This document shows positions 1 through 64,000 of a DNA stretch of 64,000 nt, one piece after another. Both the position numbers and the translations under genes were made by a program. Positions within the stretch are counted from its first letter, which is position 1. Each line of letters starts with the position of its first letter. The notes beneath the pieces were generated by a model. It saw only the letters and a list, made by a program, of their open reading frames with translations, had not been told where the DNA came from and did not search any database. This DNA is from Obelidium mucronatum (lineage: Eukaryota; Chytridiomycota; Chytridiomycetes; Chytridiales; Chytriomycetaceae): positions 248,001 through 312,000 of the forward strand of contig JAIVFH010000022.1 in the NCBI GenBank assembly GCA_025765595.1. Reading direction: 5' to 3'.

Positions 1-60
1 CTTACTACTCTCACCAAACGGGCATGTATGTTTATATTTATTCTTTCACATCTTTTTTAG

Positions 61-1079
61 ATATCCTGAAATCAAAGTGTATGGTATCGACTTGTCTAAC
101 ATTGGTTCAAGCAATTCGCCATACTCCTTCTCGTATGCTGATCCATCGAAACCTGATCTGAATCAAATGAACTTCAAAATGAACCTTACTATGACTCTGG
201 GAACGTACAACCCGAACTCTTACGATTTTAACGTTGAGCAGATTGATTTGATTGTGAGTTTGTTTTGGGTGTTTTCTTTTTCATTCTCTAGTGCCGATAA
301 CTTAAATTTTCTATTTTTTCGGTTTCCTCTTTTAGGCCCGAATGATGGTTAATAGATCGGTTGTTTTCGAAAATCGTCTGACAACACCTCTCACCTCGTT
401 CCAAGAACTTGTGAATATGATTGGATTGCCACCAACAACCGCTGGATACTACGGCAAGAACGACTCTATCGTTGGAACTTCCCACTATGGAAATATTGTT
501 TTCCCAGCCAGAAAAACAGTCAACTACACGATGCTGTTTTTGCTTGATTACACTCCTGACCCTAAACTGGGACTGCTCAAGGACCCGACTATTCTGGAAA
601 TCGCTAGCGTCTGTGGTATCAACTCGAAAAGTGGTGTTCAAAGACCAATGATCATCCACTATGCTGCTACCTCCATCATTACATCATTGAAGTCTTTGGG
701 CTTCAACCCTGTTTTGGAAAACGACATCAAGATCAAGTGCCCATTCTCCCAAGATCAGATTACGGCCGTTATTAGATCGGTTCAAAATGGAAAAAGTATT
801 ATGGATGCTTTATCGACCGTATTCGGAGGCGGTGAAGGATCTGTTGCACCCCCACCAGTTATTCAAATTCCAGACACTCCACCAACCACTGGACCAGTTC
901 CAACTGAAGCTGTTGGTACAACAGCCCGAGTTGGTACCACTGAGTCCCACAGTTTGTCTCCCACCCAAACCGTTGGTCCATCAGATTCTGTGCCCACTGA
1001 TGATTCGGGTATCCCCACTGATGTTCCCGAGGCTACAACTACCACCAGAACGGCTAGAAGGACGACTACAGCCGCGTAG
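61..1079 (+). CDS. LEA2-like single-pass membrane protein, paralogue 1 (5' truncated by window)
   Basis: Two exons are visible (61-253 and 336-1079), giving 311 residues. The upstream exon with the cytosolic tail and membrane helix lies outside the window. Position 61 follows a TTTTTTAG acceptor and completes the Arg codon that precedes the YPEIKV motif, as in the paralogues. The ectodomain carries the family landmarks: IDLSNI, LGTYNPNSYDFNV, the exon junction DLI|ARMMVN, KTVNYTM, DPTILEIA and CPFSQDQITAVI. The C-terminus is a Pro/Thr/Ser-rich tail. LEA2-like is inferred from the hydrophobic strand pattern around NPN. The gene is first in a head-to-tail array. Unlike copies 2, 3 and 5 it has no third intron before the tail. 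Function is unknown; a surface protein is likely. Confidence 0.8.
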
Positions 1080-1296
1080 ATTTAGGGTTGCAAACCCTGT
1101 TTTTTCTGTTCTCCCTACAGAGCGTTTTCTGTTTTTCTTTTTTATTCCTTTTTTTGTCTGTCAATTATCTGAAAATAAATACTTAGAGCACTTACACTGA
1201 TCTTAAAAAAAATATTTGATTGATTGGTTTAGAATTGATTAAACACCGGCTTAAAAAATTTTAAAATTCAAAAATTTCGTACTCGAAAAGCAAATT

Positions 1297-3054
1297 ATGC
1301 AAGAAACACCAGAGACGCATGTGGCTGTCCCCGCCCCATCGCAGCCTCTTGCACCAAGTAGAGATGACCTTGCTCCTTCGGTACCTGCTGCAGCTGACTC
1401 TGGTAGGCCTGTCGAAGCTGAAGCTGAAGTTGCCGGACAGGTTCAAGAACACTTTGTTGCCCCGCCTCTCCCTGCTGCTCAATACCAACAGTTTGCTGCT
1501 TATGATCCAGTTCAATACCAACAGTATCAGCAGCACTTCTACCAACAGCAGCAGCAACAGCAGCAGCAGCAGCAGCAATACTATGGGTATGTCCAGCAAA
1601 ACCAGGTCTATGCACATGACCAGAACCAGCAAATGTCGCAAAACTTTAGCCAGTACGGCAGCGAAGCGGCTCTCCAGGCACCACGACTAGATTCTCAGCC
1701 TGGAGGCGGCAGTCAGATCACTGAACGCAGTCTGCCACATATTGCAACCAAAAAGAGGTTCGATTCTGAAGCGATTGGTTTCTTTATGGGAAAGTACCTC
1801 TGCTGCTGCTGTCCCAAAAACAAAAAGCATCGCATGATTTGTGGAGGTGTTGTTTTGCTTGTCCTCATTACTGTTGGTGTGTTGTTGGGTATTTACATTC
1901 CAAGGTTTGTGTTCCACAAGGGGCCTTTTTATTTCCATCTCAATATCTCTTGTTTATCTTTTGACAATTATTTAGAATGCCGGATATTCAGGTCTTTGCA
2001 ATTGACTTGTCGAACATTGGCGCCAGCAATTCCCCCTACAAGTTTTCGTACACTGACAAGGCCAATCCAGGGCTAAACAATCTCAACTTTCAAATGAATC
2101 TTTCAATGAGCTTGGGTGCTTACAATCCAAACTTTTACGATCTGAACGTGGACCATATGGATTTAGTGGTGTGTTGGAATTATTTGAATTTGAGTTTTTG
2201 AAAGTGGTTATTCTAAACTCTTGCTGTTGTTTTTTTTACAGGCTAGAATGTTGGTCAATACATCGGTTGTATTTGATACAAAATTAACAACGCAATTGTC
2301 TGCTATGGGTGCCCTTGTTGAAGTTGTTGGAGCACCACCTGTTCGCCCACCAGGTTACAGCCCATCCAACAATTCAATTATTGGAACAGGGGCTTACGGA
2401 AAGATTCTCTTTCCATCAAAGACGTCCGTCAACTTTACTATGATTTTCTTCCTCAACTATACTGTCGACGCAAAGGTGGGCATTCTTGCGGATCCAACGA
2501 TTTTAGAAATCGCAAGTTCTTGTGGGGTGACGGATCGTCAGGGCAAGCCGCGGGCGATGCAGATTCATTACGATGCGACTTCGTATATTCCCACCATTTC
2601 TGATTTGTTTGGAAGCCCGACTATTTCAAGCAAAATTGGAATCAAGTGTCCCTTTTCGCAAGCGCAAATCACTGCTGTTATTCGTGCCGTTCAAAATGGA
2701 CAGGTTTGGTCTTTTTTTTTTTTTCAAGTCCTCGCTCTTGCTTCATTGGTTGATTGATTATTAATTTCCGCTGTTCAGTCGGTTATGGATGCGTTTAGTA
2801 GCGTCTTTGGTGGTGATTCTAATATTCCACCTCCACCGATTGTTCCGGATTCGCCAACTTCTTCTCCGGCCACGACGAGGACTGCGTCTGCAACTGCGAT
2901 TGCGAGCACTACCGCCGCTGTAACAGCTGCTTCGGAAACAACTGACGTCGTAGAGCCTACAATTGTCATCTCGACCACGACTCGTGTGGGAAGAACTACG
3001 ACTGTAAGGCCAACTACTACAGCAGCACCTACTACCTCCTCTGCGAATGCGTAA
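1297..3054 (+). CDS. LEA2-like single-pass membrane protein, paralogue 2
   Basis: Four exons (1297-1904, 1976-2168, 2242-2703, 2779-3054) sum to 512 codons plus stop. The cytosolic N-terminus is acidic and then Gln-rich (polyQ near residues 84-95). It is followed by KYLCCCCPKNKKHRMICG, a cysteine/basic cluster that looks palmitoylatable, then one hydrophobic helix ending GIYIPR. The ectodomain starts MPDIQVFAIDLSNI, contains SLGAYNPNFYDLNV and NFTMIF, and has a cysteine pair (SSCGV, IKCPFS). The tail is Thr/Ser-rich. Introns fall in the Arg codon after the helix, at DLV|ARM, and at QNGQ|SVMDA. The domain layout resembles plant NDR1/HIN1 and yeast Tag1-type LEA2 membrane proteins, but no specific function can be assigned. 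Confidence 0.82.
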
Positions 3055-3233
3055 TATAACCGGAATTTCGGTGTTTAGAGATTTTATGAATAAAACCTGT
3101 ATTTACTTTTTTCCAAGAAAGAAAGGCAATTTGAAGGGAAAGCTTGTTTTGTCTTTGTCCATGCAAAAACAAAAAAAAATCTCAGTCAAAACCTCATAAC
3201 AACAAACAACCACCAACACGCACGCACTTGCCG

Positions 3234-4864
3234 ATGGCCTCCCAAACATCCCAGACGCCGCTAATTGCCGGACCCGAGTCCGAGCAGCCCGCCATGTATC
3301 CGCAGCACAACTACCCGCAGGCGCATGCGGCGCCGTATGCTGCGGCGGGCGACGCCCAGCCGCGGAATCCGTACGGGTACCAGCCACAGTCGCCGCCGCA
3401 GACGCCGCCGCCGCCGGCCGCCGCCGCCGCCTACGCCAGCGCCTTCGGCGTGCCGGCGGCGGGCGCGGGCGACATCTACGCGCGCCTGGACAGCCACGCC
3501 GCGGCGCAGGCGAAAGACCTGCCCGCCTTGCCGCTGGACGCGCGCGCCGGCCGCCAGCAAAGATCAGCGCTGGAAAAGGCGGCAGCCTGCTGTCTGCCAA
3601 AGAAGCGGAAGCATCGCATCGTGTGCGGCATCGCCACGCTGGCCGCCGTGATTCTGCTTGCCGTGCTGCTGGGTCTCTTTATTCCAAGGTATGCTGGTGC
3701 TGGCGGCCGCACTCTCACTGCCACATCAATCAATCGCCGGCACTTAAAAATTTTTATAAAATAAGGTACCCAGAAATCAAAGTCTACGCCATCGATCTTA
3801 CAAACTTGAATGCCACAAATACTCCGTACCTGTTCACATTCAAAAACCCAAACAACCGTAATTTCAATGAACTTCGCATGCAAATGAACTTGACAATGCA
3901 CGTTGGAACATACAATCCAAATTTGTACGACTTGAATGTGGACCACATTGAGCTCACTTCCTATATGATGGCGAATACTTCTGTTCTGGAAAATATCCGC
4001 TTGACGAGTAATCTCTCCAGTTTTGGACCTTTAGTGGGAGTTGTTGGACCACCTCCCGTCCGGACAATTCCAAACTACGTCCCTTCTTCAAGTGCCAAAA
4101 TTGGAACCTCTACTTATGGTCAGATTGTGTTTCCAAGCAAGCAATGGGTCAACTACACCATGATTTTCCAACTCGATTACACACCCGACGCCCAAGTGGG
4201 GATTCTTGCAGACCCAACTATTCAAGAAATTGCAAACGCATGTGGAATTACCGCAAGAAACGGAAAGTCTCGGTCAATGAAGATTCATTACACCGCTGCA
4301 TCCACAATTTCTTCATTGAAAGCAATCGGTTTTACTCCAGAGCTGTCTGGAGACTTGGGTATCGTGTGTCCATTTTCACAGAGTCAAATTACAGCTGTTG
4401 TGAATAAGGTGCAAGCTGGTCAGGATGCATTTGCGGTAAGTTGTTTAATTTTTTTTCAGGAAAATCTTCTGTTTTTTTCAATCTTAAAATTTTTCTAAAC
4501 CAATCACGTGCAGGCAATCCAAGACGTTTTTGGCGGGGGCGACGCCAGCGCACCAGTTCCACCCCCTATTACGATTAATCCGCCGGCGGATCCGGTTATT
4601 CCAGTTCCAACGAATGAAAGCGATAACAGCGGTGTTGTTCCAACATCCAGTCAAAACTGGTGGGATAATCAACCTAACCAGTCCACCGAGACTTTTGGGC
4701 CTGCTTCTCCGACATCGTTTATCGACTCCCCTACATCCACGGAGTCTATTCAAGTCGTCTCAACGACGACTGCGAAACCTACCACCGACGCACCTGTCCA
4801 GACAGTGACAACACAAGTTGTGACTGCCACAGCTACCAACATTGCACCTCTTGCCTCCACTTAG
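3234..4864 (+). CDS. LEA2-like single-pass membrane protein, paralogue 3
   Basis: Three exons (3234-3688, 3766-4435, 4514-4864) give 491 residues. The start at 3234 (MASQTSQ) is preferred over an in-frame upstream ATG at 3144 because the extra 30 residues look like untranslated sequence. The N-terminus is encoded by a strikingly GC-rich stretch (about 3280-3680) and is Ala/Pro-rich. The cysteine motif is reduced to AACCLPKKRKHRIVCG. The helix ends GLFIPR and the ectodomain begins YPEIKVYAIDLTNL. This copy has lost the second family intron (HIELTSYMMAN is read without interruption) but has an intron at QDAFA|AIQDV, a position not shared with copies 2 or 5. The tail is Pro/Thr-rich with NQPNQST repeats. 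Confidence 0.82.
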
Positions 4865-4970
4865 AATTTCAACCTCATTATTTCTTTCAATAAAATGCCT
4901 CTTTTTTCCCTGAACTCAAGGTTGTTTTTTTCGCTCCTCGATTTTTTAATTTATTGCTATCTGCGCTGAG

Positions 4971-6298
4971 ATGGACACAAAGGACAGCGATCAAACTTTG
5001 ATAGCAACAGCAGCCGAACAGGAACGCCGCCAGGAGTCTCCTTCAGATGTGAATTCAAAGCAGCAACAGCAGCAGCAGCAGCAGGATACTCTGCCAACTG
5101 TTCGTGGCAACACAGCCTCAACGGTAGTCGCTCAGAGTTCAAACGAAGCATCCAATCTACAGCAAGAAAGCGGATTCTTGAGCAGTACTGGCGGTAAAGA
5201 GTATCTTGTACCAGATGCCGCAGTGCTGGAAAAGGGCTTGATCAAGGAGGCTGGTGATGATGTCAAACAGAAACCAGTCTCCAAGTGGGAACGGTACTTG
5301 TGCTGCTGCTGTCCAAAACGACCATTATATCGAATCATTTGCGGTTCAGTTGTGTTGGCTGTATTGATTGTAATTGGTGTTCTTGCCGGAATCTACTTTC
5401 CAAGGTAATTAGTTGTTCAAAATCTACCTAACCCCCCTCCAAAGCAATTACTAAAGCATCTTGGGTTCGTTTTTCTTTTTCTCGTTGGTTCGTTCGGGAT
5501 TGACAGATTTCCAGATACACAAGTGTATGATATTGACTTGACAAACTTGGCTGGACGCTCGTCCGCCTTCCACTTTAGCTACTTGAATGACACAGAAGAT
5601 CTGAACAAGCTGGTCATTCAACTGAATTTGACTATGCATGTTGGAACGTACAACCCCAATTTATATGGATTGACTGTTGATCAAATCGATTTGGTGGTAA
5701 GAGAGTGCTGTATTTTTTCTGTGTACTGTATCTAAGCACCGTCAATGTTTATTATTTCATTTTACAGGCCAGACTTTTGGTTAATACCACATACACTGCG
5801 GATCCATTAAGGACCACGTCATTGATGTCATATGGCTCCCTGGTTAAGGTTGTCGGAAAACCACCAGTAAACCCCAACCCAGGGACCTACTTTGGAAAGA
5901 ACGATTCCATCATCGGAACAGCTAAAACAACTGAATCTATTTTCTTCCCATCAAAGACTTTGGTCAACTACACACTCAATTTCGAGCTCTACTACACACC
6001 AGATCCACAACTGGGTCTACTCTTGGATCCAACCGTGTTGGAACTAGCCGATGGTTGTGGAATCACGTCTCGATACAAACCTCCGGGTCGTCCAATGCGA
6101 GTCCATTACAAGGCAACGTCCACGATTTCGTCCTTGAAGGCTTTGAACTTTGCTCCGTCGTTGGAAAGCTCGCTCTTGATTCGGTGTCCTTTTGATCAGT
6201 CTCAGATTGATGCTGTGATTTCCTATGTCAGTCAGGGATTATCTGTCTCGGATGCATTGAAGGTTGTGTTTGAAGGAGCACAGGTTGCTTTTGGTTGA
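4971..6298 (+). CDS. LEA2-like single-pass membrane protein, paralogue 4 (short tail)
   Basis: Three exons (4971-5404, 5507-5696, 5768-6298) give 384 residues, the shortest complete member. The N-terminus contains a short polyQ run (near residues 23-30). RYLCCCCPKRPLYRIICG precedes the helix, which ends GIYFPR. The ectodomain reads FPDTQVYDIDLTNL, HVGTYNPNLYGLTVDQIDLV|ARLLVNT, LVNYTLNFELYYTPDPQLG and CGITSRYKPPGRPM. The protein stops soon after VVFEGAQ, so the Ser/Thr-rich tail of its neighbours is missing. It pairs most closely with paralogue 5 (shared ELYYTPD and CGITSRYKPPGR). The intergenic gap to the next copy is about 140 bp. Confidence 0.82.
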
Positions 6299-6438
6299 GC
6301 TGGGTTCTTAAAGTGAATCCGGGCCAGATTGAACTTTGTGCTTTCATGCGTAAAAAGTAAAGAAAAAGTAAAACCTGTTTGTAAGCGGTGAAACGGTGAA
6401 CCAGGCCATCAAAAAAAAAAAGGTTCAGTCAAAGCACG

Positions 6439-8242
6439 ATGCATTACCAACCACCACCAAAGAGAGACGAGGACCAACAACAGTTGGAACAAGAGCATGA
6501 AGGATACCAAATGTATGAGTATTCTCGTCCCCAGCATGGATTCATTCCTCCCTCAAGCCAGCAGCAACCGCTACTAAGCGACTTCAGCCACCAAGATCAC
6601 TACCATGTACTATACAACCCATACGACTATTCTCGCTCTCAAGTAGTGGAGCAAGAACAGCAGCAGCAGCAACAACAACAACAGCAGCAACACCAGCTCT
6701 ACTATCAACCCGATATCAACTCATACAATCAAAGTGTTTTAAACCAGGACCCGCATTACCATCCACATCCACAGCATCAACAACAGCACTTCCTTGTATC
6801 GCACGACCAAGGATTCCTCCGAAACAGTCTGGGAAGATCACGTGTAGTTCCAAATACTGCGTTCACTCCTCAACCATTTGACAAGCTCCTGGAAACCGAA
6901 CTTCCCGCAAAAAAGGAAAAACGGAGCATTGGTTCTTGTTTGAGCCGTCGTTTATGTTGTTGTATCCCGAAAAGACCATTGCACCGGATTATCTGTGGTT
7001 CTGTAACGCTTGCCGTTTTGGTGGCTATTGGTGTTGTTGGAGGACTTTATTTCCCGCGATTCCCTGAAATCAAAGTGCATTCGATTGATTTGACGAATTT
7101 GATGGGAAGTAGCTCGGCGTTTCGGTTCAGCTATCTCAATAATTCCAGGAGTTTGAATGATATGGTGCTTGAAATGAATCTGACCATGAATGTGGGGACA
7201 TTTAATCCTAATCTTTATGGGATGACTGTGGATGAGATCAATTTATACGTTGAGTTTTTTTTTTTTTTTCTTTCTTAATTCCTTTAAAAAGCCCCTAAAA
7301 ATGTTTTTTTCCAACAGGCTCAAATGATGGTCAACACTTCGTACGTGGGCAATCCGCTAAGAACTACAGCTTTGACGTCATATGGTTCGCTAGTCAAACT
7401 TGTCGGTACTGCCCCTTCAGCATCGTATGCCACAGGATACTATGGGAAAAACGATTCCGTGATTGGAACCGCCAAATCAACTGAACCAATTTATTTTCCT
7501 TCCAAGGCGTGGGTCAATTACACCCTCAACTTTGAGTTATACTATACACCGGACCGCAAACTGGGACTACTGTTGGATCCAACGATTCTAGAAATTGCGG
7601 ACGCCTGTGGAATCACTTCACGATACAAGCCACCAGGTCGTGCAATGAAAATTCATTATACTGCCTTGTCTACTATTTCGGCGTTGAAGGCTCTGAATTA
7701 TGCGCCTTCGCTGTCGAATGATTTGCATATTATTTGCCCGTTTAGTCAAGACCAGATTAATGGAGTTATCAACCTTGTCCAACAAGGTAACCCCCAAAAG
7801 AAAAAAAAAACAATTAATGTAATATCATGGATTTTCTGACGTTTCCTTTTTGGATGAGTTAGGTGTGAGTGTTACCGACGCGCTGAAAATTGTGTTTGAA
7901 GGTGCCACTGCAGTTCCAAACAGTTCTGGCAGCAGTAGCAGTAGCAGTAGCAGCAGCAGTAGCAGTAGCAGCAGCGGCAGCAGCAACAGCAACAGCAGCA
8001 GCAGCAGCAGCAGCAGTGGCAGTGACGGCAGTACAAACGGTGGTAGCAACACTGAGAGTGCATCACCCACCAGTGCCAGCTCCGAAGGCTCCGATTCCAA
8101 AACTGCTGACACGGTGTCCCCCTCTAGCTCTAGTAGTGATAGTAGCAGCAATGTTGCCGGAAGTGGGTTGCCTGGTACCTCGAATGGGGATGTCGCTTCA
8201 AACTCAAATCAAGAATCTGGCGCCGAATCCAGCTCCTCCTAG
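6439..8242 (+). CDS. LEA2-like single-pass membrane protein, paralogue 5 (poly-Ser tail)
   Basis: Three exons (6439-7248, 7318-7786, 7863-8242) give 552 residues. The N-terminus is Gln/His/Tyr-rich with a polyQ tract. RRLCCCIPKRPLHRIICG precedes the helix ending GLYFPR, and FPEIKVHSIDLTNL follows without an intron, so the first family intron has been lost. The second intron uses a GTTGAG donor after INLY. A third intron lies inside the Gly codon of QQ|GVSVTDAL. The tail is a long poly-Ser/Gly tract (AGC/AGT repeats, about 7925-8030) followed by more Ser-rich sequence, plausibly an O-glycosylated stalk on the outside. The role is unknown. Confidence 0.82.
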
Positions 8243-8421
8243 TTTCCCTTTTTCTTCTTCTTCTTTTTTTTACCTAGCGCTCTTGGTTTGCTTTTTCCCT
8301 TGTGCGAAGCGTGGATGGATGGTGTATGGTGTATGGTGTATGGTTTGAGTAAAGCACATGCCTTGCTGTAAATATTTACTGGATGAAATTACAGATTTTT
8401 TTGGGCTCAAATCACATTGAA

Positions 8422-10281
8422 ATGCCACCACGCAGCAAAAGCAAAACAGGCCGCGACATTGACAACGGCGGTCGCAGCGCCAGTCGCACCGGCGGCAGCC
8501 GCAACGACAACCGCGACAGGGACTATGACTACGATTACGACAATGGCGGCAGCCGCCGGGGCAACGGCAATGGCTACAGAGAGAGTCCCGAGTGAGTAGC
8601 GGCTTGTTGGCTTCATCCCTCCTGCATTGCGCTCTTGGAACGCTGGAACGGGCTGCAGACAACCACGGGCGGGCGATCGCTTGGAGGGCACTGCCGATGG
8701 CTGCTTGTAAATTGTAATGGTGCGAGGGCTTGTGCAGCATGCGAACGCAAGGCAAAGCCATTGGCTGCCTATGCCCAATCTGTGCGCTCCTGAGTCAGCT
8801 GGAATGCAAGCAGCAGAGGCGGCAACCATGCTGTGAAGCCAACACCAATTTTGGTTGTTGGTGTCTTTGGAACCCTGATCACACTCCCCAAACTGAAAAA
8901 ATTCCTTCAATTTCCTCTTTTTGTTTAAACCCTAACGTTTCTCTCTCTCGAAACCCCAGACCTTCAAAGCCAAAGAGCAGCACCCGCAGAGAAGAAAAGA
9001 GCACAACCCGCCGAAACTATGATGATGACAACTACGTTGCGCGCAGTGAATCCAGAAACAACTCACGGAAGGGTGCTAGTTCCCCTCGAGAACAGCGTGA
9101 TGTTGATTACACGCCTTCTCGTCGAGGTGGAAACCACCAAGACAACTACCAGGATGATTACAACTACAGCAGCCCATCAAAGAACAATTACCCGTCGGAT
9201 TCAAAGTGGGGTGACCAAGACGATTACGATGTCAAGAGTACCAGCTCTGATGTTTACCGTCGTGATTTGGAAGATCATGGCTACGGTGGATACCCTGATG
9301 AGAAACCATCTTGGAAGCAAAAGGCGGAAAGATTCCTTTGCTGCTGTTGCCCAAAGAACAAGAAGCACCGTATTATTTGCACAGTTGTGATTCTTGTCAT
9401 TTTGATTGCTATTGCTGTTCCAGCAGCCCTCTTCTGGCCAAGGTAACCCGCTTTTTTCCTTGGAATTCGTCCATGTTTTTTAAATGCCTTTTTTTTCGTA
9501 CAGATTTCCCGAAATCAAAGTGAACTCCATCAACTTGGGTAATATTGACAAGGGTGCCTTCTCTTTCAGTACTCCAAACGACAACGGTAACTTGAACGAG
9601 ATGACAATCATGTTGTCACTTGATATGTACGTCAGCACATACAACCCTAATGCGTACGGATTGCAAGTCGATTCCATTGATTTGATTGTAAGTAGTGCTT
9701 TTTGTTGTGAACTTGAGTTTTTGAGTTGACTTTTTTTTTTTTGTCAGGCCAAAATGATGTCGAACAAGACATACTTGGCGGATGCTCACAAAGTACAACC
9801 TCTTGGTTCTTTTGGTTCTCTCGCAGCTGTTGTAAACCAAAAGGGTGCCATTCCACTCGCTTCTAAAAAGCCATCGGGTTACCAACCAAGTTACACAGCC
9901 AACATTGGTACCGCCAACATCTCCAACATTTATTTCCCCCCCAAGTCTTGGGTCAACTATACCATGACGTTCAATCTCAACTACACTCCTGATCCGTACG
10001 TTGGTATTCTCAGCGACCCAACTGTCGCGGAAATTGCTGATGCTTGTGGTATCACATCCCGATACGTCCCTGCAGGAAGACCAATGAAGATTCATTATGA
10101 CGCTCAGTCTACCATCAGTGTCTTGAAGCCATTGGGATATGCGCCATCCATTTCCAACGATATCTACATCAACTGTCCAATTAAGCAGTGTCAATTTTCT
10201 GCAATTGTAGGCGCGGTTCAAGGAGGAGCCGATGCATTTGCTGCCTTGCAGAATGTGTTGAGTAGTCCTGAGTCATGCTAA
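8422..10281 (+). CDS. LEA2-like single-pass membrane protein, paralogue 6
   Basis: Four exons (8422-8591, 8960-9442, 9504-9687, 9748-10281) give 456 residues. The start MPPRSKSK at 8422 is chosen because the ATG 13 codons upstream lies in leader-like sequence. The N-terminus is charged with RD/DY-rich repeats. A 368-bp first intron, the longest assigned in this array, splits it. RFLCCCCPKNKKHRIICT precedes the helix ending ALFWPR. The ectodomain reads FPEIKVNSINLGNI, YVSTYNPNAYGLQVDSIDLI|AKMMSNKT and CGITSRYVPAGRPM. The protein ends shortly after the NCPIKQCQF motif with no long tail. It is closest to paralogue 7 (both STYNPN..YGLQVD). Confidence 0.8.
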
Positions 10282-10456
10282 GGGTCGCATCCCTTTGTTT
10301 TTAGTTGTGTTTTTTTTTCCCCTTGTTTTCTCTCCTTTCTTGTTTGTATGACCTAGAATGTTTTTGTGTGTGTGTGTTTTTTTTAGAAGATGGTTGGAAT
10401 AAAACATATTTCGGTTTATTAAAATTGATTATCGAAAAATCGATATTCCAAATTCC

Positions 10457-11588
10457 TCAAGCTGGAGCCCCTATAACAGAACCAACCACCCCCACCACAT
10501 TTTGAAAATCAACTGTACAACCCGCCAAACGCTGACTCCACACTGGCGGCAACTGGAAAAACTTGCCACCCGGCGATTCCACTTCCTCCAATTTTTCAAC
10601 CTTTTTGACAACCGTGCAGTATTCTCCTACAGAAACTCCTGTTTCCGAGTCAACGAACCCAGCCGCCAATGTGCTTCCACTGGTGCCCGTGTATGCTTTC
10701 GGGTTCGTTCCAGACGGATTTGTGGCGGCACTGACGAGTGCCTGGGCAGAGTTTATAAAGAGGTTGGACATGTCTGAGATGGTTGTGCATGTGGGGCATG
10801 GGAACATTAGGAGGGGGAACGCGCCGTAGTAGAGGCGGCTTGTGCCGGTTATATTGAATTCACTGATATCAATTGAATCTGATTGTTTTTTTTTTAGTCA
10901 TCGGAACATCGGAATTCCAAAAAAATAAAATAAAATAAAATAAAAAATAAATAAATGTAAGAACTCAACTGCGGTAATAGCAAAAGTCAGTACACGAGTT
11001 CAAAGTGCCCACCGAAAGAGAACCAGTGAACAAGTACAAAGGAAAGTATGTGTTTGATGTTGGGATAATTGTGCCGTCAGCGACCAACCCCCTTTGAAAA
11101 CACAAAAAAGCCGAATTTGTTTAGCCGAATTACAGAAATATATATATCCACTCTTTTACCTCAAAAGATTCTGAATGTCTTCGACGTCATCGTACACAGG
11201 CTGGCTGTTTGTTACGACAAACACTGAAGAATTATATGTCACACTTTTTACGCCATATTCGTTCACTGTGTGTGTGTATGTATGTGTATGTAGAGGCAAT
11301 GTGGTTAACGCTCCTTCTTTCCTTTCCAAGAACTATACATTTCAAGTAGGGAGTCTTGACAAGCTCAGAATACAAGAGATCCAAAGACGGCTGAACAGCC
11401 GCAATCTTTGTCCCAATCTGACCCCAATAGATTGGCTGTACAACCATATCCTGAAAGATCTTCCCGCCAAGATATCGCGACCCTGTGAGACTGCCGGCGG
11501 CATAGACGCCATCTGATGATAGCAATAGGAATAATAGACGAAGGAGAATGATTCCTGTTGTTTTAAAGAAGAAGGACGTGTATATCAT
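10457..11588 (-). CDS. secreted EXORDIUM / phosphate-induced-1-like protein
   Basis: Four exons on the minus strand (11588-11339, 11223-11160, 11091-10970, 10878-10457) give an open frame of 285 residues; I placed the junctions by hand. A signal-anchor or signal peptide (ILLRLLFLLLSSDGVYA) is followed by SRYLGGKIFQDMVVQPIYWG, which resembles the GGPV..V.V..IYWG start of the family. Later landmarks are TYFPLYLF, NSCTDFCYYR, LYYGAF, a cysteine pair CPTC, an SAATNP segment, and GEYC near a C-terminal VWSQRLAGC. These match the order of motifs in the fungal/plant EXORDIUM family (PF04674-like). The acidic residues usual around the (A/V)TNP motif appear replaced (SAQALVSAATNP). It sits antisense between LEA2-like copies 6 and 7. 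Confidence 0.62.
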
Positions 11589-11668
11589 TTTCTATGTATT
11601 TTTGGAATGTAAATCACTTTTGTAAATCACGTCTTGTGTGTGTTTGTGTGTCTTTTTTTTTTTTTTTT

Positions 11669-12323
11669 TCAAGCCAGCAAAGCAGCAGCCAAAAGAGAAC
11701 CCATTGATAGGAATACAGAATCAGCCGAACTCTTTGAAGTAGTGGCAGCAACAGTAGTAGCAGCCGCTTTACTTGTGGTAGTAGCAGCAACAACAGTAGT
11801 GGTTTGCGCTGGGGCTGCGATAACCGTTGGGGCAGCCGCAGTAGTACCCGCAGCAGCAGCAGGAGCTGGAGCAACCGTCAACGCAAACTTCATGCCGAAT
11901 CTGCAATGTGCACCATCATGCACTGGACAGACAATGTAGTAGGTTCCTGGGGTGGTAAGGGTATAGCTGAAGCTGGCAACGAGGCCATTGGAAGTCAATC
12001 CAAGAACTGGTGGCGTGGCGTCGTTTACAGTGCATGCTGCATATTGATCGGACGTGACATCAACGATGGAGTGGAGACCGGCTGCACCCAAGTCAAAGTT
12101 AAGCTATAAAAAAAAAACATTTAAAATGATGATGGGGTGGTGAGTATTTGAAGTTAAGGGAAAGGTTAAACAAGTGGGTAAACTTTACAATATCTCCAAC
12201 TGTGGCGGCGGTTGGGGCGTTTTGGAAGGGTGCTGGGCTACTTCCGGTAGATGCAATGTTGAAGGTTGCTGCATTGGCACCAGTGATCGAGGCGAGAGTG
12301 GCAAAGAGGATCGAAGAGAGCAT
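11669..12323 (-). CDS. secreted cupredoxin-domain protein with GPI-type C-terminus
   Basis: Two exons (12323-12189 and 12103-11669) give 189 residues. A signal peptide (LFATLASITGANA) leads into a plastocyanin-like domain: GDILNFDLGAAGLHSIVDV, then YYIVCPVHDGAHCRFGMKF. The His in LHSIV and the Cys, His and Met in CPVH..AHC..GM are placed like type-1 copper ligands (inference from the family). The domain is followed by an Ala/Thr-rich linker and a hydrophobic C-terminus (SMGSLLAAALLA) typical of a GPI-anchor signal. The intron interrupts GDI|LNF. A cell-surface copper protein is likely, which links it in theme to the BIM1-like cluster near 52-54.7 kb. Confidence 0.78.
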
Positions 12324-12888
12324 TTCTTGTATTATTATTTTTTTTTGTGGAAATTGGCCAGGGAAATTGGGGAATCCACTTTTTTCCCCTTCTCGGAATC
12401 ACATGATGATGTGAGCGTCGTGGCTGCAAGTCTCAAGGAGCATCTAGTGTTGGATCACCAATCTGCTGCTGGATAAGCCAATGTTTTATCTCAAACGCAA
12501 AAACTATTTTAGAGTAAAGCAAGAACGAGTTTCAATTATTGAATATTTCTGATGAATTTTCTCCTTGTGAATTCACTTCATATTGAAGTTGAAAGAAACC
12601 AAATTCTGTGGATATGTTTTTGGTCGACCAAGAAATAAAAAATAGACTCATCAATTTTCATGCAAATTTCATGCCGCATATATTTAAATATTACAACAAT
12701 AAATGGATTAAATTTTCATCACCATTTTTCTATTTCATTTTTTTGATATCAGATATGACATTTTTTTAATTTTTAGTCGGAATGACTTTTTTTCAGTTTC
12801 ATAATGACCCCCCCTTTAAACCTCGTTTGATTCCTTCTCGAAAGTCATTTTACCCCCCCAAAAAAAACCAACACCAAGAGACCACGCA
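12324..12888. other. AT-rich intergenic region, no gene seen
   Basis: About 565 bp with low-complexity A/T stretches. It separates the cupredoxin gene (transcribed leftward) from LEA2-like copy 7 (transcribed rightward), so it probably holds both promoters. I see no ORF, RNA gene or repeat that I can support. Confidence 0.5.
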
Positions 12889-14661
12889 ATGCCTCCTCTA
12901 GACGATGAATACAGCACCTTTGATTACAGCGGCAGGTCCGGTTACAGCAGCAACACCAACGGCAACAGTAATCAAGGGTATGATCCGCGCTACCAGCAAC
13001 AACAAGCTTTTCAAGGATACGGCGCCCACCACCAGCAACAACAACAGCAGCAGCAACAACAGCAACAATACAATAACTATTATTCTAGAAATGCCGCTCT
13101 TCAGCAAAAGTTAGTTTACACTTATTTTTTCTTTCCTTTGATTCCGAGATTTCTTGAAACCTAACGCCTCCCTCAATAACTCTTTCATTAACCAGCTATC
13201 AATACCCACCTACTTTTGTTGGAGGAGAAAGCAACTACGACAGTGACGATGATGATAGATACAGCCGACGCACTGCTGCTACAGCCGCCACCGCCGCCGC
13301 CAGTGACTCACCCGGTTTTGACCCGTTCGCTATTAGACAAAGTCCTGCTGGAGCTTCTGGATTGAGACTACCACCACCCAGTGCTCTTCACCGTCGAATG
13401 TCCAGTCCAACGAAAAGCCATGCAGACGAATCGTACTATACTACCACTACCACTACTAGAAAAGAATCGAATATCGAAGACGATGATCAAGTGAGATTAG
13501 TCAAGAATGGAAGCATCCCGTCGTCGGAACGTGGCGGTGGATATCGGCCCACAAGAGAGCAGAGGCTTGGACTTCCTGAAAAGAAGAGTGTGGCTTCGTT
13601 GGTGGGAACGTACATGTGTTGCTGTATCCCCAAGAGGCCCTTGTTTCGAATCATTTGTGCGGTTGTGGTGTTGCTTGTTTTGGGGGCTTTAGGGGTGTTG
13701 GGATACTTGTACTTTCCAAGGTACATTTTTTTTTTGTTTGGTTGTTGTGTTTTTGATAATTAATTTTTGTTTTTAATTTATTATTTTTTTTTTTTATAGA
13801 TTTCCTGTGATTCATGTAAACTCGATTGACTTGCAAAATTTGCAGAATGGAGCCTTCAACTTTTCGATTCCTGATGGGACTGGGAATTTGAATCATTTGC
13901 AGATTCAGTTGTCAATGAAGATGGAGATTAGCACGTATAATCCGAATTCGTATGGATTGCAAGTGGACGTTATTGATTTGACGGTGAGTAGTCTTTGATG
14001 CACTACCGACTGTAAATACTAAAAAAAAAAAACCAAATCACAAAAAAAATTTCAGGCACAAATGATGGTCAATACGTCATACATTTACAATCCATTGAAA
14101 ACGCAACCATTGACATCATTTGCATCACTTGTTGGAGCAGTGGGACCACCACCAAGCGGCAGAGAAAAGTTCCCAAACTACCGTGCCAGCAATAGTTCTG
14201 TGATTGGAACAGGACAAGTGAATTCAATCTACTTTCCACCGAAAAAGACTGTAAACTACACAATGATGTTTCTGTTGAACTACATGCCGGATCCGGTCGT
14301 TGGACTGTTGGCAGATCCAACAGTTTTGGAGCTTGCAGATGCATGTGGGATAACATCACGGTATATGCCGGCAGGAAGGCCCATGAAAATATCGTATGAA
14401 GCAAAAAGTGTTGTGACGGCGTTGAAGCCGATTGGGTACGCGCCTGTGATTCGGAATTCGATAATGATCAATTGCCCCGTGAGTCAGCCGCAGATTCAGG
14501 CTGTTGTGAAGGCAGCACAGTCGGGACAAAGCCCTATTGCAGCGCTGCAGGAGATCCTGGGAGGAGGGACTGGGGCGGGGCCCACGACACTGGGAACGGC
14601 GACGGAGGACGAGGCGGCAGCGGCAGCGGCAGCGGCAGCAGCGGCGGCAGGCCGGCGCTGA
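12889..14661 (+). CDS. LEA2-like single-pass membrane protein, paralogue 7
   Basis: Four exons (12889-13109, 13196-13720, 13800-13983, 14056-14661) give 511 residues. The N-terminus is Tyr/Gly/Gln-rich with a polyQ run, then acidic and Ser/Thr-rich. TYMCCCIPKRPLFRIICA precedes the helix ending YLYFPR. The ectodomain reads FPVIHVNSIDLQNL, ISTYNPNSYGLQVDVIDLT|AQMMVNTSY, KTVNYTMMF, DPTVLELADACGITSRY and INCPVSQPQI. It ends in a poly-Ala run (GCG/GCA codons) and RR. It is separated from the other six copies by two minus-strand genes, and is most like copy 6. Confidence 0.82.
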
Positions 14662-14784
14662 TTTCCTGTTTATTGTTCTTTTAGTTTAGTTGTGCCTCCA
14701 ATCGAATTCATTTCTGCATACTTCATTCTATTATTAAATGGAGCTGCATGTGGCTTGTGAAAGATTTGTTCTTGAAAACATTCA

Positions 14785-17700
14785 ATGCTTGGATCCTCGT
14801 TCCCCAGCGCGCCTTCGATCGGGCGGCTTGAGAACACAACGTCCGGGTCCGTGTACCGCCTCGTGGCCAAGAAGGGCGAGGGCGCGTTCTCGACGGTGTT
14901 TGCGGCAGTGTGCGAGGCGGCGCCGGACGGCGGCGTGCATGCGCGCAAGATGCACCCGATGTCGCCGCCGGCGCTCGCGGCGGGCGCGCCGGTCGCCGTG
15001 AAGCGCATCTCGCTGGGCGGCGGCGCGCGGCGGCCGAACAACTCGAGCAACTCGAACTCGAACTCGAACTACTCGAACTCGAACTCGACCAACTTCCTCG
15101 ACTTCAACGGCGCCTCGACCCGCCGCTTCGACGCTTCGCCCAGCGCCGACGACGTCGGCCTCGCCGAGTGCGACCTGCTGCGCCGCCTGACGTGGACCAC
15201 GAACGTGTTTGTGCCCGGCTGCGACCCGGCCGCGGCCGCCCCTGCCCAGGCCGCGCCGCCCAAGCCCGCCGCCGCCGCCGCCGCCGCCAGGCTGGACGCC
15301 GACGCGCTGCCGCTAACCCTCACCCAGGACCTCGATCGCGACGTGGGCGCCGGCGGCGGCGTCGTGAAGCTGTTTGAAGTTATTGAAAACGAAGACTCGC
15401 TGTTTTTCGTCATGGAGTACTGCGGGATGGGTGCGTTCCCGTTGTGTTGTATTACTCTCTACTCGCTTTCGCAAATCACATCATCATCACCAACACCATC
15501 AATCTTTGATCGAGAAGAAAAATTTTTTTAATTTCAAATTTTTTTATTTAGATTTGTTTCATTGCATCACTTCTCGTCATGGTCTTCCCAACACGGTCAT
15601 TAAAGATTTGTTTACTCAAATCTCTAATGCGGTTTACTTTTGTCATCAGAATGGTGTTTATCATCGAGATCTTAAACCTGAAAATATTTTGATTGATACT
15701 TCAAATCTTTCGATTCGTCTTGCTGACTTTGGTCTGGCTACCGATCAAGAATGGAGTGATAATATGGGTTGTGGATCTGTAAGATATATGGTATGTGTTG
15801 GTGTATCATGCGCCGCTTTCTTTCTTTCTTTCTTTCTTTCTCTCCTTCTTTCTTTCTTTCTTTCTCTCTCTTCTTTTTCTTTCTTTCATGCAAACTAACT
15901 CATGAAAACCAGTCTCCTGAATGTCTGGGGATTCCAATAGATACAATTTCAATGAACCCCCCAGCCAACATACGGCCAGGATACTCTCCCCTCAAAAATG
16001 ACGTGTGGTCTTTGGGTGTTATTCTCATCAATTTGGTCTTTTCCCGAAACCCATGGCACTCTGTAAAGGACGCCTTCTGTTGCACAAAGTACTTGTTCCT
16101 GCAGCAGCCAGCGCTCAAAGACGAATTCAATCTTTCAGACGAGTTCGACGCAATTCTGCGTCGCTGTTTTGATCCCAACCCGGAAACCAGATGCGGTGTT
16201 CTTGAGTTTCGTGACCTTGTCTGGCATTGCTCTTCGTTTACCAAGGATGGTCCGATCGAGCAGGAGGACGCACTGCCAGCTGTTCCCCCGCCTCCTCCAC
16301 AACAGGGAGGAAATGTTAAATTCGTTTACTTGGGTTACTCTGTCGGAGCGGAGTCTGACACTGCCAGCACTGCAAACTCAAACTTTTATGGAAGCTCCCA
16401 CCCTCCTGAATCCATTTCAGAAGGCTCTCAGACTTCTGTACCTCGCGCTGCGCCTCGGGCCCATCACTCCAAGAAGTTACCCTCTGTCACAATTCTGCAA
16501 AAAATGCTATCAGAATTGGACGTTGGTGATCGTCGTCGAACTAATACCCCAGTGGCTCTCCCTTCGCACGCTCTCACTAGAGGTGTTGAAATGAAATTTG
16601 GTGATTCGTCCTTGTCTAATTTAAGTACAAGTTCTGGCGGGAGCGTCGAACTCGAATCATCACATAACAACAACAAGGTGCCCATGGGACACAATGAGTC
16701 TGCCGCCAGTCACAGCGGATACGATCAGCAAAACCAATCAAGAGCTGTCGGAAACTCAGGAGCTCGCTTGGAAACACGGCCCTGGACAGGTGCTCGCGAA
16801 AGATCGTCATCATTAAGCAACAGCGTTGCACCAAATATGGATCAGATTTTGAATTCAAGACCTGGACAGTATTATTCCCCGTCTTCGACTCCAGTACCTC
16901 ACATTCGTGAACGGGCCGAATCTCTAAGCAAACACAACAATACCCAGTCTCACTACAATACCGATTATGATCCAAGAGGGGAGCCAAGCCAGCAGACTTT
17001 TCATACCCACTTCCAGTATCCGCACCAAGTCCCCCCACAACAGCAGCAGCAATTACCGCCTCAGACAAGATCACTTTCTTACACCAAGAACCTTTCACGA
17101 AGCGCCTTGTCTATTGCATCAAGCGTTGTAAATCATAGCGAGCCAGCACATAATCCTTTGTTTTCACCACACCTTCAGGAACAGCAGCAACCACGTATGC
17201 ATTCCGCACCAAATGCTGCGACAACACCAATTGTTCCAATTTCGCCAATCTCTATATCCACCCGCACCCTCCCACTCCTTCCAATCGGTCGTGCCCGCCT
17301 GGCCTCTAACGATCAGCAAATGATGTCGAGCCATCATTACAACACTCCCCCCCCTCCATCGTCGCCAACAACTGTACCAAACTCAATATACTCGTTTGAC
17401 GAACATGCCATTCCTTTTCAACAACAACAGCAACCACATTCACCACATCATCAACGCGCTCCTTCGAACCACAGACTGAGCTTATCCGTTACAAGCAGCA
17501 ACAACAGTAACCACAGCTCTAGCTCCAACAGCCGCGAAGACTCCACTTCCACCACCACGACCACGACCACCACCAGCAGCAGCAACCTCGGCGGCCCACA
17601 ACCACACCAACGACTCCGCCGATCCAGTGCCATGCCTCCCATGATGCAGCCTGTCCAAATACATTCCCAAACAGCAGCAGCAGCAGCAGCAGCATCTGGA

Positions 17701-18246
17701 CACGTCAGCACAAACTCATTGAGGAGCGTTTTGGGGACCCCACCATCGTCGTCGTCGTCGTCGTCGTCGTCTTCAACGTCTCCAGTAGTGGGCCGTTCCA
17801 TGATGGGGAAACTGTATCAACATAATCATCACCACCAACCAAACAGAAGTAGTTCTCTTTCCGCGATTGAAGATGACTTTGAGGCGCAAGTGATTGCATC
17901 TTATGGTGGAGCGGCAGGAGTAAACAGTATCAACAGTTTGGATCGCGTGTCGTCGTCAACATCGGACGAACAATCTGGTGGTAGTGCTGCTGCTGCTGCC
18001 ACGGCAGACCATGGGTTGCCAAGGATGAAGCCGGGTGTAGTAGGAGTGGTTGTTGATTACGATGATGAGAGTACAACAGAGTATAGTGGGGGTCCTGGTG
18101 CGTTTGGGGGTATACAAAGTGCGAGTAAATTGAAGCTGAGGAACAAGAGGTTGTCGATTGAGAGTGGTGGTGGTGGTGGTGGGGTTGGGAGAATGAGTTT
18201 GGATAGTGTAGAGTATGTGGGTGGGCCGGGGGTTTTTAAGACTTGA
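14785..18246 (+). CDS. Ran1/Sks1/Vhs1-like serine/threonine protein kinase
   Basis: Three exons (14785-15430, 15552-15790, 15913-18246) give 1072 residues. The N-lobe shows KKGEGAFSTVFAA (glycine loop) and APVAVKRI (catalytic Lys), interrupted by a long Ala/Asn/Ser insert. The hinge is FVMEYCGM. The catalytic loop is YHRDLKPENILID, the magnesium motif LADFGLAT, and the activation segment GCGSVRYM|SPECLG, followed by NDVWSLGVILINLV. This is the pattern of fungal Ran1/Pat1, Ksp1 and Sks1/Vhs1 kinases, which act in nutrient and meiotic control. After the kinase domain comes about 600 residues of disordered Gln/Ser/His-rich sequence. The first exon is very GC-rich while the rest is not. Intron 2 is a polypyrimidine (TTTC)n run. 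Confidence 0.85.
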
Positions 18247-18859
<613 letters not shown>

Positions 18860-21305
18860 CTAAAATTCAATCAATGGCGCATCTTGGGCAGGGGACGGTG
18901 CTTGTGGCGGTGGCACCTGGTGTTGGTGGTGTTGTTGTGGTTGTGGTTGTTGGTAAAGTTGTGGTTGCAAATGCTGTTGACCCAAAGGAGGCACCGCAGT
19001 TCCATAAGTATATTGAGGTTCCTGGGTGGTTTGATGCTGTTGTTGTTGCTGTTGTTGTGGAGGAGCGGGAGTGGTGGCATAGTTAGTTTGCGGTTGAGCT
19101 TGGGGTGGCGCTTGAACTTGAGCAGGGTCAACAGGAGGAGCAAACTGAAGCCCTTGCAGTGCCTCGAATGCTTGAGGTTGCTTTTGTGGAGATGGTTGCC
19201 GTTGGGCTGGAGCTTGCTGTTGCGGTTGAAGGGGGGGTTGACCTGCGTAATCAACCTGAGGTGGGGCATATGTTTGTTGTTGCTGCTGCTGATATGGATC
19301 TGGTTGCTGTTGTGGTGGAGGTGGAAACTGCTGATACATAGAGGGATCGTGCTGTGGTGGTGGTGCATATTCTTGTTGCGGTGGTGCATATCCTTCTGGA
19401 ACATATCCTCCCCACGCCTGTTGGGGCGGTTGATTGGCATACATGGGTTGTGGGCTTCCCTGGCTTTGTTGGTATGTTTGCTGAGCTGGTGGAATATAAT
19501 AGCCCGCTTGCTGTTGTGGGGGTGGAGCACCCCAATATTGCTGTTGAGGTGGCATACCATAGCCACCTCGCATATTCAATCTTTCCTGAAGCATCCGATC
19601 GTACATTTGCAATGAGTCCGAAACTTTCTCATTGATTTCCATGCTCTTTCGATACTTGCCAACGGCATCGTCCATAGACCATTGTAGTTTAGGTTGGAGT
19701 GCAAACAGTTGACTGTAAAGGGTCTGAAAAGAAAGAATAAGTTGTCTGAAAAGATATTCTTTTTATGACTAACCGAAATCTGAGAATGTGACATAACGCC
19801 GATGCCTCTTTGTTGCACATCAGCTTCCATTCGTTCAACTAAATCAGCAAATAGCTTCAAGTTATCAATCTCAATTCTTGACAGTTCGTTGGCGTTAGGT
19901 GCTGGAGTAAGGACAGACTCTGTTCCGGAGGCAGATACAGTTGTTGGTTGAGAGGGTGCCTCTGCGTAACCACCAAATCCAGAAAAGGTACTGCCCCCTG
20001 TACCGCCACTGCTTGTCGATGGATAGTTGACGCCAGATTTGTTATTCTCAGCGATTTTTAAATCTCTCAAAGATGCTTCAATGGCCGCTTTCAAGTCTTC
20101 ATCTTCTTCGTCGCTAGCAAAGTTGACTTTCTTGGGAGCAGGGGAAGCAGTTTTTCTTGCTGGAGGAGCTCCAGATGATGCAAGCGAGGCAGCAATTGCT
20201 CTTTCAATATCTTCTTGTTCTTTTCTGGCAGCCGAATCCACATTTGAATCATATCTGAAGGTCGTGTTGGCAGCAGCAGCTGGTGCGGAAATGGCACCAG
20301 CAGCTTTTGCGACAAGTTTCAAATGACAGCCATCACAAACACGGACAGGCTCGGTGATACCCAAGTGAGGAAGCGGTGCGGTTTTCGACGAGCATGAATG
20401 ACAAAATGTTTGACCACAGTTTCGACAATGATGCTTGCGAGTAAATGTTGTGAATTGGGTTCTGCATCGCATACAGACGTCACTCTCTGTCCATTCTGGA
20501 GCCTGTTGGTGCAATTTTCGTAGGTGAGCGCCAATTAAACCAACAAAGCACACATACAGTAGTTGTATCGATCATGATTGAAGAGACTTCAGCCTTCTCG
20601 ACAGGAGGAAAGGGAACACCTATATTGCTCGCGTAAGAAAGCCGATTGAAATCGAGGGGACTGTTTTCTCACCCTCACGCTTCAATGTATTGTATACTTC
20701 GCACGCGTAGGACAATTCGGGTTTTCCTTTGAATGAAAGACCCCAGTTTTGGATCAAAGCCAAAGCAGCTTTTCGAACAGCCAAGTCAGTCAATTGAAGA
20801 GACCCCCCCAACCCAACTAATGTATCCATGAAATCTTTTGCTGCGACTTCCACCAAGAAATGGCTTCCGCTATTTTTAGCACATGTATCCACCAGCTAGG
20901 TTATATGGTTAGTAATTCCACGTGGCGTACAGCACACACCCCTGTCTCTCCCCCCACAGCGCACCTTAATGGCAAGCAGTTGCACATTTGGATTTTTGTA
21001 CACAAGTCTCCGTTTGATGGCCGCAGCCGCATACTTTGCTGGAGTCTGCTTGGACTTGATTTTATCCGCAATATCCAAGTTTAAGAACATGTCTTCCGAG
21101 CCTAGCGGGAGATTCTCCGAAGTTGCCTTTTCTAAAGAGATGCGAGAAAGTGTGAGAATGGCTGTGTTGGCTGTGTTTTGATTGAGGCCCTCTCCTCCAC
21201 CCTTTCGCTCTCCCCGTTTCTTCACGTTCTGCAATTTCTAATTATCTAAAACCGTTACTAACCGACAAGTTCATCAAAGGGATTCGCTCCGAAAAACAAG
21301 GACAT
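18860..21305 (-). CDS. VPS27: ESCRT-0 subunit Vps27/HRS (VHS-FYVE-UIM)
   Basis: Multi-exon minus-strand gene starting MSLFFGANPFDELV|EKATSE at 21305. The VHS domain follows (KRRLVYKNPNVQLLAIK|LVDTCAKNSGSHFLVE). The FYVE finger has APEWTESDVCMRC, RKHHCRNCGQTFC and RVCDGC, which bind zinc and endosomal PI3P in this family. Two ubiquitin-interacting motifs follow (DIERAIAASLASSG and DLKAAIEASLRDLK). A helical segment and a Gln/Pro-rich tail come next, ending DAPLIEF, a clathrin-box-like terminus as in yeast Vps27. Junctions such as IMIDTTT|APEWT restore the family reading. The protein sorts ubiquitinated cargo at endosomes. Its start lies 137 bp from the start of the divergent EFHC-like gene. 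Confidence 0.93.
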
Positions 21306-21442
21306 TTGAAGGGTGATTTTTAATTATTTCTTGAAATTATTGATATTTATTATCTGAAATTTTCTGTACGGGATACCCCCTCCCTTCTTCAGCTTTTGGA
21401 AATCACTTTGAACATCTTTCAGCAATCTATTCTTTGTGAAAA

Positions 21443-23413
21443 ATGCACGATACGGACGCCACAGCTAAAGGCCTTCTCAAGAAGCTGCCCCTCCTTCCAG
21501 GCCACACGTTCGACTTTGAAAAGCTGGTTTGTAGTCGCGTTTTCAGACCAACTGAGAGACTGACTGCCTTGCCTGATTTGTTCTAGAGCCTTGCCAATCA
21601 CAGAAAATCACACGCTTTTGATTTTTGCAACACTGTTTCTGTGTTTTCTGGAGAAAAGCCTGGCATTGGTTTGATTCCCTTTCCATTGATGATACCAATT
21701 GGATATTATCTTACTGCTTTACAAACAGGCGGAAAAGACCTTTTTGGCCAGAAAGAAGCAAAGATTGCAACGTCTGTTGAGCAGTATCCCCATAGTAACG
21801 CGTTGGGCGAGTGTGTTCCAGCGTGGTTGGCCTTTGATAGAAAAGTGAGTCGATCACCCAAAGATTTACACACACAGGCAAAAAAAACAAACAGTACCAT
21901 ATCTGAACGATTAGGTTTTGAGATTTTATGCGTACTTCCAAGAGGCTGTACACGAGAAACGTGAAGAGCAATACAGAGTCAGAAAGTAAACAACCCAAAT
22001 GATCAAAAGTTGAGGCTAAAAAACGAAATTCCCAGAGTCAATATATACTTTTACTTGGAGGATGATACTATTCACGTCAGTGAACCAAAGTACCCAAACA
22101 GTGGGATTCCGCAGGGTATTATTCCACACAACGTTCGCGACAACAACTAACGTCCAACATTTGACCACAGGAACTCTCATTCGAAGACATAGAATTCCAA
22201 AGAACAATTCAGCTATTGGACAGCACTACACAATTACCGACCTTAACGTTGAAAAAGAGGTTACATTCTATGGAAGAACTTTCAAGCTTGTTGGATGCGA
22301 TCAATTCACCAGAGTAGGCTCTTTGTAAAGGATGTGATAATGAACTAACTATCTGTCCCATCCAAAAGGAATTCCTGACCAATCTTAAGATTAAAGTTCC
22401 AACTGGAAGTGAATTTCCGCCAGATCAGTATCAAATCCAGCGCAAAGAGCTTCTTTCAAGAATGAAGGCGACAAGACCATGTGTTCCAAACACATCTCTT
22501 AAAAAGTTTCTCGAGAACGATCGCCATGTGCTGCGTTTCTATTGTATTTGGGATGATACCAACACTGTATTTGGAGATATCCGACACATGGTGGTTCACT
22601 ATTACCTAAGCGATGATACTATCGACATCCACGAGAGTATTCCATCGAACAGTGGACGCCAACCAAACAGCATGTTCTTGCGCCGCTGTAAGCTGCCAAA
22701 ACACGCCACACCAGGTGCAAGCAGTCTCTCCGCAACTATTCCAGATGTTTACTTTACAGAGCGCGATTTCACGTTGGGTGCCGTTCTCCATTTAAACGGT
22801 CGCCCTTTTGTTATTTGCGATTGTGACGAATTCACCAAGGAATACTACCGTGAAAAATACGGCCTCGAGACATTTGACCCTGTTCGTCCTGAGGATTACG
22901 ATGAAATTCCCATTGAAGACCCGGTCCAGGAGCTCGCGAAGCAAAACCGTGTGGAATCTATGGTTCCCAACACGGCAAGCAACAACCAAGCTGCATCCTC
23001 TTCTGAAAAGAAGGGGTTCCGCAAAACTTATGATGGTTTGTTTTTGAGGTATTTGGCCGTTTTGAAGACAACAAAGCAAGTGGATTGTGATCGCAAGTTT
23101 GTAATTTCGTTGTATCTTGCGGACGATTCCATCTCCGTTTTTGAGCCACACCAACGAAACTCTGGTATTATGGGTGGAAAGTTTTTGGAAAAGGGAAAAA
23201 TCAAGAAACCCGACGGTGTTTCGTTCTACGAGTCGTCCGACTTTTATATCGGTAAGAGTAAAAACTTGATGTTGATTGGTACTAAAACAAAGACCCAAAA
23301 AAGGCGCCGAACTCACATTTCACAGCCACACATTCATCATTCGAAGCGCAGATGAGTATGCCCTTGTCTTCATGAGCCAGCACTCGGAAGAGTTTCCACA
23401 CTTTAAAAAATAA
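21443..23413 (+). CDS. EFHC1/2-like ciliary protein with DM10 domains
   Basis: Seven exons (21443-21526, 21587-21844, 21915-21985, 22036-22115, 22171-22313, 22369-23251, 23304-23413) sum to 542 residues. LPLLPGHTFDFEK at the start matches the EFHC N-terminus. Three DM10 repeats follow: VLRFYAYFQEAVHEK.EQYRVRKVNIYFYLEDDTIHV, VLRFYCIWDDTNTVFGD with HYYLSDDTIDIHE, and RYLAVLKTTKQ with SLYLADDSISVFE. Each ends in a GRTFKLVGCDQFT-type strand. EFHC proteins are microtubule inner proteins of axonemal doublets. No EF-hand extension is visible after the third DM10. The gene implies a motile flagellum in the life cycle. Confidence 0.9.
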
Positions 23414-23476
23414 GAAATATATATGCCCAAAAAACTTTTATTCATTATATTAATAAAGCTTCAGAAATACAATTGT

Positions 23477-26143
23477 TTACTCTTTCATCTTTTCGTCTCT
23501 TTCTGCATCAGTTTCGGCTTTGGAAGCAGCAGATAAAACAGTTTGATACCCGGCGCCAGTATCAAACCGCAAAATTTCTCTCAATGCCATGGTTGCATAC
23601 GACGACGTTTCCAAAGTGAATTCAACAACCACACCAAGCCTTGAGCCATCTGTAAGGGAAGTGAAACATGAGACATTTTTGGTGGATTTACAAAAAAGGA
23701 TTTACCAGGGACTGAAACAGGTTCAGGAACTCCATTAATACGATCCAAATCAGTCAGGGATAATGGGTATTGTGGGTCATCGTACCGCATCATCTTCCTA
23801 AACGGCACTTTCGTAAATATGGGCAAAGGAGATAAAAGTTCAGCGCACTTACCAGCTAACATTAGTTGGCTTAATGATCACACGGCGATAATCGCCCTGC
23901 AATGAAGTTTCCCTGTTTTGTCTCTTCATGGAATGTGGGTCCAAACCATATTTCGCCATAAATGTTTTGTAAAATTCCCCGATTTCATTGGTGGGATATT
24001 TGATTGCATGTCCCGGCAAGGGCAAAACCAAATCTTCGATGCTTTTGGTAGCGGCTTGCTCATCAGTTTCGATTAACTCAACTTCAATCATTCGACCTTG
24101 TCGATGTTCTTCAACTGCTGATATATCAGCTGCTTCATCATCTCCAGCATTAACTGGTGCTTCATCGGAAGCTGGCTTGTTCTGGGGGGCAAGAGGGTTG
24201 TACTTGGCAACAAGATCACCCTTGACGATTTTACTTCCGTGCAAGCGAATACGCTCTGAGGCAGCATGATTCCAAATAAAACTCTGAACTGCATGGACGT
24301 ACATGAGTCTCAAGTTTCTTGGAATCTAAGGTTGAGAAGAAAAAAATAAGAACAAAATTCAGAAAAATAAAAGGAAGTTAAAACATACCCCCTGCAAGGC
24401 TTCAAAGTAATTATCGTTTCGCCCTCTGTTTGCCATAGCTTGCAATACTGCTCGCTCAGCTAAACAGGACCGTGGGAACACCTTCAAGCCCTCGTTATAA
24501 TCTCTCTTCTCCATCCACAATTTTCTGGCCTCAATAAATTCTGGACGTTCGTCTCCTTTTGGCATCATGATAAGATCAACAGCCGTTGACCAGGACTGAG
24601 AAAGCATAGCCAACCCAACTTGATGGGTGGAGATGTTTCGGGTTCCAAAACGTTGCATCCCATAGTAATTGATGAAACCAGACTTTTCGAGAGAAGTAAG
24701 TGAAGTATCAAGAATTTTCTGAATGTCGGTTTCTCCTTCATTTTCAGTGGCCAAAGCAACATCTCTCAGTGTGATCGCAAATCTGTTTCCAAGCAAGTCT
24801 CCGAGATTGACTCTGTCCTTCACGTATCTAGAATTTTGAGCAGCGTTAAGAGGGTTGCTTACAATTACAACAAACAAATTGGATAATACTCACTTGAAGT
24901 TACCAATTTTGACATTTGGGGCGATGAAAACACCTTCCAGCTTTGACTGGAAAATTTTGTGACCACTACACCGCTGAACAGTGACACCACGTTTGTCCTT
25001 GGTACCAGCAAAAGTGTAGGATTTGCTTGGAGTGTTTGTCACACGGGCCAACATATTCAAACACTCCATAGTGTCTTTGTTCTCTTTGTAAAGAACAAAA
25101 GACAAATGCTCTCCGGGTCCTTTGGCTGATAAGTCAGGGCGAGGAAGTGATCGAGTGCCTGAATTTGGATCGAAATTTAATCAATAAATATTTTCACTGT
25201 ATAGAAAACGAAACGTACGATCCCGGTTGGTAAAAGCACGTACGCAAATACGCTGAGTATTCCTCGAATCCGTTGCAAGTTTCTCAAAAAAGTGAGTTCT
25301 GAAAAACTCGTACACTTTCACTCTCTCAGTTTTGTCTTGAAATACTTTGGTCAAAAGTTCTGGATCTTTTTCAGCCTCTTCTTCCGGTGCATTCGCTTCT
25401 TGTCCGGTGGCTTCCTCCTTTTTCTTTCCGTCTCTGCTGTTTCTGTCGCGTTTATTGACGTAAGGCTTCTTCTTGAACTTTGGTGGGCCATTGATAAGCA
25501 TATCCTTAATCGCTACGATAGCAGCATCTTGCTCGGATTCCTCAAAGAACGTCTTCAGCTCAGTCCAAACAGCTTCATCAATGGAATTAATGGAAAAAGG
25601 GGCCTTCTTCTCGACAGCGGTGGATGATACAGCGTTGCAATCCTCAGCCGTCAAATGAAGAACGTTTCCAGCAAGATCCACTTCATTCACAATGAAGTCA
25701 GTGAATCTTTATGGAGACATGATTTAAAAACGAGAACACCTGCTCCAAAAAAAAACAAGCAAAGTGGAATCTTACCGATGCTTGATGATCGCAGTGAGAC
25801 GGCCTGTTGTTTGGAGTGGATTCAAGAAACTCGTGATACCAACATCCGTTTCCAAGAGATAAGAGCGGTCAGCTGGAACCCCAGAAAGGGCAAGAAGCTG
25901 TTCGACAGTAAACTTTGGCTTTACTTCGGTTTTGTGTTTTTTGAGAGAAACGGGTGGGGCAGTAGCAGTCTCGGCATCAACGGATTCGCTGGCTGACCGT
26001 TTCAAGGTTTGTTCTTCCGTGGTTTCGTTTGCAGAATTCATCAAGTATCGTTTAGAAATCAAGTTTGAAGATGGAGCAAGGTGTCGTTGGTGTTGGTGCG
26101 TTTGACGAAGAAAGATGTTTTGGTTTGACAAGATTCTCTTCAT
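23477..26143 (-). CDS. PUS7: tRNA/mRNA pseudouridine synthase Pus7 (TruD family)
   Basis: Multi-exon minus-strand gene. The TruD signatures are SYTFAGTKDKRGVTVQ (with the catalytic Asp of the family), NLGDLLGNRFAITL, FINYYGMQRFG and HAVQSFIWNHAASERI. A Lys/Glu-rich insertion near the N-terminus and an acidic insert between SKIVKGDL and LPGHAIKYP are normal for eukaryotic Pus7. The junction KH(R)|FTDFIVNEV is restored by splicing 25775 to 25694. The ORF opens at 26143 with an Arg/Ser/Gln-rich segment (MKRILSNQNIFLRQ) that looks like a mitochondrial presequence; a second Met about 35 codons in (MNSANETTE) starts a more typical cytosolic/nuclear form. Both starts are plausible. Confidence 0.93.
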
Positions 26144-26318
26144 GCAAAAAGAAGAAAAAAAAGCGTCGCCAAAAACAAAACGCTATTTATTTAAACACCC
26201 TTTACTTAACTCGACAAACAAAAATCTACGGTGCTACTTAAACAAAAAAACCCAATTACTTTCAATCATAGAAATCTGCTACATCAACTATCTGCATTCC
26301 GCGTGAAAAAGAAACAAC

Positions 26319-29048
26319 TCAGACATCCGCCGGTTTCACCAACCCGTTATTTGTGGCCGTTTGGAATCGAACAACTTCACTGCAATAGGAATCCTTTTTG
26401 ATATCATAAGTATTCCCAAAAGCGTTTCCCATTATCCTATGATCCACGCAAGTCAAGTAGAAATCAGGGGCACATCGCTCCATGTCCGCTGGATTTAAAA
26501 AGTGGCGAGGAAACGCAATGTTCCAGTTCGGAATCATTGAAGTGAGAATGAAAACAATGAGAAGTGTGATTGTTGCGCCACTATCAAAGGCGGCTGAGAG
26601 TACATAGGCGTACTTTTTCCACCACAGGTTTCGGTAGACTTTGATGTAGTAGTTAAATCCAATGGCAACCAAGAGAGGAGATATCAAGTCGGATCTGAGA
26701 CCACCAATTTGAGATGGAAAAACGAAAATGAGGGGTAAATTGACAAGGTGCCAGTATCCACTGGGTTGAACAAAATGCATGGCCCATGGAATAATTGGAA
26801 GAATTAAACCAACGGCAAATCCAAGAAGAACTTTTGCATAGTGCTTGTCGAGGCCGAAGAGAACTTTGGGTCCGATTGCCCCAAACAGAATTCCTTCTGA
26901 TAAGAAAGTCTGATATTGAACCCCTTTGAGGAAATAAAACATACACATGTTAGAAAAGTACGACTAAGACACAAATTCAATGTATATCCATTCACCTGTC
27001 CAACTGGAAGTGGCCATAACGTTCGATACTATGCTGCTCAGCCCACCCAGTTTCGAAGGACCTCCCTGACTACTCAAAAAGTCGCAAGTCGCAATTGCAA
27101 TCGCTGTTGATATGACTGCTCCCAATACAGAACCAACAAATTGTGCCAAAAACAGGGATCTTGGCGGAATTTTAAGGTAGTGGCCTAGTTTCATATCACT
27201 AACGAGTCCAAGTCCTTGAGACATTGCAACAGACGACAATGTTTTGAAAGTCTACCACGAATTTAAGACCATCAGGAAACGAAATCAAAAAATCGGAATT
27301 CCTATAGTCACCATAACAGCCAAAATATCGTTTGGAAACAACATTCCCGAGATCAATTCACCAACTGCTTTCAATGGCACAAGTTGACCAGAAATCGCTT
27401 GAATGATTCCTAAAAAAGCGTAAAATCAGGTTAGATTTCGCCTGAAGCCAGTGAGGATACGGGAAACAAACCAAGTGGGACGATGGAGCACATGGCTGTT
27501 GTAATCGCCAAAATAACACCAAACCAAGGCAAATTGAAGGCTCTTTCGGTTTGGCATACGAAGATAGTCCATACCCCTGTCCATGTCAAAAGAGAAAGAT
27601 ACCAGGCTTCCGGAACATCTGGATAAACATCCTGTTCCAGCGAAAAAATTTAATGCTAAGCAACAGACAAAAGGAAAGGCAAGAGTCACCATCAAAACAT
27701 TGTGAATGTCTTCAGTATCCAATTCTTCCAACTTCGCAGTAAACCGGTACCAAAGCTCTGGGCCATACCAAATAGCAACGTGAACTAACGATGCAACAAA
27801 CACCATGAACGCCGTCATATATTCCACTGCAAAGTAGGTTGTCATGTTGACAGTTTCATTTTGAAACTTGAAGGCTGGAAGCTTTTCAGGCCATGTAAAT
27901 GCATCCGTAAGGTTTAACTTTGTTCCAGACGATGTGAAAATATCTGGAGAATTGAGGGCAAACCCGAGGGGAAATGAGGAATCAGTCCCATTTGGGCCTT
28001 CTTGCAATGTGGTTCCCAAAAGCTTGTCTGCACCAAATGCTTGGTACGACCACAAGACAGGTACAAGAACCCACAGGCATACATATAAACCCAAAAATTG
28101 GTTGAGAGAGGCCCAAAGCGGAGTTGTAATTGGTCCATAAGCATTGATGAGTGACCAATCGAGCGTGAACGACAGAAACCCTACACCCGACCGCGCGGAC
28201 CCCAACACATGCAGAAGTTGAGGCGACTTTGTCGATCCACTTCTATCAGAAAAGAAGCAAAGGACCGAGAATGCAGTCAGCATGGGGGCCACTAATGACG
28301 GCAGAAATTGCCAAAAAGCCATAGCTGTCGTCACAAGCCAAAAGAACTTGTATCTCGACATTGGATATCGCTCGAAAGAAGTATCTTTCTTTTCAGAATG
28401 CAGAGAATGCAACATTGCCACGGTTGCCAGGTTTGAGGGCCACATCATTGCTGCAGGACGGACCAAATACCGTCTACAAAGCCCGGCAAACGAGTAGCCA
28501 AAGCATTGCGTTGCCATAGCAAAAACTAGACAGGAACCAAGACTCAGGTCTTGTTTGAGGATATACTTTTGAATGACAATGTTCTTCAAGGCATAGGGAG
28601 TAGAGGACATTGCACTGGCAACAATGAAGATTAAGCCATGTTCTTTGTGGTTGAAGCGACCAGGATTCAAGATGCCCCGCGGCAGATACCGTGCCATTGC
28701 CTCTCCCGCCGGATACGCTAGAATGGCGGCAATGATGGGTGTGATTGTGAAGGCATTGGCACGGAAAGTGAAGATGGTGTTGGCAACACACATCAGCGTG
28801 CCAAACAGAATGCCCAGGAACCACATTCGAAAGGTTAGCGCTTTGAGCGATGGCTTGTCTGAGCGGGGGGCCACAGCATCGATGATGTCGTAAATTTCAT
28901 CGATGTACTCGTCCTCCTTGTCCAGCAGATCTTCGTCGCTCGACACCACATGCAGCTCGTCCAGTTGTATTCCGCTTGTTCCTTCTGTGTGCAGTTGTTG
29001 GTTGTTGGCCAGTACCGGTGAGATAACAAGACACTCACCTCTGGTCAT
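26319..29048 (-). CDS. oligopeptide transporter, OPT family (Isp4-like)
   Basis: Five exons on the minus strand, starting MTRGECLVISP at 29048. I place the first intron at 27689-27632, giving LM|DVYPDVPEAWYLSLL, because reading through produces a non-family C-terminus. The OPT signature NPGRFNHKEHGLIFIVAS is present, as are AAMMWPSNLATVAM, PIIAAILAYPAGEAM and repeated hydrophobic helices (about 14-16). Later exons give SVAMSQGLGLVSDMKLGHY, LFLAQFVGSVLGAV, and a C-terminal exon ending NNGLVKPADV. The family imports tetra/pentapeptides, glutathione or metal chelates by proton symport at the plasma membrane. An acidic cytosolic N-terminus precedes the first helix. The gene is divergent from the RING gene, 187 bp away. 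Confidence 0.92.
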
Positions 29049-29234
29049 GATGGGCGAAATTGGGGGTGAAAATTTTCAGCAATTTGAAGCAACAAGCAAG
29101 GAAGGGTTTATTGGCTGTTGTATTTATTTAATCTGCTGCTAAAGCTAGAGTCGGCGTACCGGTGTGCTTAGGAACAGCATATCCTGACAGTATTTAACAG
29201 CATTTAAGTGCAGTCGTTCGAAAAAACAAATTCA

Positions 29235-30660
29235 ATGACGAAATGGGTCGTTGTTGCTTTGGCCACGCTGCCTCTTAATCTCATGCTGGTTGCAGCAACC
29301 CATATATCTCTTGGCCATCGAAATCTCCCGTGTCGGCAATCGGCAATCGGAATTGCATCGGATAAGAGCTTTTCCGGCGCCCTGATAGCCTTGGAGCTCC
29401 TCAGTCTACCACCAACTGCTTGTGAACCTTTTGCCCTTCCGAAAGACATTGAGCTGAGGCTAGATGGCCAACCTTGGATTGCTCTCGCCCAGCGTGGGAA
29501 TTGCTCATTTGTTGATAAGCTCAAAGCCTTAAAACTCAGCGGATGCAGCGGTGCCATTGTTGGTGAAGTCGACGTCAAGCAGAAGCTCCTGACTATGGTA
29601 TCTCCTCCTGGAGAAGATGACCAAATCGATATACCAAGCGTCTTTATAAAGCGGAAGGACTATGATGAGCTTCTGGAGGCAGCACGGAGCTTGAGTGGTG
29701 GCATTGCACCAAATGAGACACATTCCCCTCTGGATCTTGTGTATACTGCCATGAACAACATATACTTCTGGTACTGGAGTATACTAAGGATATTTGTTGA
29801 CTTTGTGGGTAGTTTTGACACCACCGACTTGTCCAGTGACACCCCTCCACTTGTGTCAAGCAACGAACAGCCAACGGAATTTATCCATGTGGAGATAATT
29901 CAATCCAATATCTATTACAGTCTCTATGTGATTGTCATCTTTTTGCTGTCCCCCTTGATGGCGACTCTTTCTGCCTATTTGCTACACGTTATCGGCCAGT
30001 GGAAGAGAAAATGGGACAACATGGCTGCTAAAAGAGAAGTTCTTTTACTACCAAGCAGAATGTGGAAAGCGCTGGAGGCGAGTGATTCGCACGAAGCAGA
30101 AGTTTCGTGCCCCATTTGCTTGGATGAATATCAAGTCACCGATTCACTCCGCATATTGCCTTGCAAACATGAATTCCACGCCAAATGCGTTGACCAGTTT
30201 AGTTTAACCCCCCCTCGTTTCTTTTGCCATGCTTCTGTTTGGTTCTAATCGTAATTTTTTTTTTTTTTTAATGTGTAGGTGGCTTACGACAGTTGTCAAC
30301 ACATGCCCTCTCTGCAAACAATCCATTTCAAAACCCAAGGCTTTGCCAGTCACTGTGATGATGCCCGACGACACAATACCCCCTCACCCACTTCTTGAAT
30401 ACCTGACCGAGGACATTGGGTCTGAGACATCTCAACTGGAATACGCAGATGATTCCACCACGCAAGAAAATTTAGTGCCGATACCCGAAGTCGCTTCTCC
30501 TGTTTCTAAACGGGAATTGATATTCGGCATTCGGCGACGGAAGGCTGGTACTTCTGCTAACGATGAGGGCAACTACCCTGATGGCAACCATAACCAAGAT
30601 TCGGATACAGAGGAAATGTTTGATGACTATGATGGGATTGTTCCGCGTTTTTTGACTTGA
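29235..30660 (+). CDS. PA-TM-RING E3 ubiquitin ligase
   Basis: Two exons (29235-30196, 30279-30660) give 447 residues. The start MTKWVVVAL at 29235 is preferred over the in-frame ATG at 29208 because it gives a clean signal peptide. A protease-associated domain follows (ALAQRGNCSFVDKLKALKLSG, DIPSVFIKRKDYDEL), then a transmembrane helix near 29920-29990. A RING-H2 finger reads CPICLDEYQVTDSLRILPCKHEFHAKCVDQ|WLTTVVNTCPLCKQ, with the intron inside the Gln codon. This is the layout of RNF13/RNF167/GRAIL-type and fungal PA-TM-RING ligases, which work in endosomes or the vacuole. It ends in an acidic C-terminal tail. Confidence 0.92.
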
Positions 30661-30808
30661 AACACCAGTATATAATTTGTCCCTCATAAAAAAAAAGGAC
30701 CCCATAATTACTTATATGTTCTGAGCGTGCCTATTGCAATAAAATAAGGCTTGAAAAAAATATATAGTTTTATATAAAGATGATTCCAAAGAGCTCCAAA
30801 CAAAACAA

Positions 30809-32310
30809 ATGAATTTTCTGATCTCTGAAGAATCGCGCTGTTCACCACACTGGCACCACCAAGAGATTCGAAACGACTGTGCGGAAAAGTATGATATCTT
30901 ATTTTTTTTTTAAACTCCTGATTGTTCTTCTCTCTCTTTCTCTCTCTCTCTTCTCTTGTGTAACTGACCATCTGCAAAGGTGTTTGCAGTTACGCGTTGG
31001 AGAAATACTCGTTGGTTGTTTTGATCGCATTGAAGATGGAAAAGGAGCTACAAAGGATGTAGGAAGTCTCTTTATAACTACATTGAGAATCATCTGGAAG
31101 TCGCTGTCAAACAAGAGGTCCAACTTGTGTATGTCATTTGATGGGCAATACACAAGGCGATAAACAAAAAAAAAAAAAAAAAAAAAAAAACCAGCAATCG
31201 GACTCAGTTGCATTCAATCTTTATCTTCATCGGTATCAGAGTCCTTGGCCAGAGGATCAAGCTCCTCCCTCCACCTCTCTGCGAAATTCGAAAACCTCAA
31301 ATTTGAATTCGTGTTTTCAGGAGAATCCCCAGACTTTGTGCTGCTCGCGACAAGAGTGCAGCAATCATACGAGGAAACAAAAATATACCGGGATTTGAAA
31401 GTCAAAAGCTCTATAATTGCAAAGTCAGAGTTGGAGCTCTTGGAATATGAGATTATCGTTGCACAGGTACTACTACAACATGAAAAAAACTATTTTTTCA
31501 TTCCAAAAAAACTGACTCCCTATACCTCTCTCTTTTTTTTTTTCTCTTTCTTTCCTTTGAGCTTGACGGTGTTTTGAATGTAAGCAATGACAAGGGAATT
31601 ATTGGGAGAATGGTGTTTACAAACATACGCACGGTTTGGTTTTCAATCATGAGTGATTCTTCAAACGTGTCCATCCCACATTTACAAGTGGTATTTCCCC
31701 CACCTTTTTTTGTCCATTATTATTTTTTTTTCTCAATTATATTCCCAAAGGAACATATCCAAGTCCAAAACTCAAAGTACGGCAAAGCGCTCTGCATCAC
31801 AACATACCAAACACATATACTCACATCCTACCGCCTTGGATTCCAAGTTCCGTCTGAGCCGATAGGGAAACTGAAGGAGATGGCATTATTGATTAAAGAT
31901 CTCATCAAGGCGTATATGGAGGCACCCATATTTGGTGTTCAATTTGAGGTGAACAAAAAAAAAATAATCAATCGTGCAAGCTTTGACTATGTCAAACAAA
32001 AAAAAGGATGTAAAAGGCTCATTTCACACATACACACACACAAAAAAAGGATTCAATTGATCAGAAACTCGTGCAAACTTCAAATACACGTCAAGATAGT
32101 CAAGATACAATAACTGGCGAAGAAAATGAACAAGACGGACTTGATATTAGTAGTAGTGAATATCCACCATTGCTTTTTTCCTCCACTAAGCGAGGTAGTA
32201 GACTTGAACCAGAAGAGTTCGAGTTTGTTGTGGATGAAAGGCTGGGTTTAACTGTGGCACGGGGCAAAGGGAGTAATTTGACTTCAGGAGACTTGTGGAA
32301 ATTATTTTAG
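30809..32310 (+). CDS. BBS5: BBSome subunit BBS5
   Basis: Six exons rebuilt by hand (30809-30888, 30980-31128, 31195-31466, 31562-31690, 31751-31948, 32065-32310) sum to 357 residues, close to human BBS5 (341). Family segments in order: SPHWHHQEIR, VGEILVGCFDRIEDGKG, GSLFITTLRIIWKSL, FEFVFSGESPDF, QSYEETKIYRDLK, LDGVLNVSNDKGIIGRMVFT, DSSNVSIPHLQV, NSKYGKAL, SYRLGFQV, EAPIFGVQFEV, and the C-terminal LGLTVARGKGSNLTSGDLW. These make the two PH-like (DM16) domains that bind phosphoinositides. The BBSome moves membrane proteins in and out of cilia. The exons are all open, so the gene looks intact, in keeping with a zoosporic fungus. Confidence 0.9.
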
Positions 32311-32402
32311 AGAGACCGGCTAAAACGACTTGAAAAAAATGAATAGAAAATTTATTGGTACTCTCTTCTACATGAATAGCTTTTTTTCTTGTTGTTGCTG
32401 GG

Positions 32403-32983
32403 TTACAGCAATGAATGGAAATCACGTCTTCTAATCGCCTGCATATTCTGTGCAAACTCTGCAGCAGCCCGTTGTTTCCCATGTGGAAACCTTGCCGCAA
32501 CAGCGTGAGGTGCCCAGAAATTACTAAATGGGTTTTCATCATCATCAATGTCCAATGCAGAGTCTCTGCTGCGGCGTAACTTGATGTTTTTGTTGCTGCT
32601 TGGAATCACATTTCGAAATAGAAGAGGGTCTTCGCTGATTCTCTTGTGAATATGAGTATAGATTTCGTGGCTTTGATGTGTGACTACGTTGCTGAATAGT
32701 TGGGGTTGTTGTTCCTGTGATGGTTGAGGTTTCTCGACCTGCTGTTGGATAAAAACATGGGTTTTTTAGTCAAGTAGGGCTTTTTGGGGGGGAGAAACTC
32801 GGGAAAATCCTCACGTACCTGTCCAAGAGAGCGATTTACTTGAGGAACTGGGATTGCAGATATCTCAGCCTAAGACCAGGTCAGTAGTGGTAATTTGCAA
32901 AAAAAAAAAAAACACGAAAGTTAATTTACCACACTGCTTGCAAAGAACAGGACGGTAGCATATAGAATGATTGATTGTTTCAT
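32403..32983 (-). CDS. small secreted protein with basic cleavage-like sites, unrecognised
   Basis: Three exons (32983-32930, 32869-32819, 32741-32403) give 147 residues. A clear signal peptide (SIILYATVLFFASSVAEISA) is followed by a Gln/Pro-rich segment, then basic sites (HIHKRISED, KLRRSRDSA, QAIRRRDFH). The middle contains DIDDDENPFSNFWAPH. There are no cysteines after the signal peptide. I do not recognise a family. Kex2-type processing to peptides is possible from the dibasic sites, but this is inference. The upstream 100-340 bp are occupied by the foldback element at 33074-33318. Confidence 0.6.
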
Positions 32984-33073
32984 GCTGCTTCAGAGTAAAA
33001 GTAATGCAATGCTCTTTTTTTTTTTGGATTTTTTAAGAACTATTTATAAGGAGTCAAGGAGTTTTTTTTTTAG

Positions 33074-33318
33074 TGATTCGTCGTTTGGGGAAAACAATGT
33101 TGGGATTAATACAATGTCATTGTTGAGTGTTGTTTCAATCACAACAGTCTGACATTGTTTTTCCAGCAAGACTTTTAAGTCTTGCATTGTCTCCCTTTTT
33201 TAATCCAGGTCCTCTGCCAGAAAAAAAAACACTGACAGACTGTTTTTGATTGAAACAATACTCCAACAATGAAACTGTATTAATTCAACATTGTTTTTCC
33301 CCTCAAACGGGCGAATCA
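33074..33318. mobile_element. foldback/MITE-like element with long imperfect terminal inverted repeats
   Basis: The left arm (about 33074-33165) and the reverse complement of the right arm (about 33231-33318) align over about 90 bases with scattered differences. Shared blocks in the same order are TGATTCG, AACAATGTTG, ATTAATACA, TCATTGTTG, TTGTTTCAATCA and AACAGTCTG. At the centre is a perfect 9-bp stem (GCAAGACTT TT AAGTCTTGC, 33167-33186). No ORF is present. I see no clear target-site duplication. The right end touches the stop codon of the ZNF511-like gene, and the element lies upstream of the small secreted protein gene. Confidence 0.72.
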
Positions 33319-34904
33319 TCAGCTGTCAAAATCAATAAAGTCAAAACCATCGCCAGTCCCATCCTCTTCATCATCTTCCTCCATTCTTGACGTTGAGATT
33401 TCCGCAGACCCAACCACCACCACCCCCACCACCCCCGAAGCCACAACTCTAGCAGATCGTTTCTCTTTCCACAGCCGTTCAGCCTCCTTCCCACGTTGAG
33501 GAATTCTACTCAAATAAGCCGCCAGAACCTTTTCACGCGTCCACATTCCACCTTGATTTGCAGTGTGCCCTTGATACTTTGGAGCAAGAGCCGCACTACT
33601 AGCTTGTGACCGAGAACTTGAGCAATACGCGTCCGCAGGAGATGGTACCGAAGTGATGGAAGATACAGAAGTTGACCATGAGTTGGTTTTTGTTATTGTA
33701 GGGATGGGAACTAAGGGTTCAACTGTCATTGTCAACGGCCGTTCGATTTGCATAGCTGTCGCTGCAGCACTGCTAATCAAAGACATTGGTTGTTGTTGTT
33801 GTTTCGGTTTATGAGAGACGGATCGAGGAACGAGGCTGAGTTTTTTGACGGAATCAACAAGGGACTGGAATGGGTCGTCGTCAAGGGACGGAGGATTATC
33901 TGAAATGTTTGAGTTTTGATCCATTGGCGTGTCGTCGTCGTCGGGTTCAATCATGTTGCTGTCCAATGAGTCGTCTTTGGTGGTGCTTGCTTTCTTGTTT
34001 TTACTACGGGGTTTGCCGCTTCTTTTCTTTGATCCAGATTCAGCGGCTGTCGTTGCCAAAGTAGTAGTAGAAGAAGAAGAGCAGTCGCTTGGTGGTGGAA
34101 GGTTTGATTCTTTATCCAAAGATTCACCATTTGTTTTTTTCGGGGCAACAACGCGTGGTGGAAACTGTGGGCTGCGTTTTGGGGAAGCTGCTTTCACAAC
34201 ATTTACTTTGCTACCAGAAATGAACAGTTTTTTTTTTAGAATAATACAAGGTATTGAGTCAACAGGTTCTTCTCACCCGTCTTTGCCCCTTCCCTTTCCG
34301 AGAATAACATGGAAATTGAAAGACGCAGGAAACTTGTGTTTGTCCATCAAGTGTAGTTTACGTTTGAACGGTCCCGAGCATTTACGCGTGCAGTTATCCA
34401 CAAAGCATTCATACTGCCAAAGGAAGACGTTATATATTAAAAAGAAGCGTGTTTTTAGTTTCAGTTGGGGGAAAGCAAACATACAGAATTCCCTCTCTCC
34501 GCCAGGACTTGAAAAAATGAGTCGTGAATCTCCATAATGTGCAAGTCAAGCATCTTCTTTGATGGCAAAATACGTTTGCAGAACGAACATGGGTTTGAGT
34601 GTTCCAAGCGACAGTGCTCTTTATACGCAGTCCGAGATGTAAAAGGCGGAAGTTCAGCACACGAAATGGCAATAGAGCATGTGAATTGCCTCTATTCACA
34701 CGAGTAAGTACGTTTTTTTTTTTGAGTTTAAAGGCAGAAGTAGCAGCAGGTGTAAAACCAAACCTCAGCGGGGTCAGCTGGCTCAGTAGTTTCTTCGGCC
34801 TTGAAGTACTTTTCGAATCGCTCTGCCCTGTCTTCGTCCCCGTCTTCTTCTTGCCACCATTCGTCCCAGCAATCGTCCATCTTCCGCTTTGTCCCAGTGG
34901 CCAT
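33319..34904 (-). CDS. ZNF511-like C2H2 zinc-finger protein with long C-terminal extension
   Basis: Minus-strand gene starting MATGTKRKMDDCWDEWW at 34904. Exon 1 is 34904-34764 and exon 2 is 34691-34485; two more exons follow. The zinc-finger core has CSIAISCAEL...EHCRLEHSNPCSFCKR, MLDLHIMEIHDSFFQVLAER, and YECFVDNC....FKRKLHLMDKHKFPASFNF, matching animal/fungal ZNF511 in order and spacing. Unlike ZNF511, a roughly 290-residue disordered Ser/Thr/Lys-rich extension follows (KKRSGKPRSKNKKAS, SVKKLSLVPRS, GGMWTREKVLAAYL) and ends in an acidic tail. The function of ZNF511 is poorly known; nuclear nucleic-acid binding is inferred. The start codon is only 35 bp from that of the divergent TSC1 gene. 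Confidence 0.8.
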
Positions 34905-34939
34905 CATTTATTTTTATTTTAATGCACAATATTAATAAA
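34905..34939. promoter_or_regulatory. 35-bp divergent intergenic spacer (ZNF511-like / TSC1)
   Basis: Only 35 AT-rich bases separate the two start codons on opposite strands. Both transcripts must therefore start within the neighbouring coding region, have extremely short leaders, or one start codon is further downstream than modelled. Confidence 0.6.
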
Positions 34940-37772
34940 ATGGACAGCCTCGCAGCAGCATTCCGCGCCGGCGATCCGTCCGCATTCGGCGCGGCGCAGC
35001 AGCTTCTGGCGGACCCGGCGCACGCGGCGCAGTGGGGCGAGCTGGTGCGCGCCGTTGTGTGCGCAAGTCCGGCGCCGCCCGCGTCGGCGTTCCAGCAGCT
35101 GCTGCGCGCGTCGCTCGGCGGCGACGCCGACAGCCAGCGCCAGCTGTGGGACGCGGCGGCGGACGCGGTGCTAGGCGCCGGCGCGGGGCGCGGCGGCGTG
35201 CTCGGCGGCGTGCTGGCGGGCGTGGCGGCGCAGCTGGGCGCGGCGAGCGCGGCGGGCCTGGCGCAGTCGGCGCTGCTGGCGGCCGTCGTGCGCGTGTGCG
35301 TTCTCGAGACGAATGCGGCGCTGCTCGCGACGGCGCACTCGCTGCTGGCGCTGCTTGTCGCCGCCGTGCGCGCGTCGCTGTCTGCGCGCGACGTCGACGC
35401 GCTGCTCGCCGTGCTCGTGCGCGCCATCCACTGGGAAGTCATCTGCAACGCCGTCATCCGCGTCACAAAGACGGGCGCCCGAACGGACGATTTCCTGGCC
35501 GCGACTGCGCTGGGCGCGTCATCTGACCCGAACGACGCCGACAATCTGGATTTTGTTGTGCAAATGAGTGACTTGGAAGCAAGCGATGAATTTTGGGGAC
35601 CTGGTGAGTTTCTTTCTGTAGCGAGTTACGGTTGGAACTTACAGAATGGATTCAACCAACAGCTAGTCTCGTGCAATCAATCCTCAGCGATAAAATCCCA
35701 CAGCCTTTCCCAGGAACGGGTTCCTCAAATTCCCCCCAGAAGGATTCACAACAAATCGAACAGGATATTGATTCGATTTTGTCCACCCTGAGTGCCACAT
35801 CTATTCGGAGGAGTGTCGATTCGCTCTTTACCATTCTCTACGCATTGTTTCCCCATCGCACGCTAGAAGCCATTCGATCAAAGTTTTCAGCCGACGTCAG
35901 TCTGTCATGGTCGATTGATGGAAACCCCAACACAATACAACTGGGTGCATTCGGAGGTACGGCGGCCGAAAATACCACATATGATGTGGCTTGGGACCCC
36001 TTTCATACCGCATTTAGCAGACTTTTGGAGCTAGACATTCTGGACGAAGGATTTTTAGTTCGACAAAGGGTCACGGTAAAAGCGGAAAATAAAACCCCCC
36101 CGCATCATTTCTTTGGTCAATTAAACTGTTGATTTTCCAGAACCTCATAAAAGCTCATCGAGTCCATCCGGTCCTCGTCTTTGCAACTCGTGATGATGAA
36201 CTGGCAATGGTTCAAAAAGGTGCGAACAGAGATGCAGGAGAAATTTTGGTGGAATGTCTGCTATTGCGTTGTGGGAATGGATGTGGTTTGGCTCCCTCAG
36301 CATCAACTGCCTTTGGGGCCACACCAGCCGACGAGGAAAATGCTCCAGATAATACCACAACAACAGCAGCAGCGGCATCAAATCCAACTACTGCCTCTAA
36401 TCTTGGAATCAATTTTGACGTTGGCAGTGTGTTGTTGGTGAACCGGATGTTGCGAAAGTCTGTTTTGGATCATACGGCTTCCGTCCGGCCTCCAGCCAAG
36501 ACGCACACGTCGCCAATGCCGTTAAACTCAAACGACATGATGCAGCATCATTTGACGCTTCTTCTTTGTGAATTGAATTATGAACTATCTGTTCGCAGTG
36601 CATTCATGAATCAAGTTGTGAAACAAAAACAAGAAAAAAGTGTCGAAATTTTGGGACTTGTAGATCGAGAAAATCTGGTAACCTTTTTTTTTATTTTTTA
36701 TTTTATTATTATTTTTTTTTGTTCAATTATTTTCAGTATTAGTGTCAGTTTTAGTATTATTTTTTTTTCCCTAGTATTTAAAATTTTCCCTTTTTTTTTT
36801 TTTTTTTTTTTTTATGCAACAGTATCAAAAGCTTCGATCACAGCAACAAGAACTAGTTCATCTCAATACAGCGCTCGATCAACTACGCTCAGAAACCGCA
36901 ACAACGCGCGAGCGATACAGGAAATATGAGGAAGAGTTGAATAAGCGGTTGAAAGTTGCAAGAGACGCTGCACGCGAGGCAAAAGAAGCTCAAGGATTCA
37001 TGGCAGAGCAAGTTTCGGCAAAAGACTTGGAAATTGAAGAGTTGAAAAAGAGGCTTGAAGTTGGGAATCGCAGGTGTGTGTTTTGTGTGTCCTGTGTGTG
37101 TGTGTCACTTTGTTTAACTTTTTTGATTTACTCCCTCCCCCACCAAAAGAATTCATCAATTAGAACAAGAACTTCACTTGATTGAGCCCGATTTAGAACG
37201 TCTTGTAGACTGTGAAGCGGCGTTGAAGGCCTTGAGTCATAAAATCATTCAACATGAACTTGATTCTAGTTCACGAGAGGCATTGCTGAAGCATATTGAA
37301 ACGTTGGAAAGCCGGCTTCATGCACTAGAAATTTCTCTTGCATCCTCAGAGAAACAAGTGAAGGGGCTGCAAGATCACATAAGGTTTGAAGAACAACAAC
37401 AAACACTTGGTGTAAACCAAAAAAAAAAAAAAAAAAAAAAAACTCTTTTTTTGTTCACATATTGAAGGGGTCTGTCTAAAAAATTTTCCAAGGAATAGAG
37501 AAATGGAAACGGCTCCGAAAGAAAATGTCCTGCTGGATGAAGTTGTTTCAAAACAAGCGAAAGTGATTGAGGAGTTGCGGTCGGCGAATTTGGAGAGAAT
37601 CAAGTTGGTTGAATCCAAGTATCAAACTGTGCGACAAATCAACCTTGCGTTGGAGGTAATGTGTTTTTTTTTTCTAGTTTTTTTTTTCTAGCTTAATTTT
37701 TAATTGTTTGAATTCTTTTTTATTTTTATTTTTTTGTTTCAGACACGTATCTTTGAGTTGGAAGCAAAATGA
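34940..37772 (+). CDS. TSC1: TSC1/hamartin
   Basis: Seven exons (34940-35603, 35645-36075, 36141-36677, 36823-37073, 37150-37383, 37493-37655, 37743-37772) sum to 769 residues. The N-terminal part is an alpha-helical core with SLFTILYALFPHRTLEAI, followed by NLIKAHRVHPVLVFATRDDEL and EILVECLLL, all placed as in hamartin (FFTILYGMYP, HPELV...KDHEL, VVIEC). HHLTLLLCELNYELSVR leads into a long coiled coil (about residues 450-769) ending RQINLALETRIFELEAK. Hamartin stabilises the TSC2 Rheb-GAP that restrains TORC1. The first exon is extremely GC-rich and Ala-rich (about 34950-35530), unlike the rest of the gene. Confidence 0.85.
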
Positions 37773-37836
37773 AATTGCATAAAATTAATTGTATTATAAT
37801 GCTTTTTAAAAAAAAAACAATAACGATCAAATAACG

Positions 37837-38679
37837 ATGAAGATTCTGAAATCCTTGTCTGCCTATTGCACCATCCATCTTATCACCGCTTCTCTTCTTC
37901 GAAAATACAAAGTTGTACCTCCAGAGCGCATCCATATTCTAGCCGAAAAGCTCCCATCCACCATCAACGCCCTCCTGACATCCACAATCACCATCTACTT
38001 GCTATTCATCAAAAAGCACTTTTCAAAATCATGGCTCAAAGTCGCATACCCTAATCTACTTGACTACGCGTACGCAGGGCACATTGGATACACATTGTAC
38101 GATATTCTCGTCATGTTGTTGGACAAGGAAACCAGCCACATCTCCTCATGGGCGCACCACGTGTTTGGAGTCTTGGGGATCTCTGTGATGCGAATGTATA
38201 AAACCGCATTCTTTCTGCCAACCTGTTTTTTACCTGCCGAAGCCACGGTTGTTGTGACGAATCTGATTTATCTGGTGCAACTGTTTTGTGAGGCTGAACG
38301 GGAAGGAACGCGGGATTTGATGGGGGGGTTGCTTGGGTTGAGGTGTTTGGCGTTTACAGTGTTACGGTTGATGGCGGGGCCGTTGTGTTTTTATTGGATG
38401 GTTCAAACGACGAGTGTGGATACCTTGGAGGAGGACTTGGAGGTCAAAGACGGCCAAAAAAAACAACCGGACCACCACACCGTTGTTCCTTTTTCTCGAA
38501 AGCTAAGCTGCCTGATGGATCAGTATTCGAAATTGCCGGTTGTGATCAAGTATGGATGTCTTGGCAACACGGTTCTCTTCACGTTCCTCAACACGTATTG
38601 GACTGGTTTGACTTATCGGGCGCTGTGGCGGCATTTGCGAAAATCCAAAAACAAGGTGGTCAAGATTCATCATATTTGA
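37837..38679 (+). CDS. TLC-domain (TRAM/LAG1/CLN8-like) membrane protein
   Basis: Single-exon gene of 280 residues. Several hydrophobic helices surround the TLC pattern: YAGHIGYTLYDILVMLLDKE, ISSWAHHVFGVLGISV, then FFLPTCFLPAEATVVVTNLIYL, GLRCLAFTVLRLM and CFYWMVQ. The conserved D and the HH pair in the second and third helices fit TMEM56/TLCD-type proteins rather than ceramide synthase, which has a longer Lag1 motif. The usual substrate or partner for this subgroup is membrane lipid (inference). It follows TSC1 by 64 bp on the same strand. Confidence 0.75.
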   Translation: MKILKSLSAYCTIHLITASLLRKYKVVPPERIHILAEKLPSTINALLTSTITIYLLFIKKHFSKSWLKVAYPNLLDYAYAGHIGYTLYDILVMLLDKETSHISSWAHHVFGVLGISVMRMYKTAFFLPTCFLPAEATVVVTNLIYLVQLFCEAEREGTRDLMGGLLGLRCLAFTVLRLMAGPLCFYWMVQTTSVDTLEEDLEVKDGQKKQPDHHTVVPFSRKLSCLMDQYSKLPVVIKYGCLGNTVLFTFLNTYWTGLTYRALWRHLRKSKNKVVKIHHI

Positions 38680-38748
38680 GTGTTGTTTTTACTGTTTAAG
38701 AAATAAATAATAAATATATCATTATTGTTTTTTTTTTATTGAAATAAA

Positions 38749-40598
38749 ATGGAACCTATCCAAGTAACGATACCTGCACCTCCATCAGCCCAACCGCCTA
38801 CACTACCACCGCCAGAACAACAACAACAGCCACAGCAGCAGCAGCAACCTCAACATCAACAACAACCGCCAGTCTCACCAACAAAGAAGAAGCCACGAGC
38901 AGCTGCGGACGAAGAAGCCGCTGGTCTTATTGAATTCAGAGTTGTTCTTCCCGATGGCTCGGACGAATCCATGATTCTGCTCACTGGTCTCAAAAACATT
39001 TACCAGAAACAGCTGCCAAACATGCCGAAAGAATACATTGCGCGTCTTGTTTTCGATCGGTATTTTTTTTTTGAAAAGAAACATCCCCCTCAGTCCCCTC
39101 GAAACACTCCCATGGGCGGGGAAAAAAAAAAAGTCAGATAAGAAGCCGCGGAAATAAGAGCGAAAGTTTTATGAAGGGACGATTTTGAAACCTGAATGCT
39201 TTGGAACTGAAGACGTTGTTGACTGAATATCGTAACCCCTTCCCACGTCACCAAAAAGTTCAATGTCCTCTTTTATTTTTTTAATTTTCTCTCAAATTCG
39301 ATAATTTAGAAACCATATGGCAATGGCACTTGTGAAGCCACCCTTGAAAGTCGTTGCAGGAATATCATATCGCCCCTTTCTCGAAAGAAGATTTGCTGAA
39401 ATTGTGTTCTGCGCAGTCTCTTCTACAGAACAAGTCCGAGTACGTTGTGCCCGTATTAACATGCCATTTGTTTTCTTAATTTTTCTTTGCGTTGTTGTTG
39501 AAAAGGGATACGGAGCGCGACTCATGTCACACACAAAAGACTATGTTGTACGTGCTTTGGGGGTCCAATATTTCCTCACCTATGCGGATAACTTTGCCAT
39601 TGGGTATTTCAAGAAGCAAGGATTCACGACAGACATTACTCTGGAGAAGAGTGTGTGGATGGGATATATCAAGGATTATGAGGGCGGTACATTGATGCAG
39701 GTATTAACGAGACCGAACCCCCCCCCCCCCCAAAAAAAAAAAAAGGAACTGTTTTTAAAACGGAATTTAAAAGAGTGCTTAATCCTTTTTGCTTTCCAAA
39801 TAGTGGACTGTGATACCGAAAGTTGTGTATTTGGAAGCAGCAGAGATTATTGAAGCACAAAGAAAGGCTGTGAGAGATCGAATTCGAGCTACAGCGTCTG
39901 AACCGCGAACCCATTCCGGATCCAAAGCGTTCAAAAACGGAACAGTTTCGTCTATCTCTGCGGATGAGATCCCTGGAATGGCGGAAATAGGGTGGACTCA
40001 AGATATGCTTAAGCGATTGGGTGAAAACAAGGTCGCAAAGATGCATAGTCAACTATATGGGCCTCTAAAAACTGTTGTGGAAGAGATGAGGGTAAACGGA
40101 AAAAAAATTGAGGGGTTTATTTAATTCTTTTTTTTTTTTTTTTTTTCACTCTCTACTGATTTTAGACGAATGCAAACGCTTGGCCGTTCGTTGAGCCTGT
40201 ATCAGGAGTTGCTGATTACTATGATATCATCAAGGAACCAATGGGTAAAGTCTGGTGTTTTTTTTTGGGTATCGATTTTTTGTCCGTTTTTACACAACTC
40301 TTTTTTTTTTTTTCAAAAAATAGATATCAGCACACTTGCAACAAATGTTGAAAACGACATGTACTTGACCGTAGACGCCTTTGTCAAAGATGCAAATAAG
40401 ATTTTTCACAATTGCAAGATTTATAATGAAGATGGTGGTTTGGATGGTAGGAATTGTGACCTTCATTAACCCTTGCTTTTTTTTTTATTATTATTCGCAG
40501 GAACAAACTACGTTAAGTGTGCCATCAAGCTAGAAAAGTGGTTAAAAGAAAGGGTCAAAACTTTGAAAGCAGATTTATTGTACATTGGTGTCAGTTAA
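38749..40598 (+). CDS. GCN5: histone acetyltransferase GCN5 (SAGA/ADA catalytic subunit)
   Basis: Seven exons (38749-39059, 39310-39439, 39506-39700, 39804-40091, 40166-40244, 40324-40446, 40501-40598) sum to 407 residues, close to yeast Gcn5 (439). After a Gln/Pro-rich start the GNAT domain reads [82 protein letters not shown] and [16 protein letters not shown]. The bromodomain follows: [49 protein letters not shown] and KLEKWL. The enzyme acetylates histone H3 tails at promoters. No animal-type PCAF N-terminal domain is present, as is usual in fungi. Confidence 0.95.
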
Positions 40599-40865
40599 AT
40601 AATAAAAAAAATGTTTGTGATGTTTTAAACTTGCCCGATTTACCTATTTGCAATTATATTGCCATCTCTGCTCCGCGGGCGACGTAATAGCAAAGGGTTG
40701 CGAAAATCCAAGTTTTTTTTGGAAGACCAATCAGGAATCTGGCCCACCTAAACTTTGATTGGAACACAAGCCAATGAAAGAAGAAAAAAAAAACAAAGAA
40801 AGAAAGAACACATAAGAAGACGAAGAATAATCGTTACCTAAACCCTATACCATAACTCGAAAAGA

Positions 40866-41452
40866 ATGATTCACCTGTTAACCTTTTGTCTCGTAACGAT
40901 GGTGGCAGCTCGCCCAGTGCAAATCGACGAGCGTTCTCCAAATATTATTGCTCCTGGATGGTCAGTTTGTGGAGGGTACGCGAGCTTAAGCAGCGCACTT
41001 GTCAGGTGAGGAATAAGAATAACTGTCTCCCCATTTCTAATATACCAATCCCAGCGACTATGTTCCACCAAGCCCCATTGGAGTATCAGTTGCAGGAACC
41101 ATCTCCAGTGCAGCGGGTATTACAGATGGTATCACCAGTTTGGGATACACCCTCATGACACCAACTGGGCAAAAACTCTTTTCCGATAACAAGGTTTTCT
41201 GATAGGATACGAGTGTCTCGACCTTTTAGATTAATATTCCATATCTCATGTTTTTTTCAGGCTTATGACACATGCTCATTGACTGGAATCAAGTGTCCAA
41301 TTCCAGGTGGAGCTCAGCTGTTGAACTTCCAGATTCCACCACCGACTACTGCCACATCATCGAGTGGACTTAAAGCAAACACAACTATTAACGTTGTTGA
41401 TCAAGAAGGAAAGGTGGTTCTTTGTCTCAACAATCCATCTTATTCCGTTTAA
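40866..41452 (+). CDS. secreted ML/NPC2-like lipid-binding protein, copy 1
   Basis: Three exons (40866-41005, 41055-41193, 41261-41452) give 156 residues. A signal peptide (LLTFCLVTMVAARP) precedes the mature region PGWSVCGGYASL, a second cysteine in AYDTCSLTGIKCPIPGGAQLL, and VVLCLNNPSYSV at the C-terminus. The cysteine spacing and the CPIPxGxxLL motif resemble ML-domain (MD-2/NPC2) proteins such as fungal PG/PI transfer protein. It shares this pattern with the minus-strand gene at 51034-51513. Lipid or sterol binding outside the cell or in the vacuole is inferred from the family. Confidence 0.7.
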
Positions 41453-41558
41453 ACACGATTTGCTTTCCACTTTCCTTTTTATTTTCTTGTGTGCGAAAAA
41501 CACACTTACCCCCCAACAAATAAACAGAACAACTCTAACTAAAAAACACAAAATATCA

Positions 41559-44500
41559 TCAATTTGTATCCATCCCAGATTCGTCTTCCCCTGAAAAAGA
41601 ATCCGTTCGCCTCCTTTTGATTATAGGATTCTGTTGCTGAATGCCTCCCTTATTTAACGAAAAAGATATCTTCCCACTAGCATTACCGCTGCCGTTGCTC
41701 GGGTTATTTGGAGCTGGAGATCCTTCTTTTGCCGATAATGATGGCGATGAAGATCCATTTTTGGATATGAAACTGATTGGTGAAGTTGCCCTCTTCACTG
41801 CGGCAGAAAACATATCGTCTTCTTCATCATCGTCCTCATAGTCAACCAATCCCAACGGAGATGCGCTTCGTTTCACTGTTGGCGGCCTATTCTTCCCGGA
41901 ACTTGGTGGAGGTCCGGAGGCGACGATCACAAGGGGGACAGTTTTTCCACCTGTTGTAGATCGTGGAAGATTGTTGCTGTTGGTTGCCGAATCCGTTGAT
42001 CCAGAGTCTTCATCATCAGAATCATTAAAGTAGGCCTCCTCATCGTTGTCCATCCTTCCCCAACCATCGGGTTTTGCCTTTTCAACAGGTTTGGAGCTAA
42101 ATCAAAGAAACCGATATAAGCCCTTCCAACTAAAAATATAGAAGATAAATAAAACAAACCTTTCATCATCTGCGCCAAGGCCAGCCGACGGCACCTCCTG
42201 GTTCTGCTCATACCGTAGAACAAGGTTTTTGAAAGTATCTACATATGTGACATCGGCAAATTGAGATTTATGGCTTTGAACCAGATTCGTGATGAGGCTT
42301 TTGATGTTTTCCTACAAAGTCGAAGGGTGGGCGTTTTTTAAAAACACTTGAAATACAAAAACTCAAAAATATACCTTTCGGATAAACTCAAAAATATCCA
42401 AACAAGCTGAATTCAATAAATTATATTTGCCGTTTGTTGCGCGAAAGCAAGCCAGAATCGACCCAAACACGTCATGTTTGAGTAAATGGCGGTTGTAAAA
42501 TTCATCCTTCATGCCAATACACGTCCGAAAGAATCGAAGAGCAGCAAGCTTTACGTAAGTTTCTTTGGCTCGCAATAGTAACAATATTTTGGATGTTATG
42601 GCACTTCCGAGAATATAGTATTTGCTGCGATAAGAGTGAGATTTGACGGTGAAGGCCAAAATCTCGCAGATATGGGAACAATGAGAGGCAGCTGTGGATT
42701 CTAGCGAGTCGAGGTTTTCGGAATCCACGGCAAGAACTGGGGAAACAAGGGAATCCACGCATTTATCGTAAAACAGATTTAGAAAGTCATCCACATCTGA
42801 ATCTGAAGACACAGCAGAAGCTGATATTGCTGTGCCAGTGATTTCGTCGGTTTCGAGAATCGTTCGAATCAATTCACAAAGTTGGGATTGCAATCCCGGA
42901 TCGGGATCGTTTAAGAATCTCTGGATGAGCAGACTTATCAGGAGCTGTGGCTGCTTTTGCTTCAGCTTTACAATCCAAAAACATGTCAGTATCTCCTCAA
43001 AAACTGAACGAATGAAAATCACCTGCGCAAGACAAAATGATCGAACCAAGGAAGGATCGTGATCCAAAATCGAAGTCAATATAGCTGCTGCGGCTAAACG
43101 AATCTTGATGTCATCATGGACTAAAGTATAATCAAAGATTGCAAATAGCCCCAGTTTAGCCATAGTTCTGGTTGCAACAGATGTTAGCTATATACCGAAT
43201 AAAATAGAAAGAAAAAACGCTCACCGATAGTAGTTGGCTCGTAAAGAAACTTGCATCCCCTTTGCCACTCCACTTAATTCATGCAGAAACAGAACGACAT
43301 CGTCCCTTTTGACCGACAATCCTTCCTCTCCAATATCCTCCTCGTTCAAAACACCAATCACTTTAGATAAATAATCCTCCCCGGCCCCCACAAACCAGCT
43401 AATAATGTCGACTTGATTGAAAAACACCATACTATTCATTGCCGAAAACGTGGCATCATCCAGCATACGGGCAAGCGCAGTGTCACGAAGGAACTGCAAC
43501 CGATATGTTTGGGTTATTTTGGCGGAAATGGATGCATCAGGAATAGGTAGTAATTGCTTAAACTTCGCAGAGCTCGTTTGTTGTCGGTAGTTTGACTTTG
43601 CTGAAGGGTATTCACGGTCATCTGAAGATAACGGTGATTAACTACATCAAAGTTAAAATATAGAATAACGCACATTCCAGCAAGCCAATAATAGACGGAA
43701 AGATTTCGTCTTGAAGGAGATATTCATAAATTTTTGAATCATTCAAAAATACTATAAAACAGATTGAGAAGACCAGAAAAGCGCCAAAGAAAAGAGAACA
43801 TACCGATCATTTTCACAATGTGAGATAATGAATAAAGTTCATCCAAACTTTCCATATCTTCGCACATTTCCAATAAAGGCAATAATTCCGCGATAAAGTT
43901 CTGGACCCAAGATATCAATTAATTCGACCAAGTGAGTAGAACTATCCTCACATCTTGCATAACCGCTCGAGACAGCTGCCCACGCCCATAAGCACCCTTT
44001 GATGAAGCAAACATAACTTCTTCAATTTCCTTGATTGAGGCCATACTAGGCTTGGATAACACGAGGCCCCCAACTTTCCGTTCATCTTGAACAGGCTCTT
44101 CTTATTAACAACAAATTGAAATCATGAGTGTGTTGAATGCTTTTGTTGATAGCCGGCAGAAAGGTAGTACCTTCTGTTGTCTGGGGAAGATTATCAATAT
44201 TTCCATCCGGCGATCCATTGAGTTTCCGTTTGATGTCACGAATGGTGTTCCTGCATAAAAACTGAAATCAGTTTGTGTTGCTTGTTGGATGAGGTAAGTG
44301 TTTTGGAACAAACACACATATCCCAGCGAGACAGAAGCAGTCGAACAACAAATTAAAACGCAATTAAGGTAGGGTTATGGGGGGAAGCGAAGTGGATGGC
44401 CTATGGGATTTATCGAACAAAATACACACCAGAGTTCATTACAGCCCGCCTGTTCCTGAAAGCTCAGCGCCATATCAGTGCCATCTTCTTCGGTCCATAC

Positions 44501-44826
44501 GATTAGTGTGTCTATTAAATCCAGTGAGCTGAGTGGCGGAAGCGCAGTTGCTGTTTCTCAAAGACCACGTACCCTGCTGCCTGATGAAGTCTACATCCCT
44601 CTTTATCTTTGTTTTCAGCAGCAAATCAGGTCGCTTTTCGTCCTGCTCAGGCGGGTTCTCGTATGCTACGTGGATCCAAACCAACTCATTGACCTGAGGA
44701 TTCGCTTGAGCCACTGCCTTTCTTTGAGTGTCTGTGTTGAGAACATACCGCAACAGATCCAGTTCCTTTGTCTTCCCAAACACCTTCGGAATCAAGCTGA
44801 TATACTTTAACCCGCTGTCGTTCCAT
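41559..44826 (-). CDS. PSY2: protein phosphatase 4 regulatory subunit 3 (Psy2/SMEK)
   Basis: Multi-exon minus-strand gene starting MERQRVKVYQLDSEGVWEDK at 44826. A 55-bp intron restores GTGSVA|VNELVWIHVAYE. The EVH1/PH-like domain continues to TLIVWTEEDGTDMALSFQEQ.GCNELW. The SMK1 domain and armadillo-like repeats follow: MASIKEIEEVM, LSRAVMQD|NFIAELLPLLEMCEDMESL, QFLRDTALARMLDDATFSAMN, NQVDIISWF, and RFFRTCIGMKDEFYNRHL, where PP4R3 has the same wording. The tail is acidic and Ser-rich with a KRRRTDSF nuclear signal. The subunit targets PP4 to DNA-damage and other substrates. Its start is 54 bp from that of the divergent TM9SF gene. Confidence 0.92.
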
Positions 44827-44880
44827 TTTGTAATAAAAATATTTTATAACATTAATCGCAAAGATTATTGAAAAAGAAAG

Positions 44881-47242
44881 ATGGTCTCGCTTGGCCTTCA
44901 GTTACCACTGGCTGTAGCTCTTACTCTCATGGCTTTGACAGTCCAAGTTGCCGCAGACGAACACACACATCGATACAAGGTTTACTAGTTCTAGGGGATT
45001 TCTCTGCTAACTTTCAGGCCGGGCAATAGAACGGAGAACAAGTTGTTCCATGGCAGAACGGTGTGGGCCCCTATGCGAATCGGTAAGGCGTTGCAAGTCA
45101 ATGTGGGGTTCAAGCTGAATTCATGTGTTTCAACCATCTCAGCCAGGAGACATACGATTACTTTCAACTACCGTTTTGTAGAGGTGATGCTACAATTTCT
45201 CACCGGCATGAATCATTGGGAGAAGCACTATTGGGCGTGAATATGGAGTTTTCGGGGATTGAGATTGACTTCAAGGGTAAACTCCACACAAACCTCAACA
45301 AAAGAGAATCATGAACAGAAATGTTATTGTACTCAACACAGTGCCTGTCAACAACAAGGTTATATGCTTGGCTGATTTGGACAACGATGCATTGAAGGAC
45401 TTTCAATACGCAATCGACAGACATTACTGGTACAAGATGATTATAGGTATACCTCCTCTTGTTTCTCTTCGATCTCTTTTCTTTTAACCGCAAGACATAC
45501 TTGACCCAGACGATCTTCCAATTTATGGCTACATTGGAGAATGGGATTCCGCCACCAAACAACGGTTCCTCTATACTCACAAAATATTCAAGTTCAAATA
45601 CAATAACGATAGAATCATTGATGTCGAAGTAGAGTCTGAAAAAGTACCCCTTTTGGATTCGCTTGAGCTGTCTCAAAGCACGAAGTTCCAACGTGTTGAG
45701 TTTTCTTATTCTGTTGAATGGACCGAGACTACGCAGTTGTTTGAAAATCGGTACAAAAACCATATCTCGTTTTTTGAAAACAAGGTGATATTTTTTTGGA
45801 GAAATCGTTTCTGTAGCTAATTGAAAATTCTTCCTAAATGATGCAGATTCATTGGTTCTCCATCATGAATTCGTCTCTGATTGTTATTTTCACCATGGGT
45901 CTTGTTGTCATAATTCTGATGCGAACTTTGAAGAAAGACATGGTTCGATACGATGGAATGCTTGGTGAAGATGGGTTCTTAGACAGTGATGATGTCAATG
46001 ACGAATATGGATGGAAACAAGTTCATGGCGATGTTTTTCGACCGCCCATCCATTTGACGGCTCTGTCGGGATTACTTGGATCTGGGCTCCAACTGGGAAT
46101 ATTGGCTTTTATTGTGATTGTATATGCTGTTCTTGCTGATGTCGAGATCGAGTAAGATGGAATTGGTTGCTTTGACATGGAATCTGACCATTTGTCTCCT
46201 TCTATTCATCGCAGGAACGGCCACACTATTTCTATTGCCCTATTTTTCTACTCACTCAGCTCAATTCTTTCCGCTTTCTATGCTGGATCGTACTATACCC
46301 GCAATGGGGGCAAAAACTGGGCGAGACTAGTTTTTGTATCATCTGGCTTATGGCCTGGTTCAGTGGCGCTCATGGTGCTCCTTATTAACTTTGTCGCAAT
46401 TTATCAAACATCTTCACGCGCCATTCCATTTACGTCGATGCTCACAGTTCTTGTGATTTGGTTCTTGATTGTCCTCCCATTGTCATTCTTGGGTGTTGTC
46501 TTGGGGAAAAACTACCATGGGATGAGTGATGCAGTTTGCAGAATTAATCCAATCCCGAGACCAATCCCAGATTGTGAATGGTACGCAGACCCTATCGTTC
46601 TGATCGCAGCGAGTGGAGTATTGCCCTTTGGAGCAATCTTCATTGAAATGTACTACATTTTCACGTCATTTTGGGCGTATCGATCGTATTATGTCTTTGG
46701 ATTTATGCTGGTAGGGACATCTCTTTCATATTCGCGGTTGATGCTAAAACATAAAACCCATAGCTTGTATTCTGTATCTTGATTATTGTTACATGCTGTG
46801 TCTCTGTTGTCACTACCTGTAAAGTATTCTTTCTAATTTTGGAACTGTTAACCTTTGGCTGTCTGTTTTGACTTAGATGTTTTGTTGAATTCTGAGAACC
46901 ATCGTTGGAACTGGATTATGTTCTTTTCAGGAGGCTCAACAGCTGGATACATTTTCTTATATTCCATCTACTACTTTTTTGCTCGTACAAAGTGAGTGCA
47001 TTCAGCCTCCTGCTACAGTGATGTTCAATCTTGGATTCTATTAGAATGCATGGCATCTTTCAAACGACATGGTACTTTGGATACACGTTTTTGATGTGTC
47101 TTGGGATCTTCCTAATTTTAGGTAAGGAGTGCATTTGAAAGAAGAAATGCTGAGGTTTCCTTTTCAATTCCCAGGATTCGTCAGTCACTATTCGGCCAAG
47201 AGGTTTATTCGAGTCATTTACAAGAATATCAAGTTGGACTGA
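44881..47242 (+). CDS. transmembrane 9 superfamily protein (nonaspanin, Emp70/TM9SF)
   Basis: Eleven exons rebuilt by hand (44881-44979, 45030-45082, 45143-45276, 45342-45446, 45510-45784, 45847-46151, 46215-46710, 46764-46818, 46877-46991, 47045-47121, 47175-47242) sum to 593 residues. A signal peptide leads to [63 protein letters not shown] and VEFSYSVEW. Nine membrane helices begin at [15 protein letters not shown], with [17 protein letters not shown] and the final YKNIKLD. The C-terminal KxD is the COPI-binding Golgi-retention signal of the family. Nonaspanins act in Golgi/endosome sorting of membrane proteins. Confidence 0.93.
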
Positions 47243-47280
47243 TTAAAAATACTGCAATAAAGCTCATGGTCACCACTTCA

Positions 47281-48328
47281 TCATTTGCCCCTGATCATGT
47301 ACAAAGTTCTGTGTTTGTCTTTCTCGACAACAGCCTGCTCTTCAGCTGAAGCGCCATGTTGTTCCACCTTAGCAATTTCAGTGATCTCAAACTTGATTCC
47401 TCCATCGGTCAATCCTTTTTTAACCAAAGAAAGTATTTCGGCGGCGCGTTTGGGATTTTTGAGCGTGTCGTTCAGTTTCAGTTGCACACTGTATCCCTTC
47501 ATAACCAACGTGCCACACTTTTTGACCTTAACGTTCAAATCATTTTGACCGATTGTTGATTTGATCTCGATATCTTTGACTTCGGCCTTGTGACTTTTTG
47601 TAGTTGCTGGTGATGAAGGGGAACTGTGAGATTTGTGTTTGTACGCCTTTTTACCCAAGTCCACTGCTGCCACCAACTCTGCCCGATCCACGATTTTGCA
47701 CGCGGGTGGCCCATCTTTTTCTTTGGAAACCGAGACGAGAACAAGGTCCTGACCTGGCTTGAGTTGCTTAAGAGCCTCGGAGGACGATGTTAGACCAACA
47801 CCAACTAGATACACCTGTGGATGCACAGCAGTTATTTCCTTATTTTTGGGCGCTGCGAGGAGCTTTGCAGCTGTTTGAGCCGCGGTGAGGAGTTTGTCGG
47901 TTTGGTTTGTGAGAACGATGCGGCACAAGGGAGGGGTCTTTGAACTGTCGACTGCAAAAAAAAGTAGAAAGTTATTGGCCTGGTTGCATTTCGTTCAATG
48001 TGGGTAAGGGTAGACAACACATACCAACAACAATGTCATGGCCTGTTCCTTTAATGGCAATAGCGGCCGCGAGGGATAGAACACCATGTGTTTCACCCTT
48101 TTTTGGACCAATCAGCTGGATGCGATCGAATGGAATAGCCGTGTTTCTGAGGCCGTTGGTTTCAGCTGATGTCTGGTCGGCGGGAGGTGTACTTTGCTTA
48201 GAGTGGATAAAGCGATGGTGGTTGCTGCTTGCAGGGAGTGTGAATTTGTAAGCAACGACCGGTAGAGATCGTGGGCGATGACATTGGTGCGAGAGGCGTA
48301 AAGTGACCCTTGCAATTGTTGTTAACAT
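47281..48328 (-). CDS. mitochondrial translation initiation factor IF-3-like protein
   Basis: Two exons (48328-48025, 47951-47281) give 324 residues. The N-terminus is basic, with MLTTIARVTLRLSHQCHRPR, a likely mitochondrial presequence. IF3 N-domain sequence follows (IPFDRIQLIGPKKGETHGVL...GHDIVVV|DSSKTPPLCRI). A second N-domain-like stretch then appears (HPQVYLVGVGL.SSSEALKQL...QDLVLVSVSKEKDGPPACKIVD...GKKAYKHK). The C-domain reads VKDIEIKSTIGQNDLNVKVKK, MKGYSVQLKL and AAEILSLV. Apart from the apparent duplication the order fits IF-3, which keeps the small subunit free for initiation. The gene is divergent from the methyltransferase gene, 169 bp away. Confidence 0.8.
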
Positions 48329-48497
48329 TATTGAATGTTCTCTAATATCACTTTAATTAAATAAATACTGCGCAATAAATAAGTAGTGTAAGTTTTTTAG
48401 AGCTCGTTTCTTGAAATATAACCTCTCTTCCGTCCTGCTTTAGGACTCTTTCAAGAGGATTAGGATTCTTGGGGTTTCTTTTTTTTTTTTAAAAGTA

Positions 48498-49222
48498 ATG
48501 CCTCAGATTTCAATCACCGCCGCAATGCAGCTGACGCTGAATACGTCAACGGAATCCAATGAATCAGGAACAACTGTTTGGGAAGGCGGGGTTGCATTGG
48601 CTCGACATTTGGTACCTATGGTTTGAACAACATTTTGACATACTGATGGTATTTGGGGAAACAGGCGGCAGAGGCAGGAAAAAACAAACTCAGTCTGACA
48701 GGAAGAAGCTGCATTGACCTAGGATCAGGAACTGGAATTGTTGGGATCGCCTGTGCAAAACTGGGTGCCAATGTTCTGCTCACAGACATTGATCACCCTG
48801 ACATTATCGCCTTGCTGGAGAAAAACGCTGGCCAAAATCTCCTTCCATCCAAAGTTTCTGATGGTCTTACCATTGTAAATACCAAATCGCAGGTTCTGCC
48901 GTTAGAATGGAACTCTCCAGCAGTGATTCCTGAGGAGATTCAGAAGTTGGCGCCGTTTGAACTGATTGTTGGAGCCGATGTGGTTTATTCGATGGAAACA
49001 GTTGTAAAATTAGTGGACACGATAGCAGCATTGGCGGATAAGAGGAGCGATATTTGGATTGGCCATGAACATCGAGATCCAAGAGTTTCCGACCATTTTC
49101 TAGTGCTGATGAAAGAACGGGGATTTAAAAGCAAAAACGTGAAGCGACAAGCAGCGAATCCAGATGATCCTGATTATATTGGAGACCATGTTGCATTATA
49201 CCGCTTCAAACTGGGGAAATAA
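48498..49222 (+). CDS. METTL21-like protein lysine methyltransferase
   Basis: Two exons (48498-48611, 48665-49222) give 223 residues. TTVWEGGVALARHL is the N-terminal motif of methyltransferase family 16. SAM-binding motif I is CIDLGSGTGIVGIACAKLGA, followed by VLLTDIDHPDII. The family motif ELIVGADVVYS takes the place of the D-x-x-Y signature. Human METTL21 and yeast EFM members modify chaperones, VCP or elongation factors; the substrate here cannot be read from sequence. The next gene on the same strand starts 27 bp after the stop. Confidence 0.87.
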
Positions 49223-49248
49223 TAAATTAAGCTTTGAAAAGAATATTA

Positions 49249-50804
<1,556 letters not shown>

Positions 50805-51033
50805 AGACAGCGGAATACGACTTGAAAGAACACAAACAGCTGTCCCTCCCACTTTTTTTTTCACTTCCTTGCAATTGAATTAATTTCTTTCAACGCGCGG
50901 TTTGAAATAAAGAGAACACTTTCAATGTGAGTATCTCAGAAAAAAAATAATGGTAGCGAAAATATTTATACCACTATAAGAAAAAAAAAAAAGAAAAAAA
51001 CAAGAAAGTATGAAAAATCAAGTTCCTTGAAAT

Positions 51034-51513
51034 TTATACATCATAGAACGGATTCGTAATGCATTGATAAACCTTCTTGTCCTGATCAGTGATAACAATC
51101 GTCACTTCCGCCGTCAACCCAACCGACGACTGGGCCGCAGTAGGCGCCGGAATGGAATACTGCAACAAAGCATGACCCGCAGGAATCGGACAATTGATAC
51201 CCGGAAGATCTGTACATAAATTATACTCCTTGTTGATTGCAATGAAGGGAGTCCCATTTGGTGGTGTCACAACCATTTTCACGGTAACGTTCCCGCTTCT
51301 CAACCCAATTTGATTGTTTGTGTTTCCATTGGATTGCACGTAGATTGGGTATGGTGGATTGTAAGGGCCAATCATGAGGGCGTTGATTGTGGAATATCCT
51401 CCACACGATGTCCATCCTTGAGACATGACGCCTTGTCTCTCATTCAAGATTGGATGCGATGAAACGAGTGTTGCTGTAAGGGAGAGCAATGATACAAGGA
51501 AGGCGGGCGTCAT
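51034..51513 (-). CDS. secreted ML/NPC2-like lipid-binding protein, copy 2
   Basis: Single-exon gene of 159 residues. The start at 51513 (MTPAFLVSLLSLTATLVSSH) gives a clean signal peptide; an upstream in-frame ATG would bury it. The mature protein has QGWTSCGGYSTI, INKEYNLCTDLPGINCPIPAGHALLQY and VYQCITNPFYDV, the same order of cysteines and CPIP.G..LL motif as the gene at 40866-41452. Copy 1 has introns and copy 2 has none. ML-domain lipid binding is inferred from the family. Confidence 0.7.
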   Translation of the reverse strand: MTPAFLVSLLSLTATLVSSHPILNERQGVMSQGWTSCGGYSTINALMIGPYNPPYPIYVQSNGNTNNQIGLRSGNVTVKMVVTPPNGTPFIAINKEYNLCTDLPGINCPIPAGHALLQYSIPAPTAAQSSVGLTAEVTIVITDQDKKVYQCITNPFYDV

Positions 51514-51682
51514 GATTATTGTTTGTTTTTTGTTAGAGGGAAAGAACAATGGAATGCAAAATTGACAACAATGACAGAGCAAAATGTATTTTTAAACTAA
51601 AACCAAATACACTGAAAACATACAAACGAAAAAACAAATAAAAGGAGAGAGATTCACCCAATATATATTTCGTTTTTTTTTT

Positions 51683-52424
51683 TTAGAAAACGAAAGAAAT
51701 CAGAACTGCCAAAAGAGGAATCACACCACCACTAGAATTCGCAAAACCAGTCGATTTTGAACCCGCAGTAGACACAGCAGTGGTGGTAGAAGTGGCAACC
51801 GATCCTTTACGAGTCGTGGTTGTAACAGCCACATTCTTTGTCAAACTCTTATCAAGCGTAACATCTGCACAAATGTACAAGATTCCATCCACAGTGTTCA
51901 CCGCGACTTGCATAGTCGCATTCGCACCATCAACCGCGCCAGGGATTGCTGACAAATCAAAAGCGTCGGTCTGGAATGGTCCTTCAGTCAGTTTGACGTT
52001 GAAGCCGGGACCGATGGGGACTTGGCCGAATTGGGAGGCGGTTGGGTCTGTGTTTGAGATGACGATTGAGAAGTTTGCGGTTGCGGAGGGGTGGTAGAGG
52101 GCTCCTGCGACAGTGCCTCCAACTACAACCGAAAACGTGGGTCAGTGTGTTGTGTTTCAAGTGTGTGGTGTGCAAACAAAGAGAGTACCGAGGGGAAAAG
52201 CGGTTCTCTTTCCTAGTGTCTGGCCACCGCATGGTCCGAATGGTTGGCCGTCTTCATCAAATGGGCGGGAGGCAGGGGATGTGATCTGTTACGGAGGGAA
52301 AAGAAGATTGGATATGAGCTAATGACATAAAGAATAAAACAGCGGGGAGGTAAAAAAAAAGGCCTACCACAAAGTGGGCGGATGCAGCAGTGGCGGCAAG
52401 CAAGATGGCTGATAGCAAGTGCAT
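51683..52424 (-). CDS. BIM1-like (X325) copper-binding secreted protein, copy 1
   Basis: Three exons starting at 52424. A short signal peptide ending ASA leaves His as the mature N-terminus (HFV|ITSPASRPFDEDGQPFGPCGGQ). An N-terminal His, the SPASR..DE motif, CGG and the later LYHPSATANF are the pattern of BIM1/X325 proteins, which bind copper through an N-terminal histidine brace and resemble LPMOs in fold. The middle exon ends RTAFPLG|VGG. A Thr/Ser linker and a hydrophobic C-terminus (VIPLLAVLISFVF) suggest a GPI anchor. It is first of three tandem copies and the most divergent. Confidence 0.75.
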
Positions 52425-52582
52425 TTTGAGGTATTTTTGCCGTTCGACTCCTTTTCTTCCCTTTTCTCCAAAACGAAAGGGTTCAAAATGGTGATGCAAA
52501 TAATAAATGTCATTGCTATTTTATGTTGATTATAACTTCATTTTTACCCTTTGGATGATTCTATTTGAAATATACTGTACGA

Positions 52583-53608
52583 CTAGAAAAGTGCATAAGA
52601 GGCCAGAAGAAGAAAAAGTGACGCAGCCAACCCGGAGCCAGAGGCAGTAGAAGTGGTAGATCCACTAGGTTTTGAAGAAACAGACACGCTTTGGATTGTA
52701 GTTTTGCTTGCTACCACTGTTGCTGCGGCACTGGATTGACCAGCTGCTGTTGTTGCAATAACTTGGTTTCCACTGGCGTCGGTAGCAATAACCGCATCTG
52801 TAGTTGGCTGTGGGTTGCTTCCACCGTTATTGTTGCTGTTTCCACCGTTTCCGCCGTTGCCATTGTCGCCACCATTGTTTTGAGTTGTGGCTGGTGGAGG
52901 AGGCACAACAACAGCCGTAGTTTGTGGAGGTGGTGGAGGTGGAGGTGGTGGAGGAACAGTTGTAGGAGCTGGTCCAGAGCTGCCGCGTAGAGTCTGGCGG
53001 TGACAAGTATTGTTTTGGTGACGGTGCAAAGCAAAGAAAAGAAATCCCAACTGACCACATCCATACAAGTATACAACACTCCATCGACAGTACTAATTTG
53101 AACCTGCATTGTAGCTTGAGCACCATCCACAACGCCTGGAATACTGCTCAAGTCGATTGCGCCTGTATCGAAATTTCCCTCTGTCAACCTGACGTTAGCG
53201 CCTGGTCCAATCAAGACTTGTCCGAATTGGGAAGCCAGGGGATCAGTCTTGGAGATGACGATGGAGAATCGACCTGTTCCTGTGGGATGCAAGAGCATTC
53301 CCTTAATTGATCCACCCACTTGAATGTTATAGTTTAGGATTCTTCATCACACAATCATTTGTCAATGGGAAATAGTTTTTATCAGTTGTTTACCAATTGG
53401 AAAGTCGGTTCGTGCGCCAAGGGGTTGACCTCCGCAAGGAGCAACAGGTTGCACTTCCTCATCAAAGAAGCGAGATGCTGGAACGTCAATCTAACGCGGA
53501 GATACGTTAAACAAGAGAGAGAGAGAAGAAAAGAAGACCTTGCATGCTTACCACAAAGTGTGCCATTGCTGTGGCAGCAAAGAGAATGGGGGTCAAGTGC
53601 AATTTCAT
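52583..53608 (-). CDS. BIM1-like (X325) copper-binding secreted protein, copy 2
   Basis: Starts at 53608 with a signal peptide ending AMA and mature HFV. Exon 2 gives DVPASRFFDEEVQPVAPCGGQPLGARTDFPIG. Exon 3 gives VGGSIKGMLLHPTGTGRFSI...TCMDV. A further exon, after an intron, encodes a long Pro/Gly/Asn/Thr-rich linker (poly-Pro near 52925-52955) and a hydrophobic GPI-type end (LFLLLASYALF). His1, the His in LLHPTG and acidic residues are candidate copper ligands by family analogy. The third exon is nearly identical to that of copy 3 while the linkers differ. Confidence 0.78.
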
Positions 53609-53743
53609 TTTTTGAGGGATTTTTGCGACCCGGAAAAAAAGGCAAAACTCTCTCAAATATGGAATGTGTCCATAAATTAACAAGCAAACGAGATTAAAAA
53701 AAAACATACAAACTTTGAAACTTTATTTTACTTTGGGAAATGA

Positions 53744-54699
53744 TCACAAGAATAGAGCGGTTACGGCCAAGAAACCAGTTGATACTGAAGCGACCCAACC
53801 GTTGGATTTAGTTGTCACAGGAGCCGTGGTAGAAACGACGGCCGTCTTGCTGGCGGAAGTAGTAGTAGCTCCAGAGGTTCCAGCAGTCGTAGCTGCGCCG
53901 GCACCAGAACCATTGTCTGTCGTCGCTGCTCCACCATTGTTGCCGCCGGTGTTACCATTGTTGCCGCCGCTGCCGTTGCCGTTACCATTGCCTGATCCTC
54001 CAGATGTAGGTTGCACAGGAGCAGCAGTAGTCTGGGGAGGTGGGCTGCCTCCAGAACGAAGTGTCTGTTGTGATATAAATAATGTGAATATTTGCCCTTA
54101 TCTACAATTGGAAATGAAGCATTGACTCACCACATCCATACAAGTGTACAAAACACCATCGACAGTACTAATTTGAACCTGCATGGTAGCTTGAGCACCA
54201 TCCACAACGCCTGGGATACTGCTCAAGTCGATTGCGCCTGTATCGAAATTTCCCTCTGTCAACCTGACATTGGCACCTGGTCCAATCAAGACTTGTCCGA
54301 ATTGGGCAGCCACGGGATCGGTTTTGGAGATGACGATGGAGAAGCGGCCTGTTCCTGTTGGGTGCAAGAGCATACCCTTGATTGATCCACCGACTGTGAA
54401 TATACGTTTTGTTTAGCGAATCATCGCCGACATTATGCAATAAAGGAAAAAAGTGATATCTCTCTTTTACCAATCGGAAAGTCGGTTCGTGCACCAAGGA
54501 GTTGGCCTCCGCAAGGTGCTTTAGGTTGTCCTTCCTCATCAAAGAAGCGAGAGGCTGGAGAGTCAATCTGAATTGAATGGATTGAAAGGGGCAAGCATTA
54601 GTCGCCGGTATTAGGTGATGATCAGAAAGGGTGGGCGACACTTACGACAAAGTGGGCAGTGGCAGTGGCAGCCAAGAGCAAAGAGGCAACGAATTTCAT
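53744..54699 (-). CDS. BIM1-like (X325) copper-binding secreted protein, copy 3
   Basis: Starts at 54699 (MKFVASLLLAATATA|HFV). The layout is signal peptide, mature HFVIDSPASRFFDEEGQPKAPCGGQLLGARTDFPIG, then VGGSIKGMLLHPTGTGRFSI...TCMDV, then an Asn/Gly-repeat linker and a hydrophobic end (STGFLAVTALFL) for a GPI anchor. The intron positions match copies 1 and 2 (HFV|I, FPIG|VGG, CMDV|TLR). Copper capture or cell-wall copper delivery is the known role of BIM1 in Cryptococcus; the role here is inferred. Confidence 0.78.
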
Positions 54700-54995
54700 T
54701 TTTTGCGCTAATTTTGCATTACAACGAAGCAAAAATCTCTCAACTCCAAAGCCAACAAAAAAGGCCAACAAAGACAAGACGGAAAAGGCTGAGTCCAATC
54801 CAAACTAATGTCGTAGCAATTTTGTTGAGTTTGGTTTCAGGTAGGGCAAGGTCATTATTTTACAAAATATCAACTTTCTTCAACTAGTACGACGTTTTGA
54901 GCATGATACTATGCTATTTCAATACAGAGTTGTTTCTCTTTTGCGTTTTTTCTTTTTTGTGTCAAGTTTTTCGGACATTATTATTACATTCTTTG

Positions 54996-57433
54996 ATGAA
55001 CTTCCACAGTCCGCAACACGCCCTTGCTGGACTTCGGCTGAGTCTTGGAAAGGGCAGCGATGCGGCGCTGCTCGAGGCGCTGGGCAGGCGCACGCTGCCG
55101 TCGTCGCTTGGGTTTGCCTTGGACGAGCGCAACGTTGGGTGTGTGGTGCGTTGGCAGCTGGTTGTTCTGCATGATTCCTCTATCGACTCTCTTCTTTCTT
55201 TCTTTCTTACTCCCAGTTTGCCGCCGCCGCGCAGGCGTGGCGCAACGTGGCGGAGTCGCAGGCGCCGGGCGTCGTGGTCGCAGCGACGGGTGAGTCGCCG
55301 CTCCTGATTGGCCGACGCTAACCGGGCCGCAGAGTCGCTGTTCGCGGTGTTCCGCGCGCTGCTCGCGGCGCCGGCGCAGTTCCGCGTCGCGCCGCCCGCC
55401 GCCGCCGCGCTGGTCGCCGCGCTGCTCGGCGAAACGCTGCGCGCCGCCGCCGCGAAGCCGCTGCTGTTTGCCGCCGCCGCGAAGCTTGGCGCCGCGCTGG
55501 CCGCCGACGCCGACTGCGGCGCCGAGTGTCTGCTGGCCGCTTTCGTCGGCGACGCGAAAACTTTGCTGCTCGAAAACCCGGCGCGCTTCTTCCAGATTGC
55601 AAAACTGTTTCTCGTCAACGTGAATGCAATTGCCGCTGCCACGTCGGCGGCCGCGAAAACAGAGGCCGCTCCGACCCTGGCGTGCTTCCTCGTGCAGATT
55701 ACTGCCAGTCTCTTTGAAAACAACTTGCAGCAATCAAAGGATTTGAAGTCGTTCAACACGGGCGTTTCACATGTCGTCTTTTCTTTTCTCGAATCAAAGA
55801 ACTCTCCGGAATCTCTCAAATCGTATTTCATAACTCTGTTGCTTTCCGCCAACCAACTCTCCTGTGGACACGCTTCCCTGGACATTAATACCGAACCGCC
55901 TACAATTTCACAAGACGTTCTCGCCGTTTCGGTCATTTACTTGCTTTCCATTGTCATGTCTGTTGCTTCTGTATCTCAAGAGATGTTGGTTTTGGATACC
56001 ACCAACGATAGCCATCATCAGCCGCAACAGCCATTTTCTTGCTTCATCAATCTTCTAGACAGTACCCCTCCTTCAACTCTATTGACTGCATTCGATTCTT
56101 CCACCGCTTCCACCACAAATACTCTATATATTCATCTTGTTGCTTCTCTTGTCGTTTTTGCTCATTCTATTCAATCAGACTCTACTTGGTCTCTCTTTGA
56201 AGCTGCCTTGTTTGAAGCTCTTGTTTGTTGTGATAATATTGTCGTAGCGATGTTGATTTTGGAGGTTCTATTATCGATTTGTGATGATGGTGGGGTGTTT
56301 TTTGGAGAATCGCCGAAGGCGGAAACCTACTGCCGAAGGCAGTGGCATCACCGCCGTAGGCGGTATTAATTTCTTTAACCTCTTTACATTCCACCGCAAT
56401 CTCATCATTAATGACATGCGACAAACTTCTAAACATACAAAAATAGTACACCATCAAATGATCACACACTGGATCGAAATCACCTTCAAAATCATTGATG
56501 CAAACCAATCAAACTCGATATTGTGCAGCCTCTGCGGAACATTTGCCAAACTACTGATTGACAAGGAAACAGAGAAGCTTTCTTGCGTTGGACTTTTGGC
56601 TAGTCAACGGGATTGGTTTTCGTGTGCCAACAATGAGGATGATGGAAACGGCGGGGTTCTGGTAGGAGTGGGCAGGTGGATGTGGACTTGTGGTGGCACT
56701 GGTCGGCGTGGGGAAGAACAAACTAGTGCCTTGTATTTAGATTTGGCTTTAAGTTTATGGTATGGTTTTTTGTTCTTCTTGTTCTTTTTCATTTATTTTT
56801 GTTTTATTATTCTATTAATTCTTTATTTTTATCTTATACTTATTGCAACCTTTTTTTGTCATCACAGGAATTCATTTTTGGAAATGTTGGACACGGATGG
56901 GAATTCAACGTCAGAAACAATCACGGCTTTACAAGGGTTCAGTTTTCCCCTTCGGCTGCTGAATGCATCTGTTTCACAACTGGTTTCAGCTACAAGCAAT
57001 AGTCAAGTCGTGCTGCAAGAAATTGTGGATGTCGTAATTTTTCTGATTGATGGAATGAGCAGTGCGTTTGACACGGTTTTGAGTGAAAACCACCATGATA
57101 ACGCCGCCGCCGCCGGTCGTGGTGGTGGTGGTGGTGTAATGGATCCAACAAATCAAGTGATTATTCATGTGAGTTTTTTTTTTTTTGGTATCCTTTTAGT
57201 TGAATCATATTGAAGTAGTTGATTTCTAGATGTATCGAACAGTTTCAGAACTGCTAGAGTTGGCTTCTTCCCTTCACAAATATTACTCGCCTGAGCAACG
57301 TGTTCAAATCATTCAAACACTTGAGAGCTGGATCGATCCTGCTTCGATAGTCAACAATAACAACAACGGCAACAAGTATCTGCCACAAACACAGAGTATT
57401 GATTTAATACGTATCTTGAGAGCAATGAAATAG
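54996..57433 (+). CDS. large helical-repeat protein, unrecognised
   Basis: Multi-exon plus-strand gene starting MNFHSPQHALAGLRLSLGK at 54996. Early exons are very GC-rich and Ala-rich (to about 55700); later ones are AT-rich. Readable junctions include VVAAT|ESLFAVFRALL and LSLW|NSFLEMLD. The protein is mainly amphipathic helices (for example QDVLAVSVIYLLSIVMSVAS, SQVVLQEIVDVVIFLIDGMS) and ends SIDLIRILRAMK. This suggests an ARM/HEAT-like solenoid of about 700 residues. I do not recognise the family. The exon around 56288-56450 is uncertain: that stretch contains three GC-rich hairpins and is best treated as an intron. Confidence 0.55.
56311..56364. repeat. cluster of three GC-rich mini-hairpins (probable intron)
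   Basis: Three short hairpins in 54 bp: CGCC-GAA-GGCG (56311-56321), ACTGCC-GAA-GGCAGT (56329-56343) and ACCGCC-GTA-GGCGGT (56350-56364). The stems differ but each pairs fully, and the loops are three bases. They lie in a probable intron of the helical-repeat gene. Confidence 0.75.
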
Positions 57434-57536
57434 TTGAAACATTATATTAGTTGTGTTTTTTTTTTTGTTCTTTAATCCACCAGAACAAACAAGGAAAAAT
57501 AAATAACACGCTCCCAAAAAAAAAAAAAAACTGTCT

Positions 57537-58399
57537 TCAAAACATCATATTATCATCTACAACCAAAGGCGCAGCCGCAGCAGAAGCAGCCACCAACCCA
57601 ATCTTTTCAATCTCATCTCGAATAGCCGCGGCCACTTTCCCACTTGCCACATCCTGTGCAACCGTAAAAGCACGCATCGCGCCAGTAGTATCCCCCAACT
57701 TTGCAAATACTTTCCCCAACAAAAACTGGACAGCGCTTTCACATGGATCCTGTTCCGCCAATGGTTTGAGAACGTGCAGGGCTTCTTGGTTTCGGTCGAG
57801 AGCGTGGAGGAGTGTGGCGAGGCGAAATGGGTACAGGGGTATGTCGGGGCGGAGGGTGGAAGCTCGTTTGTAGAGGGTTAAGGCGAGTTGGGTGTTTTTT
57901 TTCTTTTCGTTCACCTTTTTTTTTTTGGGGGGGGGGGGGGGGGGTTAATATTTTCAGATACAAACAACACAGAACGAAAAAAAAAATAAAGAAAATAGAA
58001 GGCACACTTACAAGTCCCATGTAAACTACCAAAATTGGGTTCGCATGATTAATAAGCAAGGCATGATTCAAATGAAACTCTGCTAAATCGTATTTTTCCT
58101 GACTCAAATAAATGTAACCCATTCCAAACCTAGAAAAAAAAAAGGTTTCGATAAATGAACAAAAAAGGAACACAACAACAAAAAAACAAATAATCAAAAA
58201 AAAGGAAGCAAACCAAGCATTGTAATGCCTCTTGTCACAACGAATTGCAGTCCTAAAGCATTGCATTGCCTTGTCATGGTCTTCCATACTGATATACTCG
58301 TGCCCAGAGAGAGTGTGTGCATAGGTAAAGTTGGGATTGATTTGGACTGCGCGGGTAAAGCATTTCAATGCAACATCGTGTTCCCGTTTCAAACTTTTT

Positions 58400-58434
<35 letters not shown>

Positions 58435-60507
58435 GGCAGGTGTTCGGATTAGAAACAAAACCAAAAAAAAATCAAAAAATCAAAGTAGAATGCAGGAGTA
58501 CCTGAAGCAGTTTCCAATCGCACACCACGCCTCAGGTTTCATACGATGCAAATCCACAAGTTCATGAGCCAAGTGGCTTAATGCGACTTCTTTCCTTAAA
58601 TGCCAAAGAGTGGAGGAATAGATGTCCATTCCACTGACGCGATGCGGTTCCAAATTTCTAATATTTGGGTAAAAAAAAAATTCATTAGTGTTGGTTAGAA
58701 ATACTTGAAGTCACAAAACAGTTCAGAAAAAAAAGACCTGGTCTTGGCAAACCACTCCTCAGCCACCCGATAATCAGCCATTTCAAAATAGGCTCGCGCA
58801 ACCAGTTCGAAAACACGGGCGCTGTTGGCTTCGGCTTCAGGCAATGTTTTCACAAGTGCAAGAGTTTCTGCGCATTTAAAACTCTGGAAACAGTGGTATG
58901 CACGAGCCAGAGTGCAGATTTGGGGCATCACAGGGCATGATGACTGTTCTTGGTTTTTTGTAGTCGTTGAGGTTGTTGTTGATGCTTGTGCTGATTGATG
59001 GGTTTGTGAGTTTTGGGTTTGTAGCGGTGCGGGATTTGCAGATATTTTCGTTCGTTTGGTGTCGCGGGTTGAGGGTCCAGCAGTATTTGGTGGTTGACGG
59101 GTGCGGCGGGTGCTAGGACCAAGAACTGGAACAGCACTGGACTGTTCCTCCACTAAACTAGTGGTGGTAGCGACAGTGGTTGCATCTGTAGGGTCAGCTG
59201 GTTGTTTCGGGTTCTCTATTTGAATCTTTTGTTGTTGCTGTTTACAAGAATTCAGATATTTTGTGCTGGCATCTTGCGTGAAATACTTCTGCGGTTTCAA
59301 TTGAACTAAAACCGAAAAGGAGGGCTGGGTCAGGGGCTTTGTTGTATGTGTATTTCCCATTTCCGGAGAGGCTAAGAAACTAACCTGTGTCTGGGGATTC
59401 ACCCATATCGCACAGTGCTTCAAACGCAATCCACAGGTACGGATTCAGCTCCAATGCCTTTGTCAGATAAATTTTGGCCAGCGAATATGTCGTTGCTTGT
59501 CTGGAAATGAAGGGTTTACAATGGGGACGAAGAAGATGTACGGCTGTACGGTGGTAGAAGGTATTTAAAAAAAGGGAAATACCACCAGGCGGATAAATAG
59601 ATAAAAGGGTACACCGCCTGTGGTGGTAGATTTGAGGGCAACAAAAACGATATTTAAGAAATTCGCCGCCTTCGGCGGATGAGAATCTACCGCCTTGGGC
59701 GGAGAGAACAAAGAATACACCGACAGTAGAATTCCGTCTTCAGCAGGATTGTAAGAAAAATGCATACTTGTGAATTAGACCCATCAAACAATGCATTGAA
59801 GCATCATCCGGGCAGTAAAGACTCAGAGTACCCAAAACAAGAAGATCCCAATCATAGCAAGCGGTCTCATCATTTTCTATCGTCATTCCACCCCCAAACA
59901 AATCCAGTTGCATGACTGAAGAAGAATCATAATCTTCCGATGGAGAATCAAACGTTTTCGAAAGACAGTCTTCTGCTTCACGTAGATGGCCTATTCTTTT
60001 TTGTTAGTTTCATATCTTTCCAGTACACTCAGGCGGAAAGAAAAGAAAGAATAGACATGTCGCCTTCGACGATGCAATGCAACGGAAAATCGCCTTCGGT
60101 GGTAGAATTGCCTTGGCAATGAAACGAAAAAAAAAAAAAGAATACCAAGCTCTAGACAAGTTTTAGCAAGAAGAAAACGCGACATTTTGGACATGAGAGA
60201 CAGCAAGGAATGTTTTGGGGTAGAGTCCGTGGATGACGGATGTTGGTGGGTGAAGGGAATGTCCAGCATAACTTTGATGAGAGTTGCTTTTGCGGCGAGA
60301 AAGTCGCGATTCAGCAGCAGCGCATAGGCAAGGAGCAGCCGGCTGGTTGGTTGATTAGGAGGGAGTTGGTGTTGACAGTCCAGCCAGTTACCCCGCCTGG
60401 GCCGCAGTCTCCGCCTCGAGGGCAGCCAGCCGCTCGGCGACAAACACGGCGTTTGCAAAGAAGCCGGCGGCGATGCTTTGGCGGAATGCGGCGAGCGCAG
60501 CGGCCAT
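57537..60507 (-). CDS. CDC27: anaphase-promoting complex subunit CDC27/APC3
   Basis: Multi-exon minus-strand gene starting MAAALAAFRQSIAAGFFANA at 60507. The N-terminal helical dimer region reads AVFVAERLAAL, LLLAYALLLNRDFLAAKATL and SRFLLAKTCLELG. A disordered Thr/Gln-rich linker follows, then TPR repeats: FKCAETLALV, RVFELVARAYFEMADYRVAE, GMDIYSSTLWHLRKEVALS, AWCAIGNCFS, NFTYAHTLSGHEYISMEDHD, RHYNAWFGMGYIYLSQEKYD and QEALHVLKPLAEQDP. The wording of the central TPRs matches Cdc27/Nuc2, not other TPR proteins. The subunit docks Cdh1/Cdc20 and Apc10 IR tails. Large introns near 59.5-60.2 kb carry GC-rich hairpins. Confidence 0.93.
59580..59702. repeat. cluster of GC-rich mini-hairpins in a CDC27 intron
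   Basis: ACCGCC-TGT-GGTGGT (59613-59627, one G-T wobble), CCGCC-TTC-GGCGG (59666-59678) and CCGCC-TTG-GGCGG (59690-59702), plus a weaker imperfect copy near 59580-59594. The spacing between copies is AT-rich. There is no ORF. Confidence 0.7.
60059..60120. repeat. cluster of GC-rich mini-hairpins in a CDC27 intron
   Basis: GTCG-CCTT-CGAC (60059-60070), CGCC-TTC-GGTG (60091-60101, with a G-T wobble) and ATTGCC-TT-GGCAAT (60107-60120). They belong to the same hairpin family as the clusters at 56311 and 59580, with different stem sequences that still pair. Confidence 0.68.
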
Positions 60508-60596
60508 TTCTTGTTTTTGGTGGAGAAATAAATAACAAATAAAATAAATAAAGTAACTTGAAAAAGAGAACTCAAAGGACACCCAAAGGAAAAGAA
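60508..60596. promoter_or_regulatory. 89-bp bidirectional promoter region (CDC27 / ERCC8)
   Basis: An AT-rich 89-bp spacer lies between two divergent start codons (60507 on minus, 60597 on plus). It sits between two GC-rich first exons. No specific factor site is claimed. Confidence 0.6.
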
Positions 60597-62160
60597 ATGG
60601 ACACTCCACTCGACGCGAAGCACCGCTACCGCATCGCAGCGCAGCGCTGGGCGACGCTGGCGCTGGACGCAAACAAGAGCGTTGCGCGCACCAGCGGAGG
60701 CACAGTCGCGGCGCTGGCGCTGGACCGCAGCGAGCAGCTGTAGGTTTGTTTTGTTTTTGTTTGTTTTTGTTTGTTTTGTTTTTGTTTTGTTTTTGTTTGT
60801 TTTTGCTTTGTTTGTTTTCGCTTTGTATAGCGGACTTGACTGACCGCGAAAACACCAACTTTGAACGAAACAAAGGCTGCTCGCTGCCGGCGCAGACGCC
60901 AAAGTGCGCGTTTTTGACCTCGCGCGGAACGCGCAGGGCTGCGCGCCGCAGGTGGCCGTGTCGACAAGCGACAAGTAAGGAAGAACAAAGTTTGCCCATC
61001 AAGCTCACTCACGCGGCGGCAGATCAATTGCACACAAATTCAGCGTGACCGCCGTGTCGTGGTATCCACACGATGCAGGCCTGTTTACATCCTCGTCAAC
61101 AGATAAAACTGTGAAAGTCTGGGATGCCCACACCATGGAACCCGCCTGCTCTTTTAATTTAAAGGAAAAAGTCTATCTCCATGCTCTGTCTCCCGTTTCT
61201 TCTTCCACGGCTCTTATAGCTGGTAATCAATTGATTGATAGATCGACCGCGTTTATCTTTTTGCTTCTTATTGTTTCTGATCTGATTTCTACTTTGGGAT
61301 CAGCTGCTGCTGAGTCTAGTTATGTTCGACTTTGTGATATGAAGTCGGGTGGATATGCTCAAATGTTGGTTGGTCATACAAGGCAAGTTTCTGCTTTGGC
61401 TTGGTCAAACCAAGATGAGTATATTTTGGCTTCCGGCAGGTTTGTGTCTATTTTTTTTACTGATTTCTTATGGTCCTTCTCATCCATCAATTCTTTCTTC
61501 ATAAACAGCATGGACAACACGATACGCATTTGGGATATCCGAAAGTCGAAATCATGTCTCTCTGTTCTCACACCTCCTTCAACAGTCAAGTCGTCATTAG
61601 CATCATCATCAACAACAGTTTCATCAAAACCAACAGCGAATGTTACGAAACCAAAAGAGTTGGCAAAACCCAATCACATTATGGGACTCGCATTTTCACC
61701 CACAGGCTCCCACCTCGTTTCAATCTCACACGACGCCACATTCCAAACCTGGTGCACACACACAATGTCCCTTTCGAGCAACCACGTGATTCCTGACACG
61801 AATTTCCACGGCGCTGAAACAACAAATTTCGTGACCCCTGATATCACAAGATTGTATTTGGGGATTGTTGGGCAGGAACTGGTGGCTATTCCTGCAGTTG
61901 GGCCGGGGTCTCGATGTATCGGGCTGTATAATATTCATACGGGAGAATCTGCAGGATTGCTGAAGGGCCATTTTGGAAGGACTGCTTGCTTGAAATTGAG
62001 ACAGTCATATCAAGAGTTGATTTCTGGTGGATTCGATGCAGAGATTTTGATATGGTCACCAACTTATCTCAGAGAGTCGGGGTTTGGAGATGGCGATCCA
62101 GAGTATGAGAGGGCAATGATGGATACTTGGAGTGATGATGGTGGTGTGATACTAGAATAA
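60597..62160 (+). CDS. ERCC8: WD40 protein ERCC8/CSA (Cockayne syndrome A homologue)
   Basis: Five exons (60597-60740, 60876-60974, 61023-61222, 61304-61439, 61509-62160) with open junctions such as SEQL|LLAAGADAKVRVFDL and DK|SIAHKFSVTAVSWYPHDAG. Diagnostic text is YPHDAGLFTSSSTDKTVKVWD, YLHALSPVSS, VRLCDMKSGGYAQMLVGHTRQVSALAWS, TIRIWDIRKSKSCL and SGGFDAEILIWSP, the same order as human CSA. CSA is the substrate receptor of a CUL4-DDB1 ligase in transcription-coupled repair. The first exons are GC-rich. Intron 1 is a T/G-rich TTTTG-type repeat (about 60742-60828). Confidence 0.92.
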
Positions 62161-62240
62161 AAAGAGCTGTGGAGTTTTTGACACCCCCTTTTTATTCTAA
62201 TCATAAATCTCCAAAATAAAGTTAAAAAACAAAAGTAATT

Positions 62241-63761
62241 TTAAACAGAATTTGATGAGTTGAAGCATTGAAATAAGTCATCAAGAACGCAATTGCCTTT
62301 CTTGGAATCGGAGTCACCACGGAACAGAATATCCATCATTTCTTTCTTGAGAGCCGCGGTTTCTTGTCCTTGAATCGTGCCGCCATCCATGTTCTTGAGT
62401 TTCATTTGCTCATACTTTGTTTGCTCAATGATCCGCATAATGTGATTTAAGCAAACAATTTCTGCACGCTGCTGGAGATATGTCCGACGTTCTAGCTCTT
62501 TTGCTCGCTTTTCAAGTTCCATGGAAGTTTGAATTTGAAGAGCGATTTCTTCCCGACTGACTCGAATTGGCACTTCGATTGCTGTTCAAAGGGTACGGGG
62601 TTATAGTGCGTGCAGCAAGCAGGAATAAAAGGCGGAGAAGAAGTTAAAAAAGGCATACGTTTAGCTTTGACCCTGGTATTCAACTGAGTCACTGTCTGTG
62701 CTTGAAATTTAAAAACAACCCAAAATGATGAAACTATACACGCCATTCAAAATAAACGGGAAACAGTGAAAAGAAAGAAAAAACAAACATTACCTTCACC
62801 CAACCGCTTCCGGTTGTTTCCATTGAATAAGCCCTCGCTTTTTCTCGATTTCCTGTTGAAAACAAGTCATTACTGGAGACACTACCGACTCGCTCCGACA
62901 AAGACTCGATATCATCTTCTTCCCCCCACTGACAAACACGCGATCTTCCCCCGCCGTCATCCATGGTTTCCACAGAATTCGAGATATTTCTCCCGGGTTT
63001 TGAGTTTAGCAGCTTGTATTGCAGCGCCTCTGCATCGGTGAATGGTTTCGACGACAGCAAGAAAAAGGAGCTGTCGCGTTTTGAGAGCGATTTTCGGGAG
63101 GACTCTCCTTTCGCCAACGACGAAGGATATCCCAGCGTCTGACGAGATCGCGTTGTTGTTGCTGCAGGCGGTGATGATCTTGAAGATGATATGATCCCAG
63201 TTGTTGATGTTTTCTTGTTCATCAAGACGATTGAATTCGACCTTGAAGATGATTCAGAAATGGTTGCGGTGCTGTTTGAGATGGACGCGATAGAAACTGT
63301 TTTCAAAAGTTCACGGTTTTTCAAGAGATGGGATGATGCAGAAGATGTATGTTGAGGTGGTGTTGGAGCAGTTTGGGATATTCGTGAAGGAGATGATTTT
63401 CGGAGTTCTGCAAGTTTCGGAATTTGAGAACGCAATCCCGCAGCTCGGAATCGGTTCTCTGGAGTGATGGGGTGGGGTGAGGGTGTTGTCATTCGGATCG
63501 AATCTGAGAGGCCACCTCCTGCAGAAGGTAACCCTGCCAAGAAAGGTTAAGTTAATATTTCGGAAAGTGTTGAATTGAGAACTGTTTACTACCAGCAGAG
63601 ACTGGCAGGCATATTGCACGATCTCCTCGCAGAAGAGATCCAGTGGTTAAGTAGTCCGTTGAGTCAATATGACCATCTTTGGTGGATGTTTCGGGCACAC
63701 CCTTCCGCCCCCGTGATGCTGCGCTATTTCCAAGCCGAGGAGCGGGAGAGTTGAGATACAT
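62241..63761 (-). CDS. Ser-rich protein with C-terminal coiled coil, unrecognised
   Basis: Four exons (63761-63593, 63533-62794, 62695-62659, 62581-62241) give a continuous frame of 428 residues. Most of the protein is a disordered Ser/Thr/Arg-rich region (SRISQTAPTPPQHTSSAS, SRSNSIVLMNKKTSTTG). A more ordered C-terminus follows: TVTQLNTRVKAKRPIEVPIR, then a helical segment EEIALQIQTSMELEKRAKEL with ICLNHIMRIIEQTKYEQMK, then an acidic end. I recognise no domain. Phosphorylated cytoskeletal or signalling scaffolds often look like this, but no function is claimed. Confidence 0.65.
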
Positions 63762-64000
63762 ATATTAGAGGGAAAAAATCACGCTTCACGACGGTTTTTT
63801 TTTTCAGGTTGCTGTTTGAAGGAGAATGGGATTTTCATGCAATGAATTCATGAAACGCTTGATTATTTAAGTAAATGAGATAGAAAATAGAGGAAATTAG
63901 AGACGCGCAAGAGCTGATTTGAATTAGAGAAAAGGTTCCACAGGATTCTACAGTTATTGCTTTACAAAACGATTTCGTGGCATTTTTCCAAACAACAAAA
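63762..64000. other. AT-rich window end, no gene seen
   Basis: About 240 bp upstream of the minus-strand coiled-coil gene; probably its promoter and leader. No ORF or repeat is supported. Confidence 0.5.

What the first reader, a model, noticed from the sequence alone, without database searches (positions are those of the whole stretch)
61..14661. Tandem array of seven palmitoylation-motif LEA2-like membrane proteins
Seven paralogues share a layout: disordered (often polyQ) cytosolic tail, CCCCPKxxxHRIICG-type cysteine/basic patch, one helix ending in PR, a conserved LEA2-like ectodomain (P[ED]IKV..IDL..N, TYNPN, VNYTM, DPT[IV]LE[IL]A, CGI, CP[FIV]), and in most copies a Ser/Thr-rich or other low-complexity tail of variable length. 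The cysteine patch beside the helix suggests lipid-anchored clustering inside the cell, while the NPN beta-sandwich faces outside. N- and C-terminal tails vary far more than the core, as expected of a diversifying surface family. I know of no described fungal system with this layout.
Basis: partly seen in the sequence, partly recalled or inferred. Interest (0 to 1): 0.8.

Follow-up and report, generated by a model that had tools for sequence, protein, structure and literature searches.

The report
Ten-gene LEA2-like membrane protein array
An aquatic chytrid fungus carries a row of ten related genes for membrane proteins whose outer part is predicted to fold like the human lysosomal protein TMEM106B; the row is old and appears to keep its order in related genera, so it looks like a set of specialised parts of unknown use rather than a fast-changing surface coat.

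Summary
Each has a low-complexity N tail, a Cys/basic patch (degenerate in B), one helix and a sequon-rich ectodomain. AlphaFold models of two copies both have the TMEM106B luminal domain (a LEA2-type sandwich) as first Foldseek match, and its helix-plus-Cys-pair arrangement recurs. LEA_2 in Pfam is not reached, so I call the fold LEA2/TMEM106-type and do not file it as a LEA_2 member. 'Diversifying' fails for the core: eight of ten copies group with counterparts in other genera, locus-tag order is collinear, and dN is 0.26-0.44 where dS is saturated or undefined. Tails do vary more. The layout is not unique: genes on other contigs, some with a WW domain, share it. Close relatives were found in one fungal family only, by a word-based search. 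Likely role: acylated, N-in anchors that hold a lipid- or ligand-binding sandwich beyond the membrane while paralogue-specific tails recruit partners. Architecture is well supported; function and compartment are inferred.

The parts
1..1079 (+). gene D (copy 4 of 10), exons 61-253 and 336-1079 in the window; first exon at C22:247191-247981, upstream of the window
   Evidence: splice model; protein identical to NCBI model P0009
1297..3054 (+). gene E, exons 1297-1904, 1976-2168, 2242-2703, 2779-3054; Cys patch and membrane helix 1792-1904
   Evidence: groups with P0041, P0014, P0006
3234..4864 (+). gene F, exons 3234-3688, 3766-4435, 4514-4864; patch and helix 3576-3688
   Evidence: identical to P0001; groups with P0002, P0004, P0005
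3767..4435 (+). intron-free ectodomain of gene F, modelled by AlphaFold2 (pLDDT 85.3, pTM 0.80); residue 1 of the model is at 3767
4971..6298 (+). gene G, exons 4971-5404, 5507-5696, 5768-6298; patch and helix 5292-5404; modelled full length (P0037)
6439..8242 (+). gene H, exons 6439-7248, 7318-7786, 7863-8242; patch and helix 6946-7059; Ser-rich tail
8422..10281 (+). gene I, exons 8422-8591, 8960-9442, 9504-9687, 9748-10281; patch and helix 9330-9442; no C-terminal tail, four ectodomain Cys
   Evidence: NCBI model P0027 starts differently
12889..14661 (+). gene J, exons 12889-13109, 13196-13720, 13800-13983, 14056-14661; patch and helix 13608-13720
   Evidence: groups with P0028, P0048, P0049

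Best explanation
An old, ordered array of ten paralogous single-pass membrane proteins. Each has a low-complexity, often Gln-rich tail in the cytosol, a Cys/basic patch at the inner membrane face that is probably S-acylated, one helix, and a LEA2/TMEM106-type beta-sandwich (with a helix pinned by a likely disulfide, and N-glycans) on the outer or lumenal side, in some copies followed by a Ser/Thr-rich tail. Most likely mechanism: the sandwich is held directly beyond the membrane, where it binds a lipid or other ligand as proposed for TMEM106B and Vac7; the acylated patch sets membrane domain and clustering; the tails, which differ by paralogue, recruit different partners. Shown: gene models, layout, array, grouping with other genera, conserved Cys and sequons. 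Shown through a stand-in: order in other genera (locus tags). Predicted: fold. Inferred: acylation, disulfide, topology, ligand binding, division of labour, compartment.
Against: LEA_2 is not reached: one of 37 rows of A1 hits it at E 0.15, and searches give none. By VIA Z, Ig-like domains of GH2 enzymes come within 1 of TMEM106B for the G model (9.8 against 10.7) and within 1.5 for F, so Z alone does not single it out; Foldseek TM-scores to 8b7d are modest (0.42/0.58; 0.27/0.58). The residue match of the Cys pair was read from range ends, not computed. C tails have no excess of sequons (5 against 8.2). No ligand, location, acylation or expression data.
Confidence: 0.55

Rival explanations
1. 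Endo-vacuolar TMEM106B/Vac7-like proteins: the sandwich faces the vacuole or endosome lumen and tunes organelle lipids or size, rather than working at the cell surface. This is a version of the best explanation with the compartment fixed, so the odds overlap.
For: The closest solved fold is a lysosomal protein; yeast Vac7 and Tag1 are vacuolar (review PMC12297828, passages).
Against: The juxtamembrane Cys patch and Ser/Thr-rich tails recall plasma-membrane NHL and wall-facing proteins (recalled); N tails of the ten copies show no excess of dileucine (1 against 0.7) or YxxPhi motifs (9 against 12.5).
Confidence: 0.35
2. Diversifying surface family: copies turn over quickly and vary under selection, as antigen or adhesin arrays do.
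For: In nine well-split pairs with other genera, N tails are 28-45% identical and C tails 14-45% (seven pairs that have one), ectodomains 60-81%; B and C look like Obelidium-only duplicates (97/94).
Against: dN 0.26-0.44 in six paralogue pairs with dS 2.7 and 3.8 in two and undefined in four; Obelidium copies need 9 label changes on a 63-row tree, 8 forced by starred forks; tag order collinear in other genera. Low-complexity tails vary in most proteins (recalled).
Confidence: 0.1
3. An Ig/Fn3-type sandwich unrelated to LEA2 that only looks like it.
For: Arrestin, GH2 and transglutaminase domains score close behind TMEM106B; no Pfam LEA_2 call.
Against: TMEM106B is aligned over 141 of 147 residues against about 115 for the GH2 domains; plant LEA2 structures 1xo8 and 1yyc are among the few small whole-domain rows; the helix plus Cys pair; an NPN or SPN motif (recalled as a LEA2 mark) in the array and its same-genome relatives.
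Confidence: 0.1

Closest known systems
TMEM106B (human lysosomal type II protein, PDB 8b7d)
   Same: N-in disordered tail, one helix, glycosylated sandwich with a helix and a disulfide (passages); best fold match for the models of two copies
   Different: No detectable sequence match; an array of ten here; no juxtamembrane CCCC patch and no Ser/Thr tail in TMEM106B (recalled)
Yeast Vac7 and Tag1
   Same: Fungal LEA-2 proteins of the vacuole (review PMC12297828, passages); single-pass (recalled)
   Different: Not compared here residue by residue or by structure; no Vac7 Pfam match; no Cys patch or array known to me (recalled)
Plant NDR1/HIN1-like (NHL) LEA2 proteins
   Same: Intracellular N-terminal disordered region, helix, LEA2 domain outside (PMC12223711, passages); reported S-acylated (PMC5364179, passages)
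   Different: No LEA_2 call here; the plant LEA2 structures seen (1xo8, 1yyc) score below TMEM106B; no NHL sequence was compared directly
Dispersed WW-domain relatives in Obelidium (C46, C15/C431)
   Same: Cys patch, helix ending WPR.P, sandwich with two Cys; C46 shares the array's second intron place and phase; hhalign probability 97.5 and 98.6
   Different: WW domain at the N terminus, shorter ectodomain, about 21% identity, outside the array

Membership tests
LEA_2 (PF03168) | score above the curated Pfam cut-off | tested here: not met
   All ten copies scanned over (C as the truncated NCBI model, H without its last 106 residues); one of 37 rows of A1 hits LEA_2 at E 0.15 and none of the others at E up to 1
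LEA_2 (PF03168) | LEA2-type beta-sandwich | tested here: met
TMEM106 family (PF07092) | Pfam TMEM106 match | tested here: not met
   No TMEM106 match at E up to 1 nor among the 16 families listed; the own-genome DNA search also gave none, but its controls did not ring
TMEM106 family (PF07092) | helix between strands 5 and 6 tied by a disulfide to the last strand | tested here: inconclusive
   Helix and two invariant Cys in matching places; disulfide geometry not measured; range ends 203-255 and 350-255 are consistent with Cys201 of F and Cys348 of G lying on Cys253
TMEM106 family (PF07092) | N-in single-pass with glycosylated lumenal domain | tested here: inconclusive
   Helix 118-142 and low-confidence 1-98 in the G model; sequon excess in the ectodomain; no experiment
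Vac7 (PF12751) and DUF3712 (PF12505) | Pfam match | tested here: not met
   No match or in the list; own-genome DNA searches none, controls did not ring
Plant NHL | S-acylation of the juxtamembrane Cys | not testable with these tools
   Pattern only; 9 of 37 rows weakly hit the surfactant protein C propeptide (best E 7.4e-4), a palmitoylated Cys-plus-helix pattern (recalled)

The most novel reading that the evidence does not exclude
An ordered ancestral gene array whose position-specific paralogues are used at different life stages or membrane places (zoospore, rhizoid, sporangium), making a membrane-lipid or wall-interface system peculiar to one chytrid family.
Probability: 0.12. Interest if true: 0.75.

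Novelty: new variant of a known kind. Interest (0 to 1): 0.45.

Why it matters
TMEM106B and Vac7 are studied in animals and yeast with their direct function unsettled. Ten natural variants on one scaffold, with tails that differ by orthologue group and an order that appears kept between genera, would let one ask which parts of the scaffold are general and which are partner-specific. It also gives an unnamed chytrid family a predicted fold. It does not yet settle what the fold does.

Tried and rejected
Rejected: LEA-type desiccation protectants (the soluble, disordered LEA groups; this is a folded, membrane-anchored domain; recalled). Rejected: fast-evolving antigen array for the core. Led nowhere: LEA_2 search of the own genome (no match, although it rang in 4 of 14 controls) and DUF3712, TMEM106 and Vac7 searches (no match and no control rang, so no absence is shown); PDB by sequence (14 matches, mostly to the low-complexity tail); sorting-motif counts; the weak C517 match, whose frames do not match the array profile; thraustochytrid paper PMC12221091 (passages), whose LEA protein is PF02987, another family; chytrid atlas PMC8887899 (passages), where the words 'late embryogenesis' and 'LEA' do not occur in the main text.

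Dropped or weak rows: three short rows and one (P0058); P0010, P0060 and P0061 have long branches and unsure places; pairs E/P0014 and I/P0040 were mis-split by my motif rule and are left out of the ranges, YN00 failed in all six pairs, and NG86 gave no dS in four. In one search I tested five genomes and left out R. globosum (six proteins on one contig) and Chytriomyces sp. MP71, whose protein numbers I do not take as positional; the label 'DE' for the Chytriomyces rows rests on a weak fork (89/67). Not all relatives lie on the array contigs: 6 of 9 in Podochytrium and 3 of 6 in Siphonaria do (contig lengths); fragmentation or true dispersal cannot be told apart. One search scored only the 7998 candidates that share most words. 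The public search returned 7 Obelidium proteins; E, H and J have no counterpart among them. VIA lists name many unrelated Ig-like domains; what is missing from them is not used as evidence.

Not in print: the listings showed no account of this family. Several were capped (20 of 53 papers listed, 12 of 148, 10 of 48, 10 of 11), and only open-licence papers are held. Levine 2022 (Proteins) I know only through its citation in PMC12297828 and PMC10409496.

Full report
What is there. The window is C22:248001-312000 of a 48.3 Mb genome. Letter-identical public proteins on a contig of the same length name it Obelidium mucronatum, a chytrid of the family Chytriomycetaceae. I built spliced models of all copies by hand. 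Two intron places recur: one in the Arg codon that ends the helix (eight copies, absent in B and H) and one after the IDLV-like stretch (nine copies, absent in F). A, B, D, F and G are identical to NCBI models P0011, P0022, P0009, P0001 and P0037; C is longer than its model P0023, I starts differently from P0027, and E, H and J have no counterpart among the 61 proteins found.

Layout. N tail 95-226 residues by the cut, Gln 3-24%; Cys/basic patch; helix; ectodomain; optional tail. In 44 cores the four patch Cys columns hold Cys in 33 of 40, 35 of 40, 37 of 39 and 30 of 39 letters, and the last patch Cys in 40 of 40; the two ectodomain Cys in 44 of 44 and 43 of 43; three sequons in 34, 44 and 43 of 44. 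The ten ectodomains hold 48 sequons against 26.2 +/- 4.6 in shuffles, with 42 the highest of 2000. N tails have 8 against 8.8 and C tails 5 against 8.2. This fits an ectodomain that passes through the secretory pathway; it gives no such support for the C tails.

Relatives elsewhere in the genome. A search with a divergent family member gave a weak match at C46 (E 0.005). Its three-exon model (311 residues) has an N-terminal WW domain (Pfam E 3.5e-4, below cut-off; PDB WW domains to E 2.7e-7), a Cys patch, a helix ending in WPR.P and a shorter sandwich with SPN for NPN and both Cys. Its first intron falls at the array's second intron place, in the same phase. Profile comparison over helix and sandwich gives probability 97.5, or 98.6 with the C15 relative added; the second half of the sandwich alone scores 19.3 bits against the array profile, so the helix does not carry the match by itself. 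C15 and C431 hold two nearly identical WW genes (C15 modelled; WW E 0.016), and C62 and C509 further helix-plus-sandwich loci without the Cys patch; a C62 piece hits LEA_2 at E 0.17. So the layout is general in this genome, and the array is one expanded branch of it. A WW domain works in the cytosol (recalled), which supports N-in.

Spread. Three protein searches gave 61 proteins in seven genera, sorted by hand: Obelidium 7, Siphonaria 6, Rhizoclosmatium 10, Podochytrium 9, Chytriomyces 21, Physocladia 2, Entophlyctis 6, all genera of Chytriomycetaceae. The weakest match with the consensus query was E 5.3e-55 although hits up to E 1 were asked for. The tool needs shared five-letter words, so distant relatives in other fungi are not excluded, and the C46 type was not searched outside this genome.

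Age and order. On a 63-row tree the ten Obelidium copies need 9 label changes, 8 forced by well-supported forks; shuffled labels need 9.5 on average. A, D, E and F each pair with a Siphonaria protein at 100/99; G pairs with one at 92/93; H groups with Rhizoclosmatium at 90/76; J with Podochytrium and Chytriomyces at 100/100; I with Podochytrium and Rhizoclosmatium at 99/98. B and C are sisters (97/94). Locus tags, taken as order on one contig, run in the same sequence as Obelidium in 5 of 5 genomes tested: Podochytrium (2 of 360 arrangements would), Siphonaria (2 of 6), C. confervae (2 of 24), C. hyalinus (2 of 12), Physocladia (2 of 2, no information). Only Podochytrium is telling alone, the two Chytriomyces are not independent, and tags stand in for DNA that I could not read. 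Traits go with group: the six D and E rows have tails with 25-57% Ser/Thr, nine of eleven I rows have no tail, all four J rows share a CCC-x-P-x-RPL patch (RPL is also in G and H).

Selection. In six paralogue pairs the ectodomain dN is 0.26-0.44; dS is 2.7 and 3.8 in two and undefined in four. In nine well-split pairs with other genera, ectodomains are 60-81% identical and N tails 28-45%. This is constraint on the core with loose tails.

Reading. The anatomy matches N-in single-pass LEA2-type proteins such as TMEM106B, Vac7 and plant NHL. A review reports that TMEM106B was predicted to be a lipid transfer protein of the LEA-2 superfamily with a lipid-binding groove and that Vac7 and Tag1 are vacuolar (PMC12297828, passages); another names NHL proteins among S-acylated proteins (PMC5364179, passages). 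My mechanism - sandwich as a lipid or ligand binder, acylated patch as a sorter, tails as partner sites - is carried over from these and is inferred. I put the architecture at about 0.85 and the mechanism at about 0.3; the single figure given lies between them.

Noticed in passing
L023:2238-3312 (C46:4238-5312): Three-exon gene for a 311-residue WW-domain protein with a Cys patch, one helix and a LEA2-like sandwich, a distant relative of the array with the array's second intron place.
   Followed up: yes
L025 and L026, minus strand (C431:7862-8955, C15:296723-297920): Two nearly identical WW plus LEA2-like genes, perhaps alleles on separate contigs; the intron after their helix is full of short GC palindromes of the kind CCGCCGNAGGCGG.
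   Followed up: partly
L027 and L028 (C509, C62): Further helix-plus-NPN-sandwich genes without the Cys patch, at least two exon sets per contig, nearly alike between the two contigs.
   Followed up: partly
window 11669-12398, minus strand: Small gene between I and J with a plastocyanin-like match (PF02298, E 3.7e-4); by eye a signal-like start and a hydrophobic end suggest a GPI-anchored cupredoxin.
   Followed up: partly
window 10457-11591, minus strand: Two unassigned open frames between I and J; neither hits Pfam at E up to 0.1.
   Followed up: no
L001:2386-3165, minus strand: Endonuclease V gene just upstream of the array (PF04493, E 1.2e-51).
   Followed up: no
window about 18000-18400 and 50200-50330: Long CA/TG dinucleotide runs, read as His-Thr or Cys-Val repeats in the open-frame list; positions approximate.
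   Followed up: no
window 18860-20571, minus strand: Open frames that by eye look like a FYVE-finger, Vps27-type endosomal protein with a Gln-rich tail.
   Followed up: no
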